DNA from: an uncultured Lacinutrix sp.
GTDB lineage: Bacteria > Bacteroidota > Bacteroidia > Flavobacteriales > Flavobacteriaceae
Direction: 5' to 3'
DNA: 64,000 bases
NCBI RefSeq assembly: GCF_947500325.1
Contig: NZ_CANMRQ010000002.1
Location: 124,001 to 188,000 of the forward strand
Position numbers and translations under genes: made by a program. Below, in pieces: positions 1 to 64,000 of this stretch (positions are counted from its first letter, which is position 1; every line of letters begins with the position of its first letter). The notes under the pieces are model-generated. The model saw nothing but the letters and a program-made list of their open reading frames with translations, did no database searches and had not been told where the DNA came from.

Positions 1-2610
1 AGCAGTACCGCCAGTTCCATTTACCATAGCATAATCAGATTGACTAAAGTTGTTTTGAGAGTTTCCATTATTATTATCGGCTGGTGCGTTTTGATGAGAC
101 CATAAATATAAAGCACCCTCAAGAGTACCTGTGGGATTCGTTGAGGCGTCGTATGAGTTTTCAGAAAGAAAATCTGCTACAGATATTGCAGAAGGATAAG
201 GGTTGCCTATAAAATTCCAGTTTTTATCGTTAGTTTCTGTATCGTTTCTATAAATTGTTACTGGAGTAACACCATTATTAAACGCTCCAGAAAACGTATG
301 TGTAACACCAGATCCAGCAAATGAAGTAATTGATAAGGTGGCAGCATAGCCTATTCCTGGTTGTAATATCTCACTACCAGCAAGCCATAACCAATCGTTA
401 CCATTGTCATCTTCGTCATCATATACTCCATTAACAAGTACATTGTCATTATTCATTTCAGCAGCACTATCTCTAAAGTTTTCAGCTTGAAATCTAAAAC
501 GTCTACTGGCAGCTGCTGGAGATAAAGCACCTCCAACAGTTTCACCAATAACAGGAGAGCTCCAAAAGGTATACTCTAACCAATCTTGAGCAGGAGCTGT
601 TATTTTTGTAACTGTAGACGAAGCTCCAGTGCTATTTGTAAAAGTTGCACTATCATTATTTTGAACAAATGCTCCACTGGTTTCCACAGTTAAAGTACCA
701 CTATTAGTTACGTTGTTCTCAACTTCTATAAAGTTGTTATTTGTTACTGTTACAGTATAAGAGCTGTTAATTATTAAACTACAAGCGCTAAAATCACCAT
801 TTGTAGAAGTATTATAATCCCCATCAATTTCAGCTAAAGTTGTTAAATTTGGAGCGCCATTAGACCATGTAGTACCATTCCAAACTGTATTTTGCATAGT
901 TACTTGCGCAGCGTTTGATGCTATTGCGCATAGTCCTGTCTCGGTGACTTCACAGTAAAACTGATAACCATCTAAATTATAGCCATCAATTGATAAGCTG
1001 GTGGTAGTTTCACCAACTACTATGCTTGGACTAAATGCAGCAGCTGTTACGTCTAACCATCCAGTAGAAGTGCCATCATTATATTTCCATTGGTAAGATA
1101 AAGCGCCAGCATTTCCTGCTGTAGCAGAAATACTTGTAGAAAAAGAATTGCAATTATCAACATCTAGAGGTTGTGTGTCTATTGTTGGAGATGGAGTACT
1201 GGTAATTGCAAAACCAAAACAATCTTCATCACCATCAAAACTCCAATCTGCTAAAGCAAAAGTTGTAGATGGAGCTGTTGCCGTATTTGCTCTTGTAAAA
1301 ACATAACCAAGATTAAAACCTACACCTGGAGTAGTATGATTTTGCCAAACATCATGAGCTGTAGAACCATTAACTAAAACAACACGATCTTCATCATTTA
1401 GACCGCCGCCAGAAAAAGACAAATCTGGTGTGATTGTAGCGCAACTAGAGCATGAAGCACCAGAACTTAATATAATCATAGTAGTGCTACCAGCACTTAT
1501 AGTTCCTGTTAATGCCATGCTTAAATTAAACCCAGTAGTGGGAACTGCAGAGCCTAAAGTAAAATTATTATCGATACCTAAAGTATATGTGGATAAATCA
1601 ATATCTGTTGCTGTAGGGTTTAAGAGTTCTATATAATGACATGAATCTGTTTGATCATCATAAACACCTGAAATAAGTAAATCTGTAAAACTGGCTGAAA
1701 TACCTCCAGATCCACAATCATCATCAAGAAAAAGAAAACTTGTTGCGGAATCTAATCCACATGCAGATTCGGTAACAGTTATGGTTCCAGTTGAAGCTCC
1801 AACTGGAACTTCAGCTATAAGAGTTGTACTGTCAACGAAAGTAACAGTTCCTGCTGTTCCGTTAAAATCAACTGTACTAGTTGCAGTAAAACCAGAACCT
1901 GTTATTGTAACTTGAGTTAAACCTGGGCCAGATATAGGAGAAAAACCTGTAATAGTGTGAGTAGGTGTGCAGCCACCACAATCTGATATTGTAAAAGGAC
2001 CACCAACTGTTTGGTTTACGGTATTACTACCTGTCCAATTCCCAGAGTTATTTATTGATGCTAAAATGGCAGCGGTTGTTCCTGAAAAAGTTCCAGTGTA
2101 AGCAGTGTTATCTATTTCAGATAAAGAAACGGCATTTAAGCCATCTGTTAAACCTGCTGGTAAATTACCTGCGGCAGCACTTCCCCAAGTATCTGGGGCA
2201 GCACCATCATTATCTAAAGCAGCTAGATATGTAGGTGTGGCGGTAGTACCTTGATAAGCTAAAAGGGAATCGCCATCACCATTAAAGTTTAAATCGTTTG
2301 TTTCTGTAACATTTCCAGCGCTAGCACTTGGTGTAGTGGTTATTGTAATAATTGTACCACATGAGATACCACCTGTAGGTGAAGTCCAAGATATGGTACC
2401 TTCGCCTCCAGTAAGAGTGTCTTCTTCATTATCTGTAAAGTGAATAACTTCTCCTACGGCTATATCTGTTAAAGCTACAAATGAAAAATCATCTGTACCA
2501 TCAGCATTATATTGTACTATGGCAATATCACCGGCAGATAGTTGTGCATTACTTTTTAGGCACGCACACAAGAGTACTATTAAAAATAGTAAATATTTTT
2601 TATAAATCAT
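1..2610 (-). CDS. Large secreted multidomain surface protein with IPT/TIG and lamin-tail domains (3' end beyond window)
   Basis: This reading frame stays open from an ATG at 2610 to the first base of the window (870 codons), so the C-terminus is missing. Residues 1-22 are a hydrophobic export signal ending near SNAQ; the C-A-C stretch inside it could also be read as a weak lipobox. Residues ~23-210 match the N-terminal module of the two paralogs downstream (starting L-S-A-G-D-I-A-I). An IPT/TIG-like segment (~220-290) and a lamin-tail-like domain (~305-470, with YIELLNPT) follow, then an Ig-like stretch (~475-570). These three inserts are absent from the paralogs. From ~577 onward it again matches the shared C-terminal region (VWNGTTWSNG... 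through GTGGTAGG). By analogy with the paralogs it should end in a T9SS type A sorting tail. A structural, adhesive or cell-surface role is inferred; no catalytic motif was seen. Confidence 0.85.
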   Translation of the reverse strand, partial: MIYKKYLLFLIVLLCACLKSNAQLSAGDIAIVQYNADGTDDFSFVALTDIAVGEVIHFTDNEEDTLTGGEGTISWTSPTGGISCGTIITITTTPSASAGNVTETNDLNFNGDGDSLLAYQGTTATPTYLAALDNDGAAPDTWGSAAAGNLPAGLTDGLNAVSLSEIDNTAYTGTFSGTTAAILASINNSGNWTGSNTVNQTVGGPFTISDCGGCTPTHTITGFSPISGPGLTQVTITGSGFTATSTVDFNGTAGTVTFVDSTTLIAEVPVGASTGTITVTESACGLDSATSFLFLDDDCGSGGISASFTDLLISGVYDDQTDSCHYIELLNPTATDIDLSTYTLGIDNNFTLGSAVPTTGFNLSMALTGTISAGSTTMIILSSGASCSSCATITPDLSFSGGGLNDEDRVVLVNGSTAHDVWQNHTTPGVGFNLGYVFTRANTATAPSTTFALADWSFDGDEDCFGFAITSTPSPTIDTQPLDVDNCNSFSTSISATAGNAGALSYQWKYNDGTSTGWLDVTAAAFSPSIVVGETTTSLSIDGYNLDGYQFYCEVTETGLCAIASNAAQVTMQNTVWNGTTWSNGAPNLTTLAEIDGDYNTSTNGDFSACSLIINSSYTVTVTNNNFIEVENNVTNSGTLTVETSGAFVQNNDSATFTNSTGASSTVTKITAPAQDWLEYTFWSSPVIGETVGGALSPAAASRRFRFQAENFRDSAAEMNNDNVLVNGVYDDEDDNGNDWLWLAGSEILQPGIGYAATLSITSFAGSGVTHTFSGAFNNGVTPVTIYRNDTETNDKNWNFIGNPYPSAISVADFLSENSYDASTNPTGTLEGALYLWSHQNAPADNNNGNSQNNFSQSDYAMVNGTGGTA

Positions 2611-2659
2611 AAGGGAATGATTTTTGCTATTAATCAACGCCTTAAAGATAGAGTAATAA

Positions 2660-2725
2660 TCGATTAAAGTATTATTTTTTCGACGTAACGCGTCTTGATT
2701 TTCGATGTAATACATTATATATCGA
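2660..2725 (-). promoter_or_regulatory. Four phased TCGA boxes upstream of the first secreted gene
   Basis: The 166-bp gap upstream of the gene starting at 2610 holds TCGA cores at 2660, 2680, 2702 and 2722. The steps are 20, 22 and 20 bp, about two helical turns each. Several are followed by A- or T-rich tracts. The regular phasing suggests a binding array for a dimeric or tandem-binding regulator. Which regulator is not known. Confidence 0.4.
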
Positions 2726-2776
2726 TAAAAGAAGTATAATTGAGTTGTATTGTATTTTTACGATTAATATAATTCC

Positions 2777-5266
2777 CTATCTTTTTATAACTTTTTTAAC
2801 AATTATATTTCCATTTGATAATAGAATTTGAGCAATATACGGTGTCGATTTTATGCCAGATAAATTATAAGTTTCTTTACTTGAGTTTCCTTTAAATTGA
2901 TATAATTCCCGGCCTAATATGTCAAATATTTTTACATTTTGTATTGTTTCCGAATTTGTAACGGTAAACTTAACATTATTGTTTTGAAGTTCTATAATTG
3001 AGACATTATTTGCAGATATTTCAAAACCATCTACATTTAAGCTATTAGCATTAAAAACGATTTCAAAACGATCTCTAAAGTCACCACTATTAGAAGTAAA
3101 ATTATAGTTAGAGTCACTTAAGTTATGTATTACATTATTGTAATTATCTCTTAAGTAAATAGTATTACTATTAAAAAAATCACCTTCAAAATGAGAAATT
3201 GATATACTATAAATTACTGGATTAGTTATAGTTGTGTATAGGCCTAAGGGAATAACTTCGTTAAGAGTTAAACTCTCAGGAGCTTTACCTTGAATCGCAT
3301 AATTATAATCGCTGTTTTCTATAGTAGAGAATAAGAACGTGTTATTACCTATAGATTTATTCCTAGTTGCATCATAAAAAGCACCGTCATTAAGATTAGT
3401 GGCCCCATCTAGATACCCCACTAAAATTTGACTAGATACTCCCGTATCAGAACTTAAATAAATCCACAATTTATTAGTTTCATTAGTTGAGTTAGAGGTT
3501 CTAAAAAACTGATTATTATTGCCTGTACTTCTCATAGAGTTGTTAAAAGTAACTATACCTTCTGTAATTGTATCGCCATCACCATTAGTTGAAGATCCTG
3601 TACTACTTCCCATGTTATGGTATTCGACAAAAAAACCTTGACCAGAAGGAATATATGGATTAGGCTCGTCTAAAGCATTCACTATTCCATCTCCATTATT
3701 ATCGCCACCAGCGGTACCACCTGTACCATTTACCATGGCATAGTCCGATTGACTAAAGTTATTTTGGGAATTACCATTGTTGTTACTTGCTGGTGCATTT
3801 TGATGAGACCATAAATATAGAATACCTTCAATAGTTCCTGTAGGATTAGTTGTGGCATTATATGCATTCTCAGAAAGAAAATCGGCTACAGATATTGCTG
3901 AAGGGTAAGGATTACCAATAAAATTCCAATTCTTATCATTAGCTTCTGTATCATTTCTATATATAGTTACAGGTATTATACCATTATTAAACTCCCCAGA
4001 AAAGGTATGTGCAATTTGACTTCCTGGTCCAGTAAACGAAGTAAAAGATAAGGTCGCAGCATAACCTATTCCTGGTAGCAAAACATCACTACTTCCTGTT
4101 AATGACCAAACATTTCCATTATCATCCTCGTCATCGTAAAAACCATTAACGAGTATATTATCATTATTTATTTCGGCAGCACTATCTCTAAAATTTTCGG
4201 CTTGAAAGCTAAAACGTCTACTAGCAGCAGCTGGAGATAAAGCATTTCCGGCAGTTTCACCAACTACAGGAGAACTCCAAAACGTATACTCTAGCCAATC
4301 TTCAGCAGGAGCTGTTATTTTTGTTACCGTAGATGAGGCTCCAGAAAGGTTTGTGAAAATTCCATTGTCGTTATTTTGTACAAATGAGCCGTTAGTTTCA
4401 ATTGCTATAGTACCATTATTTGTGACATCATTTTCAACTTCAATAGTATGGTTGTTGTTAATCGTTAAAGTAAAACCAGAATTAACAGTTAAACTACAAG
4501 AACTAAAACTACCTAATCCAATAGTTGCAGTATCATAGTCTGCATCAATAATAACCTCAGAATTAGTATCTGGGATAGAAGGTGTCCAAGTGCCATTCCA
4601 AGTAACAGTAGATGGACATAAAAGGCAATTATATGAACAGCCTCCTAAATTGGTTATTCTTGTATTATTTACGGTCCAATTTGTAGCATTAGAAACTGCA
4701 GCAAGTATTAAAGGAGTATCAATTACAGTAGAACAATTATAGTTTCCATTTTCAAAATCACCTATATATAATGCATTAATTGTGTCTGTTAAGCCATTTG
4801 GTACAGCAGAAGTTAGAGGTGTAGTTGCATTAGTCCAACCATTAGTACCACCAAAAAATATAGCATAAAGAAATGTTGGTGAAGTTTCTAATCCTTGATA
4901 TGCTAATATTTGATCACCATTAAGATCAAAAGAAAAGAGGTTACTATCTGTAACTGTACCTATTGAAGCAGAATATGGACTATTATCTGTTATAGTAATT
5001 TCTGTACCACAAGTTAAGTCTGAAGTTGCAGTCCATATTATTATACCTTCACCAGTTCTGAAACTTCCAGAAGTTTGCCACCCATTATCTGTAAATTTAA
5101 TTTGAGTAGTATTTAATACATCTGTTAATAAAACAAAAGTAAATTGATCTGGATTGTCTGAGTTCACACCTGTAATAGCTATATCACCTGCAGCAAGAGT
5201 TGTTTGTCCATACACAAATCCAAAAGAAAAGAATAATGCAATTAAAAGTGATTTTATTTGTTTCAT
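2777..5266 (-). CDS. Secreted surface protein with T9SS sorting tail (paralog A)
   Basis: This 829-residue protein carries a signal peptide (residues 1-20, cleavage before Q21) and begins its mature part with the AGDIAITG module shared by the paralogs. Residues ~230-740 are a long beta-rich region of unknown family with WSSPV, YDDEDDNGN, NPYPSA and GDNNGDG (calcium-loop-like) segments. The last ~80 residues (VSIIELQNN... LGRELYQF... KKVIKR) look like a T9SS type A C-terminal sorting domain. That implies export through the outer membrane and attachment to or release from the surface. It is the middle member of three tandem paralogs, which share nearly the same C-terminal two-thirds but have different N-terminal parts. 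No enzymatic motif is visible. The start is supported by the signal peptide. Confidence 0.85.
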   Translation of the reverse strand: MKQIKSLLIALFFSFGFVYGQTTLAAGDIAITGVNSDNPDQFTFVLLTDVLNTTQIKFTDNGWQTSGSFRTGEGIIIWTATSDLTCGTEITITDNSPYSASIGTVTDSNLFSFDLNGDQILAYQGLETSPTFLYAIFFGGTNGWTNATTPLTSAVPNGLTDTINALYIGDFENGNYNCSTVIDTPLILAAVSNATNWTVNNTRITNLGGCSYNCLLCPSTVTWNGTWTPSIPDTNSEVIIDADYDTATIGLGSFSSCSLTVNSGFTLTINNNHTIEVENDVTNNGTIAIETNGSFVQNNDNGIFTNLSGASSTVTKITAPAEDWLEYTFWSSPVVGETAGNALSPAAASRRFSFQAENFRDSAAEINNDNILVNGFYDDEDDNGNVWSLTGSSDVLLPGIGYAATLSFTSFTGPGSQIAHTFSGEFNNGIIPVTIYRNDTEANDKNWNFIGNPYPSAISVADFLSENAYNATTNPTGTIEGILYLWSHQNAPASNNNGNSQNNFSQSDYAMVNGTGGTAGGDNNGDGIVNALDEPNPYIPSGQGFFVEYHNMGSSTGSSTNGDGDTITEGIVTFNNSMRSTGNNNQFFRTSNSTNETNKLWIYLSSDTGVSSQILVGYLDGATNLNDGAFYDATRNKSIGNNTFLFSTIENSDYNYAIQGKAPESLTLNEVIPLGLYTTITNPVIYSISISHFEGDFFNSNTIYLRDNYNNVIHNLSDSNYNFTSNSGDFRDRFEIVFNANSLNVDGFEISANNVSIIELQNNNVKFTVTNSETIQNVKIFDILGRELYQFKGNSSKETYNLSGIKSTPYIAQILLSNGNIIVKKVIKR

Positions 5267-5379
5267 AATTAAGGGGCATTTTAGAGTCTAATAAATCGGG
5301 AGGAGTTGAATGATTTATAGATTAAATATTTGTGCTATCTACACTAGATAGCCTAAATTATATATAATAGTGAAGAAAA

Positions 5380-5425
5380 TGATACTAAAAACCCTTAAAA
5401 GAAATAAGGTTTTCCCTTTAAATTA
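5380..5425 (+). promoter_or_regulatory. Hairpin in the recX upstream region
   Basis: Upstream of recX, AAAACCCTT pairs with AAGGTTTT across a short A-rich loop with one unpaired base, followed by a T/C-rich run. The decayed copy near 8610-8640 keeps the stem with altered bases (AATCCTTA/TAAGGATT). It could be a terminator or an upstream regulatory structure. Because the promoter box of recX lies downstream of it, it is probably not in the recX mRNA. Confidence 0.35.
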
Positions 5426-5431
5426 ATAGCT

Positions 5432-5439
5432 TATTTTTG
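5432..5439 (+). promoter_or_regulatory. recX -7 box (TATTTTTG)
   Basis: The octamer TATTTTTG fits the Bacteroidota -7 consensus TAnnTTTG exactly. Only four bases (AAGT) separate it from the recX ATG at 5444. With a start site about 4-7 nt downstream of the box, the mRNA would begin at or next to the ATG. Confidence 0.55.
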
Positions 5440-5443
5440 AAGT

Positions 5444-5920
5444 ATGTATCAAAATAATAAAACCTATACTGTAGATCAAGCTATAAAAAAAATGGAGCAT
5501 TATTGCGCTTACCAAGAGCGTTGTCATCAAGAAGTAAGGCAAAAGTTAAAAAGGATGAGTATGATACCAGAAGCGGTAGATGTTATTATAGTACATCTTT
5601 TGGAACACAATTACCTTAATGAAGAGCGTTTTGCTAAAATGTATGTAAGAGGAAAGTTTAATATTAAAAAATGGGGTCGCCGTCGTTTAACACTTGAATT
5701 AAAGAAAAAAGAAATTTCTAAATTTAATATAGAGCAAGCTCATAAGGAGATATCTGAAGAAGAGTATATAAAAACGCTTAATGATTTAGCTGAAAAAAGA
5801 GCCGATTTAATTCGCGAAGTTAATACAATTAAAAAAAAGAAGAAACTTGTAGACTACCTATTATATCGTGGTTGGGAACCACATTTAGTTTACGATAAAG
5901 TAAATAAACTTTTAAGCTAA
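5444..5920 (+). CDS. recX: Regulatory protein RecX
   Basis: The protein has 158 residues, a normal length for RecX, and is all-helical with the family's three repeated three-helix motifs. It opens with a helix containing the YCAYQERCHQEVRQKL segment, and a central stretch (LNEERFAKMYVRGKF and KKWGRRRL) matches the conserved RecX core. RecX binds RecA filaments and limits their activity in recombination and the SOS response. The gene sits alone on the plus strand between two minus-strand paralogs. It converges on the next gene with only two bases between stop codons. The start is fixed by the promoter box four bases upstream and by conservation. A degenerate copy of its 5' end lies at 8649-8740. 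Confidence 0.93.
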   Translation: MYQNNKTYTVDQAIKKMEHYCAYQERCHQEVRQKLKRMSMIPEAVDVIIVHLLEHNYLNEERFAKMYVRGKFNIKKWGRRRLTLELKKKEISKFNIEQAHKEISEEEYIKTLNDLAEKRADLIREVNTIKKKKKLVDYLLYRGWEPHLVYDKVNKLLS

Positions 5921-5922
5921 GT

Positions 5923-8433
5923 TTACTTTTTAATAAATTTTTTAGAAAAAACTTTTCCTTTAGATAATGTAATTTGAGCGATATAAGGCGCAGAACTTAG
6001 GTTTGATAAATTTAAAATTTCTGAGCTTTGACTTCCATAGAACTCATATAATTTTTGACCTAATACATTTATTATTCTAATATTTTTTATAGTTGTCGAG
6101 TTTGGAACAGTAAACTTAATATTATTATTTTGAAGCTCAATTATTGATATATTATTCGAAGTAATTGAATCATCCACAATTAGAGTATCATTTCTAAAGA
6201 CTATTTCAAAACGATCCTTAAACTCACCATTATTAGATGAGAAATTATAGTTTGAACTACTTAGGTTGTGAATTACATTATTATAATTATCTTTTAATAA
6301 AATGTTGTTATTATTAAAAAAATCACCTTCAAAATGAGAAATTGAAATCGTATAAATAACAGGGTTTGTAATAGTGGTATATAATCCTATAGGAATGACT
6401 TCATTAAGTGTTAAGCTTTCTGGAGCTTTACCTTGTATAGCATAATTAGAATCACTGTTTTCTATAGTAAAAAATAAGAATGTATTATTACCAATAGATC
6501 TATTTCTAGTCGCATCATAAAAAGCACCATCATAACTATTTGTAGCTCCATTTATATAACCAATTAATATCTGACTGGATACTCCCGTGTCAGAACTTAA
6601 ATAAAGCCACAATTTATTAGCTTCATTAGTCGAGTTAGAGGTTCTAAAAAACTGATTATTATTACCAGTATTTCTCATAGAGTTGTTAAAAGTAACGATA
6701 CCTTCTGTAATTGTATCCCCATCACCATTAGTTGAAGACCCTGTGCTGCTTCCCATGTTATGATATTCAACGAAAAAACCTTGACCAGAAGGAATATAAG
6801 GATTGGGTTCATCTAAAGCATCAACGATACCATCTCCATTATTATCACCACCAGCAGTACCGCCAATTCCGTTTACCATTGCATAATCAGACTGATTAAA
6901 ATTATAAAAAGAGTTGCCATTATTGTTACTTGCAGGTGGGTTTTCATGCGACCATAAATATAAGGCACCATCAAGAGTTCCTGTTGGATTAGTTGAAGCG
7001 TTATATGTGTTTTCAGAAAGAAAATCTGCTACAGATATTGCCGAAGGATATGGGTTACCTATAAAGTTCCAGTTTTTATCATTGGTTTCTGTATCATTTC
7101 TATAAATGGTTACTGGAATAACTCCATTATTAAACTCCCCAGAAAAGGTATGTGCAATTTGACTTCCTGGTCCAGTAAATGATGTTGTAGATAAAGTTGC
7201 AGCATATCCTATTCCAGGTTGCATGATTTCACTACCAGCTAACCATAACCAATCATTTCCGTTATCATCTTCATCATCGTAAAAACCATTAACGAGCACA
7301 TTGTCATTATTGGTCTCGGCAGCGCTATCTCTAAAGTTTTCGGCTTGAAATCTAAAACGCCTACCTGTAGCTGCTGGTGATAACGCACTTCCAATAGTTT
7401 CACTAGAAACTGGAGAACTCCAATAAGTATATTCTAACCAGTCTTCAGCTGGAGCTGTTATTTTTGTTACTGTAGATGTCCCTGCTACATTTGTGAAAGA
7501 TGAGTTATTATTATTTTGAACGAATGCTCCATTAGTTTTAACTATTATTGTTTCATTATTAGTTACGTCATTTTCAACTTCTATATAGTTGTTATTTTCC
7601 ACAGTGACCGTATAAGTATCATTTACAATTAAACTACAAGCACTAAAATCACCATGAATTGATGTATTATAATCACCATTAATTTCTACCGAAGTTCTTG
7701 TATCTGGAACTCCATTAGACCATGAAGAACCATTCCAGACAGTTGGAGCCAAACAAAAATTATATGTACATATACCTCCTAAAGCCCCGGAAACAGGCGC
7801 GTTAGTAAAAAACCAATTATTTGTGATATCTGCAATTTGAGTCTGTACTTCAGCAGCTAAGCCTTCTACTAATACTGGAGAGCAAATAAAAACACCATTA
7901 TCAATCTCTCCCATATAAATGGCATTTACAGTATCTGTAAGACCAGTTGGCAATGCAGAAGTACTTGAGGTTACTGCATTGCTCCATCCTCCATTTGCAT
8001 TATCCATATGAATGGCATGAATAAATGTTGGGCTGGTATCTAATCCTTGATAAACCAATATTTGATCTCCAAGAGTAGATAAATCAAAATCTTGAGTTTC
8101 TACTACTGTACCTTGATTAGCACTAAAAACCCCAGCAGTATCTGTTAATTCTATTTCTTCACCAGCCAATAGATTTGTGGTGGCAGTCCATGTTAATGTA
8201 CCATCTCTTGTTGGGTCATCTCTAAATAGATTAGAAGGTAAAATCCAGCCTCTATCTGTGAATTTAATGACTGTTCCTGTGTCAATATCTCTAAAACAAA
8301 TAAATAGTACTCTATCTGGATCGTCACAAGCAAATCCGGTAATAGCAATATCGCCTGCAGAAAGAATCGTTTGTCCGTACCCAAATCCTATAGAAAAGAG
8401 TAGCGTAATTGAAAGTAGGTTAATGGCTTTCAT
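5923..8433 (-). CDS. Secreted surface protein with T9SS sorting tail (paralog B)
   Basis: This 836-residue paralog has the same layout as the gene at 2777: a signal peptide ending GFGYG before Q21, an AGDIAITG module, a divergent N-terminal ~230 residues, then a long region almost identical to paralog A at the protein level. The tail (ISIIELQNN... LGQKLYEF... KKFIKK) is a T9SS type A sorting domain. Between paralogs A and B the DNA of the shared region differs at many third codon positions while the amino acids stay the same, so the shared region is under purifying selection. The upstream region retains a recX remnant from the duplication. Function is unknown; a surface role is inferred. Confidence 0.85.
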   Translation of the reverse strand: MKAINLLSITLLFSIGFGYGQTILSAGDIAITGFACDDPDRVLFICFRDIDTGTVIKFTDRGWILPSNLFRDDPTRDGTLTWTATTNLLAGEEIELTDTAGVFSANQGTVVETQDFDLSTLGDQILVYQGLDTSPTFIHAIHMDNANGGWSNAVTSSTSALPTGLTDTVNAIYMGEIDNGVFICSPVLVEGLAAEVQTQIADITNNWFFTNAPVSGALGGICTYNFCLAPTVWNGSSWSNGVPDTRTSVEINGDYNTSIHGDFSACSLIVNDTYTVTVENNNYIEVENDVTNNETIIVKTNGAFVQNNNNSSFTNVAGTSTVTKITAPAEDWLEYTYWSSPVSSETIGSALSPAATGRRFRFQAENFRDSAAETNNDNVLVNGFYDDEDDNGNDWLWLAGSEIMQPGIGYAATLSTTSFTGPGSQIAHTFSGEFNNGVIPVTIYRNDTETNDKNWNFIGNPYPSAISVADFLSENTYNASTNPTGTLDGALYLWSHENPPASNNNGNSFYNFNQSDYAMVNGIGGTAGGDNNGDGIVDALDEPNPYIPSGQGFFVEYHNMGSSTGSSTNGDGDTITEGIVTFNNSMRNTGNNNQFFRTSNSTNEANKLWLYLSSDTGVSSQILIGYINGATNSYDGAFYDATRNRSIGNNTFLFFTIENSDSNYAIQGKAPESLTLNEVIPIGLYTTITNPVIYTISISHFEGDFFNNNNILLKDNYNNVIHNLSSSNYNFSSNNGEFKDRFEIVFRNDTLIVDDSITSNNISIIELQNNNIKFTVPNSTTIKNIRIINVLGQKLYEFYGSQSSEILNLSNLSSAPYIAQITLSKGKVFSKKFIKK

Positions 8434-8648
8434 ATGTAGGGGGCTTTTTACAAATGTAGATAATTTAAATTAATGATTTTAGATAAAAGCGTGTTTTTTT
8501 AAATTAAATAGTTGATTTTGTAGTGGTTAATAATTAATTGTGTTAGTTAAATAGGTAGCTAAACTATATATAATAGAGAAAAAACCTACACTTAAAATCC
8601 TTATAATAAATAAGGATTCTCCTTTTAATTAAATAGATTGTTTTAAGT
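8434..8648. other. Intergenic region upstream of paralog B
   Basis: The 363-bp gap 8434-8796 has no intact gene. Its first part holds the promoter region of paralog B, and from about 8564 it aligns with the recX upstream region at about 5358-5443, including a TATATAATAG stretch and the hairpin. It leads directly into the recX remnant. The last bases (8741-8796) show nothing recognisable. Confidence 0.6.
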
Positions 8649-8740
8649 GTGTATCAAAATAATAAAACGTGAACTATAGATCTAGCTATAAAAAATAAAG
8701 ATATTATTGTCTAGCTTTTGAATTAAAGATAAAATAAATT
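8649..8740 (+). pseudogene. Decayed 5' fragment of recX
   Basis: The sequence from 8649 aligns with the start of recX at 5444: TATCAAAATAATAAAAC is identical, and the following GAT-C-AGCTATAAAAAA block also aligns. The start codon has become GTG, a TGA appears at codon 8 and a TAG about codon 22. After about 20 codons the match jumps to the TTGAATTAAAGA segment near 5692 of recX, so an internal deletion of roughly 170-200 bp is likely. The upstream region also aligns with the recX promoter region, but the TATTTTTG box is degraded. It is a leftover of tandem duplication and not a functional gene. Confidence 0.75.
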
Positions 8741-8796
8741 GATTATCTTCTATATTCTATTAGTAATCATACTTAGTTTTAGTATAAAGACATTGA

Positions 8797-9285
8797 TTAT
8801 AAGTTAAAAACTGCCCCTATGTTTCCAACAAATTGATTGTGTATGGTTTGATCTAATCTTAGGCTTTTAGATTCGTATTTTGCTAAAGTAGTTCCAACTT
8901 CTGCAAAGACTCCAAAACCAGAAGAGAAAAAGTAACGTGCACCTAAGTGGCCTCCAAAATTTTTCAGCCCCAAACTTAAGCCTGGATAAACATCAAAATC
9001 GTCACTAACATTTATAATGCTTCCTAGATTTGCATTAAACCTTGCTCTAATATCATAGCGGTCAACAAAATCTGCATTAGGTACACTTGTATTTAATGCA
9101 TAAGCAGTTATAACGCCTACCGAAATGTTTTCACCCAAGCCATAATCATAACTAAGACTTAATCCAGAAGCGTTTTCTTGTAAATTAGCTCCAATAGAAA
9201 TTTTTTGATCTCCTTTGCCATTGAAAGCTTGTCCATAACTTAATAAAGTAGAACAAAATGCTACTAATATTATTATTTTTTTCAT
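8797..9285 (-). CDS. Small secreted or outer-membrane beta-strand-rich protein
   Basis: The protein has 162 residues with a signal peptide (residues 1-19, cleavage before Q19/A20). The mature part has alternating hydrophobic strands and many glycines (ISIGANLQ, LSLSYDYGLGENISVG, LGARYFFSSGFGVFAEVG) and ends in a strand finishing N-L. This resembles a small outer-membrane beta-barrel of about eight strands. It resembles uncharacterised flavobacterial families (possibly DUF6646), but the family assignment is from memory and uncertain. It starts four bases after the stop of the JmjC-like gene, so the two are probably co-transcribed. Confidence 0.7.
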   Translation of the reverse strand: MKKIIILVAFCSTLLSYGQAFNGKGDQKISIGANLQENASGLSLSYDYGLGENISVGVITAYALNTSVPNADFVDRYDIRARFNANLGSIINVSDDFDVYPGLSLGLKNFGGHLGARYFFSSGFGVFAEVGTTLAKYESKSLRLDQTIHNQFVGNIGAVFNL

Positions 9286-9289
9286 GTGT

Positions 9290-10144
9290 TTATTTATTTG
9301 TATTTATTATTGCTTTTTTATTTTTCCAATCTATCCATTTTTGGCCTTTTATGCGTCTCATTAAGTTGTCAAAATTACGCATAAAAAAAACATTGTAAAT
9401 AGCTTTGCTTAAGTTTTTTGGGTGTCTAGCAATAGCTCTTAAGCTCATTGAAAATCCAGGGGTGATATATTTCATATAATGCCAATAACCTTCTGGCATA
9501 TATAAAATTTCACCATGATTAAGTTCGCATTTCCATCCAATAGCATTTTTTAACGCTGGCCACTTTTCTAAATTAGGATTTGAGAAATCAATATCCTCTC
9601 TTACAATTAAAGAATATGGGATTTTATATAAGTACTTATTCTGTTTTTGATCAAATAAGATGCATTGTTTTTTTCCTTCAAAATGAAAATGAAAAATATT
9701 AGCGAAATCAATATCATGATGCATGAAAGTATGCGAATTTTTTCCACCAAAAAATAACATAGGAAGCTTTTTCATTATGCGTAAACCAAAATCAGGATAG
9801 GTGAAATCTTTTTGAAGTTGAGGTACTTCTTTTAAAATATTCCAAAGGAAAATCCTAAATTTTGTAGGTTCATTTTTGAGCAATTCAATATAATCACTCA
9901 TTTTCATTTTCTCGTGAGGTTGATTAAAACCATCTTTGTAGTCTACTGGTCTATCATCGTATAAAGGGACTATTTTATCACCAGCTATAGTTTTCATATA
10001 GTCTAGATTCCATTTAGAATGTGCTGGCCAATCTTCAATAAAATGCTCAATAACCACAGGTTTTTGAGGTTTAAAATAATCGCGAATAAAAACATCTTTC
10101 GAGATTGTTTTTACGCGTGGAATGTCTTGAAGATTAAGTTTCAA
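9290..10144 (-). CDS. Cupin-like (JmjC-type) 2-oxoglutarate/Fe(II)-dependent oxygenase
   Basis: This 284-residue protein fits the cupin_8/JmjC family, which hydroxylates protein or small substrates with Fe(II) and 2-oxoglutarate. The iron site is visible as H-H-D-I-D at residues ~142-146 and a distal histidine in PEGYWHY (~232). The PVVIE and W-P-A motifs near residue 30-41 are typical of the family's N-terminus. It has no signal peptide and so acts in the cytoplasm. The first in-frame start is TTG at 10144, because a stop lies two codons upstream and the next ATG would remove the conserved N-terminus. It is followed four bases later by the small secreted protein gene. The substrate is unknown. 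Confidence 0.8.
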   Translation of the reverse strand: MKLNLQDIPRVKTISKDVFIRDYFKPQKPVVIEHFIEDWPAHSKWNLDYMKTIAGDKIVPLYDDRPVDYKDGFNQPHEKMKMSDYIELLKNEPTKFRIFLWNILKEVPQLQKDFTYPDFGLRIMKKLPMLFFGGKNSHTFMHHDIDFANIFHFHFEGKKQCILFDQKQNKYLYKIPYSLIVREDIDFSNPNLEKWPALKNAIGWKCELNHGEILYMPEGYWHYMKYITPGFSMSLRAIARHPKNLSKAIYNVFFMRNFDNLMRRIKGQKWIDWKNKKAIINTNK

Positions 10145-10215
10145 ATATTAAAAATTTTGCTCGTAAAGTTAAAAAAACGCTCAAAAACTTAAAATAGTAT
10201 TCTAAAAATTGCGCT

Positions 10216-11310
10216 TTATTTAACAGCTTTTGCTTGTTGTTTGGCTGTCTCGTTACGCTCAATTTTATGCTCAGGTCTAGACCATTTGGGTTTTTCTCCT
10301 AAGGCTTCAAATTGAGAATCTTGCGCTTCTACCGTTTCAGGTTGCATTTTTTTAATGAAAGGTTTTTGTGGATTTAATCCTAATAATTCAAACATTTTCA
10401 TGTCTTCATTTACATCTGGATTAGGTGTTGTTAATAGTTTGTCTCCAGCAAAAATAGAATTTGCTCCTGCAAAGAAACACATAGCTTGACCTTCTCGACT
10501 CATTTCTGTTCTACCAGCGCTTAAACGCACTTGTGTTTCTGGCATGATTATTCTTGTTGTAGCTACCATTCGTATCATATCCCATATTGACACAGGTTTT
10601 TCTTCTGCTAAAGGCGTACCTTCAACGGCTACTAGAGCATTAATAGGTACAGATTCAGGTTGTGGGTTTAAAGTAGATAGTGCGACTAGCATTCCTGCTC
10701 TATCTTCTACTTTTTCTCCCATACCAATAATACCACCAGAACAAACTGTTACATTGGTTTTACGAACGTTGTCTATAGTTTCTAATCGGTCTTCAAAACC
10801 ACGAGTAGATATAACTTCTTTATAATATTCTTCAGAAGAATCTAAATTGTGATTATAGGCATATAAACCAGCTTCAGCAAGACGTTGTGCTTGGTTTTCT
10901 GTAATCATACCTAAAGTACAACAGACTTCCATATCCAGTTTATTAATGGTTCTAACCATTTCTAAAACTTGATCAAATTCTTCGCCGTCTTTTACATTAC
11001 GCCATGCTGCTCCCATACAAACACGAGAACTTCCAGAAGATTTTGCACGTAATGCTTGTGCTTTTACTTGTTGAACAGACATTAAATCGTTGCCTTCAAT
11101 ATCTGTATGATATCTTGCAGCTTGTGGACAGTAACCACAATCTTCTGGGCAACCACCAGTTTTAATAGATAATAATGTACTTACTTGTACTGTATTTGGA
11201 TCATGATGCTTACGATGAATTGTAGCAGCATCATATAATAATTCCATTAATGGTTTATTGTAAATATCTAGTATTTGTTCTTTTGTCCAATTGTGTTTTA
11301 TCTCGCTCAT
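10216..11310 (-). CDS. bioB: Biotin synthase
   Basis: This 364-residue radical SAM enzyme inserts sulfur into dethiobiotin, the last step of biotin synthesis. The radical SAM cluster cysteines are C54, C58 and C61 in CPEDCGYCPQ. The family motifs YNHNLDSS and the late FFAGANSIFAGDKLLTTPNP are present, with the second [2Fe-2S] ligands expected among the C-V-C and C-C-T-L segments. It has a ~30-residue lysine/glutamate-rich C-terminal extension. The gene is separated from the main biotin operon (bioF/bioD/bioA, 16371-19767) by about 5 kb. It has its own TATTTTTG box 25 bases upstream. Confidence 0.97.
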   Translation of the reverse strand: MSEIKHNWTKEQILDIYNKPLMELLYDAATIHRKHHDPNTVQVSTLLSIKTGGCPEDCGYCPQAARYHTDIEGNDLMSVQQVKAQALRAKSSGSSRVCMGAAWRNVKDGEEFDQVLEMVRTINKLDMEVCCTLGMITENQAQRLAEAGLYAYNHNLDSSEEYYKEVISTRGFEDRLETIDNVRKTNVTVCSGGIIGMGEKVEDRAGMLVALSTLNPQPESVPINALVAVEGTPLAEEKPVSIWDMIRMVATTRIIMPETQVRLSAGRTEMSREGQAMCFFAGANSIFAGDKLLTTPNPDVNEDMKMFELLGLNPQKPFIKKMQPETVEAQDSQFEALGEKPKWSRPEHKIERNETAKQQAKAVK

Positions 11311-11335
11311 AAAAAATCTGTCTCTTTATTGGGTT

Positions 11336-11343
11336 CAAAAATA
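11336..11343 (-). promoter_or_regulatory. bioB -7 box (TATTTTTG)
   Basis: On the minus strand the octamer TATTTTTG matches TAnnTTTG exactly and lies 25 nt from the bioB ATG. It sits just beyond the stop codon of the preceding membrane-protein gene, so bioB can be transcribed on its own. Confidence 0.5.
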
Positions 11344-11344
11344 G

Positions 11345-11821
11345 TTATAACCATTTAGATTCTGGCTCTGTTGCATCTAAAATATCAATATTTAATATTT
11401 GTGCTATTTCTTTTGCTACTTTAAATGCGTCTTTTTTATCTGTTGTATTATAAGCTGTTATTTTTTGATTTCTATTGTAAAATAAATTGAGTTGGATAAT
11501 ATCACTTTTTATGTTTGTTTCGGCACTTGCCGCACGAATAGTAGAAGTTTCAGTTGTACTAAAAATAGAGACATATTCAATTTCCGGTAGCTTTTTCCAC
11601 TTTCCAAAACGGAAACTAAATAAGGAGATAAAATTACGATAGGTTTTAGTTTCTAAATCCATTTCAGTGCCATCTGTATGAAAAAAAAAGACAGCCATTC
11701 CTGCCATGATTAAACCAAAAAGACTACCTCCTGCTACCCAAGATATTCCTAAGGCGAAAAAACCTATTCCAAAAATGAATTTCATTATAGGTACTTTTCG
11801 TTTGTATACTATTTTATTCAT
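11345..11821 (-). CDS. Small membrane protein, paralog of the protein at 19764
   Basis: The protein has 158 residues with a hydrophobic pair of segments (~15-50) followed by a soluble domain. Its C-terminal half matches the 179-residue protein encoded at 19764-20303: both have an EYVSIF motif and both end with LNID-LLDAT or LNIDILDAT followed by K-W. The family is not named with confidence. Its start overlaps the stop of the alpha/beta hydrolase gene by 8 bases, suggesting translational coupling. One copy lies beside bioB and the other heads the bioF operon, which hints at a biotin-linked or simply inherited association. Confidence 0.7.
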   Translation of the reverse strand: MNKIVYKRKVPIMKFIFGIGFFALGISWVAGGSLFGLIMAGMAVFFFHTDGTEMDLETKTYRNFISLFSFRFGKWKKLPEIEYVSIFSTTETSTIRAASAETNIKSDIIQLNLFYNRNQKITAYNTTDKKDAFKVAKEIAQILNIDILDATEPESKWL

Positions 11822-12779
11822 TAATAAATGTGTTAAAAATTTTATAGAACTTCTTTGGTTCTTCTAAATATGGATTATGGGCACTGTTTTCAAACATTTC
11901 AAACTGAGCTTTTGGCATAAAGGTTTTGTATTGTACTGCAAATTCTGGTGTTGATACACCGTCATAACGTCCAGCAATAACTAATGTTTTCGCTTTTATA
12001 TTTTTAAGTTCTTTTCTATAGTCTTGATTTATCATACTTCCAGAAACATCAAAATCACCATCTTTACCTATAATAGAAACATATACATCATTGGCCCAGC
12101 CACGGTATTTTTCTTTAGGAGAATTTTGTTTTAATTTGGTGTTATGGTAGTATATGTATTTTGTTGGAAAGCTTCCATAGACTTTCATAAATTCTGGATC
12201 GCTAGAGACGTAACCTAATGCTCGAAGCGAATCTACTTTCTTCCATTTTTCTGGAAAATGTGTTTTAGCATAATGGTTATAGCTATCACAGTTTGCTTGC
12301 CACATCGCTCCACTATGAAATCCATTAATTAAGACCATTTTATCTACATTGTCTTTATATTTTATTGCATAGGCTTGTGCAGGAACTGTACCATAAGAGT
12401 GGCCAACCAAAGATATTTTTTTAAATTTTAGAAGTTTTCTAAGTTTTTCTATTAGTGCTACATCAGCTTCAACAGAATATTCGCTAGGACTTTTGGCATC
12501 GTCACTTTTTCCGCGGCCTAACCAGTCGAAAAAGACTACTGTATTTGTTTTATAGTACTGGCCAAAATTGCCTTGCATATAATCATGAGAATTTCCTGGT
12601 CCACCAGGTAAAAAGAAAATAGGATCTCCAGAACCTTTTAGTTCTACATTAATTTTATAGCCATCTATTTCGTAAAATTTTGATTCAAATTGATCAAAAA
12701 TTTTAGAGTCTTGCTGTGCATTATTACAAGCTGTTATAAAGAATATTGAAAGGTAAAAGAACTTAAATATGGTTTTCAT
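11814..12779 (-). CDS. Alpha/beta hydrolase lipoprotein
   Basis: Starting at the ATG at 12779 gives 321 residues and a clean lipoprotein signal ending in ITAC; an in-frame ATG at 12824 would put 15 hydrophilic residues in front of it and is less likely. The fold is the proline-iminopeptidase-like alpha/beta hydrolase: oxyanion region FLPGGPGNSHDY, strand FFDWLGRGKSD, nucleophile elbow GHSYGT, acid near GRYDG and histidine in SAHNPY. It should be an acylated cell-envelope hydrolase or peptidase; the substrate is unknown. It overlaps the next gene by 8 bases. Confidence 0.85.
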   Translation of the reverse strand: MKTIFKFFYLSIFFITACNNAQQDSKIFDQFESKFYEIDGYKINVELKGSGDPIFFLPGGPGNSHDYMQGNFGQYYKTNTVVFFDWLGRGKSDDAKSPSEYSVEADVALIEKLRKLLKFKKISLVGHSYGTVPAQAYAIKYKDNVDKMVLINGFHSGAMWQANCDSYNHYAKTHFPEKWKKVDSLRALGYVSSDPEFMKVYGSFPTKYIYYHNTKLKQNSPKEKYRGWANDVYVSIIGKDGDFDVSGSMINQDYRKELKNIKAKTLVIAGRYDGVSTPEFAVQYKTFMPKAQFEMFENSAHNPYLEEPKKFYKIFNTFINE

Positions 12780-12979
12780 AAAAACGATTGATTTATTGTA
12801 AATATAATTATTACCGACAAACAAAAAAAGTGGTTATATATAAAGACGTTTTACCATTAATAAGTTTATAACTTATATGAAATTGTTAGGAGCGAATTTG
12901 AATCCTTATTAGGCGCATATACAATTGCTATTTGTTATAGTTAAGTAATTTTTTATTTTCGATTAAAGTGTTAGTGGTC

Positions 12980-12993
12980 AGACTATATAGTCT
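12980..12993. promoter_or_regulatory. Perfect 14-bp palindrome before the metalloprotease gene
   Basis: AGACTATATAGTCT is a perfect palindrome 33 bases upstream of the ATG at 13026, overlapping a near -7 box (TATCTGTG). A TCGATTAAAGT sequence at 12959 is identical to the one at 2660. Together these look like an operator region. Confidence 0.35.
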
Positions 12994-13025
12994 ATCTGTG
13001 AATGAATTTTAAAACAAAATAACAA

Positions 13026-14438
13026 ATGAAAAAACTAACTGTTTTTCTAACTATTATTAACTCTTTCTCTATGTTGGGACAGAGTGATTGGTGCGGAGCT
13101 AATGACATAGAAAATAATTTCTATTCAGAAGTTTTTACAAAAGTGAACCAACGAGCAAGTAAGGAATCTTTTACCGATCTTGAGAAATTTGTACTTAAGG
13201 TATATTTTTATGATGTAAACGAAACTGATGGGACGAATAATACGGTTTTGTCTGAGATTGAAGCATTGGACATAATTGCTTATCTCAATAAGAATTTCAA
13301 TGCGTTTAATGTTTTTTTTAAATATGAAGGGATTTCAAATTTAAACAAGTCTGAATTCTTGATAATTGATGAAGGTCCTGATAACGGTAGTGAGGAAGCT
13401 GTTTTTGTAAATTACCTTGATTCTACTTTAGGAACGCATGAACTTGGTGCTATCAATATTTATTCTGTGGAGGAGATTAATGGAGCTGCAGCTTATTTTA
13501 AGCCACAACCAGAAGGGAAATTTGGTACGATAGTGATACCTCATTATCGTATAGATACGCATTACATAATGGCTCATGAAGTAGGACATTTTTTTAGTTT
13601 AAGGCATGTTTTCTTTACTGGGCTTAATAATAGTAGTGTTGAAAATGTAACAAGATTTGAATCATCTATTCATTTTAATGCAGATACCAATGGAGACAGG
13701 ATTGTCGATACTAATGCAGCTCCAGAGGGAATGGCTTGGTGGCCAGATGATTGTACTTATAGATCATACGGAGCTACAGACCCCGTTGGATTTCCTTATG
13801 ATTATCAGGGTCTTGAGCCTCCGGTCAAAAATTTTATGAGCTATGCACATGGTTGTCAACAAGAATTCACAATAGGTCAAATAGCAGTTATGAGAGGCTA
13901 TATAGAATACATGAAAGATAATCCAGATGGTTTAACACTCATAGCCAACAATCCAGTTTCAATTCTTTACGAGCCGTTTAAGGGAGAATATTATCTTGCA
14001 GGCCCAAATGTTACAAAACCACCTTTGTTTCAATATGGTTTTGATTATGAGTTTGTAGATTGTAGTCAAGCTGAAGTATATAATCAGCCATCAGATTACT
14101 CTGATATTTCTTTTTGGTATGGAGGTGTATTAGAATCCTATGATGTGGATTATGACTCACCTATTCCGCATAATAATCATACGGCTATTCGCATTCTTCA
14201 ACTAAATAATCCACAGCCTAGAAAATGTTACAATAACAATAATTTGAGTCCAAATGGAGGGAAAATAATACATTTTCTTGATGGAGTTCTAAACACTAAT
14301 GTAAATATAATACCTAAAGATTCAGATGAAATTAATAGTGAAAATTTAATTGAGGAGTTAAACTCTGGATTATATAGTATATATAAGAATTATAATGATG
14401 GGCGTGTAGAACAAAAAACGATTTTAAAGAAACAATAG
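13026..14438 (+). CDS. Secreted M43-like zinc metalloprotease
   Basis: This 470-residue protein has a signal peptide (1-18, MLGQ cleavage). The zinc site is HEVGHFFSLRH at about residue 185, an HExxHxxxxxH motif, and the Met-turn is NFMSY at about residue 275. The CQQEFTIGQ segment after the Met-turn fits the pappalysin/cytophagalysin (M43) group. The usual glycine in the third turn of the zinc motif is replaced by serine. The final ~35 residues (SGLYSIYKNY... KKQ) resemble a short T9SS sorting tail. It should be an exported protease acting on extracellular protein. A perfect palindrome lies in the promoter region. Confidence 0.83.
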   Translation: MKKLTVFLTIINSFSMLGQSDWCGANDIENNFYSEVFTKVNQRASKESFTDLEKFVLKVYFYDVNETDGTNNTVLSEIEALDIIAYLNKNFNAFNVFFKYEGISNLNKSEFLIIDEGPDNGSEEAVFVNYLDSTLGTHELGAINIYSVEEINGAAAYFKPQPEGKFGTIVIPHYRIDTHYIMAHEVGHFFSLRHVFFTGLNNSSVENVTRFESSIHFNADTNGDRIVDTNAAPEGMAWWPDDCTYRSYGATDPVGFPYDYQGLEPPVKNFMSYAHGCQQEFTIGQIAVMRGYIEYMKDNPDGLTLIANNPVSILYEPFKGEYYLAGPNVTKPPLFQYGFDYEFVDCSQAEVYNQPSDYSDISFWYGGVLESYDVDYDSPIPHNNHTAIRILQLNNPQPRKCYNNNNLSPNGGKIIHFLDGVLNTNVNIIPKDSDEINSENLIEELNSGLYSIYKNYNDGRVEQKTILKKQ

Positions 14439-14478
14439 TTAAATAAAAATAAATAAATTAAGTAAATAAGATCTAGTT

Positions 14479-15639
14479 TTATTTAGAAAGTAAAATACTT
14501 ACTGCATTTCCGCCAAAACCAACAGCATTAATTATAATGTGTTCTATTTTTTTTGGAGGTGTTGTTTCAATAAAAGGTGTTGAAATAAATTCCTGTTTTT
14601 GAAGCATTAAAACAGCCATTTCTACACTTAACATACCAGATGCTCCCAGAGTATGTCCAATTTTCCATTTGTTGGTAGTTAACGCAGGTGTTTTATCGCT
14701 AAAAATTGTTTTAATGGCATTAATTTCTGAAGAATCGCCTTTAATTGTACCAGGTGTATGTGTAACTATAATATCAATATCATCAGGGTTTAAATCACCT
14801 AATGCCATAGACATAGACTTTACAAAACAGTCTCCATTTGTAGATAAAGAAACATTATGTTCTAAAACTTCTGTTGCATAACCAATACCAATAATTTTAG
14901 CTAAAGCATTAGGTTTATTTCCAGATTCCAAACAAGACATTGCAGCGCCTTCACCAAGAATCATTGTGTTTTGTTTTTTATTAATATCTAATGCACGACA
15001 TGGAAAGTCGTTATGTTGTTTAGCATAAATTTTTAATGCTTGCATTTGTGCAATAGTAAATGGTGTTAAAGGGGCTTCGCTACCACCAACTAAAAATTTA
15101 TCACAGAGCCCAGATTGCAACCAAGCAACACCATTAAGCATAGCGTGTAAAGCGGTAGAACAAGTAATAGAGTGTGAAATGTCTGGTCCTTTAGTTTGTA
15201 AGTCATGAGCAATCCAAGAAGAAATATTTCCCAATGTTGTAGTTGGAGAACTTAATGTTTTAGCTTTATTTCTATTTAAAAAATCTTCATGAAATGTTTC
15301 AAACAATTGGGTTGCTCCGCGAGAAGAGCCAATATTAATTCCAAAATTGTCTCGTAGTTTCCAGCCGGCTTTTTCTGCTGCTTGTCTTGCAGAATAGATT
15401 CCGAATAAAACAGAATTATCTAATGATTTGTATTTTAAATCTGAATTTTTAAGCTTAGAAATTGCTGTTTTACTATTTTTTGACAATTCTGAAACCAAAT
15501 GTCCATTGTTTTCAGAAATGCAATGCTCATCATTTTTATAGTTTGCCCAAACTTCTTCTTGTGTTTTTCCTAGAGGAGAAATTGATGAAATAGCAGTTAT
15601 AGATATTGGTTTTAGCACAGCCTTTTTAATTTGAGGCAA
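14479..15639 (-). CDS. Beta-ketoacyl-ACP synthase-like enzyme of the biotin region
   Basis: The protein has 386 residues and a KAS I/II (FabF-like) fold. The catalytic triad is intact: cysteine in ITCSTALHA, histidine in VTHTPGT and histidine in IGHTLGASG. It is diverged from housekeeping FabF and lacks an adjacent acyl carrier protein gene. Its position between bioA and bioB suggests a role in making the pimeloyl precursor of biotin, which is inference. The longest frame starts at a TTG (15639). A GTG seven codons in (15618) would begin VLKPISI, closer to the family start, so the true start is uncertain. Confidence 0.82.
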   Translation of the reverse strand: MPQIKKAVLKPISITAISSISPLGKTQEEVWANYKNDEHCISENNGHLVSELSKNSKTAISKLKNSDLKYKSLDNSVLFGIYSARQAAEKAGWKLRDNFGINIGSSRGATQLFETFHEDFLNRNKAKTLSSPTTTLGNISSWIAHDLQTKGPDISHSITCSTALHAMLNGVAWLQSGLCDKFLVGGSEAPLTPFTIAQMQALKIYAKQHNDFPCRALDINKKQNTMILGEGAAMSCLESGNKPNALAKIIGIGYATEVLEHNVSLSTNGDCFVKSMSMALGDLNPDDIDIIVTHTPGTIKGDSSEINAIKTIFSDKTPALTTNKWKIGHTLGASGMLSVEMAVLMLQKQEFISTPFIETTPPKKIEHIIINAVGFGGNAVSILLSK

Positions 15640-15771
15640 AAATAAGTCTTATCATTTTTAACTCCTATTAGTTTAAGAATTATAAGTTATAATTTTTTTT
15701 AATGTAACGAATTCTAGAAAAGAAATACATATAATTAGAATTTTAGAAACATCTAACGAGACATAATAAAA

Positions 15772-15906
15772 ATGAAAAAAACATTAACAAAAAAAGAATA
15801 TTCAAAAATAATGGTAACAGCTATGACCTTTGTTGTTACTTTTATTGTTGCTTCAGCAATATTTTCAAATTGGGAGTTTTTAAAAGATTTGTTGTTTTTT
15901 AATTAG
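15772..15906 (+). CDS. 44-residue predicted membrane peptide
   Basis: A short frame from ATG at 15772 to TAG at 15906 encodes a lysine-rich N-terminus (MKKTLTKKEYSK), one hydrophobic segment of about 20 residues and an aromatic C-terminus (WEFLKDLLFFN). The gene lies divergently to the ketoacyl synthase and 38 bases before the Coa1-like gene on the same strand. Charge and topology look like a real small membrane protein, but no homolog is recognised. Confidence 0.55.
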   Translation: MKKTLTKKEYSKIMVTAMTFVVTFIVASAIFSNWEFLKDLLFFN

Positions 15907-15944
15907 AGAATCATATTGAATTTTAACATAAAGCATTAAAAATT

Positions 15945-16385
15945 ATGGAAGAAATAAGACGTAAAAGTTGGTTTAGTCGCAATTGGGGTTGGGTACTTGG
16001 AGGAGGCTGTTTGACAATGATTATTATTGTAGTTGTTTTTGTTGGCTTTGCTGTTTTTAAAATTTCAGATACTATAACAGGTTCGGAGACCTATATGCAT
16101 GCGCTTTCTAAAGCAACTGAAAACGAAAAAGTTATTGAGTTTTTAGGCTCGCCAATTGAGAAAAATGGTATGGGAAGTACAGATTTTACGTATAATAATG
16201 GTACAAGTGAAGCTAAGTTTACGATTCCAATAAAAGGACCAAAAGACGAAGGTAATATCGTTGTTGAAGCTGAAAAGATAAATGATGAATGGACTTACAT
16301 AGAGCTTTATGTGAAAATAGATGGAGAAACAGAAATTATTAATTTACTACAACTTGAAACAGAAGACTCATTAGACGATTTCTAA
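15945..16385 (+). CDS. Coa1-family-like membrane-anchored protein
   Basis: This 146-residue protein has a short cytoplasmic N-terminus, one transmembrane helix (~15-42, after WGWVLGGGCL) and a ~100-residue extracytoplasmic domain. The pattern of W-x-GGGC before the helix and an ALSKATENEKVIEFLGSPI segment is typical of bacterial proteins annotated as cytochrome c oxidase assembly factor Coa1 family. An actual role in oxidase assembly is not shown by context. Its 3' end overlaps the convergent bioA gene by 15 bases. Confidence 0.7.
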   Translation: MEEIRRKSWFSRNWGWVLGGGCLTMIIIVVVFVGFAVFKISDTITGSETYMHALSKATENEKVIEFLGSPIEKNGMGSTDFTYNNGTSEAKFTIPIKGPKDEGNIVVEAEKINDEWTYIELYVKIDGETEIINLLQLETEDSLDDF

Positions 16386-17636
16386 TGAATCTTCTATAAC
16401 TTGATAAATTTTGTCCAATTGCTTATCCGAAATAGTATAAGGTGTTTGTATATATATAGTTTGACCTAATGGCCTTAGAAAAACGCCTCTATCCATAAAG
16501 AATTTTAAGAGTTTGTCTCTTAAATCTCCATAACGTTCCATTTTGGTGTTAAGATCTAGCGCAAAGATAACACCTATATGTCTGGACGTTTTTACTTTAG
16601 GATGATTTTTAATACGCGAATTAAAATTACGATGTGCTTCTGAAACTCTACTAATATTATCTTGAATGTCTTTAGAGTTTAATAATTCAATTCCAGCAAT
16701 AGCAGCAGCACAAGCAACAGGATTTGCAGAATAGGTATGGCAATGAAAAAAACCTTTTGCCATTTCATTACTTAAAAATCTGTTGTAAATTTTTTGAGAG
16801 CATGAAGTAATAGCCATTGGAACCAATCCAGCAGTTAAGGCTTTACTTAAACACATGATATCTGGTTTGGTTTCTATATAATCTGAAGCAAAATAACGCC
16901 CTGTTTTACCAAATCCAGTCATTACTTCATCTGCAATAGTTAATATTTGATGTGCTTTACAAACTTTTAAAATTGCATTTAGGCCATTACTATCATGTAT
17001 TTTCATTCCTGCAGCACCTTGTACTAAAGGTTCGTAAATAAACCCTGCAATATTATATTCTGATATATAATTTTTTAAAAGATTTAATATTTGATTTTCG
17101 TTAGTGCCATCTGGAGTTGGAATACGTTTAACATCTATTAAAAAATCTTCAAATGGTCCATTATATACAGATAATCCAGAAACACTCATAGCTCCAAAAG
17201 TATCGCCATGAAAACCATTATCAAAAGCTATAAATGTTGAACGCTTTTCGTTATTATTAAAATAATATTGTAAAGCCATTTTTATACCTGCTTCTACTGC
17301 AGTTGAGCCATTATCGTTAAAGAAGATTTTGTCTTGACCTTGTGGGAGAATTTTAATAAGCTCTTCACTTAGTTTTACAGCAGGTTCATGGGTGAAATCG
17401 CTAAACATAATTTGGTCTAGCTGCTGCATTTGGCGATATGCTTTTTCTATAATATAATCGTTACAATGGCCATACATACAAGTGTACCATGACGCAATAG
17501 CATCTATATATTCATTGCCATCTTCATCAGTTAAAATACAATTTTTGGCTTTTACAATAGCTAAACTTTCAGGTTGAAGCTGGTGCTGTTTTAGCGGGTG
17601 CCAAATGTACCTTTTATCTCTTTCCTTTATACTCAT
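16371..17636 (-). CDS. bioA: Adenosylmethionine-8-amino-7-oxononanoate aminotransferase
   Basis: This 421-residue class III PLP aminotransferase converts KAPA to DAPA using S-adenosylmethionine as amino donor. BioA-specific features are the N-terminal IWHPLKQH and the SWYTCMYGH segment. The PLP lysine is in CLSKALTAG and the acidic partner in IADEVMTGFG. It overlaps bioD by four bases (ATGA), so the two are translationally coupled. Its 3' end overlaps the Coa1-like gene on the other strand by 15 bases. Confidence 0.96.
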   Translation of the reverse strand: MSIKERDKRYIWHPLKQHQLQPESLAIVKAKNCILTDEDGNEYIDAIASWYTCMYGHCNDYIIEKAYRQMQQLDQIMFSDFTHEPAVKLSEELIKILPQGQDKIFFNDNGSTAVEAGIKMALQYYFNNNEKRSTFIAFDNGFHGDTFGAMSVSGLSVYNGPFEDFLIDVKRIPTPDGTNENQILNLLKNYISEYNIAGFIYEPLVQGAAGMKIHDSNGLNAILKVCKAHQILTIADEVMTGFGKTGRYFASDYIETKPDIMCLSKALTAGLVPMAITSCSQKIYNRFLSNEMAKGFFHCHTYSANPVACAAAIAGIELLNSKDIQDNISRVSEAHRNFNSRIKNHPKVKTSRHIGVIFALDLNTKMERYGDLRDKLLKFFMDRGVFLRPLGQTIYIQTPYTISDKQLDKIYQVIEDSLEIV

Positions 17637-18241
17637 AATTTCTCTCTAAATAACTCAGCATATTCTCTTACAACATTCCTATCAAAATATGGTTCTTCTT
17701 CAATACGACCAATAACAGGAACATTTGTCATTTTTTTTATAATATCTTCAGTTGTTTTATGCTCATTACCACTAAAAATAATAGCAACATCTAGTCCTTT
17801 TTCTTTTAATAGATTTACCGTTAATAGTGTATGGTTAATACTTCCTAGATAATGTCTTGAGACGACAATAATTTTATAGTTTGGTTTAATAATATCTAAT
17901 ATAGTGTTATCATTATTTAATGGGACTAGTAATCCACCAGCACCTTCAATTACTAAATTGTTTTTAGTTTTTGGAACTGTTATTTTTTTTATATTAATAG
18001 ATACATTGTCTATGTCTGCAGCTGCATGAGGACTCATTGGGGTGTTTAAAGAAAATGCATTATCGTGAAATTGCGATTTATTATTGGAAATTAATTGCTT
18101 TACTTTTTTTGTATCGCAATTATCTAATTCGCCAGCTTGAATAGGTTTCCAATAATCTGCTTCTAGTGCTTCTGTTATAATAGCAGAAGCTATAGTTTTT
18201 CCTACTTCGGTAGAGATTCCTGTAATAAAATAAGTGTTCAT
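17633..18241 (-). CDS. bioD: Dethiobiotin synthetase
   Basis: This 202-residue P-loop enzyme closes the ureido ring of DAPA with CO2 and ATP to form dethiobiotin. The Walker A motif is GISTEVGKT at residues 8-16, followed by the family's YWKPIQAG, and VIEGAGGLLVPL supplies the catalytic loop. It starts directly next to the stop of the DUF2007 gene and overlaps bioA by four bases, in the operon bioF-DUF2007-bioD-bioA. Confidence 0.96.
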   Translation of the reverse strand: MNTYFITGISTEVGKTIASAIITEALEADYWKPIQAGELDNCDTKKVKQLISNNKSQFHDNAFSLNTPMSPHAAADIDNVSINIKKITVPKTKNNLVIEGAGGLLVPLNNDNTILDIIKPNYKIIVVSRHYLGSINHTLLTVNLLKEKGLDVAIIFSGNEHKTTEDIIKKMTNVPVIGRIEEEPYFDRNVVREYAELFREKL

Positions 18242-18619
18242 TTAAAAAGTAGTATTACAAACGTTACAACGGTGTTTTGTTTTTTCGAAAAAAGGGAATA
18301 GCATATAAAAGATGTTTTTACGTGTAGGTTCTGCTATTAATATTTTTGTTGATTCGCAATTAGGGCAAACTATGTTTTCTCCATTTTTATCTTTTTCGTA
18401 AGCTCTAATTCTATTATAGATCTTTAAAGCTTCGGTTAAATCTTCATTAAAAACTAATAGTTTAACACCTCCAATTGCTTGGCTAATTAAAGGATCAGAA
18501 TCTATGGTTTTTTCATCTAATAGCATTACTCTAATGCCTTCTGCTTCCAGTTTAGATTTTGTTATTTGAGCTTCAGTAGAATATGGAAATGTGGCTAATA
18601 TAGTATAGTTGTCTATCAT
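18242..18619 (-). CDS. DUF2007-type protein with C-terminal zinc ribbon
   Basis: This 125-residue protein has an N-terminal DUF2007 (putative signal-transducing) domain of about 70 residues (YTILATFPYSTEAQITKSKL, DPLISQAIGGVKLLV). A zinc-ribbon-like end with CPNC and CNVC pairs (~90-122) flanks a short hydrophobic stretch. Its role is unknown. It is embedded between bioF and bioD with spacings of 14 and 0 bases, so it must be co-transcribed with biotin genes. A link to biotin is only suggested by this position. Confidence 0.8.
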   Translation of the reverse strand: MIDNYTILATFPYSTEAQITKSKLEAEGIRVMLLDEKTIDSDPLISQAIGGVKLLVFNEDLTEALKIYNRIRAYEKDKNGENIVCPNCESTKILIAEPTRKNIFYMLFPFFEKTKHRCNVCNTTF

Positions 18620-18633
18620 AAAATGAAGTCATT

Positions 18634-19767
18634 TTATACAAAGGTAGTAAGTAAGTTTAATACTTGAGAGATTTCTGCCTTACTATTATAAGAATGTAAA
18701 CAGAAGCGAAGTCTTTCTTGTCCTTTAGGAACCGTTGGAGATAAAATAGGTTTAATATTAAAATTATTTTCTTGGAATGCTTTTGCAATAGTTTTTACCT
18801 TATCATTTCCAGGAATAATGCAACAATGTATAGCAGAATTACTTTCTATGAATTTGTCTTTTAACTGAAGTTTATTGATCTCAGATTTAAAAAATGAAAT
18901 ATTTTCATGTAATACTTCTATTTGAGACGTTTTCTCAAGTTCTTCATTAGCGAATTTAATTGTAGCTAAACTATGAGGTGATAAACCGGTAGTATATATA
19001 AAAGAGCGAGAGAAATTAATTAAATATTGTTTTAATAAATCACTTCCTATAATTGCAGCTCCATGACATCCTAATGCTTTACCAAAAGTAATAATTCTTG
19101 CAAAAACATCTAATTTTAAGGCTTTGATTAGTCCAGAACCAGTAGGGCCTAAAACACCAATGGCATGTGCTTCATCTACTATTAAATGTGCTGTATTTTT
19201 TTTACATAGCTGCGATATTGCTTTTAAATTAGGAGTGTCTCCATCCATTGAAAATACAGATTCTGTAACAACGTATTTTTCGCCATCTTCATTTATATAG
19301 CGAAGCATTTTATCTTTTAAATCTTCTAGATTATTATGTTTAAACTTATAAGCTTTAGCATTACTCATTGTAATGCCATCCCTAATAGAAGCATGAATAT
19401 ACTCATCGTAAAAAATAATATCGTCACGTTGCGGCACACAAGAGAAAAACCCCAAATTAGCATCATAACCAGAATTAAAAACTAAAGCAGATTCGCAATT
19501 GTAAAAATGGCAAAGCTGTTGTTCGACCATATTATATAAGTCATGATTTCCTGTAAGTAAACGCGAGCCTGTAACACCATTTTGCTTAATGTTATTAGCG
19601 ACTAAATGGTTATGAGCAGCATTAAATATTGCTTCATTAGCAGAGAACCCTAAATAATCGTTAGATGAAAAATCTACTAAATTGTTTTCTGAACCTAAGT
19701 TACGTAAGGCATTTTCGGTTTGACGATTTTGTAGCTTTTGTAAAAGTTTTATAGGGAGTTTATTCAT
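18634..19767 (-). CDS. bioF: 8-amino-7-oxononanoate synthase
   Basis: This 377-residue PLP enzyme condenses pimeloyl thioester with alanine to form KAPA. Typical features are the N-terminal FSSNDYLGF, the GSRLLTGNHDLY motif, the DEAHAIGVLGPTGSG motif and the PLP lysine in ITFGKALGCHG. It begins with a four-base overlap with the membrane-protein gene upstream. It is the first biotin enzyme of an operon read bioF, DUF2007, bioD, bioA. No bioC or bioH was seen in the window. Confidence 0.95.
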   Translation of the reverse strand: MNKLPIKLLQKLQNRQTENALRNLGSENNLVDFSSNDYLGFSANEAIFNAAHNHLVANNIKQNGVTGSRLLTGNHDLYNMVEQQLCHFYNCESALVFNSGYDANLGFFSCVPQRDDIIFYDEYIHASIRDGITMSNAKAYKFKHNNLEDLKDKMLRYINEDGEKYVVTESVFSMDGDTPNLKAISQLCKKNTAHLIVDEAHAIGVLGPTGSGLIKALKLDVFARIITFGKALGCHGAAIIGSDLLKQYLINFSRSFIYTTGLSPHSLATIKFANEELEKTSQIEVLHENISFFKSEINKLQLKDKFIESNSAIHCCIIPGNDKVKTIAKAFQENNFNIKPILSPTVPKGQERLRFCLHSYNSKAEISQVLNLLTTFV

Positions 19768-20303
19768 TTAAACTTTTGCTTTAATTCTTCCTTGTCTATC
19801 CATTTCTGTTTATTAGGAATAGTAGCATCTAGCAAGTCAATATTTAATTTTTCAGATAAATCGTAAGCCATTTCTACTACTAATTCAAAATCATTTTCTG
19901 TATATAAAGTAAAATGCTGGTTGTTATCGCACCACAAATTTACACAAAAACCTAGACTGCCGTCTTGCATTAAGTCAGTAAATATTGAAACATATTCATA
20001 ATTATTTATAGTTATCCAGCGTCCAATCTTTATTGGGCCAACTTCTTTTGTAGCTCTAAATTTTGAGTTTTTTATGTCTATATATATATGTTTTCTTGAG
20101 CTAAAAAATATGCCAACTATAATTAAATAAATAGAAAAAGAGATATTGTTTGCATATATTCTAAAGTATTCCATTTTAAAAAACACAAATAGAATAAAGG
20201 TGAGTATTAAACCAAAGGCAATAGTAAAGGAAATAGCTGCAACTGGAATTTGCCAGATAGGTCTGTTACTTTCTTTTATTGCAATGATGTTTTCATCTTT
20301 CAT
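19764..20303 (-). CDS. Membrane protein heading the biotin operon, paralog of the protein at 11345
   Basis: The protein has 179 residues with two hydrophobic segments (~15-45 and ~50-68) followed by a soluble C-terminal domain. It contains EYVSIF and LNIDLLDATIP near its end, matching the 158-residue protein beside bioB. The family is not recognised. It overlaps bioF by four bases and is the first gene of the operon. A perfect TATATTTG box lies four bases upstream of its ATG, so the operon mRNA may be leaderless. Confidence 0.7.
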   Translation of the reverse strand: MKDENIIAIKESNRPIWQIPVAAISFTIAFGLILTFILFVFFKMEYFRIYANNISFSIYLIIVGIFFSSRKHIYIDIKNSKFRATKEVGPIKIGRWITINNYEYVSIFTDLMQDGSLGFCVNLWCDNNQHFTLYTENDFELVVEMAYDLSEKLNIDLLDATIPNKQKWIDKEELKQKFK

Positions 20304-20307
20304 TACT

Positions 20308-20315
20308 CAAATATA
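20308..20315 (-). promoter_or_regulatory. Biotin operon -7 box (TATATTTG)
   Basis: On the minus strand TATATTTG fits TAnnTTTG exactly and stands four bases from the ATG at 20303. A TTG triplet lies about 16 bases further upstream, at the position expected of a -33 element. The operon transcript would start at or next to the start codon. Confidence 0.55.
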
Positions 20316-20373
20316 ATCAATGCTTTTAGATCAATTTAAAGCATGTAATTAAAATAATATTATCTTTTTTTAA

Positions 20374-20435
20374 TAAATAATTATTGTTTTTCAATAATTT
20401 AATTATATTTGTTATCGTTAAACAATAATTATTTA
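20374..20435. promoter_or_regulatory. 16-bp inverted repeat flanking the DUF2975 promoter
   Basis: TAAATAATTATTGTTT (20374-20389) is repeated as its exact reverse complement at 20420-20435. The arms are separated by 30 bases, and each contains the palindrome AATAATTATT. A perfect -7 box, TATATTTG (20404-20411), lies between the arms, and the second arm runs into the ATG of the gene at 20435. This is the layout of a pair of operators blocking a promoter. The HTH protein encoded at 21472 is the natural candidate to bind them. Confidence 0.6.
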
Positions 20436-20944
20436 TGAAAACAATTAAACTACTTAAAAAATTAATAGATGTCTTTTTTGTACTGCTATTATTATCCTTG
20501 TTTATTTACATTGTAGTTGGTATTTTATATTTCGGTTTTTCAGATCTACTACCGGAAGGCGCGATAGAAGTACAAGATTTTATTGTAAAAGATAAAGCAA
20601 TGTCTATATTCTTTACTATACTAGCTATTGCTTTTGGCTTTTTTGTAAAAGGTGTTTTTCATTTGCGAAAAACGATTCCATTATTACTGACAGGAGATTA
20701 TTTTTCTGAAACTATTACAAAACATTTTAGAGCATGTGGTATTATATTTATTTATGTTGGATTAACAGCTTTGCTTGTGCATTTAATTTCGCAATGGTAT
20801 TTAAATAGTATTATTTGGATAAGAATAGATACACAGATTTATATGTTTCTTTTCTTAATTATTATAGGTTTGTTTTTTAAATTATTTAGCATAGTTTTTT
20901 CGAAAGCAAGAGATTTAAAACAAGAAAACGAACTAACAATATAA
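20435..20944 (+). CDS. DUF2975 membrane protein (first copy)
   Basis: The protein has 169 residues and four predicted transmembrane helices (~12-35, ~57-75, ~98-122, ~133-155), which is the DUF2975 pattern. The C-terminal KARDLKQENELTI is the family's conserved cytoplasmic end and is almost repeated in the next gene. Its function is unknown. DUF2975 genes typically pair with a small YozG-like HTH gene, as here. It shares an operon with the second copy (2-base gap) and the regulator. Confidence 0.85.
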   Translation: MKTIKLLKKLIDVFFVLLLLSLFIYIVVGILYFGFSDLLPEGAIEVQDFIVKDKAMSIFFTILAIAFGFFVKGVFHLRKTIPLLLTGDYFSETITKHFRACGIIFIYVGLTALLVHLISQWYLNSIIWIRIDTQIYMFLFLIIIGLFFKLFSIVFSKARDLKQENELTI

Positions 20945-20946
20945 TT

Positions 20947-21468
20947 ATGAAGAGTATAAACGAAATAAATAGCCTTAAATTAATTATTAAAGCATTGTTT
21001 TTTGTTTTTTGTGGAAGTTATTTACTGCTAATAATAAAAAATATGTTTGCCATAATGGAAAACGATTTGTCCTACATAAACGAATGTTCTTCTGAAGATA
21101 TAACCTCTTTAATTATAGTAACTATTGTTATTAAGTTAATTTCTAAAGGACTGTTTTTTATTGGATTTTATCATTTAATTAAGGTTTTAAATTTTGAAAC
21201 ATTAGATGGTAGTTTTTCAATCAAAAAAATAAATTTATTTAAAAAATCTGGACGGTTAATTTTACTCTCTGGAGTAATAGGCATTTTTGCAATTAGTATA
21301 GATATGCTTATTAATGTTTTTAATGCAACCTTTAGTACTATTGAGCAGAATAACGATTTTTTATATTCTCTTTATTTTTCTGCTATAGTTGGTTTGTTTT
21401 TAATAGTATTTAGTAAGATTTTAGAAAGAGCAAGTGAGTTAAAAAAAGAAAACGAACTAACAATATAA
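20947..21468 (+). CDS. DUF2975 membrane protein (second copy)
   Basis: The protein has 173 residues with the same four-helix layout as its upstream neighbour and the same kind of ending (ERASELKKENELTI). The rest of the sequence is much diverged, so this is an old tandem duplication. It follows the first copy by two bases and precedes the HTH gene by three. The two proteins might form a heteromer. Function is unknown. Confidence 0.82.
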   Translation: MKSINEINSLKLIIKALFFVFCGSYLLLIIKNMFAIMENDLSYINECSSEDITSLIIVTIVIKLISKGLFFIGFYHLIKVLNFETLDGSFSIKKINLFKKSGRLILLSGVIGIFAISIDMLINVFNATFSTIEQNNDFLYSLYFSAIVGLFLIVFSKILERASELKKENELTI

Positions 21469-21471
21469 TCG

Positions 21472-21678
21472 ATGCCAATAATTGTAAATTTAGATGTAAT
21501 GCTTGCTAAGCGCAAAATGAAGAGTAAGGAATTAGCTGAAATTATTGGTATAACAACAGCAAATTTATCCATACTAAAATCTGGAAAAGCAAAAGCAGTA
21601 AGGTTTTCTACTTTAGAAGCAATTTGTAAGGCATTAGACTGTCAACCAAGTGATATTTTAGAATATATTGAAGACTAG
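21472..21678 (+). CDS. YozG/Cro-type HTH transcriptional regulator
   Basis: At 68 residues the protein is essentially one helix-turn-helix domain, beginning MPIIVNLDVMLAKRKMKSKE. The recognition region is ITTANLSILKSGKAKAVRFSTLEAICKALDCQPSDIL. This is the typical small regulator paired with DUF2975 proteins. It probably autoregulates the operon through the inverted repeat at 20374-20435, which is inference. Its last bases overlap the following GNAT frame by 11 nt. Confidence 0.92.
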   Translation: MPIIVNLDVMLAKRKMKSKELAEIIGITTANLSILKSGKAKAVRFSTLEAICKALDCQPSDILEYIED

Positions 21679-22219
21679 TATTACATATCATAGAGTTAAA
21701 ACTACCGAAGAATTAAAGGCCATTTTAAAACTTCAAGAAGAAAACCTACGCCATTCAATTTCAGAGGAGCAAAAAGTAAAGGAAGGTTTTGTAACACTAG
21801 AACATGATTTCGATATTTTAAAAAAGATGAACGAGAGTTGTGCGCATTGTATAGCAAAAAACAATGATAAAGTTGTAGGTTATGCTTTATCGATGCTTCA
21901 GTATTTTAAAAGAGACATTCCTTTACTAATTCCAATGTTTAATGAAATTGATAAAGTAATTAAAGAACAAAGTAGATCTTCAAATTATATAGTAATGGGG
22001 CAAGTGTGTGTGGATAAAAGTGTAAGAGGAAAAGGTGTTTTTAGAGGGTTGTATAATTATATGGCAGAAGAATTAAAAAGCAACTTTGATGCTATTATTA
22101 CAGAAGTGGATACTAAAAATAAACGCTCTTTAAATGCGCACAAAGCAGTAGGCTTTGAAACTCTAAAAAAATATAGTTCTAATAATCAATTATGGGAAAT
22201 TATTAGCCTAAGAATATAA
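21668..22219 (+). CDS. GNAT-family acetyltransferase
   Basis: This 183-residue protein has a GNAT fold. The acetyl-CoA loop is in GQVCVDKSVRGKGVFRGLY (R/Q-x-x-G-x-G/A form) and the C-terminal motif is TKNKRSLNAHKAVGFETL. The substrate is not predictable. The only start that keeps the N-terminal strand is a TTG at 21668, inside the end of the HTH gene; the next methionine would remove the first ~55 residues. The overlap points to translational coupling with the HTH regulator. Confidence 0.82.
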   Translation: MKTSITYHRVKTTEELKAILKLQEENLRHSISEEQKVKEGFVTLEHDFDILKKMNESCAHCIAKNNDKVVGYALSMLQYFKRDIPLLIPMFNEIDKVIKEQSRSSNYIVMGQVCVDKSVRGKGVFRGLYNYMAEELKSNFDAIITEVDTKNKRSLNAHKAVGFETLKKYSSNNQLWEIISLRI

Positions 22220-22240
22220 CAAATGTTTTATATTTTTTAA

Positions 22241-22248
22241 TACATTTA
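22241..22248 (+). promoter_or_regulatory. umuC candidate -7 box (TACATTTA)
   Basis: TACATTTA differs from TAnnTTTG only at the last base and lies five bases before the umuC ATG, the same spacing as in recX and uvrC. Confidence 0.35.
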
Positions 22249-22253
22249 CACAT

Positions 22254-23510
22254 ATGTTTGCACTAGTAGATTGTAATAATTTCTATGCTTCTTGCGAGCG
22301 TGTGTTTAACCCTAATTTAGAAGGGAAGCCAATTGCTATTCTTAGTAATAATGATGGTTGTGTAATTTCACGAAGTGACGAAGCAAAAGCTATAGGCTTG
22401 CCAATGGGAGCTCCTATTTTTAAATGGGACTCTTTTTGCAAGGCTAATGGTATAGAAGTGCTGTCTTCAAATTATCCTTTATATGGAGACATGAGTAGTC
22501 GCGTGATGTCTATTTTAGAACAATTTACACCAGATGTTGAGGTTTATAGTATAGATGAGTCTTTTATAGAGTTTAAAGGTTTTAAGCATTACGATTTTAA
22601 CGACTATGGGAATCAAATTAGAACACGCATAAAAAAATGGACGGGTATTCCAACCTGTGTTGGTATTGCGCCAACCAAAGCGTTAAGCAAAGTGGCAAAT
22701 AAAATTGCTAGAAAATTTCCGAAAGAAACAAATGGTGTATATGTTATAGATAGTGAAGAGAAGCGAATAAAAGCTTTAAAATGGATTAAAATTGAAGCTG
22801 TTTGGGGTATTGGTCGAGGTCTAACAAAACGATTAAAACTAAAAGGGTGTAAAACAGCTTACGATTTTACACAATTATCTAATACGTGGGTAAAAAACAA
22901 TTTTTCGGTTATTGAATTACGGTTAAAACGAGATTTAGAAGGTGTCCCTACTTTACAATTAGATGAATTAAAAGATAAAAAAGCAATTGCAACTACACGA
23001 AGTTTTGAATATACCTATTCAGATATTGATAATATAAAAGAACGTATATCTACATTTGCAACAAGTTGTGCTGAAAAATTGAGAAAACAAGGCTCAAGTT
23101 GTTATGTTATTATTGTGATGTTAAGTAGTGACAGGCATAAAAAAGATATGGAACAGCACCGCGTTAGCCAAAAAATTAATTTATCATTTCCTACAAATTC
23201 ATCTTTAGTAATTAGTGATTGTGCTGTTAAGACAGTAATGTCTATCTTTAAGCAAGGTATAAAGTATAAACGTGCTGGAGTTATTGTAACTGGGTTAGTA
23301 CCAACAGATAATTTTCAAATGAATTTATTTGAAAATGAAAACCCTAAACATAAACCACTAATGAAATCTATAGATAGTCTAAATTCTAAATATGGAGATT
23401 ATAAAATTAAATTAGGGAATCAAGACTTAAAGCGTACATGGAAAATGCGTCAAGAGCGGTTATCACCACGCTATACTACAAATATTAACGATATTATTAA
23501 AATAAAATGA
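22254..23510 (+). CDS. umuC: Y-family DNA polymerase V catalytic subunit
   Basis: This 418-residue protein is UmuC, the error-prone translesion polymerase used in SOS mutagenesis. Metal-binding acidic residues lie in FALVDCNNFYASCE and in the YSIDESFIE motif, and SNNDGCVISRSDEAK is the conserved nucleotide-binding segment. The helix-hairpin-helix region around VWGIGRGLTKRL and the C-terminal little-finger domain are present, with a normal length. It overlaps umuD by four bases (ATGA). Here umuC precedes umuD, the reverse of the enterobacterial order. Confidence 0.95.
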   Translation: MFALVDCNNFYASCERVFNPNLEGKPIAILSNNDGCVISRSDEAKAIGLPMGAPIFKWDSFCKANGIEVLSSNYPLYGDMSSRVMSILEQFTPDVEVYSIDESFIEFKGFKHYDFNDYGNQIRTRIKKWTGIPTCVGIAPTKALSKVANKIARKFPKETNGVYVIDSEEKRIKALKWIKIEAVWGIGRGLTKRLKLKGCKTAYDFTQLSNTWVKNNFSVIELRLKRDLEGVPTLQLDELKDKKAIATTRSFEYTYSDIDNIKERISTFATSCAEKLRKQGSSCYVIIVMLSSDRHKKDMEQHRVSQKINLSFPTNSSLVISDCAVKTVMSIFKQGIKYKRAGVIVTGLVPTDNFQMNLFENENPKHKPLMKSIDSLNSKYGDYKIKLGNQDLKRTWKMRQERLSPRYTTNINDIIKIK

Positions 23511-23947
23511 TAGCACACAAACAAGGAAACCTAACGTTCTTTACACCAGAAACTATTGAAGGCGCAGCAGCGCAACTTTTCGATACAGGAATCTCTGCCG
23601 GATTTCCTTCCCCAGCTGAAGATTTTAAAGAACATCGTTTGTCTTTAGATGAAGAATTGGTAAAGAATAAAGAGGCTACTTTTTATGCAAGAGTAAGTGG
23701 GCAATCTATGATTGGAGCAGGATTAGATGATAACGATTTGTTAGTTATAGATCGTAGTTTAGAACCTGAAAACAATAAAATAGCAGTTTGCTTTTTAGAT
23801 GGAGAGTTCACGGTAAAACGTTTAAGAGTATCAAATGGAGAAGTTTGGTTGCAGCCAGAAAACCCAGATTATCCTATTATAAATATTACAGAAGAAAATA
23901 ATTTTTTAATTTGGGGTATTGTGACTAATGTTATTAAAAAAGTATAA
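23507..23947 (+). CDS. umuD: UmuD/LexA-like S24 protease subunit
   Basis: This 146-residue protein has the self-cleavage site Ala-Gly in ISAGFPSPAEDF, the catalytic serine in GQSMIGAGL and the catalytic lysine in FTVKRL. It is cleaved on RecA filaments to UmuD', the accessory subunit of polymerase V. The gene overlaps umuC by four bases, so the two are produced together. No LexA gene or obvious SOS box was seen here. Confidence 0.94.
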   Translation: MIAHKQGNLTFFTPETIEGAAAQLFDTGISAGFPSPAEDFKEHRLSLDEELVKNKEATFYARVSGQSMIGAGLDDNDLLVIDRSLEPENNKIAVCFLDGEFTVKRLRVSNGEVWLQPENPDYPIINITEENNFLIWGIVTNVIKKV

Positions 23948-23978
23948 TTAATATTGTAACATATTATTATTTAAAAAA

Positions 23979-25739
23979 ATGAAGTCACTTTTTTCTATCC
24001 TTGCCATCTTTTTTGCAACTTTTATTTTTGCTCAAAACATAACATACTCTATAAGTTTTGAAAATGCGGTACACCACGAAGCACATATTAATATTTCATA
24101 TACAAACCTAGAAGGGAATTCTCTTTTAATGCAAATGAGTCGTACATCGCCAGGGCGATATGCTATTCATGATTTTGCTAAGAATGTATATAATGTAAAA
24201 GCTTTTAACAGCAAAGGTGAAGCATTAAAAATAAAACGTGTAAACCCACAAGCATGGGAAATTTTAAATCACGATAAAACAGTAAATATTTCTTATACTT
24301 TGTTTGCAAATAGAGCAGATGGCACTTATAGCCAAATTGACGAAACACATGCTCATCTTAACATTCCAGCAACATTTATGTTTGCTCCAGAATTAAGTGA
24401 GAGTCCAATGGAGATAACTTTTAAACCAAGAACAGATTTAAACTGGAAAGTAGCAACACAATTACCTCTAAAAATGGGAACAACATATACAGCTCCTAAT
24501 TTGCAGTATTTTATGGATAGTCCAACAGAGATTAGTAATTATAGTAAAAGAACTTTTACAGTTAAAAATCAAGACATTGAATTTGTGTTACATCACAAAG
24601 GGACAGAAAAAGATTTAGACACTTATTTTGAAAAAGTAAAGAAAATTGTAATAGCGGAAGAAGCTGTTTATGGAGAATTACCAAAGTTTGATTATAATAA
24701 ATATACTTTTTTAGCTTGTTATATTGGTAATGTAAGTGGAGATGGAATGGAACATAGAAACTCTACTATTTTAACAGATAAAGAAGGTTTGGCCGAAGGC
24801 GGAATGAAAGGAAACATAGGAACCGTTTCTCATGAGTTTTTTCATGCTTGGAATGTAGAACGTATTCGCCCAAAATCTCTTGAGCCTTTTAATTTTGAAG
24901 ATGCAAATATGAGTGGAGAGCTTTGGTTTGCAGAAGGTTTTACAAGTTATTATACTAATCTTATTTTATGTAGAGCTGGAGTTATTACACCAGATGAATA
25001 TGTTTCAGGATTAAATAGAACTTTTAATTATGTGTGGAACTCGCCAGCAAGGCAGTTTTTTAATCCTATTGAAATGAGCTATCAAGCCCCATTTGTAGAT
25101 GCGGCATCATCAATAGATCCAGTAAATAGAGATAATACATTTATTTCTTATTATTCTTACGGAAGTGTTTTAGGCTTAGCATTAGATTTATCATTACGTG
25201 AAAAAGGGTTGAGTTTAGATAATTATATGAAGATTGTATGGAATACTTACGGGAAAACAGAAATCCCTTATACTGTTCAAAATCTTAATAACTTATTAAA
25301 TACATATGCAGGTGAAACTTTTGGAAATAGATTCTTTGAAAAGTATATTTATAAAAGTGAGATGCCAGATTATGAAGCATTATTTAAAACTGTAGGATTA
25401 AAAATTGAACAAGATACTAAGGTTAATTTTTCAGGTATTTCGTTAAATAAAAATAGCATTTCTAAAAATGTAAAAATAGGATCGCCAGCTTATCGTTCTG
25501 GGTTAGAGAAAGGAGATCAATTACTAAGCATAGATGGAGTTAACTTAGATAAGAAAAACACTCTTCAATCTATAATTAATGCTTCAAAAAACAAAACAGT
25601 AGTTATTGACTATATTAGAAATAAAGAAACTAGAACCACAAAATTAACGTTAACATCAGATCCAACATATACAATTAGCATTTCAAAAAATGCGAAAAAA
25701 AATATATTGAAACAAAGAAAAGCTTGGTTAAAACAATAG
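23979..25739 (+). CDS. M61-family (glycyl aminopeptidase-like) metallopeptidase with PDZ domain
   Basis: This 586-residue protein has a signal peptide (1-18, cleavage before QN). The M61 zinc motif HEFFH is at residues 285-289 with the third ligand E319 in WFAEGFTSYY. An N-terminal beta domain and a C-terminal PDZ domain (~485-560, GSPAYRSGLEKGDQLLSIDG) complete the usual M61 layout and length. It should act in the periplasm on peptides. It stands 28 bases before the AraC-type regulator gene. Confidence 0.92.
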   Translation: MKSLFSILAIFFATFIFAQNITYSISFENAVHHEAHINISYTNLEGNSLLMQMSRTSPGRYAIHDFAKNVYNVKAFNSKGEALKIKRVNPQAWEILNHDKTVNISYTLFANRADGTYSQIDETHAHLNIPATFMFAPELSESPMEITFKPRTDLNWKVATQLPLKMGTTYTAPNLQYFMDSPTEISNYSKRTFTVKNQDIEFVLHHKGTEKDLDTYFEKVKKIVIAEEAVYGELPKFDYNKYTFLACYIGNVSGDGMEHRNSTILTDKEGLAEGGMKGNIGTVSHEFFHAWNVERIRPKSLEPFNFEDANMSGELWFAEGFTSYYTNLILCRAGVITPDEYVSGLNRTFNYVWNSPARQFFNPIEMSYQAPFVDAASSIDPVNRDNTFISYYSYGSVLGLALDLSLREKGLSLDNYMKIVWNTYGKTEIPYTVQNLNNLLNTYAGETFGNRFFEKYIYKSEMPDYEALFKTVGLKIEQDTKVNFSGISLNKNSISKNVKIGSPAYRSGLEKGDQLLSIDGVNLDKKNTLQSIINASKNKTVVIDYIRNKETRTTKLTLTSDPTYTISISKNAKKNILKQRKAWLKQ

Positions 25740-25767
25740 CATTTTTATAATTATTATTTAAGAGAAA

Positions 25768-26817
25768 ATGAAATTTGACAATCCATTATTGTTTTTTATA
25801 TGCTCTATAGGTGTTTTTAATGGCTTTTTAGCTAGTTTTTATTTCTTGTTTTTTAGTAAGCAAAAACGAGTACAGAATTTCTTTTTAGGATTACTCCTTT
25901 TATTTTTGAGCCTTAGAATTGGAAAATCTGTCTATGTTATTTTTACCGAACCGGCAGAGCGTAATTTATTAATTCTTCAAATAGGTTTATCTGCTTGCTT
26001 TTTAATAGGAATATCTTTGTATTACTACTTAAAGGCTTCTGTAGAAAACACAAAAATAATTCCCAAATCATGGAAAATTCATTTTGCTGTTTTATTCCTT
26101 TTTATTCTTTTAGTGGGTATTATAAAACCGTATCAAACTAGCAAGGCATTTTGGAGCCAATATACAGTCCATTTTATTTATGCTGTTTGGGGAATCTATA
26201 TTCTTTTATCTGGTGTTATTCTTAAAGCTATTTTTAAAAAGTTCTTTAATAGAGGTGAAAAATGTACAACCTCAGAGTTGTGGTTGATTGTTGTTTTTAT
26301 TGGGAATGTATTAATATATTCAGCTTATCTTATAGGATATTTTTATCTGTATTTAGTAGGTACTATTACATTTTCTGTAGTATTTTATTGTTTATTAATA
26401 TTCTTATTATTTAGAAATAATAGAGACAATATTTTTAGAGATATCCCAGAAAAGTATCAGTCTAAAAAAATTGAAAAAAGAGAAGTAAGCGTATTAGTAA
26501 AAACATTAGATGAAATAATGTTAAAGAAACAATTTTACAAAAACGCTAATATTAAATTAAAAGACATTGCTCAAGAGTTAGATATTTCACCTCACAAATT
26601 ATCACAATTATTGAATGACAATCTAGGAAAAAGCTTTGCAGTATTTATAAATGAATATAGAATAGAAGAGGCTAAACAATTACTTACTCAAAATAATCAC
26701 TATACATTAGAAGCTATTGGTTTTGAAGCTGGATTTTCATCGAAATCTACATTCTATGCTACTTTCAAGAAAATTATAGGGCAAACACCATTAGAATATA
26801 AGAAGCAATATTCATAG
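25768..26817 (+). CDS. Membrane-anchored AraC-type transcriptional regulator
   Basis: This 349-residue protein has about seven transmembrane helices in the first ~215 residues and an AraC HTH domain at ~250-345. The DNA-binding part contains LKDIAQELDISPHKLSQLLN and AIGFEAGFSSKSTFYATFKK. Such proteins are common in Bacteroidota and are thought to sense an envelope signal. The next two genes on the same strand (lumazine-binding-like and DUF5916) are possible targets; this is inference from order only. Confidence 0.88.
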   Translation: MKFDNPLLFFICSIGVFNGFLASFYFLFFSKQKRVQNFFLGLLLLFLSLRIGKSVYVIFTEPAERNLLILQIGLSACFLIGISLYYYLKASVENTKIIPKSWKIHFAVLFLFILLVGIIKPYQTSKAFWSQYTVHFIYAVWGIYILLSGVILKAIFKKFFNRGEKCTTSELWLIVVFIGNVLIYSAYLIGYFYLYLVGTITFSVVFYCLLIFLLFRNNRDNIFRDIPEKYQSKKIEKREVSVLVKTLDEIMLKKQFYKNANIKLKDIAQELDISPHKLSQLLNDNLGKSFAVFINEYRIEEAKQLLTQNNHYTLEAIGFEAGFSSKSTFYATFKKIIGQTPLEYKKQYS

Positions 26818-26920
26818 CCTTTTTCTCCAGTTTTATAATCTTGGACATTTCAATTATAATCTAATACATCATTTTGTTATTGGTTTTTAAGATTTGTATT
26901 AAATCTAAAAACAATTCATC

Positions 26921-27358
26921 ATGAAAAATTACATCGTATTATTATTTACAATTTTTACATTTCAATTTGCAATTGCACAGTCCGAATGTGCAATGATTGA
27001 AAAAACACTTCAGAATTATATAGAAGGAAGCTCATATAACAAATTAAAAATGTTAGAGAGTGCTTTCAGTGAAAACGCAACATTATATTTAACCAATAAA
27101 GAAGGAGAGTTTAATGTTTTTACACCTAAAGCGTATGTTGCTTTTTTTAAAAATAGTGAATACGGAAAGTTCAATGGTCGCCATGGTAAAATATTAGCAA
27201 TTGAAGTTATTAAAGACATCGCTAATGCTAAAGTTGAAATCTCTTTTCCAAAAAAGAAGATGGTTTATATAGATCTCTTTCTTCTTAAAAAGACAAAAAA
27301 TGGTTGGAATATTATAAGTAAAACTGCAACTAGAGTTGATAATGAAAAGAGTAACTAA
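26921..27358 (+). CDS. Secreted SnoaL/NTF2-like (putative lumazine-binding) protein
   Basis: This 145-residue protein has a signal peptide (1-19, IAQ). The rest fits the NTF2-like putative lumazine-binding family (PF12893 type): TLQNYIEGSSYNKLKMLESAF, FFKNSEYGKFNGRHG and LLKKTKNGWNIISK are the conserved segments. A conserved flavobacterial periplasmic protein of unknown ligand. It ends one base before the next gene's ATG, so the two are probably coupled. Confidence 0.82.
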   Translation: MKNYIVLLFTIFTFQFAIAQSECAMIEKTLQNYIEGSSYNKLKMLESAFSENATLYLTNKEGEFNVFTPKAYVAFFKNSEYGKFNGRHGKILAIEVIKDIANAKVEISFPKKKMVYIDLFLLKKTKNGWNIISKTATRVDNEKSN

Positions 27359-27359
27359 T

Positions 27360-29519
27360 ATGAAATACATTTTCTGCATTTTTGCCTTATTACAGGTGTT
27401 TAATAGTTTCTCACAAGAGCGAATAATTCCTTTTATTGAATCTGAAATTACTTTAGATGGTAAAAGAGATGAAGCGGTCTGGGGACAATTACAAGAACAA
27501 ACAGGTTTCTACAATTATTTGCCAACAGATATTGGATTGGCAGAAAACCAAACTTCAGTAAAACTATTTCATAATGGAGAGCACCTATACGTTCATGCTA
27601 TTTATAATGATAGTACTTCAAAAACACAAGTTAGCACACTAAAAAGAGATGTGTCTATCGTTTTTAGTGATGCCTTTGTTATGGTTTTAGATACTCAAAA
27701 TCAAGAACAAAATGGATACCTGTTCGCAGTTAATTCTTTAGGAAACTTAACAGATGGTTTAGTTGGTAGAAGTAATAGCGGTTATAATTTAAGCTTTAGT
27801 TGGAATGCTACTTGGCAGGCAAAGACATTTTTAAATGGTAACAAAAAGCAATATGAAATAGCGATTCCTTTAAAAGCTTTAAATTTTAATAAAGAGAATG
27901 ATGTTTTTGGGGTTCAGTTTTATGTAAGAGATATTAAGAATAACTCTTGGACGATTTTGAAGAATGTAAAACGTAATTATGCGAATTTAGATTTACGTTT
28001 TACAGAAAAATTTAAAATAGAAAAACTCCCAAAAAATGCGACAAGTCGTTTTACTATAACGCCAGCTATAACTACAAATTATCAAGAAGAAGTTATTAAA
28101 AATATAGATGAGATAACATTTAAACCAAGTTTAGATGTACAATATAATTTAACATCATCATTAAAATTAGATGCTACAATAAATCCAGATTTCTCTCAAA
28201 TTGATGTAGATCAACAAGTCACAAATTTGACCCGATTTTCAGTATTTTTTCCAGAACGAAGAAATTTCTTTTTAGAAAATGCAGATTTGTTTTCCAATTT
28301 AGGTGTAAGTGGTGTTAATCCTTTTTATTCTAGACGTATTGGAGCAAATAGTGATGTCCAATTTGGATTAAAACTATCTGGAAATATAACATCAAAGAGT
28401 AGAATAGGTATTTTAAATGCGCAGTCCGATAAAAATGAAGTTACTAGCTCGCAAAATTTTAGTGTTTTGGTAGCAGAACATCAATTGTCAAAAAACTTTA
28501 CAACAACTGGTTATATAGTGAACAAGCAAGAAACAGATAAATTTGAGTTTCTAGATGTTTATAATCGTGTTGCAGGTTTTAATTTAAATTATAAATCCAA
28601 TAACAATAAATGGATAGGCTTAGTAAATTATGGTAAAAGTTTTAATGATGATATTTCTGGAGATAATAACTTTTATAATGCAGGTATTTGGTATAATAAA
28701 CGAGGATTAGAATGGAACGTATCTATAAAAAATGTAGAGAAGAATTTTATTACAGAAGTAGGCTTTACACCACGACTCTATAACTATGATGCCATTAATA
28801 ATATTGTAATACGTGAATCTTATACTCAAACTACAGCTGGAATTGAATTTCAAAAATTTTATGAAAAATCTAAAACGCTAAACTCTGTTCGTTATATAAA
28901 TTATAATAATAATACATATTTGGATAAGAATGGAGATATTACTCAATCTTCGCATTTTTTTAATTCTGCAGTATTTTTTAAAGACTTATCAGCTGTTTAT
29001 TTTGTGTTAAATTACGATGTAATAAACCTTAAGTATGGATTTGATCCTTTAGGTAATGGGAATGCTTTAGTGCCAGATAAGTATCAATTTGGGATTTTAA
29101 AAGTTGGATTTAATTCCGCTAATAACACAAAATTTCGTTATCGATTTAATATTCAAAAAGGACGCTATTTTAATGGAAATAGAACAGTTGGAGGCGTATA
29201 TTTAAACTATCAATTATTGCCTTTTGCTAACCTAGAAGCATCTTATGATGTGAATGCTATTGATTTAAATGAATTAGGAAAAGAAACGTTTCATTTAGGT
29301 AGGTTTACAAGCCAAATATTTTTTAATAACCGATTAAATTGGACAACTTATTTACAATATAATACCCAAAGAGATAACTTTAATATTAATAGTCGATTAC
29401 AATGGGAATATAAACCACTATCTTATGTTTATTTAGTTGTTACAGATAATTATAACCAAGATATTGCAAGAACAAATTGGGGGATAGCTTTTAAAGTAAA
29501 TTATAGGTTCGATATATAA
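27360..29519 (+). CDS. DUF5916 outer-membrane protein with CBM9-like N-terminal domain
   Basis: With the ATG at 27360 the protein has 719 residues and a proper signal peptide (MKYIFCIFALL... SFSQ); the longer frame from 27336 adds eight charged residues in front. Residues ~25-210 resemble the carbohydrate-binding family 9 domain (LDGKRDEAVWGQL). The remainder is DUF5916, a large outer-membrane beta-barrel (FFPERRNFFLENADLFSN is the signature). It ends in a barrel strand. The transported or bound ligand is unknown. Confidence 0.9.
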   Translation: MKYIFCIFALLQVFNSFSQERIIPFIESEITLDGKRDEAVWGQLQEQTGFYNYLPTDIGLAENQTSVKLFHNGEHLYVHAIYNDSTSKTQVSTLKRDVSIVFSDAFVMVLDTQNQEQNGYLFAVNSLGNLTDGLVGRSNSGYNLSFSWNATWQAKTFLNGNKKQYEIAIPLKALNFNKENDVFGVQFYVRDIKNNSWTILKNVKRNYANLDLRFTEKFKIEKLPKNATSRFTITPAITTNYQEEVIKNIDEITFKPSLDVQYNLTSSLKLDATINPDFSQIDVDQQVTNLTRFSVFFPERRNFFLENADLFSNLGVSGVNPFYSRRIGANSDVQFGLKLSGNITSKSRIGILNAQSDKNEVTSSQNFSVLVAEHQLSKNFTTTGYIVNKQETDKFEFLDVYNRVAGFNLNYKSNNNKWIGLVNYGKSFNDDISGDNNFYNAGIWYNKRGLEWNVSIKNVEKNFITEVGFTPRLYNYDAINNIVIRESYTQTTAGIEFQKFYEKSKTLNSVRYINYNNNTYLDKNGDITQSSHFFNSAVFFKDLSAVYFVLNYDVINLKYGFDPLGNGNALVPDKYQFGILKVGFNSANNTKFRYRFNIQKGRYFNGNRTVGGVYLNYQLLPFANLEASYDVNAIDLNELGKETFHLGRFTSQIFFNNRLNWTTYLQYNTQRDNFNINSRLQWEYKPLSYVYLVVTDNYNQDIARTNWGIAFKVNYRFDI

Positions 29520-29568
29520 GCAAAAATGAAATATATCGAACTTATAATTAAGAATATTAGATTAACTT

Positions 29569-30267
29569 TTACTTGTTGTTTGTATAATTGTTAATTAAAT
29601 CCATAAGTTTTATTAAATCATTCTCTCTTGAGAGTTTAATCTTATTTTTCTTTAGCATTGTTATAATTTCCTTTTGACTATCTTTTGGAAATAGAGCAGC
29701 AAATTTTTTCTTATTTTTTGGTATGTTTCTTACCGATTCGCCTAAAGAGTTTATTTTTATATAGTATTTACTATCAGAGCTTTTGTATTCATTTGGAGAG
29801 TCTGGTAATGAGGCATGTGAAGATTGTTTCCCTTTTACATATACTTTTTTGTCTTTTCTATATAGAGAGATATTAGGAGTCTCTTTTAAAACTACATAAA
29901 AACCATTTTTTTTATTTTTAAAATTTTCAAAGACCTTTAGCGTTTTTCCAGTATTGTTATAAATAATAACATAGTCTTTTACATTATTATTTAGAATTAA
30001 AAGTTTTGAGTTTTGTTGCACTTCCATTTCATCATCAACAGCATTATATCTCACTAGGTAAGTTTTATTTAAAGGTTTTATTGTTGCTGCTGTAAAAGTA
30101 TCATTTAAATAAGGAGATCCTTTTACATTATTCCTTGAGTTGTTTGTTGAAGCCTTATTAACTAGAATAGTAGATTCTAAGACTTGTGCGCTTATTTGTT
30201 GTCCTGAAACATTAGTTACAGGTAAAGCCAAAATTAGGCCTAATGCAATTTTTGAGAAGAGTTTCAT
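29569..30267 (-). CDS. Secreted protein of unknown function
   Basis: Taking the ATG at 30267 gives 232 residues with a signal peptide (MKLFSKIALGLILALPVTNVSGQ). The longest frame starts at 30324, inside the terminator of atpC, and is not credible. The mature part is lysine- and asparagine-rich, with beta-type segments (KTYLVRYNAVDDEMEVQQN, YYIKINSLGESV) and a helical C-terminus ending NNYTNNK. No family is recognised. It may be periplasmic or on the cell surface. Confidence 0.65.
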   Translation of the reverse strand: MKLFSKIALGLILALPVTNVSGQQISAQVLESTILVNKASTNNSRNNVKGSPYLNDTFTAATIKPLNKTYLVRYNAVDDEMEVQQNSKLLILNNNVKDYVIIYNNTGKTLKVFENFKNKKNGFYVVLKETPNISLYRKDKKVYVKGKQSSHASLPDSPNEYKSSDSKYYIKINSLGESVRNIPKNKKKFAALFPKDSQKEIITMLKKNKIKLSRENDLIKLMDLINNYTNNK

Positions 30268-30292
30268 AGTGCTTTTTTTATTACATAATAGC

Positions 30293-30330
30293 AAAAAAAA
30301 TGCCGAATAATTAATATTCAGCATTTTTTT
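30293..30330 (-). terminator. Terminator after atpC
   Basis: A stem pairing TGCCGAAT with ATTCAGCA (one mismatch) is flanked by runs of eight A and eight T, so it can work in both directions. It ends the atpDC transcript. Confidence 0.75.
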
Positions 30331-30354
30331 TATTATTTGTATGTAATTTGTAAC

Positions 30355-30630
30355 CTAATCTGCTAAGACAATTACTTTATTATCTTTCATTTCAAGTGTA
30401 CCAGAATTAATTGCTAACCAAGTACTTTTATCTGCTTTTGTAAATTTATCAGCAACTTCTTCTTCTAAAGTAATATCTCCATATATTTTTACATGTCCTT
30501 CTTTTAATAAAGAAACAACAGGAGCGTGATCTTTAAGCATTTCAAATTCACCATTTATACCAGGAACAGCAATACTAGTTACTTCTCCGCTAAATAAAGT
30601 AGCTTCTGGTGATACAATTTCTAAATACAT
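30355..30630 (-). CDS. atpC: F0F1 ATP synthase subunit epsilon, short form
   Basis: This 91-residue protein carries the epsilon beta-sandwich domain only (LEIVSPEATLFSGEVTSIAVPG, GEFEMLKDHAPVVSLLKEG). The C-terminal pair of helices that inhibits rotation in enterobacteria is absent; short epsilon is usual in this phylum. It follows atpD by 18 bases and is followed by a strong terminator. The other ATP synthase genes are not in the window. Confidence 0.94.
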   Translation of the reverse strand: MYLEIVSPEATLFSGEVTSIAVPGINGEFEMLKDHAPVVSLLKEGHVKIYGDITLEEEVADKFTKADKSTWLAINSGTLEMKDNKVIVLAD

Positions 30631-30648
30631 AATTCTCTTGTTTTATGA

Positions 30649-32160
<1,512 letters not shown>

Positions 32161-32217
32161 TTATCTATTTAATATTATGCTATTTAATTGTTTGAAAACA
32201 CGATTTGTTTTCGCGTG

Positions 32218-32225
32218 CAAAGATA
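32218..32225 (-). promoter_or_regulatory. atpD -7 box (TATCTTTG)
   Basis: On the minus strand TATCTTTG matches TAnnTTTG exactly, followed by GCACGC, about 60 bases before the atpD ATG. It gives an ordinary 5' leader. Confidence 0.55.
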
Positions 32226-32273
32226 GGTGATTTAATTTAAAATAAAAGTTGTTTTTCTAGCTTTTTTAAACAT

Positions 32274-32305
32274 AAAAAAACGCCTTCAATTTGAAGGCGT
32301 TTTAA
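32274..32305 (-). terminator. Terminator after the SGNH lipoprotein gene
   Basis: CGCCTTC pairs with GAAGGCG across a five-base loop, with A- and T-runs on both sides. It ends the TonB receptor-SGNH lipoprotein transcript. Confidence 0.8.
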
Positions 32306-32325
32306 AATATATTATTTTGTATTTA

Positions 32326-33822
32326 TTATGGTAATAGAGGTGAATATGCAACACCAAAATCATCGGCTTTTGCTACATTCCCAGAAGCTCTAAAATTTGA
32401 ACCATATGTAGTGTCAATAGCATCTAAGAAGCTGTTTGCCATTAAAGCATAGCCACGAGCTGTTAAATGAATACCATCTAAACTTACTAATCCTCCAAAT
32501 ACTAAACTAGTATTCATGTCGTAATTATCAAAATCAATTCCAGTTGTAGCTGCTTGATCTAAAATACTATTTAAATCAACTAAAGCTAAATTATTGCTAG
32601 AAGCAACAGAAGAAATTGTAGCATTGTATGCTGCAGTAGCAGTCGCTATTTCCTGTTGTTCTTCTGGTGTTAATACCCATTTGTCTGCTAATGGAATTGC
32701 AACACCATTAACTGTCAATGGATTTCCTGGTACAGCTTCAGTTCCTATAAAAGAAGAGGCTGGCAATACAAATAAGTCTGCAGCTGTAGCTTGTCTATAA
32801 TTAGGTAATCCTAAAGCTGCTAAATTTGTTAAAAATTCATCTTCTATAACAACTGCGTTAGTTGCAGATTCTACAAAGTTAATAGTTCTTTTAGCAGCTT
32901 CAGCAGCGTCAATTAATCCACCAGCAAGAGCTGCTTGTAATCCACCATTGTATGCTGCATATGCACCATTTACGGCACCAGCTGTAGCTGCATCTAAAGG
33001 AATTGGATTATGAGGTACTGTTGTAAAGTGTGATAAACTTGTAATGTTTGGAACATTACCAATTGCACCTTTAGCGCCATTTGCTGTTAATGCAGTAACC
33101 ATAGTATTTAATGCAAAATCAAAAGTTGCAGAAGGCGTAATAGGGTTTGTACCATCACCGCCAGAAGTAGCATAACCTAATACATCATTTCCACCAACTT
33201 CACTTAATGTAAAGAATGTTGGGTTTTGTGCAACAGCTAATTCTACCATAGAAGCATTTGGAGTTGTGCCAGTTAAACGTATTGCATATGGGTTTGCTAA
33301 TCCAGCAGAAAGATTTGCTATGTTACCATACCCAGGAGCAATCATATGAAAGCTTTTAGCTCCAGGGACTCCAAGATTATTAAAAGGTCCAGTTGGAGGA
33401 GCAAGTAAATCTGTTCCAACAGTTACAGGTCCAATTACAGATTCTAATGGTACAGGACCTGCACCACCAAATACTAATCTTGGATCTTGTATTCTATTAC
33501 CACCTAAAGCTAAACCACCAAAGTTATCTGAAGTTAAAGGCTGAGTAAAACTTCCTCCTCCAGCTGCTAAAAACTGTTTTGATAATGTATTTGGAAAAGA
33601 ATCTTCTTGTCCAGCGATAAATAGTCCGCCATCTGTAAATCCAGCAGTGAAAGAAGCTCCAACAGCAACGTAGTTTGAAAAATTAGCAGTTCCTGCAGTT
33701 AAAGCAGGTAATGTTATTGCAGGTTCAGGAGCATCTATAAAATCTTCTTCATCATTACAAGCCGTAAAACCTAATGCTATAGCAATTAAGTAAACGTATT
33801 TTATGTTTTTTATAGTTTTCAT
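32326..33822 (-). CDS. SGNH/GDSL-family hydrolase lipoprotein
   Basis: This 498-residue protein has a lipoprotein signal ending FTAC (C22). The SGNH blocks are visible: block I as VGASFTAGF (~55), the G-x-N-D block as EVGGNDVLG (~210) and block V D-G-I-H-L near residue 450. It should be an esterase or lipase on the outer membrane. The large insert between the blocks and the alanine-rich composition are unusual compared with small SGNH enzymes. It follows the TonB receptor gene by two bases, so hydrolase and receptor probably act together on one substrate, likely an ester or lipid. Confidence 0.87.
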   Translation of the reverse strand: MKTIKNIKYVYLIAIALGFTACNDEEDFIDAPEPAITLPALTAGTANFSNYVAVGASFTAGFTDGGLFIAGQEDSFPNTLSKQFLAAGGGSFTQPLTSDNFGGLALGGNRIQDPRLVFGGAGPVPLESVIGPVTVGTDLLAPPTGPFNNLGVPGAKSFHMIAPGYGNIANLSAGLANPYAIRLTGTTPNASMVELAVAQNPTFFTLSEVGGNDVLGYATSGGDGTNPITPSATFDFALNTMVTALTANGAKGAIGNVPNITSLSHFTTVPHNPIPLDAATAGAVNGAYAAYNGGLQAALAGGLIDAAEAAKRTINFVESATNAVVIEDEFLTNLAALGLPNYRQATAADLFVLPASSFIGTEAVPGNPLTVNGVAIPLADKWVLTPEEQQEIATATAAYNATISSVASSNNLALVDLNSILDQAATTGIDFDNYDMNTSLVFGGLVSLDGIHLTARGYALMANSFLDAIDTTYGSNFRASGNVAKADDFGVAYSPLLP

Positions 33823-33824
33823 TA

Positions 33825-36593
33825 TTATAAGTTATTAATTGTTAATGAAAGGTAATATTGCGAACCAATAAATCCAGTACCAAAGGCTGTAAAATATTCT
33901 GTACCTGTTAAGTTTGTAGCACCAGCTTTAATTGTTGTTTTTAAACTAGGAACTCTATAGTTAATTTGTGCATCAACCGTATGAAATTCTGGAACCACAC
34001 CGTTTCCAAATGTTGCTTCCCAGAAATAATCATCACTAAATCTGTATGCTATATTAAATCCAAAGTTTTTAAATAAATCAGTATTACCAAAAGTAGCTTT
34101 AAACTTATGCTCTGGAGTGTTGAAACTAGTCATTAATCCAGGATCTGAAGCTTGATCGAAATCTTGTTTAGTAAACGTATAACTTCCACCTATATCATAG
34201 TCTCCAAATATTTTAGTAGATAAGCCTAATGAAGCGCCATAAGAGGCTACATCCGCATCAGAGTTTGTGTATGCACTATATGTCTGGTAATCTCCATTAT
34301 CAATAGCTTGAACAGCTAAATTATTTCCAGCAACCCCATAAAAAGTAGATCTTACTACTTCTTGTGAAATAAAGTCTTCGTATTTATTATAGTACGTGCT
34401 AAAGTCAACAATTAGTTTGTCAAATTTACCTCTATAACCAACTTCTACAGATGTTACCTTTTCAGGTTTTACCAATTCAGCATTAGTTACAACTAGGTCA
34501 CTCTCGTTACCAGAATCTAGATAAGCATCAACAGAAGTTGCAACATAAGTGTCACCATAAGCGGCAGTACCAGTTTGGGTTACTGTAGCAGGAATGTTTT
34601 CTCCAGGAATTGCTTGACCTGCTAAACTTACTGGGAATGTTCTTTGGTATCTATCTAAATTACTTTCAGCAGAACCTATTAAAATAGCTCTACCTGCATC
34701 TAAACCAATAAATAAATCTTGAGTTGTAGGGTTTCTAAAACCAGTTTGAGCAGATGCTCTAATATTATGATCCCTATTTACAGTTAAGCCTAAAGAAAGT
34801 CTAGGAGAAACAAATCCATCAAATAATTCTGATTTGTCATAACGACCAGAAGCAGTAACTTTTAGTTCCATATCATCAGTTATGTCAAAATCTTTTTGAA
34901 TTTGAGTATAAACACCATATTCAGAGTATCTAATTTCTCCGTCAGCATCAGTATAGATTGTTCCTCCAGAGTTTAAGTTATAGTTTCTGTAAGAACCACC
35001 AACTTGAATATCTGCAAAATCAATTAAATGACTAAAGTTGTAATTAGCATCTGCATGGTAATATTTAGAAGCATCTTGAAATTTTGATCCTCTACTTAAA
35101 TCGGGATCTTTAATACTTGCTTCAAAAGCATTGTTGTATTCTGTTGTTCCAGGTAAAAAACGACCAGTATCTGCTGCTGCTCTTGCTGCATCATGTTTTT
35201 GTTGTTCTGTTAAACCTAGAGGGTTTCCACTTAATTCTATACCTGCATAGGTTCCAATGTAATCTCCAAACCAATCAGTATCACTTTTCCAAGCTCGGTT
35301 AATGTTAATACCAGTGAAAACCATGTCATATGAATTACCTGCTTTATCACCTACTACATATCCTCTAACAAAGAAGTTATCGTTTTTTACTTCTAATTTA
35401 TGTTGTTGTTGGAAGAATCCGTTAATATTATATCTATTAGTTCCTTGGTAAATTGTAGAACCTGTACCTACTTTTCCTACATAAGATAATTCTAAACTAT
35501 TATCTTCAATTGGTCTAAAATATAATCCCCAATCTGCTTTAACACTTTCAGCATTATAATTTGTTAAGTCTCTTTCATTATAACCAGTTCTACTTACTTC
35601 TACATCTGGAATGAAACCTAAGCCAGATGCTGCTCTTATATTAGTAGAAACTTCATCACCATAGACATTAATACCATTATAATTTAAGTTAGTAGCTCTT
35701 GTTCCTCCAACTCTATCACTATCAACTTCACTAGTCGCAGCCCAATCTGTACCTTTTAAGTAACCAAAGTTCACTTTTACAGCAAATTTGTCTGTGAATT
35801 TGTGAGCTAATCTAATACCTAAATCTGTATAAGGGTTATCGCCAGCAGCTTCCTGAGATGTAATACCTCTTTTTATATAGCCACTAATTCCTGAGTGCTC
35901 AAAAGGATTTTTACTTCTCATGAATAGTATACCATTAAATGCATTAGCTCCATATAGCGCAGAAGATGCTCCTGGAAGTAATTCAACACTTAAAACATCA
36001 GTTTCTATCATACCAACTAAATTTCCAATAGGGAAATTTAAGGCAGGAGTTGAATTGTCCATACCATCTACTAACTGCATGAAACGTGTATTAGCAAATG
36101 TTGCAAATCCACGTGTGTTAACAGATTTAAAGGTTAAACTGTTTGTGTTTACATCAACACCTTTTAGATTTTCTAATCCGTCATAAAAATCTGCAGAAGC
36201 TGTGTTTTTAATTTCTTTTAAACCTATACGTTCAACGGTTACTGGAGATTCAAAAATACGTTCTGGAGTTCTTGAAGCAGAAATAACAACTTCATCAAGA
36301 ATACTACCTTCGTTTAAAACAAAGTTTAATACTTGATTATTACTTGTTACTTCAATACTCTCAGTCGAATAGCCAACACTACTTGCTTGTAATGTAAATG
36401 GAGGTGTTTCACTCGTGTCTAATGCGAAAGCACCATCAAAATCACTTGTAGTACCTAAAGAGGTTCCTGTAATAATAAGATTTGCGCCTGGGATAGGTAT
36501 ACCATTATTGTCCATAACAGTACCAGATATTGTTGTTTGGGCGAAAGTAATTCCGCAAAAACACAACAATACAATTGATAAGATTGTTCTCAT
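33825..36593 (-). CDS. TonB-dependent outer-membrane receptor with carboxypeptidase-like domain
   Basis: This 922-residue protein has a signal peptide (1-18, TFAQ), a carboxypeptidase-regulatory-like domain (~20-105, ISGTVMDNNGIPIPGANL), a plug (~110-235, with VNTRGFATFANTRFMQLVDG and LLPGASSALYGANAFNG) and a 22-stranded barrel. No SusD-like gene is adjacent; the partner is the SGNH lipoprotein two bases downstream. The pair probably imports a product of ester hydrolysis, by inference. A GC-cored palindrome lies about 75 bases upstream. Confidence 0.93.
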   Translation of the reverse strand: MRTILSIVLLCFCGITFAQTTISGTVMDNNGIPIPGANLIITGTSLGTTSDFDGAFALDTSETPPFTLQASSVGYSTESIEVTSNNQVLNFVLNEGSILDEVVISASRTPERIFESPVTVERIGLKEIKNTASADFYDGLENLKGVDVNTNSLTFKSVNTRGFATFANTRFMQLVDGMDNSTPALNFPIGNLVGMIETDVLSVELLPGASSALYGANAFNGILFMRSKNPFEHSGISGYIKRGITSQEAAGDNPYTDLGIRLAHKFTDKFAVKVNFGYLKGTDWAATSEVDSDRVGGTRATNLNYNGINVYGDEVSTNIRAASGLGFIPDVEVSRTGYNERDLTNYNAESVKADWGLYFRPIEDNSLELSYVGKVGTGSTIYQGTNRYNINGFFQQQHKLEVKNDNFFVRGYVVGDKAGNSYDMVFTGININRAWKSDTDWFGDYIGTYAGIELSGNPLGLTEQQKHDAARAAADTGRFLPGTTEYNNAFEASIKDPDLSRGSKFQDASKYYHADANYNFSHLIDFADIQVGGSYRNYNLNSGGTIYTDADGEIRYSEYGVYTQIQKDFDITDDMELKVTASGRYDKSELFDGFVSPRLSLGLTVNRDHNIRASAQTGFRNPTTQDLFIGLDAGRAILIGSAESNLDRYQRTFPVSLAGQAIPGENIPATVTQTGTAAYGDTYVATSVDAYLDSGNESDLVVTNAELVKPEKVTSVEVGYRGKFDKLIVDFSTYYNKYEDFISQEVVRSTFYGVAGNNLAVQAIDNGDYQTYSAYTNSDADVASYGASLGLSTKIFGDYDIGGSYTFTKQDFDQASDPGLMTSFNTPEHKFKATFGNTDLFKNFGFNIAYRFSDDYFWEATFGNGVVPEFHTVDAQINYRVPSLKTTIKAGATNLTGTEYFTAFGTGFIGSQYYLSLTINNL

Positions 36594-36665
36594 TTTTTTG
36601 ATTTAGTTAATTTATTGCAGGCAATATACGTTATTTGGGTCTATCTTAAAAGAAAGTTAAGATAA

Positions 36666-36681
36666 ATTATGCGCGCATAAT
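36666..36681. promoter_or_regulatory. 16-bp palindrome upstream of the TonB receptor operon
   Basis: ATTATGCGCGCATAAT is a perfect palindrome with a GC-rich core in otherwise AT-rich DNA, 73 bases before the receptor ATG at 36593. A candidate operator. A second hairpin (ATCTTA...TAAGAT) lies nearer the gene. Confidence 0.4.
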
Positions 36682-36786
36682 AAAAATAACTAATAAAAAA
36701 CCTTAAATATTTATCTAAATCACAAAAAACACTAGTGATAAATGCTTATTCGAGAATCACGCCAATAAATTTAACAGCTTAATTGA

Positions 36787-38634
36787 TTACTCAACCGTAA
36801 CTGATTTTGCCAAATTTCTTGGTTGATCAACGTTTTTATCGAGCATTACAGCGATATGATATGATAATAATTGTAATGGAATAGTCGTTAAAAGAGGTGT
36901 CAAAAGTTCTAGTGTTTCTGGAACTTCAATAACATGATCTGCAAGGTTTTTAACCTCTGTATCTCCTTCGGTAACTATACCAATAATTTTACCTTTTCTT
37001 GATTTAATTTCTTGAATATTACTTACCACTTTATCATAGTGCCCTTTTTTTGTTGCAATAACAAATACAGGCATTTGCTCATCAATTAAAGCAATAGGTC
37101 CATGTTTCATCTCTGCAGCTGGGTAACCTTCTGCATGAATATATGAGATTTCTTTTAATTTTAATGCGCCTTCAAGTGCAACAGGGAAATTAAAACCTCT
37201 ACCAAGATAAAGACAGTTTTTGGCATCTTTATATGTTTCTGCAACAACTTTTATATGAGCATCAGATTGCAATGCTTTTTGCACCTTGTCAGGAATTAAT
37301 TCTAATTCTTGCAAGTGGAGATGAAACTCAGAATGAGATAAAGTACCTTTTTCCTTTGCTAGTTTTAAAGCAATAAGTGTTAAAACAGTAATTTGTGTTG
37401 TGAACGCTTTTGTTGATGCTACTCCAATTTCAGGACCTGCGTGAGTATAAGCACCAGCATGAGTTTCTCTAGCTATAGAGGAACCAACAACATTACAAAC
37501 CCCAAATACAAATGCTCCTTTGGATTTAGCAAGTTTTATTGCTGCTAAAGTATCTGCAGTTTCACCAGATTGCGATATAGCAATAACAACATCATTTTCA
37601 GTTATAACAGGATTTCTGTATCTAAATTCTGAAGCATATTCTACTTCAACAGGAATACGAGCTAAGTCTTCGAATATATATTCTGATACTAGACCTGCAT
37701 GCCAAGATGTTCCACAAGCTATTACTATAATTCTATTAGCGTTTAAAAACTTTTCAAGATTGTCATCTATACCAGCCATTCTAACCTGACCTTTATTAGC
37801 ATTCAATCGCCCTCTATAAGTATCTTTTATAGCATTTGGTTGCTCGTGGATTTCTTTAAGCATAAAATGCTCATAACCACCTTTGACGATTTGTTCTAAA
37901 TTAAGTTGCAATTCTTGGATATAAGGATCTACTAATGCATCATTCTTAATTTTCCTTATTTTAACACCTTTTTTTAATCTTACAATAGCCATTTCTTCAT
38001 CTTCTAAATAAATGGCTTTTTTAGTATACTCTAAAAAAGGAGTAGCATCACTTGCGATAAAAAATTCATTTTCACCAACACCTATAGCTAACGGACTTCC
38101 TAATTTTGCAACTACAATTTCGTCTGGTTTGTTTTTGTCAAAAACGGCAATAGCGTATGCTCCAACAACTTGGTTAAGAGCTATTTGTACTGCTTTTCCT
38201 AACTTAACTTGTTCGTTCTTTTTTACGTCTTCAATTAAATTTATTAAAACCTCAGTATCAGTTTCAGAACTAAAAGTATAACCTCTTTTAATTAATTCTT
38301 TTTTAATTGAAGCATAGTTTTCTATAATTCCATTATGAATTATAACTAAATCACCAGAGTTTGAGTAATGAGGATGTGAGTTAATATCATTAGGAACGCC
38401 ATGAGTCGCCCATCTAGTGTGACCAATTCCAAGAGAACCTGTTGTTTCTATTTCATTATTGACACGATTTTCTAGATCTACTACCTTTCCTTTTGTTTTA
38501 GATAGTTGAATAGAGTTTCCGTCATAAAGTGCAATTCCAGCACTATCATAACCTCTATATTCTAAACGTTTTAGGCCTTCTAATATAATTGGGTAAGCTT
38601 CTCTCTTTCCTATATATCCTACAATTCCGCACAT
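36787..38634 (-). CDS. glmS: Glutamine-fructose-6-phosphate aminotransferase (isomerizing)
   Basis: This 615-residue enzyme makes glucosamine-6-phosphate for peptidoglycan and LPS. The N-terminal glutaminase nucleophile is C2 in MCGIVGYIG, exposed after methionine removal. GHTRWATHG and the glutaminase core follow, then two SIS domains (SQSGETADTLA, PAAEMKHGPIALID). The C-terminal LAKSVTVE carries the active-site lysine. It starts six bases after the DUF4270 gene in an operon with the glycogen-synthase-like gene. No ribozyme-like leader was seen. Confidence 0.97.
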   Translation of the reverse strand: MCGIVGYIGKREAYPIILEGLKRLEYRGYDSAGIALYDGNSIQLSKTKGKVVDLENRVNNEIETTGSLGIGHTRWATHGVPNDINSHPHYSNSGDLVIIHNGIIENYASIKKELIKRGYTFSSETDTEVLINLIEDVKKNEQVKLGKAVQIALNQVVGAYAIAVFDKNKPDEIVVAKLGSPLAIGVGENEFFIASDATPFLEYTKKAIYLEDEEMAIVRLKKGVKIRKIKNDALVDPYIQELQLNLEQIVKGGYEHFMLKEIHEQPNAIKDTYRGRLNANKGQVRMAGIDDNLEKFLNANRIIVIACGTSWHAGLVSEYIFEDLARIPVEVEYASEFRYRNPVITENDVVIAISQSGETADTLAAIKLAKSKGAFVFGVCNVVGSSIARETHAGAYTHAGPEIGVASTKAFTTQITVLTLIALKLAKEKGTLSHSEFHLHLQELELIPDKVQKALQSDAHIKVVAETYKDAKNCLYLGRGFNFPVALEGALKLKEISYIHAEGYPAAEMKHGPIALIDEQMPVFVIATKKGHYDKVVSNIQEIKSRKGKIIGIVTEGDTEVKNLADHVIEVPETLELLTPLLTTIPLQLLSYHIAVMLDKNVDQPRNLAKSVTVE

Positions 38635-38640
38635 ATGTGA

Positions 38641-40251
38641 TTAGTTTTCTGGTTCTGTATAAAAGATTTCAAATTCGGGACGTTTATCAACTGTTAAAGA
38701 TTGATTTCCATGTAAAATGGTTGCTTTTGCTTGAAGGATGCTACTAGTTGGGATTAAGCTAAGTACAGTTTCATCGTCTTCGTCTTCAACTGCGTTTTGA
38801 ATCTTTGAGTTTTGAGATAAATTAACGTTTGAACTCACGTATAATCCTAATTTAGTATTAGTAGAATCTCTTTTTAGTATATTATTAATATGGTTTGTTA
38901 TTCTAAACTTATATTTTCCTTCACTCAATGCTTCAGCGTGAACTATTTTAGAATTATTAGGATTTGTTGTATTTGTAGAGCCATCTAAGAAAAAATCTAC
39001 AACAGGAACATTGTTTTTTAAATCGAATAATAATAGTCTAGTCGGCTCATTTTCATTGTCGGTAATTTTTGTTTCATCAACATGAAAAATTAAATTAGCT
39101 TCATTAATTAACCATTTGTCTTTTTTACTTCTAAATTCTGCTTCTTCATCTCCAAATAGATCAACAACTGCCATGTAGCCATCTAAACCTTTTAAGTATA
39201 AATTTTCATTACCATTTATAGCGTCTCCGTTTAAATCTGTGGTAACTCCAGTAGTATTAAAAGTATTAACTCTTTTTCTATTAAAGTTTAAGGTGAACTC
39301 AGTGCTGCCTAGAGCAGTACCTGCTATTTCTTCTTCATTAGTATAGTCAACTATAATGTTTGTTTCACTAGAACCAAAATTTAATACGATCATACTACCA
39401 TCATTGGTTATAGGTTCAACTTTAAAAATAAGACCTCTAAAATAATCAACAAAACCATTTGCATTGTCAAAAGCTGCTTTACCTTCTTCACTAAAAAATA
39501 AATTTTGTAAAAAAGCATTAGTAGGATCATCAATTGGTAAATTAGGATTAAAAAGTTCTAATTCCAATCTAGGAGATAAGCGTTGTGAAACTTCACCATC
39601 ATCATCTAGAACAAGAATTTCTTGAGGACTAGGTCTAAAAGGATTTGCGGTTGTGCTTTCATATAATAGTTGACCAATTTGATTGCAAAACAATTCTTCT
39701 TCATTAGAATAATAAAATTGTTGTTCTTCAAATTCTGTATTTGGATCTAGATCTCTTATTAGATATTTAGATTCATAGATAGATAGTTTATAAGCAACCT
39801 CTGGATTACCAAAAATAGAATCTAAGCTATAAGTGTTAGCTCCATTATCATCTGTTGATTCTAATATTGAATAGTATGGAACTGTTAGTTTTACTCCTTC
39901 AAGAACAGGATCTGTTCCAAAATCAGGGCCAAAGAATCTTGGAATAACTTGAGTAATTATACTTGCAGATGTTGTACCAAATTCAGAGTTTGGATCTTTA
40001 TATACACCTAATAAGTTTGTAGAGAGCTCTGTTGTTTGTACTCCAGTCATATCTGGATTACCAGAAGGATTGTATGGTGTTACAGATTGTGTGTAAGTTA
40101 CTAAAGGGAAAACTCTACTTGTAGCATCAAAATTCTTTATGCCTTCTATATTGCTATCTATATTAGCAAAATCTTTGTCACATGCAATTGTGACTACTAA
40201 AATCAAGGCAAGTAATGCTATAGATTTTAGACTTTTAATTGTTTTTTTCAT
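38641..40251 (-). CDS. DUF4270 lipoprotein
   Basis: This 536-residue lipoprotein has a signal ending VTIAC (C24). It matches the flavobacterial DUF4270 family in length and style: an N-terminal region with VTYTQSVTPYN, repeated beta-rich segments, and LNFNRKRVNTFNT and EANLIFHVDE segments. It is probably anchored to the outer membrane, with unknown function. It follows the glycogen-synthase-like gene by 36 bases and precedes glmS by six. Confidence 0.88.
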   Translation of the reverse strand: MKKTIKSLKSIALLALILVVTIACDKDFANIDSNIEGIKNFDATSRVFPLVTYTQSVTPYNPSGNPDMTGVQTTELSTNLLGVYKDPNSEFGTTSASIITQVIPRFFGPDFGTDPVLEGVKLTVPYYSILESTDDNGANTYSLDSIFGNPEVAYKLSIYESKYLIRDLDPNTEFEEQQFYYSNEEELFCNQIGQLLYESTTANPFRPSPQEILVLDDDGEVSQRLSPRLELELFNPNLPIDDPTNAFLQNLFFSEEGKAAFDNANGFVDYFRGLIFKVEPITNDGSMIVLNFGSSETNIIVDYTNEEEIAGTALGSTEFTLNFNRKRVNTFNTTGVTTDLNGDAINGNENLYLKGLDGYMAVVDLFGDEEAEFRSKKDKWLINEANLIFHVDETKITDNENEPTRLLLFDLKNNVPVVDFFLDGSTNTTNPNNSKIVHAEALSEGKYKFRITNHINNILKRDSTNTKLGLYVSSNVNLSQNSKIQNAVEDEDDETVLSLIPTSSILQAKATILHGNQSLTVDKRPEFEIFYTEPEN

Positions 40252-40287
40252 AGTATTTTTTAATTCTTTCTTAGTTAAAAAGAACCT

Positions 40288-41097
40288 TTATTGTAAAACG
40301 CTGGTATTATAAAATTCTGTATAAGCTTCAGCAAACTCATCTTTTTCTTTAAAGTCTAAAACAGGTTTTTCAGAGTCCTTTAAATAATCTTCTAATTCTT
40401 TAGGCATTTCATGAGACCCTATAATTAATGCATCAGAATGGTCTATCGCTACTTTCATTAAATTGTTGTATGTCGGTTTTTCTAATACCTTAATAGCGTC
40501 TTTGTCAATATTATCGAATGCAACTTTATTAATTAAGTCTTCATTTAACGTTGTATCAAAGCTTTGATTGTATACAGAAGTTACAATTTTACTTTCGTTA
40601 AATAAAGGTTCGTCTTTGTAAAATTGCTTCAAATACAATGGTAGTAAGGATGCAAGCCAACCATGAACGTGAATTATATCTGGAGACCAGTTTAATTTTT
40701 TAACAGTTTCAATAACTCCTTTTGCAAAGAAAATAGCACGTTCATCATTGTCAGGGAATAAGTTTCCATCCTCATCTGTAAGCGTTGCTTTTCTTTTAAA
40801 ATATTCGTCATTATCTATAAAATAAACTTGAATACGTTCTTTAGGAATAGAGGCAACTTTAATAATTAATGGCATATCTAAATCATTAATTACTAAATTA
40901 ATACCAGAAAGACGAATCACTTCGTGTAATTGATGTCTTCTTTCATTAATATTTCCATATCTAGGCATGAATATTCTAATTTGTCCACCCTGTTGATTTA
41001 CCATTCTTGGAGTTTCAAACGACATTGAAGAAATCTCTGTTTCTGGTAAATATGGAACCACTTCAGATGATACATATAATATTCTCTTATCTTTCAT
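40288..41097 (-). CDS. Half-length glycogen/starch synthase-like protein, N-terminal domain only
   Basis: This 269-residue protein corresponds to the N-terminal Rossmann domain of GT5 glycogen synthase (ILYVSSEVVPY, IRIFMPRYG, DIIHVHGWLASLLPLYL). It stops where the second, donor-binding domain should begin. The KTGGLADV loop that binds ADP-glucose is replaced by LPETEISSM, so ordinary glucosyltransferase activity is unlikely. It heads an operon with DUF4270 and glmS. A regulatory or sugar-nucleotide-sensing role is possible but unproven. Related flavobacteria seem to keep a similar short form, so this is probably not recent decay. Confidence 0.85.
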   Translation of the reverse strand: MKDKRILYVSSEVVPYLPETEISSMSFETPRMVNQQGGQIRIFMPRYGNINERRHQLHEVIRLSGINLVINDLDMPLIIKVASIPKERIQVYFIDNDEYFKRKATLTDEDGNLFPDNDERAIFFAKGVIETVKKLNWSPDIIHVHGWLASLLPLYLKQFYKDEPLFNESKIVTSVYNQSFDTTLNEDLINKVAFDNIDKDAIKVLEKPTYNNLMKVAIDHSDALIIGSHEMPKELEDYLKDSEKPVLDFKEKDEFAEAYTEFYNTSVLQ

Positions 41098-41225
41098 ACG
41101 TTAGTTTTAATAGATTTATTTATGGCTATCTAGGTTTGCCTTTATCTTTCTTTTTTTCTTGTTTTTTCACCTTAAAAACTCACTTAAGAGCATTGTTATA
41201 TGGAAAAATCAAAATAAAAAACACG

Positions 41226-41233
41226 CAAAAGTA
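41226..41233 (-). promoter_or_regulatory. Candidate -7 box for the synthase-DUF4270-glmS operon (TACTTTTG)
   Basis: TACTTTTG on the minus strand fits TAnnTTTG and lies about 128 bases upstream of the ATG at 41097, divergent from the panC box. Confidence 0.4.
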
Positions 41234-41264
41234 CAAAAATTTATGCAGATTGCGACTAATATGT

Positions 41265-41272
41265 TAAGTTTG
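41265..41272 (+). promoter_or_regulatory. panC -7 box (TAAGTTTG)
   Basis: TAAGTTTG fits TAnnTTTG exactly and lies 24 bases before the panC ATG. Confidence 0.5.
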
Positions 41273-41296
41273 CACGCGTTAATTTTATATTAAAAA

Positions 41297-42145
41297 ATGA
41301 CTGTTTTTTCTAATAAAACTGAAATCCAAAAGCATATTTCGGAAAAAAAAGCAAAAGGAATCACTTTTGGTTTTGTCCCAACAATGGGTGCTTTACATGA
41401 TGGACACTTGTCTTTGGTAAAGGAGGCATTGGCTAATAATGACTATTGTGTTGTTAGTATTTTTGTCAACCCAACACAATTTGATAATGCTGAAGATTTA
41501 AAAAAATACCCACGTACTTTAGATCAAGATGTTAAGCTATTGAAAACGGTTTCTAAAGATATTATCGTTTATGCGCCTAGTGTTAAAGATATATATGGGG
41601 ATAATGCGAAAGCTGAACATTTTAGTTTCGATGGATTAGAATTTGAAATGGAAGGCAGGTTTAGGCAAGGTCATTTTGATGGAGTTGGAACTATAGTTAA
41701 GCGATTATTTGAGATTGTAACACCAAATAACTCATATTTTGGAGAGAAAGATTTTCAGCAATTGGCTATCATTAAAAAACTAGTTGAAAAGTATAATATA
41801 CCAGTAATAGTAAATGGATGTAAAATTCATAGAGAAACAAGTGGTTTAGCTATGAGTTCAAGAAATACTAGGCTAAAACCAAATTATAAGATTGCTGCGC
41901 CTTTTATATATAAAACATTAAAAGATGCAAAAGAAAAGTTTGGCACAAAAAGTGCTAATGAAGTAACGGAATGGGTTGAAAAACAATTTGCAAAACATAA
42001 ACTATTAGAATTAGAATATTTTATTATTGCAGACATTGAAACCTTAAAGCCAGTAAAAAGAAAATCCAAATTTAAAACCTATCGTGCTTTTATTGCTGCT
42101 TATGCAGATGACATAAGATTAATAGATAATTTAGCACTAAATTAA
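41297..42145 (+). CDS. panC: Pantoate-beta-alanine ligase
   Basis: This 282-residue cytidylyltransferase-like enzyme joins pantoate and beta-alanine with ATP to make pantothenate. The ATP motif is H34-D-G-H37 after PTMGALH, followed by [18 protein letters not shown] and the [14 protein letters not shown] and GLAMSSRN segments. It is first in a run with panD 13 bases later, so two steps of coenzyme A precursor synthesis are adjacent. Confidence 0.97.
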
Positions 42146-42146
42146 T

Positions 42147-42154
42147 TACCTTTG
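42147..42154 (+). promoter_or_regulatory. Internal panD -7 box (TACCTTTG)
   Basis: TACCTTTG lies between the panC stop and the panD ATG, with four bases (CACC) to the start codon. It would give panD its own nearly leaderless transcript. Confidence 0.5.
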
Positions 42155-42158
42155 CACC

Positions 42159-42509
42159 ATGCAAATACAAGTAGTAAAATCTAAAATTCATAGAGTAAAA
42201 GTAACCGGCGCAGACCTTAATTATATTGGTAGTATAACTATTGATGAAGATTTAATGGATGCAGCTAATATTATACAAGGAGAGAAAGTACAAATTGTAA
42301 ATAATAATAATGGAGCGCGTTTAGAAACTTATGCTATTCCGGGGCCAAGGAATAGTGGAGAAATCACACTAAATGGTGCAGCTGCAAGATTGGTTTCTCC
42401 AGGAGATGTATTAATCTTGATTACTTATGGCTTTATGGATATTGAAAAGGCAAAAGTATTTAAACCTTCATTGGTGTTTCCCGATGAAGCAACAAATCTA
42501 TTAAAGTAA
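42159..42509 (+). CDS. panD: Aspartate 1-decarboxylase proenzyme
   Basis: This 116-residue pyruvoyl-dependent enzyme makes beta-alanine from aspartate. Self-cleavage occurs between G24 and S25 in NYIGSITID, giving the pyruvoyl group on S25. The segments [15 protein letters not shown] and [17 protein letters not shown] are typical, and the length is normal. It lies 13 bases after panC and three bases before the UPF0104 gene. Confidence 0.97.
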
Positions 42510-42512
42510 ACA

Positions 42513-43466
42513 TTGAACAAATCGATACTTAAAATATTAAAAATTTCACTCCCAATTTTATTGGGAGTTTTTTTAATATGGTATTCTCTTTCAAAACTAT
42601 CTTTTCAAGAATTATTAAGCTATTTTAAGTCTGCTGATTATGTATACATATGTTTAGGAGTGTTTTTAGGCTTTTTAAGTCATTTATCAAGAGCTTACCG
42701 TTGGACTTTTATGCTAGAACCACTTGGTTATAAAATTAAATTTGGTAATAGCTTTATGGCAGTATTTGCTACTTATTTAATAAATTATACTATACCCCGA
42801 GCAGGTGAAGTAGCACGAGCATCAATTTTAACTAACTACGAAGGTGTACCTTTCGAAAAAGGCTTTGGAACTATAGTTGCAGAACGTATAGCAGATGTGT
42901 TAGTAATGATACTAATTATATCTATAACCTTGTTTTTGGAATTTGATTTTATTTATAACTTTTTAGTAGAACGTTTTAATCCATCTAAAATAATTATAGG
43001 TTTTTTAGGCTTAATAATTTTAATCTTTTTCTTTATATTTTATATAAAAAAAAGCAACTCTAAAATAGCTGTTAAAATAAAGAGTTTTGTAAACGGATTA
43101 ATAGAAGGCGCATTAAGTATTTTTAAAATGAAGAAAAAATGGCCGTTTATTTTTCACACTTTTTTTATATGGGGTATGTATGTATTGATGTTTTATGTAA
43201 CTACTTTTGCAATCCCGCAATTAAATAATATACCATTAGGCGCTATTTTAATAGCTTTTATATTAGCTAGTTTTAGTATTGCTGCTACAAATGGAGGTAT
43301 TGGTTCATATCCAGAAGCTATAGTTTTAGCTTTTTTATTGTTTAACTTACCTGAAAACCCAAGTCGGGCTTTTGGATGGATAATGTGGACCTCACAAACC
43401 GCATTGGTTATTCTTTTTGGCGGTTTATCATTACTTTACCTTCCTATTTATAATAGAAAGAAATAA
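42513..43466 (+). CDS. UPF0104 / lysylphosphatidylglycerol synthase-type transmembrane protein
   Basis: This 317-residue integral membrane protein has about eight helices and the family motifs R-A-Y-R-W (SRAYRWTFMLEPLG), YTIPRAGEVARA and ERIADVLVM, with NGGIGSYPEA near residue 255. The family resembles the flippase part of MprF, but no synthase domain is present. It begins at a TTG three bases after the panD stop; this start gives the charged leader typical of the family. The lipid or other substrate is unknown. Confidence 0.88.
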   Translation: MNKSILKILKISLPILLGVFLIWYSLSKLSFQELLSYFKSADYVYICLGVFLGFLSHLSRAYRWTFMLEPLGYKIKFGNSFMAVFATYLINYTIPRAGEVARASILTNYEGVPFEKGFGTIVAERIADVLVMILIISITLFLEFDFIYNFLVERFNPSKIIIGFLGLIILIFFFIFYIKKSNSKIAVKIKSFVNGLIEGALSIFKMKKKWPFIFHTFFIWGMYVLMFYVTTFAIPQLNNIPLGAILIAFILASFSIAATNGGIGSYPEAIVLAFLLFNLPENPSRAFGWIMWTSQTALVILFGGLSLLYLPIYNRKK

Positions 43467-43502
43467 TTTGTACATTGCATTTCTAATTTTAAAAACCCTA
43501 CT

Positions 43503-44648
43503 ATGAAACGTATTATTTACCTTTTCGTTTTTTTCATATCGATACATTTTATTGGTGCCCAAGCAACTTATAAGAACTTTAATTCAGCTCGATTAGGAGA
43601 GGCTAGAGACATTAAAATTCAATTACCTAGAAGTTATGATAAAGGAGATAAAAGTTACCCTATTATTTTAGTTTTAGATGGTGACTATATGTTTGAAATA
43701 GTTTCGGGAAATGTAGATTATGCATCGTATTGGGAAGATATTCCAGAAGCTATTGTAGTTGGTGTAAATCAATATGGTAAACGAGATGCCGATAATTTAT
43801 ATTCTGAACAAAATTCGTTACCAATAGAAACTGGTGCAGCATTTTTTGAGTTTATAAGTATGGAGCTTATTCCATTTATTGAAAAAACATATAGAACAGA
43901 AAAATTTAAGGTAGCAATTGGGCATGGTACTACAGCTAACTTTATTAACTATTACTTGTTAAAAGAGAACCCTTTATTTAATGCATATGTAGCTATAAGT
44001 CCAGATTTAGCTGCAGATATGACAACATTTTTAACTGAAAAGTTGCCTAAAATTGAAAATAAAACATTCTATTATTTAGCAACTTCAGATAATGATGTGA
44101 AATCAATTCAAAAAGGAACAAAGGCTTTAAATGATGCCATTAAAGGTGTAGATAATAAAAATGTATTAAGTAGTTTTAATGATTTCATAGGGCCTTCGCA
44201 TTATGCACTTCCTGCACATGCTATTCCGCAAGCTTTAGAGGATATTTTCTTTGTGTTTAGACCAATTTCAAAGAAAGAGTATAAAGAATCTATTTTAAAA
44301 TTAGAAGACTCTCCAGTAGATTATTTAGTTGAGAAGTATAGAATGATTGAAGATCTTTTTGGGATTAAAAAACCTATTTTAGTTAATGATTTTAGAGCTA
44401 TTGCTGCTGCGATTAAAAAAACAGAAAAATTCGAATATTTCGAGCCGTTAGGTAAATTAGCAAGAAAGGAATATCCAGACACATTGTTAGGAAATTATTA
44501 TTTAGGACGTTTTTACGAAGAAACGGGAAAGCCTAAAAAAGCTATGAAAACATATCAATCTGCATATATTTTAGAAGAGATAGGTGGTATTACTAAAGAT
44601 CACGTTTTAGAATTATCTGAGCAGATTAAAGCAGATTTTGGATATTAA
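43503..44648 (+). CDS. Secreted esterase-fold protein lacking the nucleophile
   Basis: This 381-residue protein has a signal peptide (1-19, FIGAQ) and an esterase D-like alpha/beta hydrolase domain (PF00756 type: IKIQLPRSYD, YPIILVLDGDYMFE, ELIPFIEKTYRT). At the nucleophile elbow, where G-H-S-x-G-G is expected, it reads GHGTTANF, so the serine is missing. The C-terminal ~110 residues hold a TPR-like helix pair (GRFYEETGKPKKAMKTYQSAY). It may be a binding protein instead of an enzyme. It shares its last base with the radA start (TAATG). Confidence 0.8.
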   Translation: MKRIIYLFVFFISIHFIGAQATYKNFNSARLGEARDIKIQLPRSYDKGDKSYPIILVLDGDYMFEIVSGNVDYASYWEDIPEAIVVGVNQYGKRDADNLYSEQNSLPIETGAAFFEFISMELIPFIEKTYRTEKFKVAIGHGTTANFINYYLLKENPLFNAYVAISPDLAADMTTFLTEKLPKIENKTFYYLATSDNDVKSIQKGTKALNDAIKGVDNKNVLSSFNDFIGPSHYALPAHAIPQALEDIFFVFRPISKKEYKESILKLEDSPVDYLVEKYRMIEDLFGIKKPILVNDFRAIAAAIKKTEKFEYFEPLGKLARKEYPDTLLGNYYLGRFYEETGKPKKAMKTYQSAYILEEIGGITKDHVLELSEQIKADFGY

Positions 44649-46006
44649 TGGCTAAAATAAAAACCACTTTTTTTTGTCAAAGTTGCGGTACGCAATATGC
44701 GAAATGGCAAGGGCAGTGTACAGCATGTAAAGAGTGGAATACTATTGTTGAAGAGGTTATTCAAAAGCCAGAAAAGAGCGATTGGAAAACACCTTCAAAT
44801 ACCGTTAAGCGTGTTTCGAAACCTTTAAAAATAAAAGAAATTGATTCCTCTAAAGAAGCTAGATTAGATACCTTAGATGCAGAATTTAATCGTGTTTTGG
44901 GAGGTGGCATAGTACCTGGTTCATTAACACTTTTAGGAGGAGAACCAGGAATAGGTAAGAGTACTTTGTTATTGCAGATTTCTTTAAAACTACCGTATAA
45001 AACATTGTATGTTTCTGGAGAAGAAAGTCAAAAGCAAATAAAAATGCGTGCTGAGCGTATTAACCCTAATAATGATAGCTGTTATATTCTTACAGAGACT
45101 AAGACTCAAAATATCTTTAAGCAAATTGAAGCTTTAGAACCTGATATTGTTATAATAGATTCTATACAAACATTGCATAGTGATTATATTGAATCATCTA
45201 GCGGTAGTATTTCGCAAATAAAGGAATGTACTACAGAACTTATTAAATACGCTAAAGAAACTAATACGCCTGTTGTTTTAATAGGTCATATTACCAAAGA
45301 TGGTCACATTGCAGGGCCAAAGATATTAGAGCATATGGTAGATACTGTTTTGCAATTTGAAGGTGATCGTAATCATGTGTTTAGAATTTTACGAGCTCAA
45401 AAAAATCGTTTCGGCTCTACCAGTGAGTTAGGTATTTATGAAATGCAAGGTTCTGGTTTGCGAGAAGTAAGTAATCCTAGTGAAATATTAATATCAAAAA
45501 AAGACGAGGAACTTTCTGGAAATGCTATCGCTGCAACTTTAGAAGGTATGCGTCCATTAATGATAGAAGTACAAGCATTAGTAAGTACAGCTGTTTATGG
45601 AACGCCGCAAAGAAGTGCTACAGGGTTTAATGCTAAAAGACTAAATATGCTTTTAGCTGTTCTAGAAAAAAGAGCAGGTTTCCGTTTAGGTGCAAAAGAT
45701 GTGTTTTTAAATATAACAGGAGGAATAACTGTTGATGATCCAGCTATCGATTTAGCAGTGGTTGCAGCTATTTTATCTTCTAATGAAGATGAAGCATTAT
45801 TAGCAAATTACTGTTTTGCTGCCGAAGTTGGTTTATCTGGAGAAATAAGACCAGTACAACGTGTGGAGCAACGTATTTTAGAAGCTGAAAAATTAGGGTT
45901 TTCAACCATTTTTGTGTCAAAATATAATAAGATCTCTCTTCAAAATACAGCTATTAAAATTCAATTGATTTCTAAGATTGAAGATTTGGTTGATTTTATA
46001 GTTTAA
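44648..46006 (+). CDS. radA: DNA repair protein RadA
   Basis: This 452-residue RecA-like ATPase drives branch migration in recombination. It has the N-terminal zinc finger C10-x2-C13...C24-x2-C27, Walker A GEPGIGKST (~98-106), the RadA-specific KNRFGS motif (~257) and a C-terminal Lon-like domain (AIDLAVVAAILSS). Its ATG overlaps the stop of the previous gene by one base. Confidence 0.97.
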   Translation: MAKIKTTFFCQSCGTQYAKWQGQCTACKEWNTIVEEVIQKPEKSDWKTPSNTVKRVSKPLKIKEIDSSKEARLDTLDAEFNRVLGGGIVPGSLTLLGGEPGIGKSTLLLQISLKLPYKTLYVSGEESQKQIKMRAERINPNNDSCYILTETKTQNIFKQIEALEPDIVIIDSIQTLHSDYIESSSGSISQIKECTTELIKYAKETNTPVVLIGHITKDGHIAGPKILEHMVDTVLQFEGDRNHVFRILRAQKNRFGSTSELGIYEMQGSGLREVSNPSEILISKKDEELSGNAIAATLEGMRPLMIEVQALVSTAVYGTPQRSATGFNAKRLNMLLAVLEKRAGFRLGAKDVFLNITGGITVDDPAIDLAVVAAILSSNEDEALLANYCFAAEVGLSGEIRPVQRVEQRILEAEKLGFSTIFVSKYNKISLQNTAIKIQLISKIEDLVDFIV

Positions 46007-46016
46007 AAATAATTAC

Positions 46017-46451
46017 ATGATTATTGACGCAATCAAAGAAAGTTGGAGTTGGACTAATCAAATTCCAAAAAGAATTATAGATATAAATGATTTTGGAAAT
46101 ATTATCTTTCTATCAGAAGAAGGGTGGATATGTAGAATCTGCCCTGAGGAATTAGAATTTTCAGTCATATCTAGTGATTTAACGGAATATGAAATTTTAA
46201 AAAAAGATAAAGATTTTGTTGAAGACTGGGAAATGAAAACTTTAGTAGATTTCTCAAAAGATTATTTAGGAGAATTAAAAGAAGAAGAAAAATTTTGTCT
46301 AAAACTAGCAGGAGTATTAGGTGGAAAATATGAGGCTGAAAACTTAGGTAAGATATCTTTTTTAGAATTAATTTCATTTAGTGGAGATTTAGCAAGACAA
46401 ATTAAAGATTTGCCAGATGGAGCAAAATTTGAATTGAAAGTAGAAGATTAA
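46017..46451 (+). CDS. Tdi1/DUF1851-type immunity-like protein, orphan
   Basis: This 144-residue cytoplasmic protein matches the DUF1851 pattern used in T6SS immunity protein Tdi1. It has an N-terminal KNFG/DINDFGNIIFLSEEG module, WICRICPEELEF, and a C-terminal LAGVLGGKY... ISFSGDLARQIKDLPDG segment. It has no signal peptide. No toxin gene lies beside it: radA is upstream and ileS downstream. The family assignment is from motif recognition and is moderately sure. Immunity function is inferred from the family only; many orphans of this family have unknown roles. Confidence 0.65.
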   Translation: MIIDAIKESWSWTNQIPKRIIDINDFGNIIFLSEEGWICRICPEELEFSVISSDLTEYEILKKDKDFVEDWEMKTLVDFSKDYLGELKEEEKFCLKLAGVLGGKYEAENLGKISFLELISFSGDLARQIKDLPDGAKFELKVED

Positions 46452-46526
46452 CCATTTCCGCCCAATAAACCTCACTTTTTTCTCAAAATTCCTTAATTTC
46501 GCATTTCTTATAAGAAATTAGAAAAA

Positions 46527-49500
46527 ATGAGCGCAGGATTCCCTGAATATAAAGGACTTAACTTACCAAACGTAGCAGAAGAAATTCTTAAGTATTGGCA
46601 AGACAATGATATCTTCGAAAAGAGTGTAACTACTAGAGAAAATGCAGAACCATATGTGTTTTTTGAAGGACCACCAAGTGCAAATGGTTTACCAGGTGTA
46701 CACCACGTTTTAGCACGTGCTATAAAAGATATTTTTCCACGTTATAAAACTATGAAAGGCTTTCAAGTAAAGCGTAAAGCTGGATGGGATACACATGGAT
46801 TACCAATTGAACTTGGTGTAGAAAAAGAATTAGGGATTACCAAAGAAGATATTGGTAAAACCATTTCTGTAGAAGATTATAATGCAGCTTGCCGTAAAGC
46901 AGTAATGCGTTATACTGATATTTGGAATAATCTGACTCAAAAAATGGGATACTGGGTAGATATGGACGATCCATATATTACCTATGAACCAAAATACATG
47001 GAAAGTGTTTGGTGGCTGTTAAAAGAAATCTATACTAAAAACTTAATGTATAAAGGCTATACGATTCAGCCTTACTCTCCAAAAGCAGGAACAGGATTGA
47101 GTTCACATGAAGTTAATCAACCTGGAGCATATCAAGATGTAACAGATACAACAGTGGTAGCTCAGTTTAAAGCGTTAAACGAAACATTGCCAGATTTTTT
47201 ACAAAATGAAGGCGATATTCATTTTATAGCTTGGACTACAACACCTTGGACGTTACCTAGTAATACCGCATTAACAGTTGGACCAAAAATAGATTACGTA
47301 TTAGTAGAAACATATAATCAATATACATTCAAGCCTATGAATGTGATTTTGGCAAAAGCTTTAGTAAATAAGCAATTTGATGGTAAGTTTAATAAAGTAG
47401 AAACCAAGCCAGAATTATTGGAATATAAAGATGGTGATAAGAAAGTTCCATTTTACATTGTAAAAGAATTTAAAGGGAAAGACCTTGTAGGTATTAAATA
47501 CGAACAATTATTACCGTATGCTTTACCTAATGATAATCCAGAAAATGCTTTTAGAGTTATTTCTGGAGATTTTGTAACAACAGAAGATGGTACAGGAATT
47601 GTACATACGGCACCAACATTTGGTGCAGATGATGCTTTGGTTGCAAAGCAAGCAATGCCAGAAGTGCCACCATTACTGGTAAAAGACGATAATGGTAATT
47701 TGGTGCCACTTGTTGATTTGCAAGGTCGTTTTAGATTAGAAGTTAAAGATGATATATATGGTTTTGCAGGAGAATATGTGAAAGCTGAATATTTGAAAGA
47801 AGAAGAGGAAGCGATAGAACTAGTCAAGCAAAAAGAAAGTTTAAAGTCAGTTATTGCTGATTTAAAAAAATATCTAAGTGTAGACGAAAGGTTAGCTCTT
47901 AAATTAAAAAATGAAAACAAAGCTTTTAAGGTTGAAAAATATAAGCACAACTATCCACATTGTTGGCGAACAGATAAACCAATTTTATACTATCCATTAG
48001 ATTCTTGGTTTATTAAAATTACAGACGTTAAAGGTCGTATGCACGAGTTAAATACTACTATTAATTGGAAACCAAAATCTACTGGAACTGGTCGTTTTGG
48101 TAATTGGTTAGCAAATGCAAACGATTGGAATTTATCGCGTTCACGTTATTGGGGAATCCCATTACCAATTTGGAGAACAGAAGATGGTAAGGAGGAAATA
48201 TGTATAGGTTCAGTTGAAGAACTAAAAGCTGAAATGGCTAAAGCAGTTTCGGCAGGTATTTTAGCTGAAGATATTTTTGCAGATTTTGAAGTCGGAAACA
48301 ATTCCGAAGAGAACTATGCAAAGCTAGATTTGCACAAGAATATTGTTGATGAGATTGTGTTAGTATCTCCAAATGGACAACCAATGAAGCGTGAAGCAGA
48401 TTTAATAGATGTTTGGTTCGATTCTGGTTCTATGCCATATGCACAATGGCATTACCCATTTGAAAACAAAGAATTAATTGACGATAAAAAGGCATATCCT
48501 GCAGATTTTATTGCAGAAGGTGTTGACCAAACCAGAGGTTGGTTTTATACATTACATGCTATTGGGACTATGGTTTTCGACTCGGTAGCCTATAAAAATG
48601 TAGTGTCTAATGGCTTAGTATTAGATAAAAACGGACAGAAAATGTCTAAACGTTTAGGTAATGCTACAGATCCATTTGAAACCTTAGATACTTATGGAGC
48701 AGATGCCACACGTTGGTATATGATTGCTAATGCAAACCCTTGGGACAATTTAAAATTTGATTTAGATGGTATAGAAGAGGTGAAACGTAAGTTCTTTGGA
48801 ACATTATACAACACGTATTCATTCTTTCAATTATATGCTAATTTAGATAAGTTTACTTATGCAGAAAAAAATATTGCTTTAGATCAAAGACCAGAGATTG
48901 ATAGGTGGATCTTATCAGAATTACATACATTAATTCAAAAAGTAGATGAGTATTATGCAGAGTATGAGCCAACAAAAGCGGCACGTGCAATTTCTAATTT
49001 TACACAAGACTATTTAAGTAATTGGTTTGTACGTTTAAGTAGAAGACGTTTCTGGAAAGGTGATTATCAACAAGATAAAATTTCTGCATATCAAACATTA
49101 TATACATGTATGTTAACCATATCAAAATTGGGAGCTCCAATAGCACCATTTTTTATGGATAAACTTTACTTAGACTTAACAAAAACAACACAAACAGAAC
49201 AGTTTGAAAGTGTACATTTGGCAGAGTTTCCTAATGCAGATCTAAATTATATAGATAAGTCTTTAGAGAGAAAAATGGAGAATGCTCAAACAATATCATC
49301 GTTAGTATTATCGTTAAGAGCAAAAGAAAAGATAAAAGTACGTCAGCCATTACAGAAAATAATGATACCTGTAGATTCTGTTGAACTTAAAGAAGAGATA
49401 CAAGCAGTAGAGAATTTGATTAAAAGTGAGGTAAATATCAAAGAAATAGAGTTATTAGAAGATGCTTCAGATATCTTGGTAAAGCAGATTAAGCCTAACT

Positions 49501-50003
49501 TTAAGGCATTAGGGCCACGTTTTGGTAAGGATATGAAGCTGATTGCTAGTGAGATACAGAAATTTGATTCTGAGGATATTAAAAAAGTTGAACAAAATGG
49601 GGTTATAGATGTCGATTGTAATGGAAAAATTATTACTTTAGAACTCGGTGATGTTGAAATTACATCTCAAGACATCGAAGGATGGCTTGTTGCAAATGAA
49701 GGCTCTATTACTGTTGCATTAGATGTTACTATTTCTGAAAAATTACGTGAAGAAGGGATTGCTCGTGAGCTCGTAAATCGTATTCAAAACTTACGTAAAG
49801 ATTCAGGGTTTGAAGTAACAGATAGAATTAGTGTGCAACTACAAAAAGATGATTTAATTACGCAAGCTGTTAAAACGAATTTAGAATATATCAAGGCAGA
49901 AACATTAACAGATAGTCTTGAAATTGTTGATCAAATAGATAATGGTATAGAAGTTGTGTTCGATATAATAAATACCAAATTAGCTATTAAAAAACACGCA
50001 TAA
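46527..50003 (+). CDS. ileS: Isoleucine-tRNA ligase, long (type II-like) form
   Basis: This 1158-residue class I synthetase charges tRNA-Ile. The HIGH equivalent is PGVHH at residues 56-60 (after GPPSANG) and the KMSKS loop is K705-M-S-K-R. The editing domain holds TTTPWTLPSNTAL. The length and the GVHH form of the motif are those of the eukaryote-like type II enzymes of Bacteroidota, a class known for low mupirocin sensitivity. It stands two bases before the DksA-like gene, and lspA follows. Confidence 0.97.
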   Translation: MSAGFPEYKGLNLPNVAEEILKYWQDNDIFEKSVTTRENAEPYVFFEGPPSANGLPGVHHVLARAIKDIFPRYKTMKGFQVKRKAGWDTHGLPIELGVEKELGITKEDIGKTISVEDYNAACRKAVMRYTDIWNNLTQKMGYWVDMDDPYITYEPKYMESVWWLLKEIYTKNLMYKGYTIQPYSPKAGTGLSSHEVNQPGAYQDVTDTTVVAQFKALNETLPDFLQNEGDIHFIAWTTTPWTLPSNTALTVGPKIDYVLVETYNQYTFKPMNVILAKALVNKQFDGKFNKVETKPELLEYKDGDKKVPFYIVKEFKGKDLVGIKYEQLLPYALPNDNPENAFRVISGDFVTTEDGTGIVHTAPTFGADDALVAKQAMPEVPPLLVKDDNGNLVPLVDLQGRFRLEVKDDIYGFAGEYVKAEYLKEEEEAIELVKQKESLKSVIADLKKYLSVDERLALKLKNENKAFKVEKYKHNYPHCWRTDKPILYYPLDSWFIKITDVKGRMHELNTTINWKPKSTGTGRFGNWLANANDWNLSRSRYWGIPLPIWRTEDGKEEICIGSVEELKAEMAKAVSAGILAEDIFADFEVGNNSEENYAKLDLHKNIVDEIVLVSPNGQPMKREADLIDVWFDSGSMPYAQWHYPFENKELIDDKKAYPADFIAEGVDQTRGWFYTLHAIGTMVFDSVAYKNVVSNGLVLDKNGQKMSKRLGNATDPFETLDTYGADATRWYMIANANPWDNLKFDLDGIEEVKRKFFGTLYNTYSFFQLYANLDKFTYAEKNIALDQRPEIDRWILSELHTLIQKVDEYYAEYEPTKAARAISNFTQDYLSNWFVRLSRRRFWKGDYQQDKISAYQTLYTCMLTISKLGAPIAPFFMDKLYLDLTKTTQTEQFESVHLAEFPNADLNYIDKSLERKMENAQTISSLVLSLRAKEKIKVRQPLQKIMIPVDSVELKEEIQAVENLIKSEVNIKEIELLEDASDILVKQIKPNFKALGPRFGKDMKLIASEIQKFDSEDIKKVEQNGVIDVDCNGKIITLELGDVEITSQDIEGWLVANEGSITVALDVTISEKLREEGIARELVNRIQNLRKDSGFEVTDRISVQLQKDDLITQAVKTNLEYIKAETLTDSLEIVDQIDNGIEVVFDIINTKLAIKKHA

Positions 50004-50004
50004 T

Positions 50005-50388
50005 ATGTCAGTAGAAAACACAGTAAGATATTCAGATAAAGAATTAGCTCAATTCAAATCAATAATATTAGAAAAAATAGAAAGCGCTCAACACGATTTA
50101 GAGTTAATAAAAAGTGCTTATATGAATGATCATAATAATGGGACCGAAGATACTTCTCCTCAATTTAAAGCATTTGACGAAGGTAGTGCGGTAATGAGTA
50201 AAGAATCTAACTCGCAATTAGCAATTAGGCAAGAAAAATTTATTCGAGATCTAAAAAATGCATTAATTAGAGTTGAAAATAAAACATATGGAGTATGTCG
50301 TGTCACAGGGAAATTAATTAATCCTAAACGATTAGAATTAGTACCTCATGCTACATTAAGTATTGAGGCTAAAAATATGCAGAAATAA
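50005..50388 (+). CDS. TraR/DksA-family protein with degenerate zinc finger
   Basis: This 127-residue protein has a long coiled N-terminus (~10-90, with EDTSPQFKAFDEGS) and a C-terminal YGVCRVTGKLINPKRLELVPHA region that aligns with the DksA zinc finger. Only one cysteine remains where four are expected, so it is unlikely to bind zinc in the classic way. DksA family members bind RNA polymerase. Flavobacterial relatives share the loss. It is part of the ileS operon and is followed by a strong terminator. Confidence 0.88.
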   Translation: MSVENTVRYSDKELAQFKSIILEKIESAQHDLELIKSAYMNDHNNGTEDTSPQFKAFDEGSAVMSKESNSQLAIRQEKFIRDLKNALIRVENKTYGVCRVTGKLINPKRLELVPHATLSIEAKNMQK

Positions 50389-50410
50389 TATTTTCACTAT
50401 TTTTAAAAAA

Positions 50411-50450
50411 TAACAAACGCTTCAATTTTTATTGAAGCGTTTGTTATTTT
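50411..50450 (+). terminator. Terminator after the DksA-like gene
   Basis: A perfect stem, AACAAACGCTTCAAT with ATTGAAGCGTTTGTT, is followed by TATTTT. It separates the ileS-dksA-like unit from lspA. Confidence 0.85.
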
Positions 50451-50509
50451 CAAATATATTAAACAACTTTTGTATTTGTTTTAGCGTTATTTAAACTGAA
50501 AAATAATTC

Positions 50510-50517
50510 TATTTTTG
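50510..50517 (+). promoter_or_regulatory. lspA -7 box (TATTTTTG)
   Basis: TATTTTTG matches TAnnTTTG, 15 bases before the lspA ATG at 50533, just after the upstream terminator. lspA therefore has its own promoter. Confidence 0.5.
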
Positions 50518-50532
50518 TTTGAAATATATTCT

Positions 50533-51150
50533 ATGTCTCTAAAAAAAGCGTCATTATTTATAATTGTTATTTTACTAATCGATCAGATTAGTAAAATTTA
50601 TGTTAAAACTCATTTCCAGTTGCATGATTCTGTTACTGTTTTTAGTTGGTTTAAAATATACTTTGTTGAAAATGATGGCATGGCTTGGGGAACTAAACTA
50701 AGTGATATTATCCCATTTATAAGTGATAGAACAGCAAAGTTTAGTTTAACGCTTTTTAGAGTTATTGCCATTTTTGGTATAGGGTATTGGTTGGTGTCTT
50801 CAATTAAAAAAGAAGCCTCAAAAGTACTGGTTTTAGCTTTAGTGTTTATATTTTCTGGTGCTATGGGGAATATTATAGATTCAGTTTTTTATGGTATTTC
50901 ATTTAGCGATAGTTATGGGCAAGTAGCCCAGTTTTTGCCTAAAGATGGTGGTTATGATAGTATGCTGTACGGTAATGTTGTAGACATGTTATACTTACCA
51001 ATATGGCAAGGTAATTTGCCAGAATGGATGCCTTTTTATGGCGGTAAAAACTTTGTGTTTTTTGAGCCAGTTTTTAATATTGCAGATGTTGCAATAAGTA
51101 TAGGCTTTGGGATTTTAATTTTCTTTAATAAGAAAGCGTTTCCTAAATAA
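50533..51150 (+). CDS. lspA: Signal peptidase II
   Basis: With the ATG at 50533 the protein has 205 residues; a TTG at 50515 would add six residues that do not fit the family. Lipoprotein signal peptidase cleaves prolipoproteins in the inner membrane. Four helices and the two catalytic aspartates are visible in NVVDML and FNIADVAISIG, with VENDGMAWG and GAMGNIID conserved. It has an insert typical of Bacteroidota. The window encodes several lipoproteins that would need it. Confidence 0.95.
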   Translation: MSLKKASLFIIVILLIDQISKIYVKTHFQLHDSVTVFSWFKIYFVENDGMAWGTKLSDIIPFISDRTAKFSLTLFRVIAIFGIGYWLVSSIKKEASKVLVLALVFIFSGAMGNIIDSVFYGISFSDSYGQVAQFLPKDGGYDSMLYGNVVDMLYLPIWQGNLPEWMPFYGGKNFVFFEPVFNIADVAISIGFGILIFFNKKAFPK

Positions 51151-51162
51151 TAAGAAACGCTT
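51134..51162 (+). terminator. Weak hairpin across the lspA stop codon
   Basis: AAGCGTTTC pairs with GAAACGCTT around an 11-base loop that contains the TAA. There is no clear T-run after it, so its role as a terminator is doubtful. Confidence 0.35.
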
Positions 51163-51196
51163 AATGCTTATAATAGTAGATTATTGTGATTGTAGG

Positions 51197-51610
51197 TTAT
51201 GCGGTTTTAGTAAAGATGCTTTCTAGTTCAGATATATTTACTGGTTTTATTAGATAGTCTTCCACACTTGATAATGATTTTGCACGATTAATATCTAATG
51301 GGTTTATAGAAGAGCTAACGACATATAGTGTAATTGCTTTATCTAACTTATTTTTAATTTTAGTAAAACGTTCTAAAAATTCCCATCCATCCATTACTGG
51401 CATATTTAAATCTAAGAAAATAATTTCAGGAATTTGTTCAGCTTCTAAATTTTGGAGTATAGCTTCAAAATATTCTATACTTTGTTTACCATCACTAAAA
51501 ACTAGTAAATTTTCACAAAGCTTTTTAGTCTCAATTATTTTTTTAACTAGATTAACATATACGCTATCATCATCTATAATGCATGCTAGTTCAACAGTTG
51601 AAGTTTTCAT
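51197..51610 (-). CDS. Single-domain response regulator (receiver only)
   Basis: This 137-residue protein is one REC domain: acidic pocket IIDDDS (12-17), phosphoacceptor D67 in IIFLDLNMP, and lysine in DYLIKPV near the end. It has no output domain, so it must act by phosphotransfer or protein contact. It lies 24 bases downstream of the histidine kinase gene and is probably co-transcribed with it. Confidence 0.92.
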   Translation of the reverse strand: MKTSTVELACIIDDDSVYVNLVKKIIETKKLCENLLVFSDGKQSIEYFEAILQNLEAEQIPEIIFLDLNMPVMDGWEFLERFTKIKNKLDKAITLYVVSSSINPLDINRAKSLSSVEDYLIKPVNISELESIFTKTA

Positions 51611-51634
51611 ATTATGGTTAGGGTAGATTGATTA

Positions 51635-53080
51635 TTAGAATTGTATTTTAAATGTTGTTCCTTTGTTTACCTCACTTTCTACAAAAATTTGACCGCCTAA
51701 GGATTCAATTTGGTTTTTTGTGATAAATAATCCAATACCTACAGCATCTTTATTATAATGAAAGGTTTTATACATACCAAATAGTTTTTTTCCAAACTTA
51801 TCCATGTCAATACCAATACCATTATCACTAACTTCAAGATACGTTTTTTTATCTTTTATATAAGTTTTAATTGATATTACAGGGTCGCGCTCTGGATGTT
51901 TATATTTAATTGCATTGGTTAACAAATTTAAAACAATACTTTCCATATATGCAGGAATATATGGTAAACATTTTACCTGAGAGAAATCTACATTTATAGT
52001 AGCATTACTTTCCCTTATAATTCTACTTATTGATTTTTTAACAGTAGCCATAGTCATTTCAAGACAAACTTCAACTCTGTTTTGATCTGTTTGGGTTTGG
52101 ATTGTTACAACTTCATTTAAATGGCTTATAGTTGAATTTAAACTTTCAGAAATATCTTTAATACTAGTGATTAGTTCAAGTTTTTCTTCTATAGAATTTA
52201 CATCATCAATAAGTTGAGTGATTAAAGATAAATTACTTGAATGAGATCTTAAATTATGAGATACTATATGCGCAAAATTAAAAAGCCTAGAGTTTTGCGA
52301 AGCAATAATATCAGATGTTTTTTGAAGCGTAATGGCTTTAGATTTTTCTTCGTCTATATCTTGGAATACGCCACGTATACCAATAATTTCATTGTCGTCA
52401 TTGTATACAGCTTTACCAATAGCTTTTGCCCAAAACTCTCTACCTTTTGATGTTAGCATTTTAATTTCTGTATCAAAAGGATTGCCAGCCATTGCACATT
52501 TAAAAAAGCAATCTGCTGCTAATTGTTGATGGTCTTCCGCATAGTATTGAGAAGAGTCTTTTAAGGAAGGAGTATAATCTTCAGGATATTCTAAAATCTT
52601 TTTTGTTTGGTCATCCCAATAGCTTTTTTGCTTTTTAAAATCTACATACCAACTACCAGTGGAGGTCATTTCTGCGCTTTCTTGGTAGTAAAAATTGTCT
52701 TTTTTTACTTTTTTATTTGTTATATATTTTTTCTCATTAAAAAATATAACTTTTGAATCGCCGTGAACATTAACAGGTAGGTTATCATTGGTAATACAAA
52801 TGAATTCTTTGTACTCTCCATTTTTACATTTAATAGATATTTCTTGTTTAAAGTCTAAATAGTGTCTTACTAAATTAAAAAAATTATCTCTAAAAGCATC
52901 TCTTTGATCTGGATGAATAAGATCATTTAGAAAATAATCTAGTTTAATTTCTACATCATCAGGGTTATAGCCTAACTTCTTTATAAAGGCAGCAGACCAG
53001 TTACTGGTATTGTCATATAGTTCCCAATAGCCAATATCTATATCGTTGATTACGTTTTTAAATAGTGTGTTCTTTATCAT
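51635..53080 (-). CDS. PAS-domain sensor histidine kinase
   Basis: This 481-residue cytoplasmic kinase has a PAS fold at ~10-110 (GYWELYDNTSNWS), a second at ~130-250 (TGSWYVDFKKQKSYWDD, GIRGVFQDIDEEK) and no transmembrane segment. The H-box is HIVSHNLRSH near residue 275. The ATPase has N-box LLTNAIKYKHPE, G1 SDNGIGID and G2 GIGLFITK. It likely phosphorylates the receiver-only protein downstream. Two 21-bp direct repeats lie in its upstream region. Confidence 0.92.
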   Translation of the reverse strand: MIKNTLFKNVINDIDIGYWELYDNTSNWSAAFIKKLGYNPDDVEIKLDYFLNDLIHPDQRDAFRDNFFNLVRHYLDFKQEISIKCKNGEYKEFICITNDNLPVNVHGDSKVIFFNEKKYITNKKVKKDNFYYQESAEMTSTGSWYVDFKKQKSYWDDQTKKILEYPEDYTPSLKDSSQYYAEDHQQLAADCFFKCAMAGNPFDTEIKMLTSKGREFWAKAIGKAVYNDDNEIIGIRGVFQDIDEEKSKAITLQKTSDIIASQNSRLFNFAHIVSHNLRSHSSNLSLITQLIDDVNSIEEKLELITSIKDISESLNSTISHLNEVVTIQTQTDQNRVEVCLEMTMATVKKSISRIIRESNATINVDFSQVKCLPYIPAYMESIVLNLLTNAIKYKHPERDPVISIKTYIKDKKTYLEVSDNGIGIDMDKFGKKLFGMYKTFHYNKDAVGIGLFITKNQIESLGGQIFVESEVNKGTTFKIQF

Positions 53081-53120
53081 TCTGTAACAGCGGTAATTTG
53101 GGGTTTGAATTTCAAATATA

Positions 53121-53163
53121 ATAAAAATTACATTTAAACGATAAAAAATTACATTTAATCGAT
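53121..53163 (-). promoter_or_regulatory. Two 21-bp direct repeats upstream of the histidine kinase
   Basis: On the minus strand ATCGATTAAATGTAATTTTT is followed 21 bp later by ATCGTTTAAATGTAATTTTT. They lie 41-83 bases before the kinase ATG at 53080. The spacing is two helical turns, as in LytTR-type direct-repeat sites. The first copy resembles the TCGATTAAA boxes at 2660 and 12959. Confidence 0.5.
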
Positions 53164-53173
53164 GAAATGAAGT

Positions 53174-53737
53174 TTAGAACTTATAAATTTTGTATGGGGT
53201 AATACAGAGATCAAGAGCTATATCTGTAGGATAGACATCTTTAATCTCATTTTCAGGCTCATAAAAAGAAAGGCCGATTTTTAAGGTGCTAGAATTACAA
53301 TTAGCTAGAAAATTATCGTAAAAGCCTTTTCCGTAACCTATTCGATTGCCTTTTTTATCGTATGCTAATAAAGGAACAAAGACAATATCTATTTTTGAGT
53401 CTTCTATAGGAATACCATCAACAGGTTCAGGGATATTATATTCATTCAGTTTTATTTTTACAGAGTCAGTAAGTAAAAAATTTTGCAGAGTAAAGGTTGT
53501 GAAATCACTTTTTGGAATTACAATGTTCTTGTCTTTTCCAGATAGAATATTTAATATATAATCTGTATTGATTTCTTTTTGCTTTTCAATAGAAAGAAAA
53601 AGATGATAAAAATTAAAGTTCCAAATATCTACTTGTAATAGTTGATTAGCAATAGCCATACTTAACGAATCAATATCTTCATTAGATAATGAATCACGAA
53701 GCATTTTGTATTTTTTTCGTAATTGAGCTTTTGTCAT
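53174..53737 (-). CDS. 5-formyltetrahydrofolate cyclo-ligase
   Basis: This 187-residue enzyme converts 5-formyl-THF to 5,10-methenyl-THF with ATP. Family motifs are the N-terminal KAQLRKKYKMLR, FVPLLAYDKKGNRIGYGKGFYDNFL and a final region with DLCITP. Length is normal. It is the last gene of a minus-strand run with the aspartoacylase-family gene and rimK. Confidence 0.94.
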   Translation of the reverse strand: MTKAQLRKKYKMLRDSLSNEDIDSLSMAIANQLLQVDIWNFNFYHLFLSIEKQKEINTDYILNILSGKDKNIVIPKSDFTTFTLQNFLLTDSVKIKLNEYNIPEPVDGIPIEDSKIDIVFVPLLAYDKKGNRIGYGKGFYDNFLANCNSSTLKIGLSFYEPENEIKDVYPTDIALDLCITPYKIYKF

Positions 53738-53748
53738 TTTTAAATTTA

Positions 53749-54720
53749 TTAAGCCAATTTTGTTGAAATATGAAATAAAGCATCACCTTGATATACTATT
53801 GGTGATTCGTTTACATTTATGATAAAGCCATCATTACTTGCTTTTACAAAATGATTGAATTTGCCATAAGGATCGGTTATGTTTCCTATGGTTTGTCCTT
53901 TTTCTACCTTTTCATTAATAATAATAGAAGGTTTAAACATTCCAGAAAAGTTGGCTCGAATCCATTTACTTTCCGCTATAAAAACACATCTTTTTTTAGG
54001 CTCCGAAACATTAAATTTACTAGATAACATTCCATAATGATTAAGAATGCGTTTAGCACCATTAACACCTGTGTTAGTAACATTTTTATCTATATGAAAA
54101 GACTTTCCGCCTTCAAATAATAAAATGGGAATACCCATAGTATTACATGCGCTTCTAAACGTTTTTTTAGAGTTTTTAGAATAAAGAACAAAAGGTGCTC
54201 CAAAAATTTCGGCAGCAATATCAAAATCTTCATTGCCTTTTGCTATTCTAATTTGTGGAGCGTTAAAACGTAACGCGCCTCCAGTATGAAAGTCAAGAAC
54301 AAAATCGGCATGAGGAACAACTTCGGTAATTAATTGATTTGCCACTCTACTGGCTAAAGAACCTCCTTTGCTTCCGGGAAATACACGATTTAAATCACGT
54401 CCATCTGGAAACTCTCGTTCCATATTGATGAAGCCAAAAATATTTAGCACTGGAATACAAATCGTAGTTCCTCTTTTGGGTTTGTTAATCCCTTTTGCTA
54501 TAATCTGCCTTACAATTTCTACACCATTAACTTCGTCTCCATGAATACCAGCAGTAAATAGCATAGTAGGTCCAGGTTTTTTTGAACGTTCAATAATAAC
54601 GGGAACGTCAACTGGTGTGTGAGTGTGTAGTTTTGCTAGATTAAAGCTTACTTCTTTGCTTTCGCCAAGTTTTATAGTTTCACCTAAAATATGTAAATCG
54701 TTTTTATTTTTTGTCAGCAT
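53749..54720 (-). CDS. Succinylglutamate desuccinylase/aspartoacylase-family zinc hydrolase
   Basis: This 323-residue protein has the M14-like zinc site of the family: H and E in AGIHGDEVNG (~59-66) and the third ligand in FVLDFHTGG (~140). NRVFPG and a C-terminal lipoyl-like beta domain (FVKASNDGFIINVN) complete the fold. It abuts rimK (ATG directly after the TAA), a common pairing in marine bacteria, so it probably acts on glutamyl-modified substrates. This link is inference from context. Confidence 0.9.
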   Translation of the reverse strand: MLTKNKNDLHILGETIKLGESKEVSFNLAKLHTHTPVDVPVIIERSKKPGPTMLFTAGIHGDEVNGVEIVRQIIAKGINKPKRGTTICIPVLNIFGFINMEREFPDGRDLNRVFPGSKGGSLASRVANQLITEVVPHADFVLDFHTGGALRFNAPQIRIAKGNEDFDIAAEIFGAPFVLYSKNSKKTFRSACNTMGIPILLFEGGKSFHIDKNVTNTGVNGAKRILNHYGMLSSKFNVSEPKKRCVFIAESKWIRANFSGMFKPSIIINEKVEKGQTIGNITDPYGKFNHFVKASNDGFIINVNESPIVYQGDALFHISTKLA

Positions 54721-55596
54721 TTATTTTTTGTTTTTTTCAATAAAACCAATAATACTTTTAGCAATATTGCGTCCTGTAGCACTTTCAATGCCTTCTAATC
54801 CTGGTGTAGAATTCACTTCTAATAATAATGGACCTCTTGCAGATTGTAACATATCTACTCCGCAAACAGGAAGCTTTAAAGCTTTGGCTGCATTTATAGC
54901 TACCTTTAATTCTTCGTGACTTAATTTGATAATATTGGCACTGCCACCACGATGTAGGTTTGAACGAAATTCACCTTCTAAACCTTGTCTTTTCATAGCG
55001 CCAACGACTTGCCCATCCACTATAAGCGCACGTATATCTGCTCCTTTAGCTTCTTTTATAAATTCTTGTACAATAACTCTAGCTTGAAGGCCGTTAAAAG
55101 CTTCTAAAACAGATTCTGCAGCACTTTTAGTTTCTGCTAAAACAACACCTAAACCTTGGGTGCCTTCTAATAATTTTATAATGACTGGAGCACCACCAAC
55201 ATGTTGAATAACTTCTCTTGCATCTCTAGAATAATTTGTAAATACAGTTTTTGGCATTCCAATGCCTGCTTTGCTCAAGCGTTGTAAGCTTTTTAGTTTA
55301 TCGCGTGATCGTAAAATTGCATCAGAAGTAACGGTTGTGAAGACATTCATCATTTCAAATTGTCTAACTACAGCACAGCCATAAAAAGTTACAGAAGCAC
55401 CAATTCTAGGAATAATAGCTTCAACATAATCTAAATAACGATCTTGGTAATAAATAGTAGGTTTTTCCTTTTCAATAATGATATCACATTTCAAAGGATC
55501 AATAACTTCAATTTTGTGTCCTCTTTTTTCGCCTTCCTCAACCAAACGATCTGTTGAGTATAAGTTTGCGTTTCTGGAAAGAATAACTATGTTCAT
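54721..55596 (-). CDS. rimK: RimK-type alpha-L-glutamate ligase (ATP-grasp)
   Basis: This 291-residue ATP-grasp enzyme adds glutamates, classically to ribosomal protein S6. The ATP-binding parts are [18 protein letters not shown] and [16 protein letters not shown], and the metal ligands are in [10 protein letters not shown]. The usual third partner (retropepsin-like RimB) is not adjacent. It is the first gene of the run with the aspartoacylase-family protein and 5-formyl-THF cyclo-ligase. Confidence 0.94.
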
Positions 55597-55667
55597 TTGT
55601 GGTGTCTAGTTGTTTTTGCAATATAATAAATTAACCTAATGTATTTTTTCAATATTACTATTTAATA

Positions 55668-55675
55668 TACCTTTG
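55668..55675 (+). promoter_or_regulatory. uvrC -7 box (TACCTTTG)
   Basis: TACCTTTG fits TAnnTTTG exactly and is five bases from the uvrC ATG at 55681, like the recX, panD and biotin operon boxes. Confidence 0.55.
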
Positions 55676-55680
55676 AAGTA

Positions 55681-57483
55681 ATGAGTAAAACCGCTTTAGA
55701 GATACAACTAAAAACGCTACCAACATCTCCTGGTGTATACCAGTATTATGATGCCGAAGGGAATATTATTTATGTAGGTAAGGCAAAGAATTTAAAAAAA
55801 CGAGTAACATCGTATTTTACCAAAAACCATGAGAATGGTAAAACCAGAGTTTTAGTTAGAAAAATTGTAGATGTTAAGCATATTGTAGTTGAAACAGAGA
55901 AAGACGCCTTATTATTAGAAAATAATCTTATTAAAAAATATAAACCAAGATATAATGTCTTATTAAAAGATGATAAATCATACCCTTGGATTTGTGTGAA
56001 AAAAGAACGTTTTCCTAGAGTGTTTTCTACACGACGAGTGATTAAGGATGGAAGCGAATATTTTGGTCCTTATACTAGTATGAAGACAGTAAAAACCTTA
56101 CTGGATTTAATAAGAGGGTTATATTCTTTACGTAATTGTAACCATCAATTATCTCAAAAAAAAGTAGCAGAAGGTAAATTTAAAGTTTGTTTAGAGTATC
56201 ATTTAGGTAATTGTAAAGGCGCGTGTGAAGGGCTAGAAACAGAGCAAAGTTATCATGAAAATGTAAGAGCAATTAGGGAGATTTTAAAAGGAAATTTTAA
56301 AGAATCTCTAGGCCAGTTTAAACAGCAAATGAAAGATTTGGCAGAAGCTATGCATTTTGAAGAAGCTCAAAAAATAAAAGAAAAAATTGAGGTTTTAGAA
56401 AACTATCAAGCAAAGTCTACTATAATTAATCCTAAGATTAGTAACGTAGATGTCTTTTCTATTGTTAGTGATGAAAGCTATGGTTATATCAATTTTCTTC
56501 AAATTTCTTATGGCTCAATTATTAGGTCACATACATTAGAAATAAAAAAGAAACTTGAAGAAACAGATAAAGAATTACTAGAGCTAGCTATTATAGAAAT
56601 TAGGGCAAGGTTTAATTCAAACTCTAAAGAAATTTATGTGCCTTTTAAAGTAGATGTTGGCGATGATGTGAAAATTTCATTACCACAATTAGGAGATAAA
56701 AAGCATATTTTAGATTTATCTATTCGTAATGCAAAGTATTATAGGATGGAGCGATTTAAACAAGTGAAAATTACAGATCCAGATCGTCATGTGAAGCGAA
56801 TTATGGCTCAAATGCAAAAGGATTTAAGATTAAGCGAAGAGCCAAGACATATTGAATGTTTTGATAATTCTAATATTCAGGGTACTAATCCAGTGGCAGC
56901 TTGCGTTGTTTTTAAAAATGGAAAACCAAGTAAAAAAGAATATAGACACTTTAATATTAAAACAGTTATTGGGCCTGATGATTTTGCTTCTATGGAAGAG
57001 GTCGTGTATAGACGGTATAAACGATTATTAGAGGAAGAAAAGCCTTTGCCGCAACTTATAATTATAGATGGAGGTAAGGGACAATTGTCTTCTGCCTTAA
57101 AAAGTTTAGATGCTTTAGAATTACGAGGAAAAATTGCAATCATCGGAATTGCAAAACGTTTGGAAGAATTATTTTACCCAAATGATCCAATTCCATTATA
57201 TTTAGATAAAAAAAGCGAAACACTAAAAATTATTCAACAGTTAAGAAATGAGGCGCATCGATTTGGAATAGAACATCACAGAAATAAACGAAGCAAACAA
57301 GCGTTAAATACAGAAATGGAAACTATTCCTGGAATTGGTGAAAAAACTATTGTAGATTTATTAAAAGTATTTAAATCCGCAAAACGAATAGCCAATGCTA
57401 AATTAGATGAATTAGAGAATGTTGTTGGTGTTTCTAGAGCAGAAAAAATATATAGCTATTATCATAAAAACGAAACCGATTAA
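55681..57483 (+). CDS. uvrC: Excinuclease ABC subunit C
   Basis: This 600-residue nuclease makes both incisions in nucleotide excision repair. The GIY-YIG domain starts SPGVYQYYDAEGNIIYVGKAKNL (residues ~15-37). A UvrB-binding UVR motif (~205-240), the RNase H-like C-terminal nuclease (FDNSNIQGTNPVAACVVF, IIDGGKGQL) and a helix-hairpin-helix end (IPGIGEKTIVDLL) are present. The gene is followed without gap by the patatin gene. Confidence 0.97.
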   Translation: MSKTALEIQLKTLPTSPGVYQYYDAEGNIIYVGKAKNLKKRVTSYFTKNHENGKTRVLVRKIVDVKHIVVETEKDALLLENNLIKKYKPRYNVLLKDDKSYPWICVKKERFPRVFSTRRVIKDGSEYFGPYTSMKTVKTLLDLIRGLYSLRNCNHQLSQKKVAEGKFKVCLEYHLGNCKGACEGLETEQSYHENVRAIREILKGNFKESLGQFKQQMKDLAEAMHFEEAQKIKEKIEVLENYQAKSTIINPKISNVDVFSIVSDESYGYINFLQISYGSIIRSHTLEIKKKLEETDKELLELAIIEIRARFNSNSKEIYVPFKVDVGDDVKISLPQLGDKKHILDLSIRNAKYYRMERFKQVKITDPDRHVKRIMAQMQKDLRLSEEPRHIECFDNSNIQGTNPVAACVVFKNGKPSKKEYRHFNIKTVIGPDDFASMEEVVYRRYKRLLEEEKPLPQLIIIDGGKGQLSSALKSLDALELRGKIAIIGIAKRLEELFYPNDPIPLYLDKKSETLKIIQQLRNEAHRFGIEHHRNKRSKQALNTEMETIPGIGEKTIVDLLKVFKSAKRIANAKLDELENVVGVSRAEKIYSYYHKNETD

Positions 57484-59733
57484 ATGAGATTATTTATAAT
57501 CGTAATTTTACTATTATTAACTATAAATATTAATGTTTATGGTCAAGAAATAAAAAAGAAAGAGCCTAGGGTTGGCTTAGTATTAAGTGGTGGTGGAGCA
57601 AAGGGATTAGCTCATGTTGGGGTATTAAAAGTAATAGATAGTTTAGGGATTAGGGTAGACTATATTGCAGGAACAAGTATGGGTGCTATTGTAGGTTCTT
57701 TATATGCTTCAGGGTATTCTGGTAAAGAACTAGATTCAATTTTTAGAGTTGTAGATTTTGATAAAATTCTTAACGATGATATTCCAAGAGCGGCAAAAAC
57801 ATTTTATGAAAGAGAGAATAGTGAAAAATACGCTGTAATACTTCCGTTTAATAATTTTGAAGTTAAATTGCCTTCAGCATTATCTCGAGGGCAAAACACT
57901 TTTAACTTGTTGTCTAAATTAACCATGCATGTTAATGAAGTAGAAGATTTTAGTAAACTTCCTATTCCGTTTTTCTGTATAGCTACAGATATTGAACATG
58001 GTCAGCCTGTACTATTAGATAAAGGAAACTTAGCACAAGCAGTAAAAGCTAGTGGCGCATTTCCTTCTTTATTTCAACCGGTTTTAATAGATGATCAATT
58101 ATTAATAGATGGTGGAGTTACAAATAATTATCCTTTAGATGAGCTTAAAGCAAAGGGAATGGATATTATTATAGGAGTAGATGTGCAAGATGGATTATCT
58201 AATAGATTGGACTTGTCTTCAGCTCCAGAAATTTTATTTCAAATTAATAATTTTCGTACTATAAATGACATGAAAATTAAAGCTCCAAAAACAGATATTT
58301 ATATTAAGCCGGATATTACAAAATTTAATGTCGTTTCTTTTGATTATGCTAAAGAAATTGTTGAGAATGGAGTAATAGCTGCTAAATTAAAAACATATGA
58401 ATTACAAGAATTGGCAAAAAGACAAATTTTAAAAAAACCTAAATTTAAAAGCCATGAAGTTCCAGATAGTTTACAAATACTCGATATAAATATAAAAGGA
58501 CTAAATAATTATACTAGGTCTTATGTTATAGGGAAATTAAAGTTAAGACCAGGTCAAAAAATAAGTTATAATAAGTTTATTAGTGGGACAAATAATTTAG
58601 TTGCAACCAATAACTTTGATAGTTTTACATATAAGTTACAGCCAGCAACTAAAGAAGGAGTTAGAGGTTATAATATTAATGCTGAAGTTAGAGAAACAAA
58701 AAAGACAACATCATTAAAATTTGGTTTGCATTACGATGGTTTATATAAAAGCGCGTTATTAGCTAATATTACAAAAAAACAATTCCTATTTAAAAGTGAT
58801 ATTATGTCTCTAGATTTAATAGCAGGAGATAATGTAAGATATAATTTTGAATACTATGTAGATAAAGGAATTTATTGGAGTTACGGTTTAAAGTCAAGAT
58901 ATAATGAATTTGAAACAGATGTGGCAGCTTCAATATTATTATCACCAGAACAATTGGAGAGTGCAGGAGTAAATAAATTAGGTGTTAAAGTATCAGATTT
59001 AACTAATAAAGTATTTGTGCAAACACAATATAAAAATGATTTGTCATTAATATTTGGATTAGAACATAAACGCTATAAAATTACTACTGAAACAGTGTTG
59101 TCTTCTAGTGATCAAAATAAAACAATATTTGATAAAAGTGATTATTTAAGTGCTTACGGGAATTTAAAATATGATTCATTTGATAATAAACACTACCCTA
59201 AAGAGGGATTTTATTTTAATAGTGATTTTCATCTTTATTTATACTCTTCAGACTTTAATAACAATTTTAAAGAATTTTCGGTGATACAGGCAGAATTAGG
59301 ATATGCCTATAGTTTTTCATCAAAATTTAGTAGTAATATTTTATTAGAAGCTGGAACTTCAATTAATGAAAGAGACGATATGCCTTTCAATTTTGTCTTA
59401 GGAGGTTATGGAAATAACTTTATTAATAACTTTAAATCTTTTTATGGTTTAGATTACTTATCTGTGTCTTCAAATAGTTTCTTAAAAGCGACAATAAATT
59501 TAGATTTTGAGCTTTTTAAAAAGCAACATATTTTGGCTTCTGCAAATTATGCAAATGCGAAAAATAATTTATTTAGTTCAGAAGATATAGATTGGTTTTC
59601 ATTACCAGATTATTCTGGTTATGCATTAGGTTATGGGGTAGAAACTTTTTTTGGCCCTGTGGAGGCAAGATACTCTTACTCTCCAGAATCTAAACAAAGC
59701 TATTGGTTCTTTAATCTTGGGTTTTGGTTTTAG
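57484..59733 (+). CDS. Patatin-like phospholipase with BamA-type beta-barrel (PlpD-like, type Vd)
   Basis: This 749-residue protein has a signal peptide (1-20), then a patatin domain (~30-300): oxyanion loop SGGGAKG at 35-41, nucleophile S65 in GTSMG and aspartate in LIDGGVTNN. A POTRA-like segment (~325-400, DINIKGLNNYTRSYVIGKLKL) leads into a ~330-residue beta-barrel ending in a C-terminal W-F strand. This is the architecture of type Vd autotransporter lipases. Its ATG follows the uvrC stop directly. Confidence 0.92.
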   Translation: MRLFIIVILLLLTININVYGQEIKKKEPRVGLVLSGGGAKGLAHVGVLKVIDSLGIRVDYIAGTSMGAIVGSLYASGYSGKELDSIFRVVDFDKILNDDIPRAAKTFYERENSEKYAVILPFNNFEVKLPSALSRGQNTFNLLSKLTMHVNEVEDFSKLPIPFFCIATDIEHGQPVLLDKGNLAQAVKASGAFPSLFQPVLIDDQLLIDGGVTNNYPLDELKAKGMDIIIGVDVQDGLSNRLDLSSAPEILFQINNFRTINDMKIKAPKTDIYIKPDITKFNVVSFDYAKEIVENGVIAAKLKTYELQELAKRQILKKPKFKSHEVPDSLQILDINIKGLNNYTRSYVIGKLKLRPGQKISYNKFISGTNNLVATNNFDSFTYKLQPATKEGVRGYNINAEVRETKKTTSLKFGLHYDGLYKSALLANITKKQFLFKSDIMSLDLIAGDNVRYNFEYYVDKGIYWSYGLKSRYNEFETDVAASILLSPEQLESAGVNKLGVKVSDLTNKVFVQTQYKNDLSLIFGLEHKRYKITTETVLSSSDQNKTIFDKSDYLSAYGNLKYDSFDNKHYPKEGFYFNSDFHLYLYSSDFNNNFKEFSVIQAELGYAYSFSSKFSSNILLEAGTSINERDDMPFNFVLGGYGNNFINNFKSFYGLDYLSVSSNSFLKATINLDFELFKKQHILASANYANAKNNLFSSEDIDWFSLPDYSGYALGYGVETFFGPVEARYSYSPESKQSYWFFNLGFWF

Positions 59734-59766
59734 CAGAAACTTTATTAAAAGAATTAATATATTGAC

Positions 59767-60795
59767 TTACAGTTTGTAACTCAGTTTTAACATTGCAATT
59801 CTAGGGAGAATAAAAGTTCTGCTATCACTAACTAAAAAAGAATTAAAAGAGTTTTTCTGTTTAAATCTCACATTAAATAAATTAGTAGCATTTATCTCAA
59901 AACCCCAAGGGCTATCTTCTTTTTGATAGAATAAAGAGGTGTTAGCCGTATCAAAAGTATTATTGATGTTTTGGTTTTTATTATTGTAATTATCAAAAGT
60001 ATAATCAGCTTTAAAGATAAAATCCTTTAAGAAATCATATTCTAAATTAATTTCTAAACGATCATTTTCAAATTTATTGATTGTGTTTTGAGTCTTGTAA
60101 TTATTAAAATCTTTAGTGTAGTTTATTTCAATATTTGGTAAATTTTTAAACAAGGTTTCTAAACCAATAGTGGAAGTTATAGATTTTGAAATATTAAGGT
60201 TTACGTCATCATTTAATAACTGAAAGTAATCATTATAAGTGAATCTACTACTTAGTTTATAACGTATTTTATTAATTTTTTTTGTTAGTCTACTACTAAT
60301 GCTAAAGTTTTGTTCTGGCTGGTCAAAACCTATAGGTGTGTTAAACGATTTTATACCATTAAGTTCTGTAGTAGTTTTAATTGTTTCTATACGTTTATTA
60401 TAACTAGTGTTAATATTAAAATTTATACCTCTAAATAAACTAAACTTATAGTAGCCTAAAGAGGCTGTGTGATATAATTGGTTCTCTAATTGATTATTGC
60501 CTCTATAAACACTATTAAAACTAGAGAGCACAAAATTATTTGCCAATTGATTAGCGCCAGAAAAACGTGCATTTAATCGATATCTAAAATTTAGTTTCTC
60601 ACTATTATTAAACTCAATCTTAGTGGTGAATTGTGGAAGAATTAAAGTTTTAGAAAACGTTTCGGCGTTATTAAATTGTTGTGTACGCCACAAATATCCA
60701 TGATAAAACAATGCAGGTTTAAAGCTAGTAATACCAATTTGAAACTTATACTCTAAACCTAAAAAATGTAAAGTAAAGATAAATAAGTATTTCAT
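59767..60795 (-). pseudogene. 5'-truncated TonB-dependent-receptor-like outer-membrane barrel
   Basis: The frame encodes 342 residues that look like the C-terminal half of an outer-membrane beta-barrel receptor (LEYKFQIGITSFKPALFYHGY, FEINATNLFN, final strand LKLSYKL). It lacks the carboxypeptidase-like and plug domains and most of the barrel, since full-length relatives run to about 900 residues. The first residues (MKYLFIFTLHFL) are not a normal signal peptide and blend into a barrel strand. Upstream, 40 bases separate it from a divergent lipoprotein gene. It is probably the remains of a larger gene; a functional small form cannot be excluded. Confidence 0.6.
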
Positions 60796-60822
60796 AAAGT
60801 TATTTTATTAAATTAGCGTAAC

Positions 60823-60830
60823 TATATTTA
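60823..60830 (+). promoter_or_regulatory. Candidate -7 box (TATATTTA) before the small lipoprotein
   Basis: TATATTTA differs from TAnnTTTG at one base and lies four bases from the ATG at 60835. Confidence 0.3.
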
Positions 60831-60834
60831 AACT

Positions 60835-61191
60835 ATGCGAATTTTCATATTTTTTTCTTTTTTTTTAATACTCAATTGTGATAAAAGCGTAAAGAATAAT
60901 TTCCCAGAAGGAGTGTGGTTTCATGCTTATGAATTAAGTTCAGAAGATTTACCAAATGGAGCTTTAATATATAGAAGTACAACTTATTTTGAAATGCCTC
61001 CTGCGAGATATAGGCATTTCTTTAAATTTATAAATGATAAAAGCTGTGAAACTATTGAGTTAGCAGTAAATGATAGGCATAAAACCATAGTTGTTCCGTG
61101 TAACATAAGTAAAAATGTATTACAATTAAATAGTATATATTATAAAATATTGAGTCATACTAAAAAAGAAATAATTCTATTAAAAAAGTAG
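60835..61191 (+). CDS. Small lipoprotein of unknown function
   Basis: This 118-residue protein has a lipoprotein signal ending LILNC (C15). The mature part has a beta pattern (VWFHAYELSSEDLPNGALIYRS, RYRHFFKFIND) and two further cysteines (SCETI, VPCNI) that might form a disulfide. No family is recognised. It is divergent from the truncated barrel gene. Confidence 0.6.
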   Translation: MRIFIFFSFFLILNCDKSVKNNFPEGVWFHAYELSSEDLPNGALIYRSTTYFEMPPARYRHFFKFINDKSCETIELAVNDRHKTIVVPCNISKNVLQLNSIYYKILSHTKKEIILLKK

Positions 61192-61249
61192 AGTCATAAC
61201 TTTTTTCGGAATTATTAATAAAAGTTTCATAGATAGTGCAAATAGTTTT

Positions 61250-61263
61250 TGGTTTTAAAACCA
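61250..61263. promoter_or_regulatory. 14-bp palindrome in the hmgA upstream region
   Basis: TGGTTTTAAAACCA is a perfect palindrome 59 bases after the small lipoprotein gene and about 155 bases before hmgA. It could be an operator or a weak terminator. Confidence 0.3.
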
Positions 61264-61302
61264 TTTCTGTAACTGCAAAAAAATCACGATATTTGTATTG
61301 TA

Positions 61303-61368
61303 ATGAAATATTATTGGCAAGACATATTAACCTTCTTAAAATTTCTTATTAAAAGAAATCCTGAATGA
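61303..61368 (+). other. 21-codon ORF rich in aromatic codons upstream of hmgA
   Basis: A short frame from ATG 61303 to TGA 61368 lies 50 bases before hmgA. Five of its 21 residues are aromatic (two Tyr, one Trp, two Phe), starting MKYYWQDI. A possible ATTTCTT/AAGAAAT stem lies in its second half. It could be a leader peptide, but chance is not excluded. Confidence 0.3.
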
Positions 61369-61418
61369 TTCTAAATAATTGATAGTTAATCTATTGTGTA
61401 ATTATAAAATGAATTATT

Positions 61419-62579
61419 ATGCCATTATATCATAAATTAGGAAATATTCCACCCAAAAGACACACTCAATTTAGAAAAAAAGATGGGTCTTTATATTACG
61501 AGCAATTATTTGGAACCATTGGTTTTGATGGTATGAGTACAAACTCGTATCATGAACAACGACCAACGCAAGTAAAACAAATTAAAAAACAATATAGTGT
61601 TGCTCCAAAAATTGCAAAGAAAAATCATATACAGTCTTATCGTTTTAGAGGCTTTCAAGTAAAACCAGAAAATGATTATTTAGAAAGCAGAAAGGCCGTT
61701 TTAACAAATACAGATTGTACTATTATTTTAGCAGCGCCAAAACAATCTACTAAAGATTATTTTTATAAAAACAGTGATGCAGATGAGTTAATCTTTGTCC
61801 ACAAGGGCTCGGGGAAACTAAGAACGCATTTAGGTAACCTTGATTTTAAATATGGTGACTATTTATTAATTCCTCGTGGAATTATATATAAAATAGATTT
61901 TGATACTGAAGATAATCGACTTTTTATAGTCGAATCTAGAAGACCAATTTATACGCCAAAACGTTATCGCAATTGGTTTGGCCAATTATTAGAGCATTCT
62001 CCATTTTGTGAGCGTGATATTCGCAGACCATACGAATTAGAGACAAATAATGAGTCTGGTGAGTTTTTAATGAAAATAAAAAAACAAGATGAAATCTTTG
62101 ACATGGTCTATGCCTCACACCCTTTTGATGTTGTAGGTTATGATGGATATAACTATCCTTATGCATTTTCAATCCATGATTTCGAACCTATAACAGGTAG
62201 AGTTCATCAACCACCACCAGTACATCAAACTTTTGAAACTGATGCTTTTGTAGTTTGTAGTTTTGTACCTCGTTTATACGATTATCATCCGCAAAGTATT
62301 CCAGCTCCTTATAATCATAGTAATATAGATAGTGATGAGGTTTTGTACTATGTTGATGGCGATTTTATGAGTAGAAATGATATTGATCAAGGTCATATTT
62401 CATTGCATCCAGCAGGCATTCCACATGGACCACATCCTGGAGCTACAGAGAGAAGTATTGGTCACACAGAAACTGAAGAATTGGCTGTTATGGTGGATAC
62501 TTTTAAGCCGCTAATGGTAACTGAAGAAGCTATGAAAATTGCTGATGAAGATTACTATAAATCATGGTTAGAGCATTAA
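61419..62579 (+). CDS. hmgA: Homogentisate 1,2-dioxygenase
   Basis: This 386-residue cupin-type Fe(II) enzyme opens the homogentisate ring in tyrosine catabolism. The N-terminal PLYHKLGNIPPKRHTQFR is family-specific. The metal region includes YDYHPQSIPAPYNHSNIDSDE and HPAGIPHGPHPG with the histidine and glutamate ligands. Length fits the bacterial form. It precedes hpd by about 90 bases and the two form a catabolic pair. Confidence 0.95.
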   Translation: MPLYHKLGNIPPKRHTQFRKKDGSLYYEQLFGTIGFDGMSTNSYHEQRPTQVKQIKKQYSVAPKIAKKNHIQSYRFRGFQVKPENDYLESRKAVLTNTDCTIILAAPKQSTKDYFYKNSDADELIFVHKGSGKLRTHLGNLDFKYGDYLLIPRGIIYKIDFDTEDNRLFIVESRRPIYTPKRYRNWFGQLLEHSPFCERDIRRPYELETNNESGEFLMKIKKQDEIFDMVYASHPFDVVGYDGYNYPYAFSIHDFEPITGRVHQPPPVHQTFETDAFVVCSFVPRLYDYHPQSIPAPYNHSNIDSDEVLYYVDGDFMSRNDIDQGHISLHPAGIPHGPHPGATERSIGHTETEELAVMVDTFKPLMVTEEAMKIADEDYYKSWLEH

Positions 62580-62672
62580 CCTAAAATATATTATTTCTGA
62601 TAGAAACAGGAATCCATTTAATTATTAAAAATCGTATTCCAAATAGACATGGAATATCAAAATATATTACTC

Positions 62673-63836
62673 ATGAGTAAAAAAGAAGTAAAATCAGTAA
62701 ACTACGGTTTAGAAAAAATATTTGAAGAGGCACAAGATTTTTTGCCATTATTAGGAACAGATTATGTAGAATTTTATGTAGGTAATGCAAAACAATCTGC
62801 ACACTTTTATAAAACAGCATTTGGTTTTCAGTCTTATGCCTATAGAGGATTAGAAACAGGATCTAAAGATTCTGTTAGTTATGTTTTAAAACAAGATAAA
62901 ATACGTTTGGTTTTAACAACCCCGTTAAATAGCCAATCTAAAATAAACGATCATATAGTAAAACATGGAGATGGAGTTAAGGTTGTTGCTTTATGGGTTG
63001 ATGATGCAAGAAAATCATATGAGGAAACCACTAAACGAGGTGCTAAATCCTATATGGAACCAGTTGTTGAAAAGGATGAGTTTGGTGAAGTTGTAAGAGC
63101 TGGAATATATACTTATGGAGAAACAGTACATATGTTTGTTGAGCGTAAGAACTATAATGGGGCATTTATGCCAGGCTTTGTAGAATGGAAAAGTGACTAT
63201 AATCCAGAGCCAGTAGGCTTAAAATATATCGATCACATGGTTGGAAATGTTGGTTGGGGTCAAATGAATACATGGGTTAAATGGTACGAAGATGTTATGG
63301 GCTTTGTTAACTTTTTATCTTTTGACGATAAGCAAATCCATACTGAATATTCAGCGCTAATGAGTAAAGTGATGAGTAATGGTAATGGACGTATAAAATT
63401 CCCAATTAATGAGCCAGCAAAAGCTGCCAAAAAATCTCAAATAGAAGAGTATTTGGATTTTTACGAAGATTCTGGAGTACAACATATTGCTGTTGCAACA
63501 GATGATATCATTAAAACTGTAGCACAGTTAAAAGCTAGAGGTGTTGAGTTTTTGCCGCCGCCGCCGCAGGCATATTATGATGATATACCTAGACGATTAG
63601 GAGTGCATATGGATATGATGAAAGAAGATATTAAAGAGCTTCAAAAACTATCTATTTTAGTAGATGCAGATGAAGAAGGCTATTTACTTCAAATTTTCAC
63701 TAAACCTGTAGAAGATAGACCAACATTATTTTTTGAAATTATTCAAAGAATGGGAGCTCAAGGTTTTGGAGCAGGGAATTTTAAAGCATTGTTTGAGTCT
63801 ATTGAAAGAGAACAGGCAAAAAGAGGTACTTTGTAA
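62673..63836 (+). CDS. hpd: 4-hydroxyphenylpyruvate dioxygenase
   Basis: Taking the ATG at 62673 gives 387 residues starting MSKKEVKSVNYGLEKIF, the form usual in this group; an in-frame ATG at 62649 would add eight residues. The enzyme converts 4-hydroxyphenylpyruvate to homogentisate, the substrate of hmgA next door. The iron ligands are histidines in YIDHMVGNV and VQHIAVATDDI and the glutamate in LFFEIIQRMG. A C-terminal GFGAGNFKALFESIE helix is conserved. Confidence 0.96.
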   Translation: MSKKEVKSVNYGLEKIFEEAQDFLPLLGTDYVEFYVGNAKQSAHFYKTAFGFQSYAYRGLETGSKDSVSYVLKQDKIRLVLTTPLNSQSKINDHIVKHGDGVKVVALWVDDARKSYEETTKRGAKSYMEPVVEKDEFGEVVRAGIYTYGETVHMFVERKNYNGAFMPGFVEWKSDYNPEPVGLKYIDHMVGNVGWGQMNTWVKWYEDVMGFVNFLSFDDKQIHTEYSALMSKVMSNGNGRIKFPINEPAKAAKKSQIEEYLDFYEDSGVQHIAVATDDIIKTVAQLKARGVEFLPPPPQAYYDDIPRRLGVHMDMMKEDIKELQKLSILVDADEEGYLLQIFTKPVEDRPTLFFEIIQRMGAQGFGAGNFKALFESIEREQAKRGTL

Positions 63837-63856
63837 ATCTTAAGTTAAATAATCAC

Positions 63857-63895
63857 TAAAAACACTACGAATAAGCTTTGTGGTGTTTTTTTGTT
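63857..63895 (+). terminator. Terminator after hpd
   Basis: AAAAACACTAC pairs with GTGGTGTTTTT (one G-U pair), with an 11-base loop, and is followed by a T-rich run. It ends the hmgA-hpd transcript. Confidence 0.7.
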
Positions 63896-63980
63896 TTATA
63901 TTTTTGGAATAGTAATTGTAATCTACTAGATAGAACAATAAATATTCAGCTTAAAAGTTGTTTATAACAACACATTGACT

Positions 63981-64000
63981 ATGAAAAAATTTACATTTAT
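63981..64000 (+). CDS. Start of a further gene, cut by the window edge
   Basis: An ATG at 63981 opens MKKFTF, which looks like the beginning of a signal peptide. A short inverted repeat (GTTGT...ACAAC, 63957-63971) stands just upstream. Too little is visible to name it. Confidence 0.35.

Follow-up and report, generated by a model that had tools for sequence, protein, structure and literature searches.

Why should a locus with several secreted genes of one family hold a complete recX gene between two of them and, beyond the last, a piece of DNA that again resembles the beginning of recX? The locus lies in a stretch of 64,000 nucleotides (the window; G000:C2:124001-188000), and its gene order is porZ (PF21544), recO and a TonB receptor gene (left of the window, L038), followed by the secreted genes A and B, recX, secreted gene C, the recX-like piece, a DUF6646 gene, a cupin-8 gene and a biotin-synthase-like gene with Radical_SAM and BATS domains (Pfam), which we take to be bioB (Table 1).

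Table 1. Features of the window that bear on the history of recX and its secreted neighbours.
Feature	Position	Strand	Evidence
Secreted gene A, 5' part in the window	1-2715	-	TIGR04183, 28.7 bits (cut-off 23)
Secreted gene B, 829 aa	2777-5266	-	ORF; TIGR04183, 26.9 bits (cut-off 23)
B-side spacer, outside the duplicated block	5267-5322		Local score 21-24 against the C-side spacer
recX-side spacer, duplicated	5323-5443	+	79% identity to 8531-8648
recX, intact, 158 aa	5444-5920	+	Pfam domains, RecX structures
Secreted gene C, 836 aa	5923-8433	-	ORF; TIGR04183, 26.5 bits (cut-off 23)
recX relic: spacer and first ~60 bases of recX	8531-8709	+	144/178 identical to 5323-5505
recX relic: short internal piece	8718-8740	+	Matches 5694-5716
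DUF6646 gene	8797-9285	-	PF20351, 144.8 bits

The TIGR04183 C-terminal sorting domain exceeds the NCBIfam cut-off in A, B and C, which makes all three predicted T9SS cargo. Gene A extends beyond the left edge of the window and encodes 1215 aa as a whole (L038:13068-16715); its C-terminal part is 79% identical to gene C. Genes B and C carry T9SS type A sorting tails, for which the Pfam model PF18962 stays under its cut-off of 27 (18.5 for B, 20 for C), and outside these tails domain searches found no LRR or other named domain in either. Gene B is divergent from recX, and gene C has its stop 2 bases past that of recX. The identity of the intact recX rests on RecX_HTH2 and RecX_HTH3, which exceed their Pfam cut-offs (RecX_HTH1 falls 0.5 bit short), and on matches to solved RecX chains (E 2.5e-8 to 1.2e-5).

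A sequence-only reading had proposed that the region from about 8564 to 8740 aligns with the recX upstream region and the recX 5' end, then jumps to a segment near 5692, and that it carries GTG for ATG as well as in-frame stops. Local alignment of 5267-5920 with 8434-8796 bears this out in all but the starting point: the match begins further upstream, at 8531, and pairs 5323-5505 with 8531-8709 at a score of 159, far above those of 1000 dinucleotide shuffles (mean 26.8, maximum 47), with 93/117 positions identical in the spacer part and 51/61 in recX codons. After a gap, the jump is found between 5694-5716 and 8718-8740 (score 36, reached by 0/1000 shuffles), and an independent repeat search recovers the same blocks (D4, D6, D10). 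The former reading frame now runs VYQNNKT*TIDLAIKNKDIIV*, and its openness has been destroyed by the GTG start, a stop at codon 8, further stops, a frameshift and large deletions, which have removed the ~190 recX bases that once separated the two pieces and almost everything 3' of the second. The remaining 56 bases up to the DUF6646 gene (8741-8796) match recX loosely at most (permissive whole-tail scoring, 4/1000 shuffles as high). These alignments confirm 8531-8740 as a recX relic, i.e., a putative recX pseudogene, in which the opening codons and a small internal fragment survive and which is predicted to be unable to make a RecX protein. A protein search of the genome returned no recX besides the intact one, even at E<=1.

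The parent of the relic can be named. The relic scores 159 against the recX region of its own genome and at most 41 against those of 11 same-genus relatives, its best match thus being the intact recX of the same genome. The spacer tells the same story: in the genome its sole strong second match is the relic (E=2.4e-15; next best 1.7e-4), and positions 5323-5416 have no counterpart in the 11 same-genus relatives save a 10-base chance match, their similarity to the window starting at 5417 or later. Since spacer and relic match their own recX and not these relatives, the recX duplication postdates the split from them; which relatives are nearest to the window differs between two marker trees (G009/G004 versus G010/G011). 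Just 5' of the recX start (5417-5443), a TTATTTTTG box is common to several same-genus relatives and broken in the relic. It resembles what we take to be the Bacteroidetes -7 promoter box, and the recX mRNA might be nearly leaderless.

Comparison with relatives indicates which of the two copies stands where recX normally stands. Among 20 relatives, recX is directly followed by DUF6646, its usual convergent neighbor, in 16 and by cupin-8 in 2, the remaining two having a 608-base gap before cupin-8 (L054) or a secreted gene in between (L047). The relic has DUF6646 on one side and a divergent secreted gene on the other, which is where recX lies in relatives; thus, the relic and not the working recX occupies the usual place. 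The secreted genes themselves come and go, as two same-genus loci have none there (L041, L042) and a third only an 80-residue tail (L048). In L181 (G141), a secreted gene, recX and DUF6646 are followed by a second secreted gene and then cupin-8, as if the copied unit had included DUF6646.

The sequence-only reading had suggested searching for strains with two intact recX copies. Among 299 genomes of the family, recX is matched in 290 and matched twice in 4, and none has a clear second intact copy: the second matches are a relic (G107), a 30-residue 3' piece (G236), and two weak matches elsewhere, one interrupted by a stop at 25% identity (G257) and one not counted as a second recX (G134; 24% identity over residues 24-153 of a 384-residue frame, E 9.8e-4). 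In the 60-genome set, the only genome matched twice (G005) owes its second match to the frameshifted tail of its single recX. This same-genus locus (L049) has its sole recX frameshifted after about residue 133, either by true decay or by sequencing error.

Is the relic in the window an isolated case? A survey of 201 recX loci (the window, 20 relatives, 80 from genome contigs, and 60 and 40 further genome loci) was reduced to 186 distinct loci by dropping 15 duplicates in recX sequence, L213 replacing L191 as the longer view. At least one secreted gene of the A/B/C family is in view in 114 of these, exactly one in 89, so that the single-gene loci which the sequence-only reading suggested looking for do occur, and two or more in 25; all 143 family secreted genes at recX loci are oriented opposite to recX. 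A recX relic beside a secreted gene was found in 6/186 loci (the window, L047, L105 from Gaetbulibacter sp. S0825, L155, L195 and L191/L213), all of them among the 25 multi-gene loci, as compared with 0/161 others (Fisher p=3.3e-6) or with the 89 one-gene loci (p=6.6e-5). In the five other genomes, too, the relic adjoins an additional secreted-gene copy of this kind, and every relic has the orientation of recX, against that of the secreted genes. The lost copy is the outer one in the window and L047 and the inner one in L105, L155, L195 and L191/L213. A secreted gene lies beyond recX in 7 loci, five of which (L100, L180, L181, L188, L194) are without a relic.

These relics were identified by several tests. 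When the DNA of each locus's own recX was compared with 1336 intergenic pieces, the scores were 108 in L212, 70 in the window, 68 in L195, 67 in L213 and L105, 65 in L155 and 40 in L216, against a maximum of 34 for the minus strand of the 1336 pieces, which served as control. In a gap-by-gap test of 28 gaps, six exceeded all 300 shuffles under both scorings (the window, L047, L105, L155, L191, L195). A tblastn search of all pieces at E 0.01 finds L105, L213, L047, L049 and L212 and misses the relics of the window, L155 and L195, which are seen at the DNA level. The relic of L047 (G001, same genus) lies within the control range of the plain recX DNA test (29) and is recognized by tblastn (E 3e-7; reversed control 0), a copied terminator and a flank test (0/300 shuffles); its minus strand is also raised (z 3.7) because the copied terminator is palindromic. 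L047 is not alone in having a short, old relic.

Several candidates were not counted. L040 is borderline (strict score 34, 1/300 shuffles), the L188 gap passes the strict test only because it starts inside the 3' flank of its own recX, the L049 match is the frameshifted tail mentioned above, and L216 is a weak match with no family secreted gene in view. The same lack of an A/B/C family gene in view applies to L212, whose match is a repeat of the recX 3' end: at L212:10145-11501 (G236), 64 bases of the recX 3' region are directly repeated (60/64 identical) on either side of an insert of ~880 bases with a lipoprotein-like ORF (10841-11344), as if a gene had been inserted into the 3' end of recX. 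The second gap of the three-gene array in L213 (L213:7994-8379; G107) was likewise left out, recX itself being unmatched there (21/500 shuffles); it shares 53 bases with the first relic gap (score 69, shuffle maximum 49) and is possibly an older relic. An apparent tie of relics to locus-specific, clade-forming pairs of secreted genes (at first 5/7 versus 1/16) weakened when a larger tree with more loci gave 3/6 versus 3/19 (p=0.12).

On a 181-tip tree built from recX, bioB, cupin-8, the TonB receptor and recO, the six relic carriers are scattered and need 6 changes, which makes six separate events the simplest count; deep shared events followed by many losses are an alternative that the tree allows. 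With relics confined to multi-gene loci and scattered on the tree, co-duplication of a secreted gene and recX looks recurrent across the family, and the pattern suggests that rows of surface-protein genes sometimes grow by copying recX with its neighbor and then losing the spare recX. The 19 of 25 multi-gene arrays in which no relic was found imply that other routes of growth exist or that relics vanish. The broader proposition, on which the balance appears to us about even, is that in Flavobacteriaceae the divergent pair of a T9SS-exported gene and recX would be a recurrent unit, and that arrays at porZ-recO-recX loci would have grown at least six times across recX, the second recX being lost from either end and the relics recording that growth.

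How the copies in the window arose is a more specific question. Here, we consider it probable that 8531-8740 is the decayed outer recX left when a locus of secreted gene(s), recX and DUF6646 was duplicated in tandem across recX, a reading that includes a two-step history. The sequence-only reading had taken a secreted gene and its divergent recX as one duplicated unit; as a unit, this pairing agrees with the relics of the five other genomes, and as a single step it does not suit the window. At 237 4-fold degenerate sites, B and C are 56% identical (random ~38%; distance ~0.77), whereas the relic block retains 81% identity (random ~33%; distance ~0.23; Fisher p=1.1e-7). Since a decayed relic should evolve no slower than silent sites, the recX copy appears to postdate the divergence of B and C and thus, contrary to what had been proposed, does not date the expansion of the array. 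Additionally, homology ends sharply at 5323: the B-side spacer 5267-5322 resembles 8434-8530 only in the first bases at the start codon and scores 21-24 where ~59 would be expected, a level reached by 44 or 48 of 1000 shuffles, so that the continuous homology from recX into the 5' flank of the secreted gene, which a joint copy implies, is missing.

A one-step duplication, with B and C as the two copies and recX and the relic as their partners, is rather unlikely on these grounds, as it predicts neither the age gap nor the edge at 5323. It matches the gene order exactly, a tree of the C-terminal 460 residues joins B and C as sisters, and the first quarters of B and C are 51% identical, as compared with only 42% and 40% with A; it survives only if gene conversion held the recX copies together or a divergent allele took the place of one secreted gene. 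Either of these would account for the age gap and the edge, as would a duplication of C together with recX followed by loss of a C copy, or a copy of recX only; the window is better explained by two steps, or by a copy of recX alone, than by one step. At other loci, the last quarters of secreted gene pairs are 100% (L191) and 99% (L078) identical in DNA, with first quarters at 61% and 48%, which points to gene conversion where the sorting tail is encoded.

Copying of the spacer and recX alone into the B-C junction, with decay of the original recX beside DUF6646, would amount to a relocation. The duplicated block does start at 5323 and not at gene B, and recX does end 2 bases before the gene C stop; however, a precise and correctly oriented insertion between two genes would be demanded, and the decay of the inner recX in 4/6 relic loci fits duplication of arrays better than relocation, which makes this course quite doubtful. 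Far less credible is that the segment is a retained element (for instance the promoter or RNA leader of gene C) whose likeness to the recX leader is coincidental. Preservation of the spacer part is good, but the homology enters recX codons that now contain stops, the spacer is absent from relatives, and although spacer and copy each allow a small hairpin, shuffled sequences fold as well as either of them (z 0.00 and -1.54). Nor does a mobile element suit the spacer, which is no high-copy repeat (among 40 own-genome matches listed, only itself and the relic are strong). Chance similarity, which the AT-richness of the region might invite, is of negligible probability given the shuffle scores.

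For the tandem duplication across recX, the following course is plausible. In relatives, recX and a secreted gene share one short divergent spacer, so a duplication across recX carries both. In this genome, the copied unit would have been gene C with recX, after which crossing-over at the 5' flanks, in which B and C are similar, may have removed one C copy; the older gene B would thereby have come to lie next to the inner recX. The working recX now lies one gene inward, between B and C. Such a flank crossover as second step would explain both the age gap and the sharp edge. RecX proteins restrain RecA, and a second recX would thus be at best redundant; the spare copy may decay for that reason or because a double dose is harmful, with deletions erasing it from either end of an array. 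The recurrence of relics is read directly from the DNA, and the selective reason for the loss is what we infer from it. Likewise, we infer the two-step history of the window instead of seeing it directly; a copy of just the spacer and recX would have left an identical trace.

That a passenger gene is lost (nonfunctionalisation) after a tandem duplication is well known, and the present case follows this course in that a redundant recX decays while the neighboring secreted genes are kept. It differs from the usual course in that the same passenger is involved repeatedly at one locus in several lineages. In terms of the RecX regulator (PF02631, PF21981, PF21982), the intact gene at 5444-5920 holds the domains and the relic at 8531-8740 keeps fragments only. 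A search of the open-licence literature found no report of recX relics or of recX as a recurrent passenger in such arrays. The relic is a physical trace of the growth of a surface-protein array, in which a single-copy housekeeping neighbor was swept along and left its remains. As recX otherwise occurs once per genome, relics mark separate duplication events that can be ordered and compared between lineages, and the pattern suggests that recX, once doubled, does not stay so. In the same bacterial family, Flavobacterium psychrophilum is reported to have 17 tandem LRR proteins exported by T9SS (PMC9723704), an array comparable in its tandem secreted genes with sorting tails and different in its LRRs, which were not found in B and C; that array is not said to include recX. 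In Elizabethkingia, recX is flanked by duplicated capsule genes (PMC4961963). The genes there serve capsule export and the available extract mentions no recX relic, and the feature common to both cases is a recX gene standing between two copies of its neighbors.
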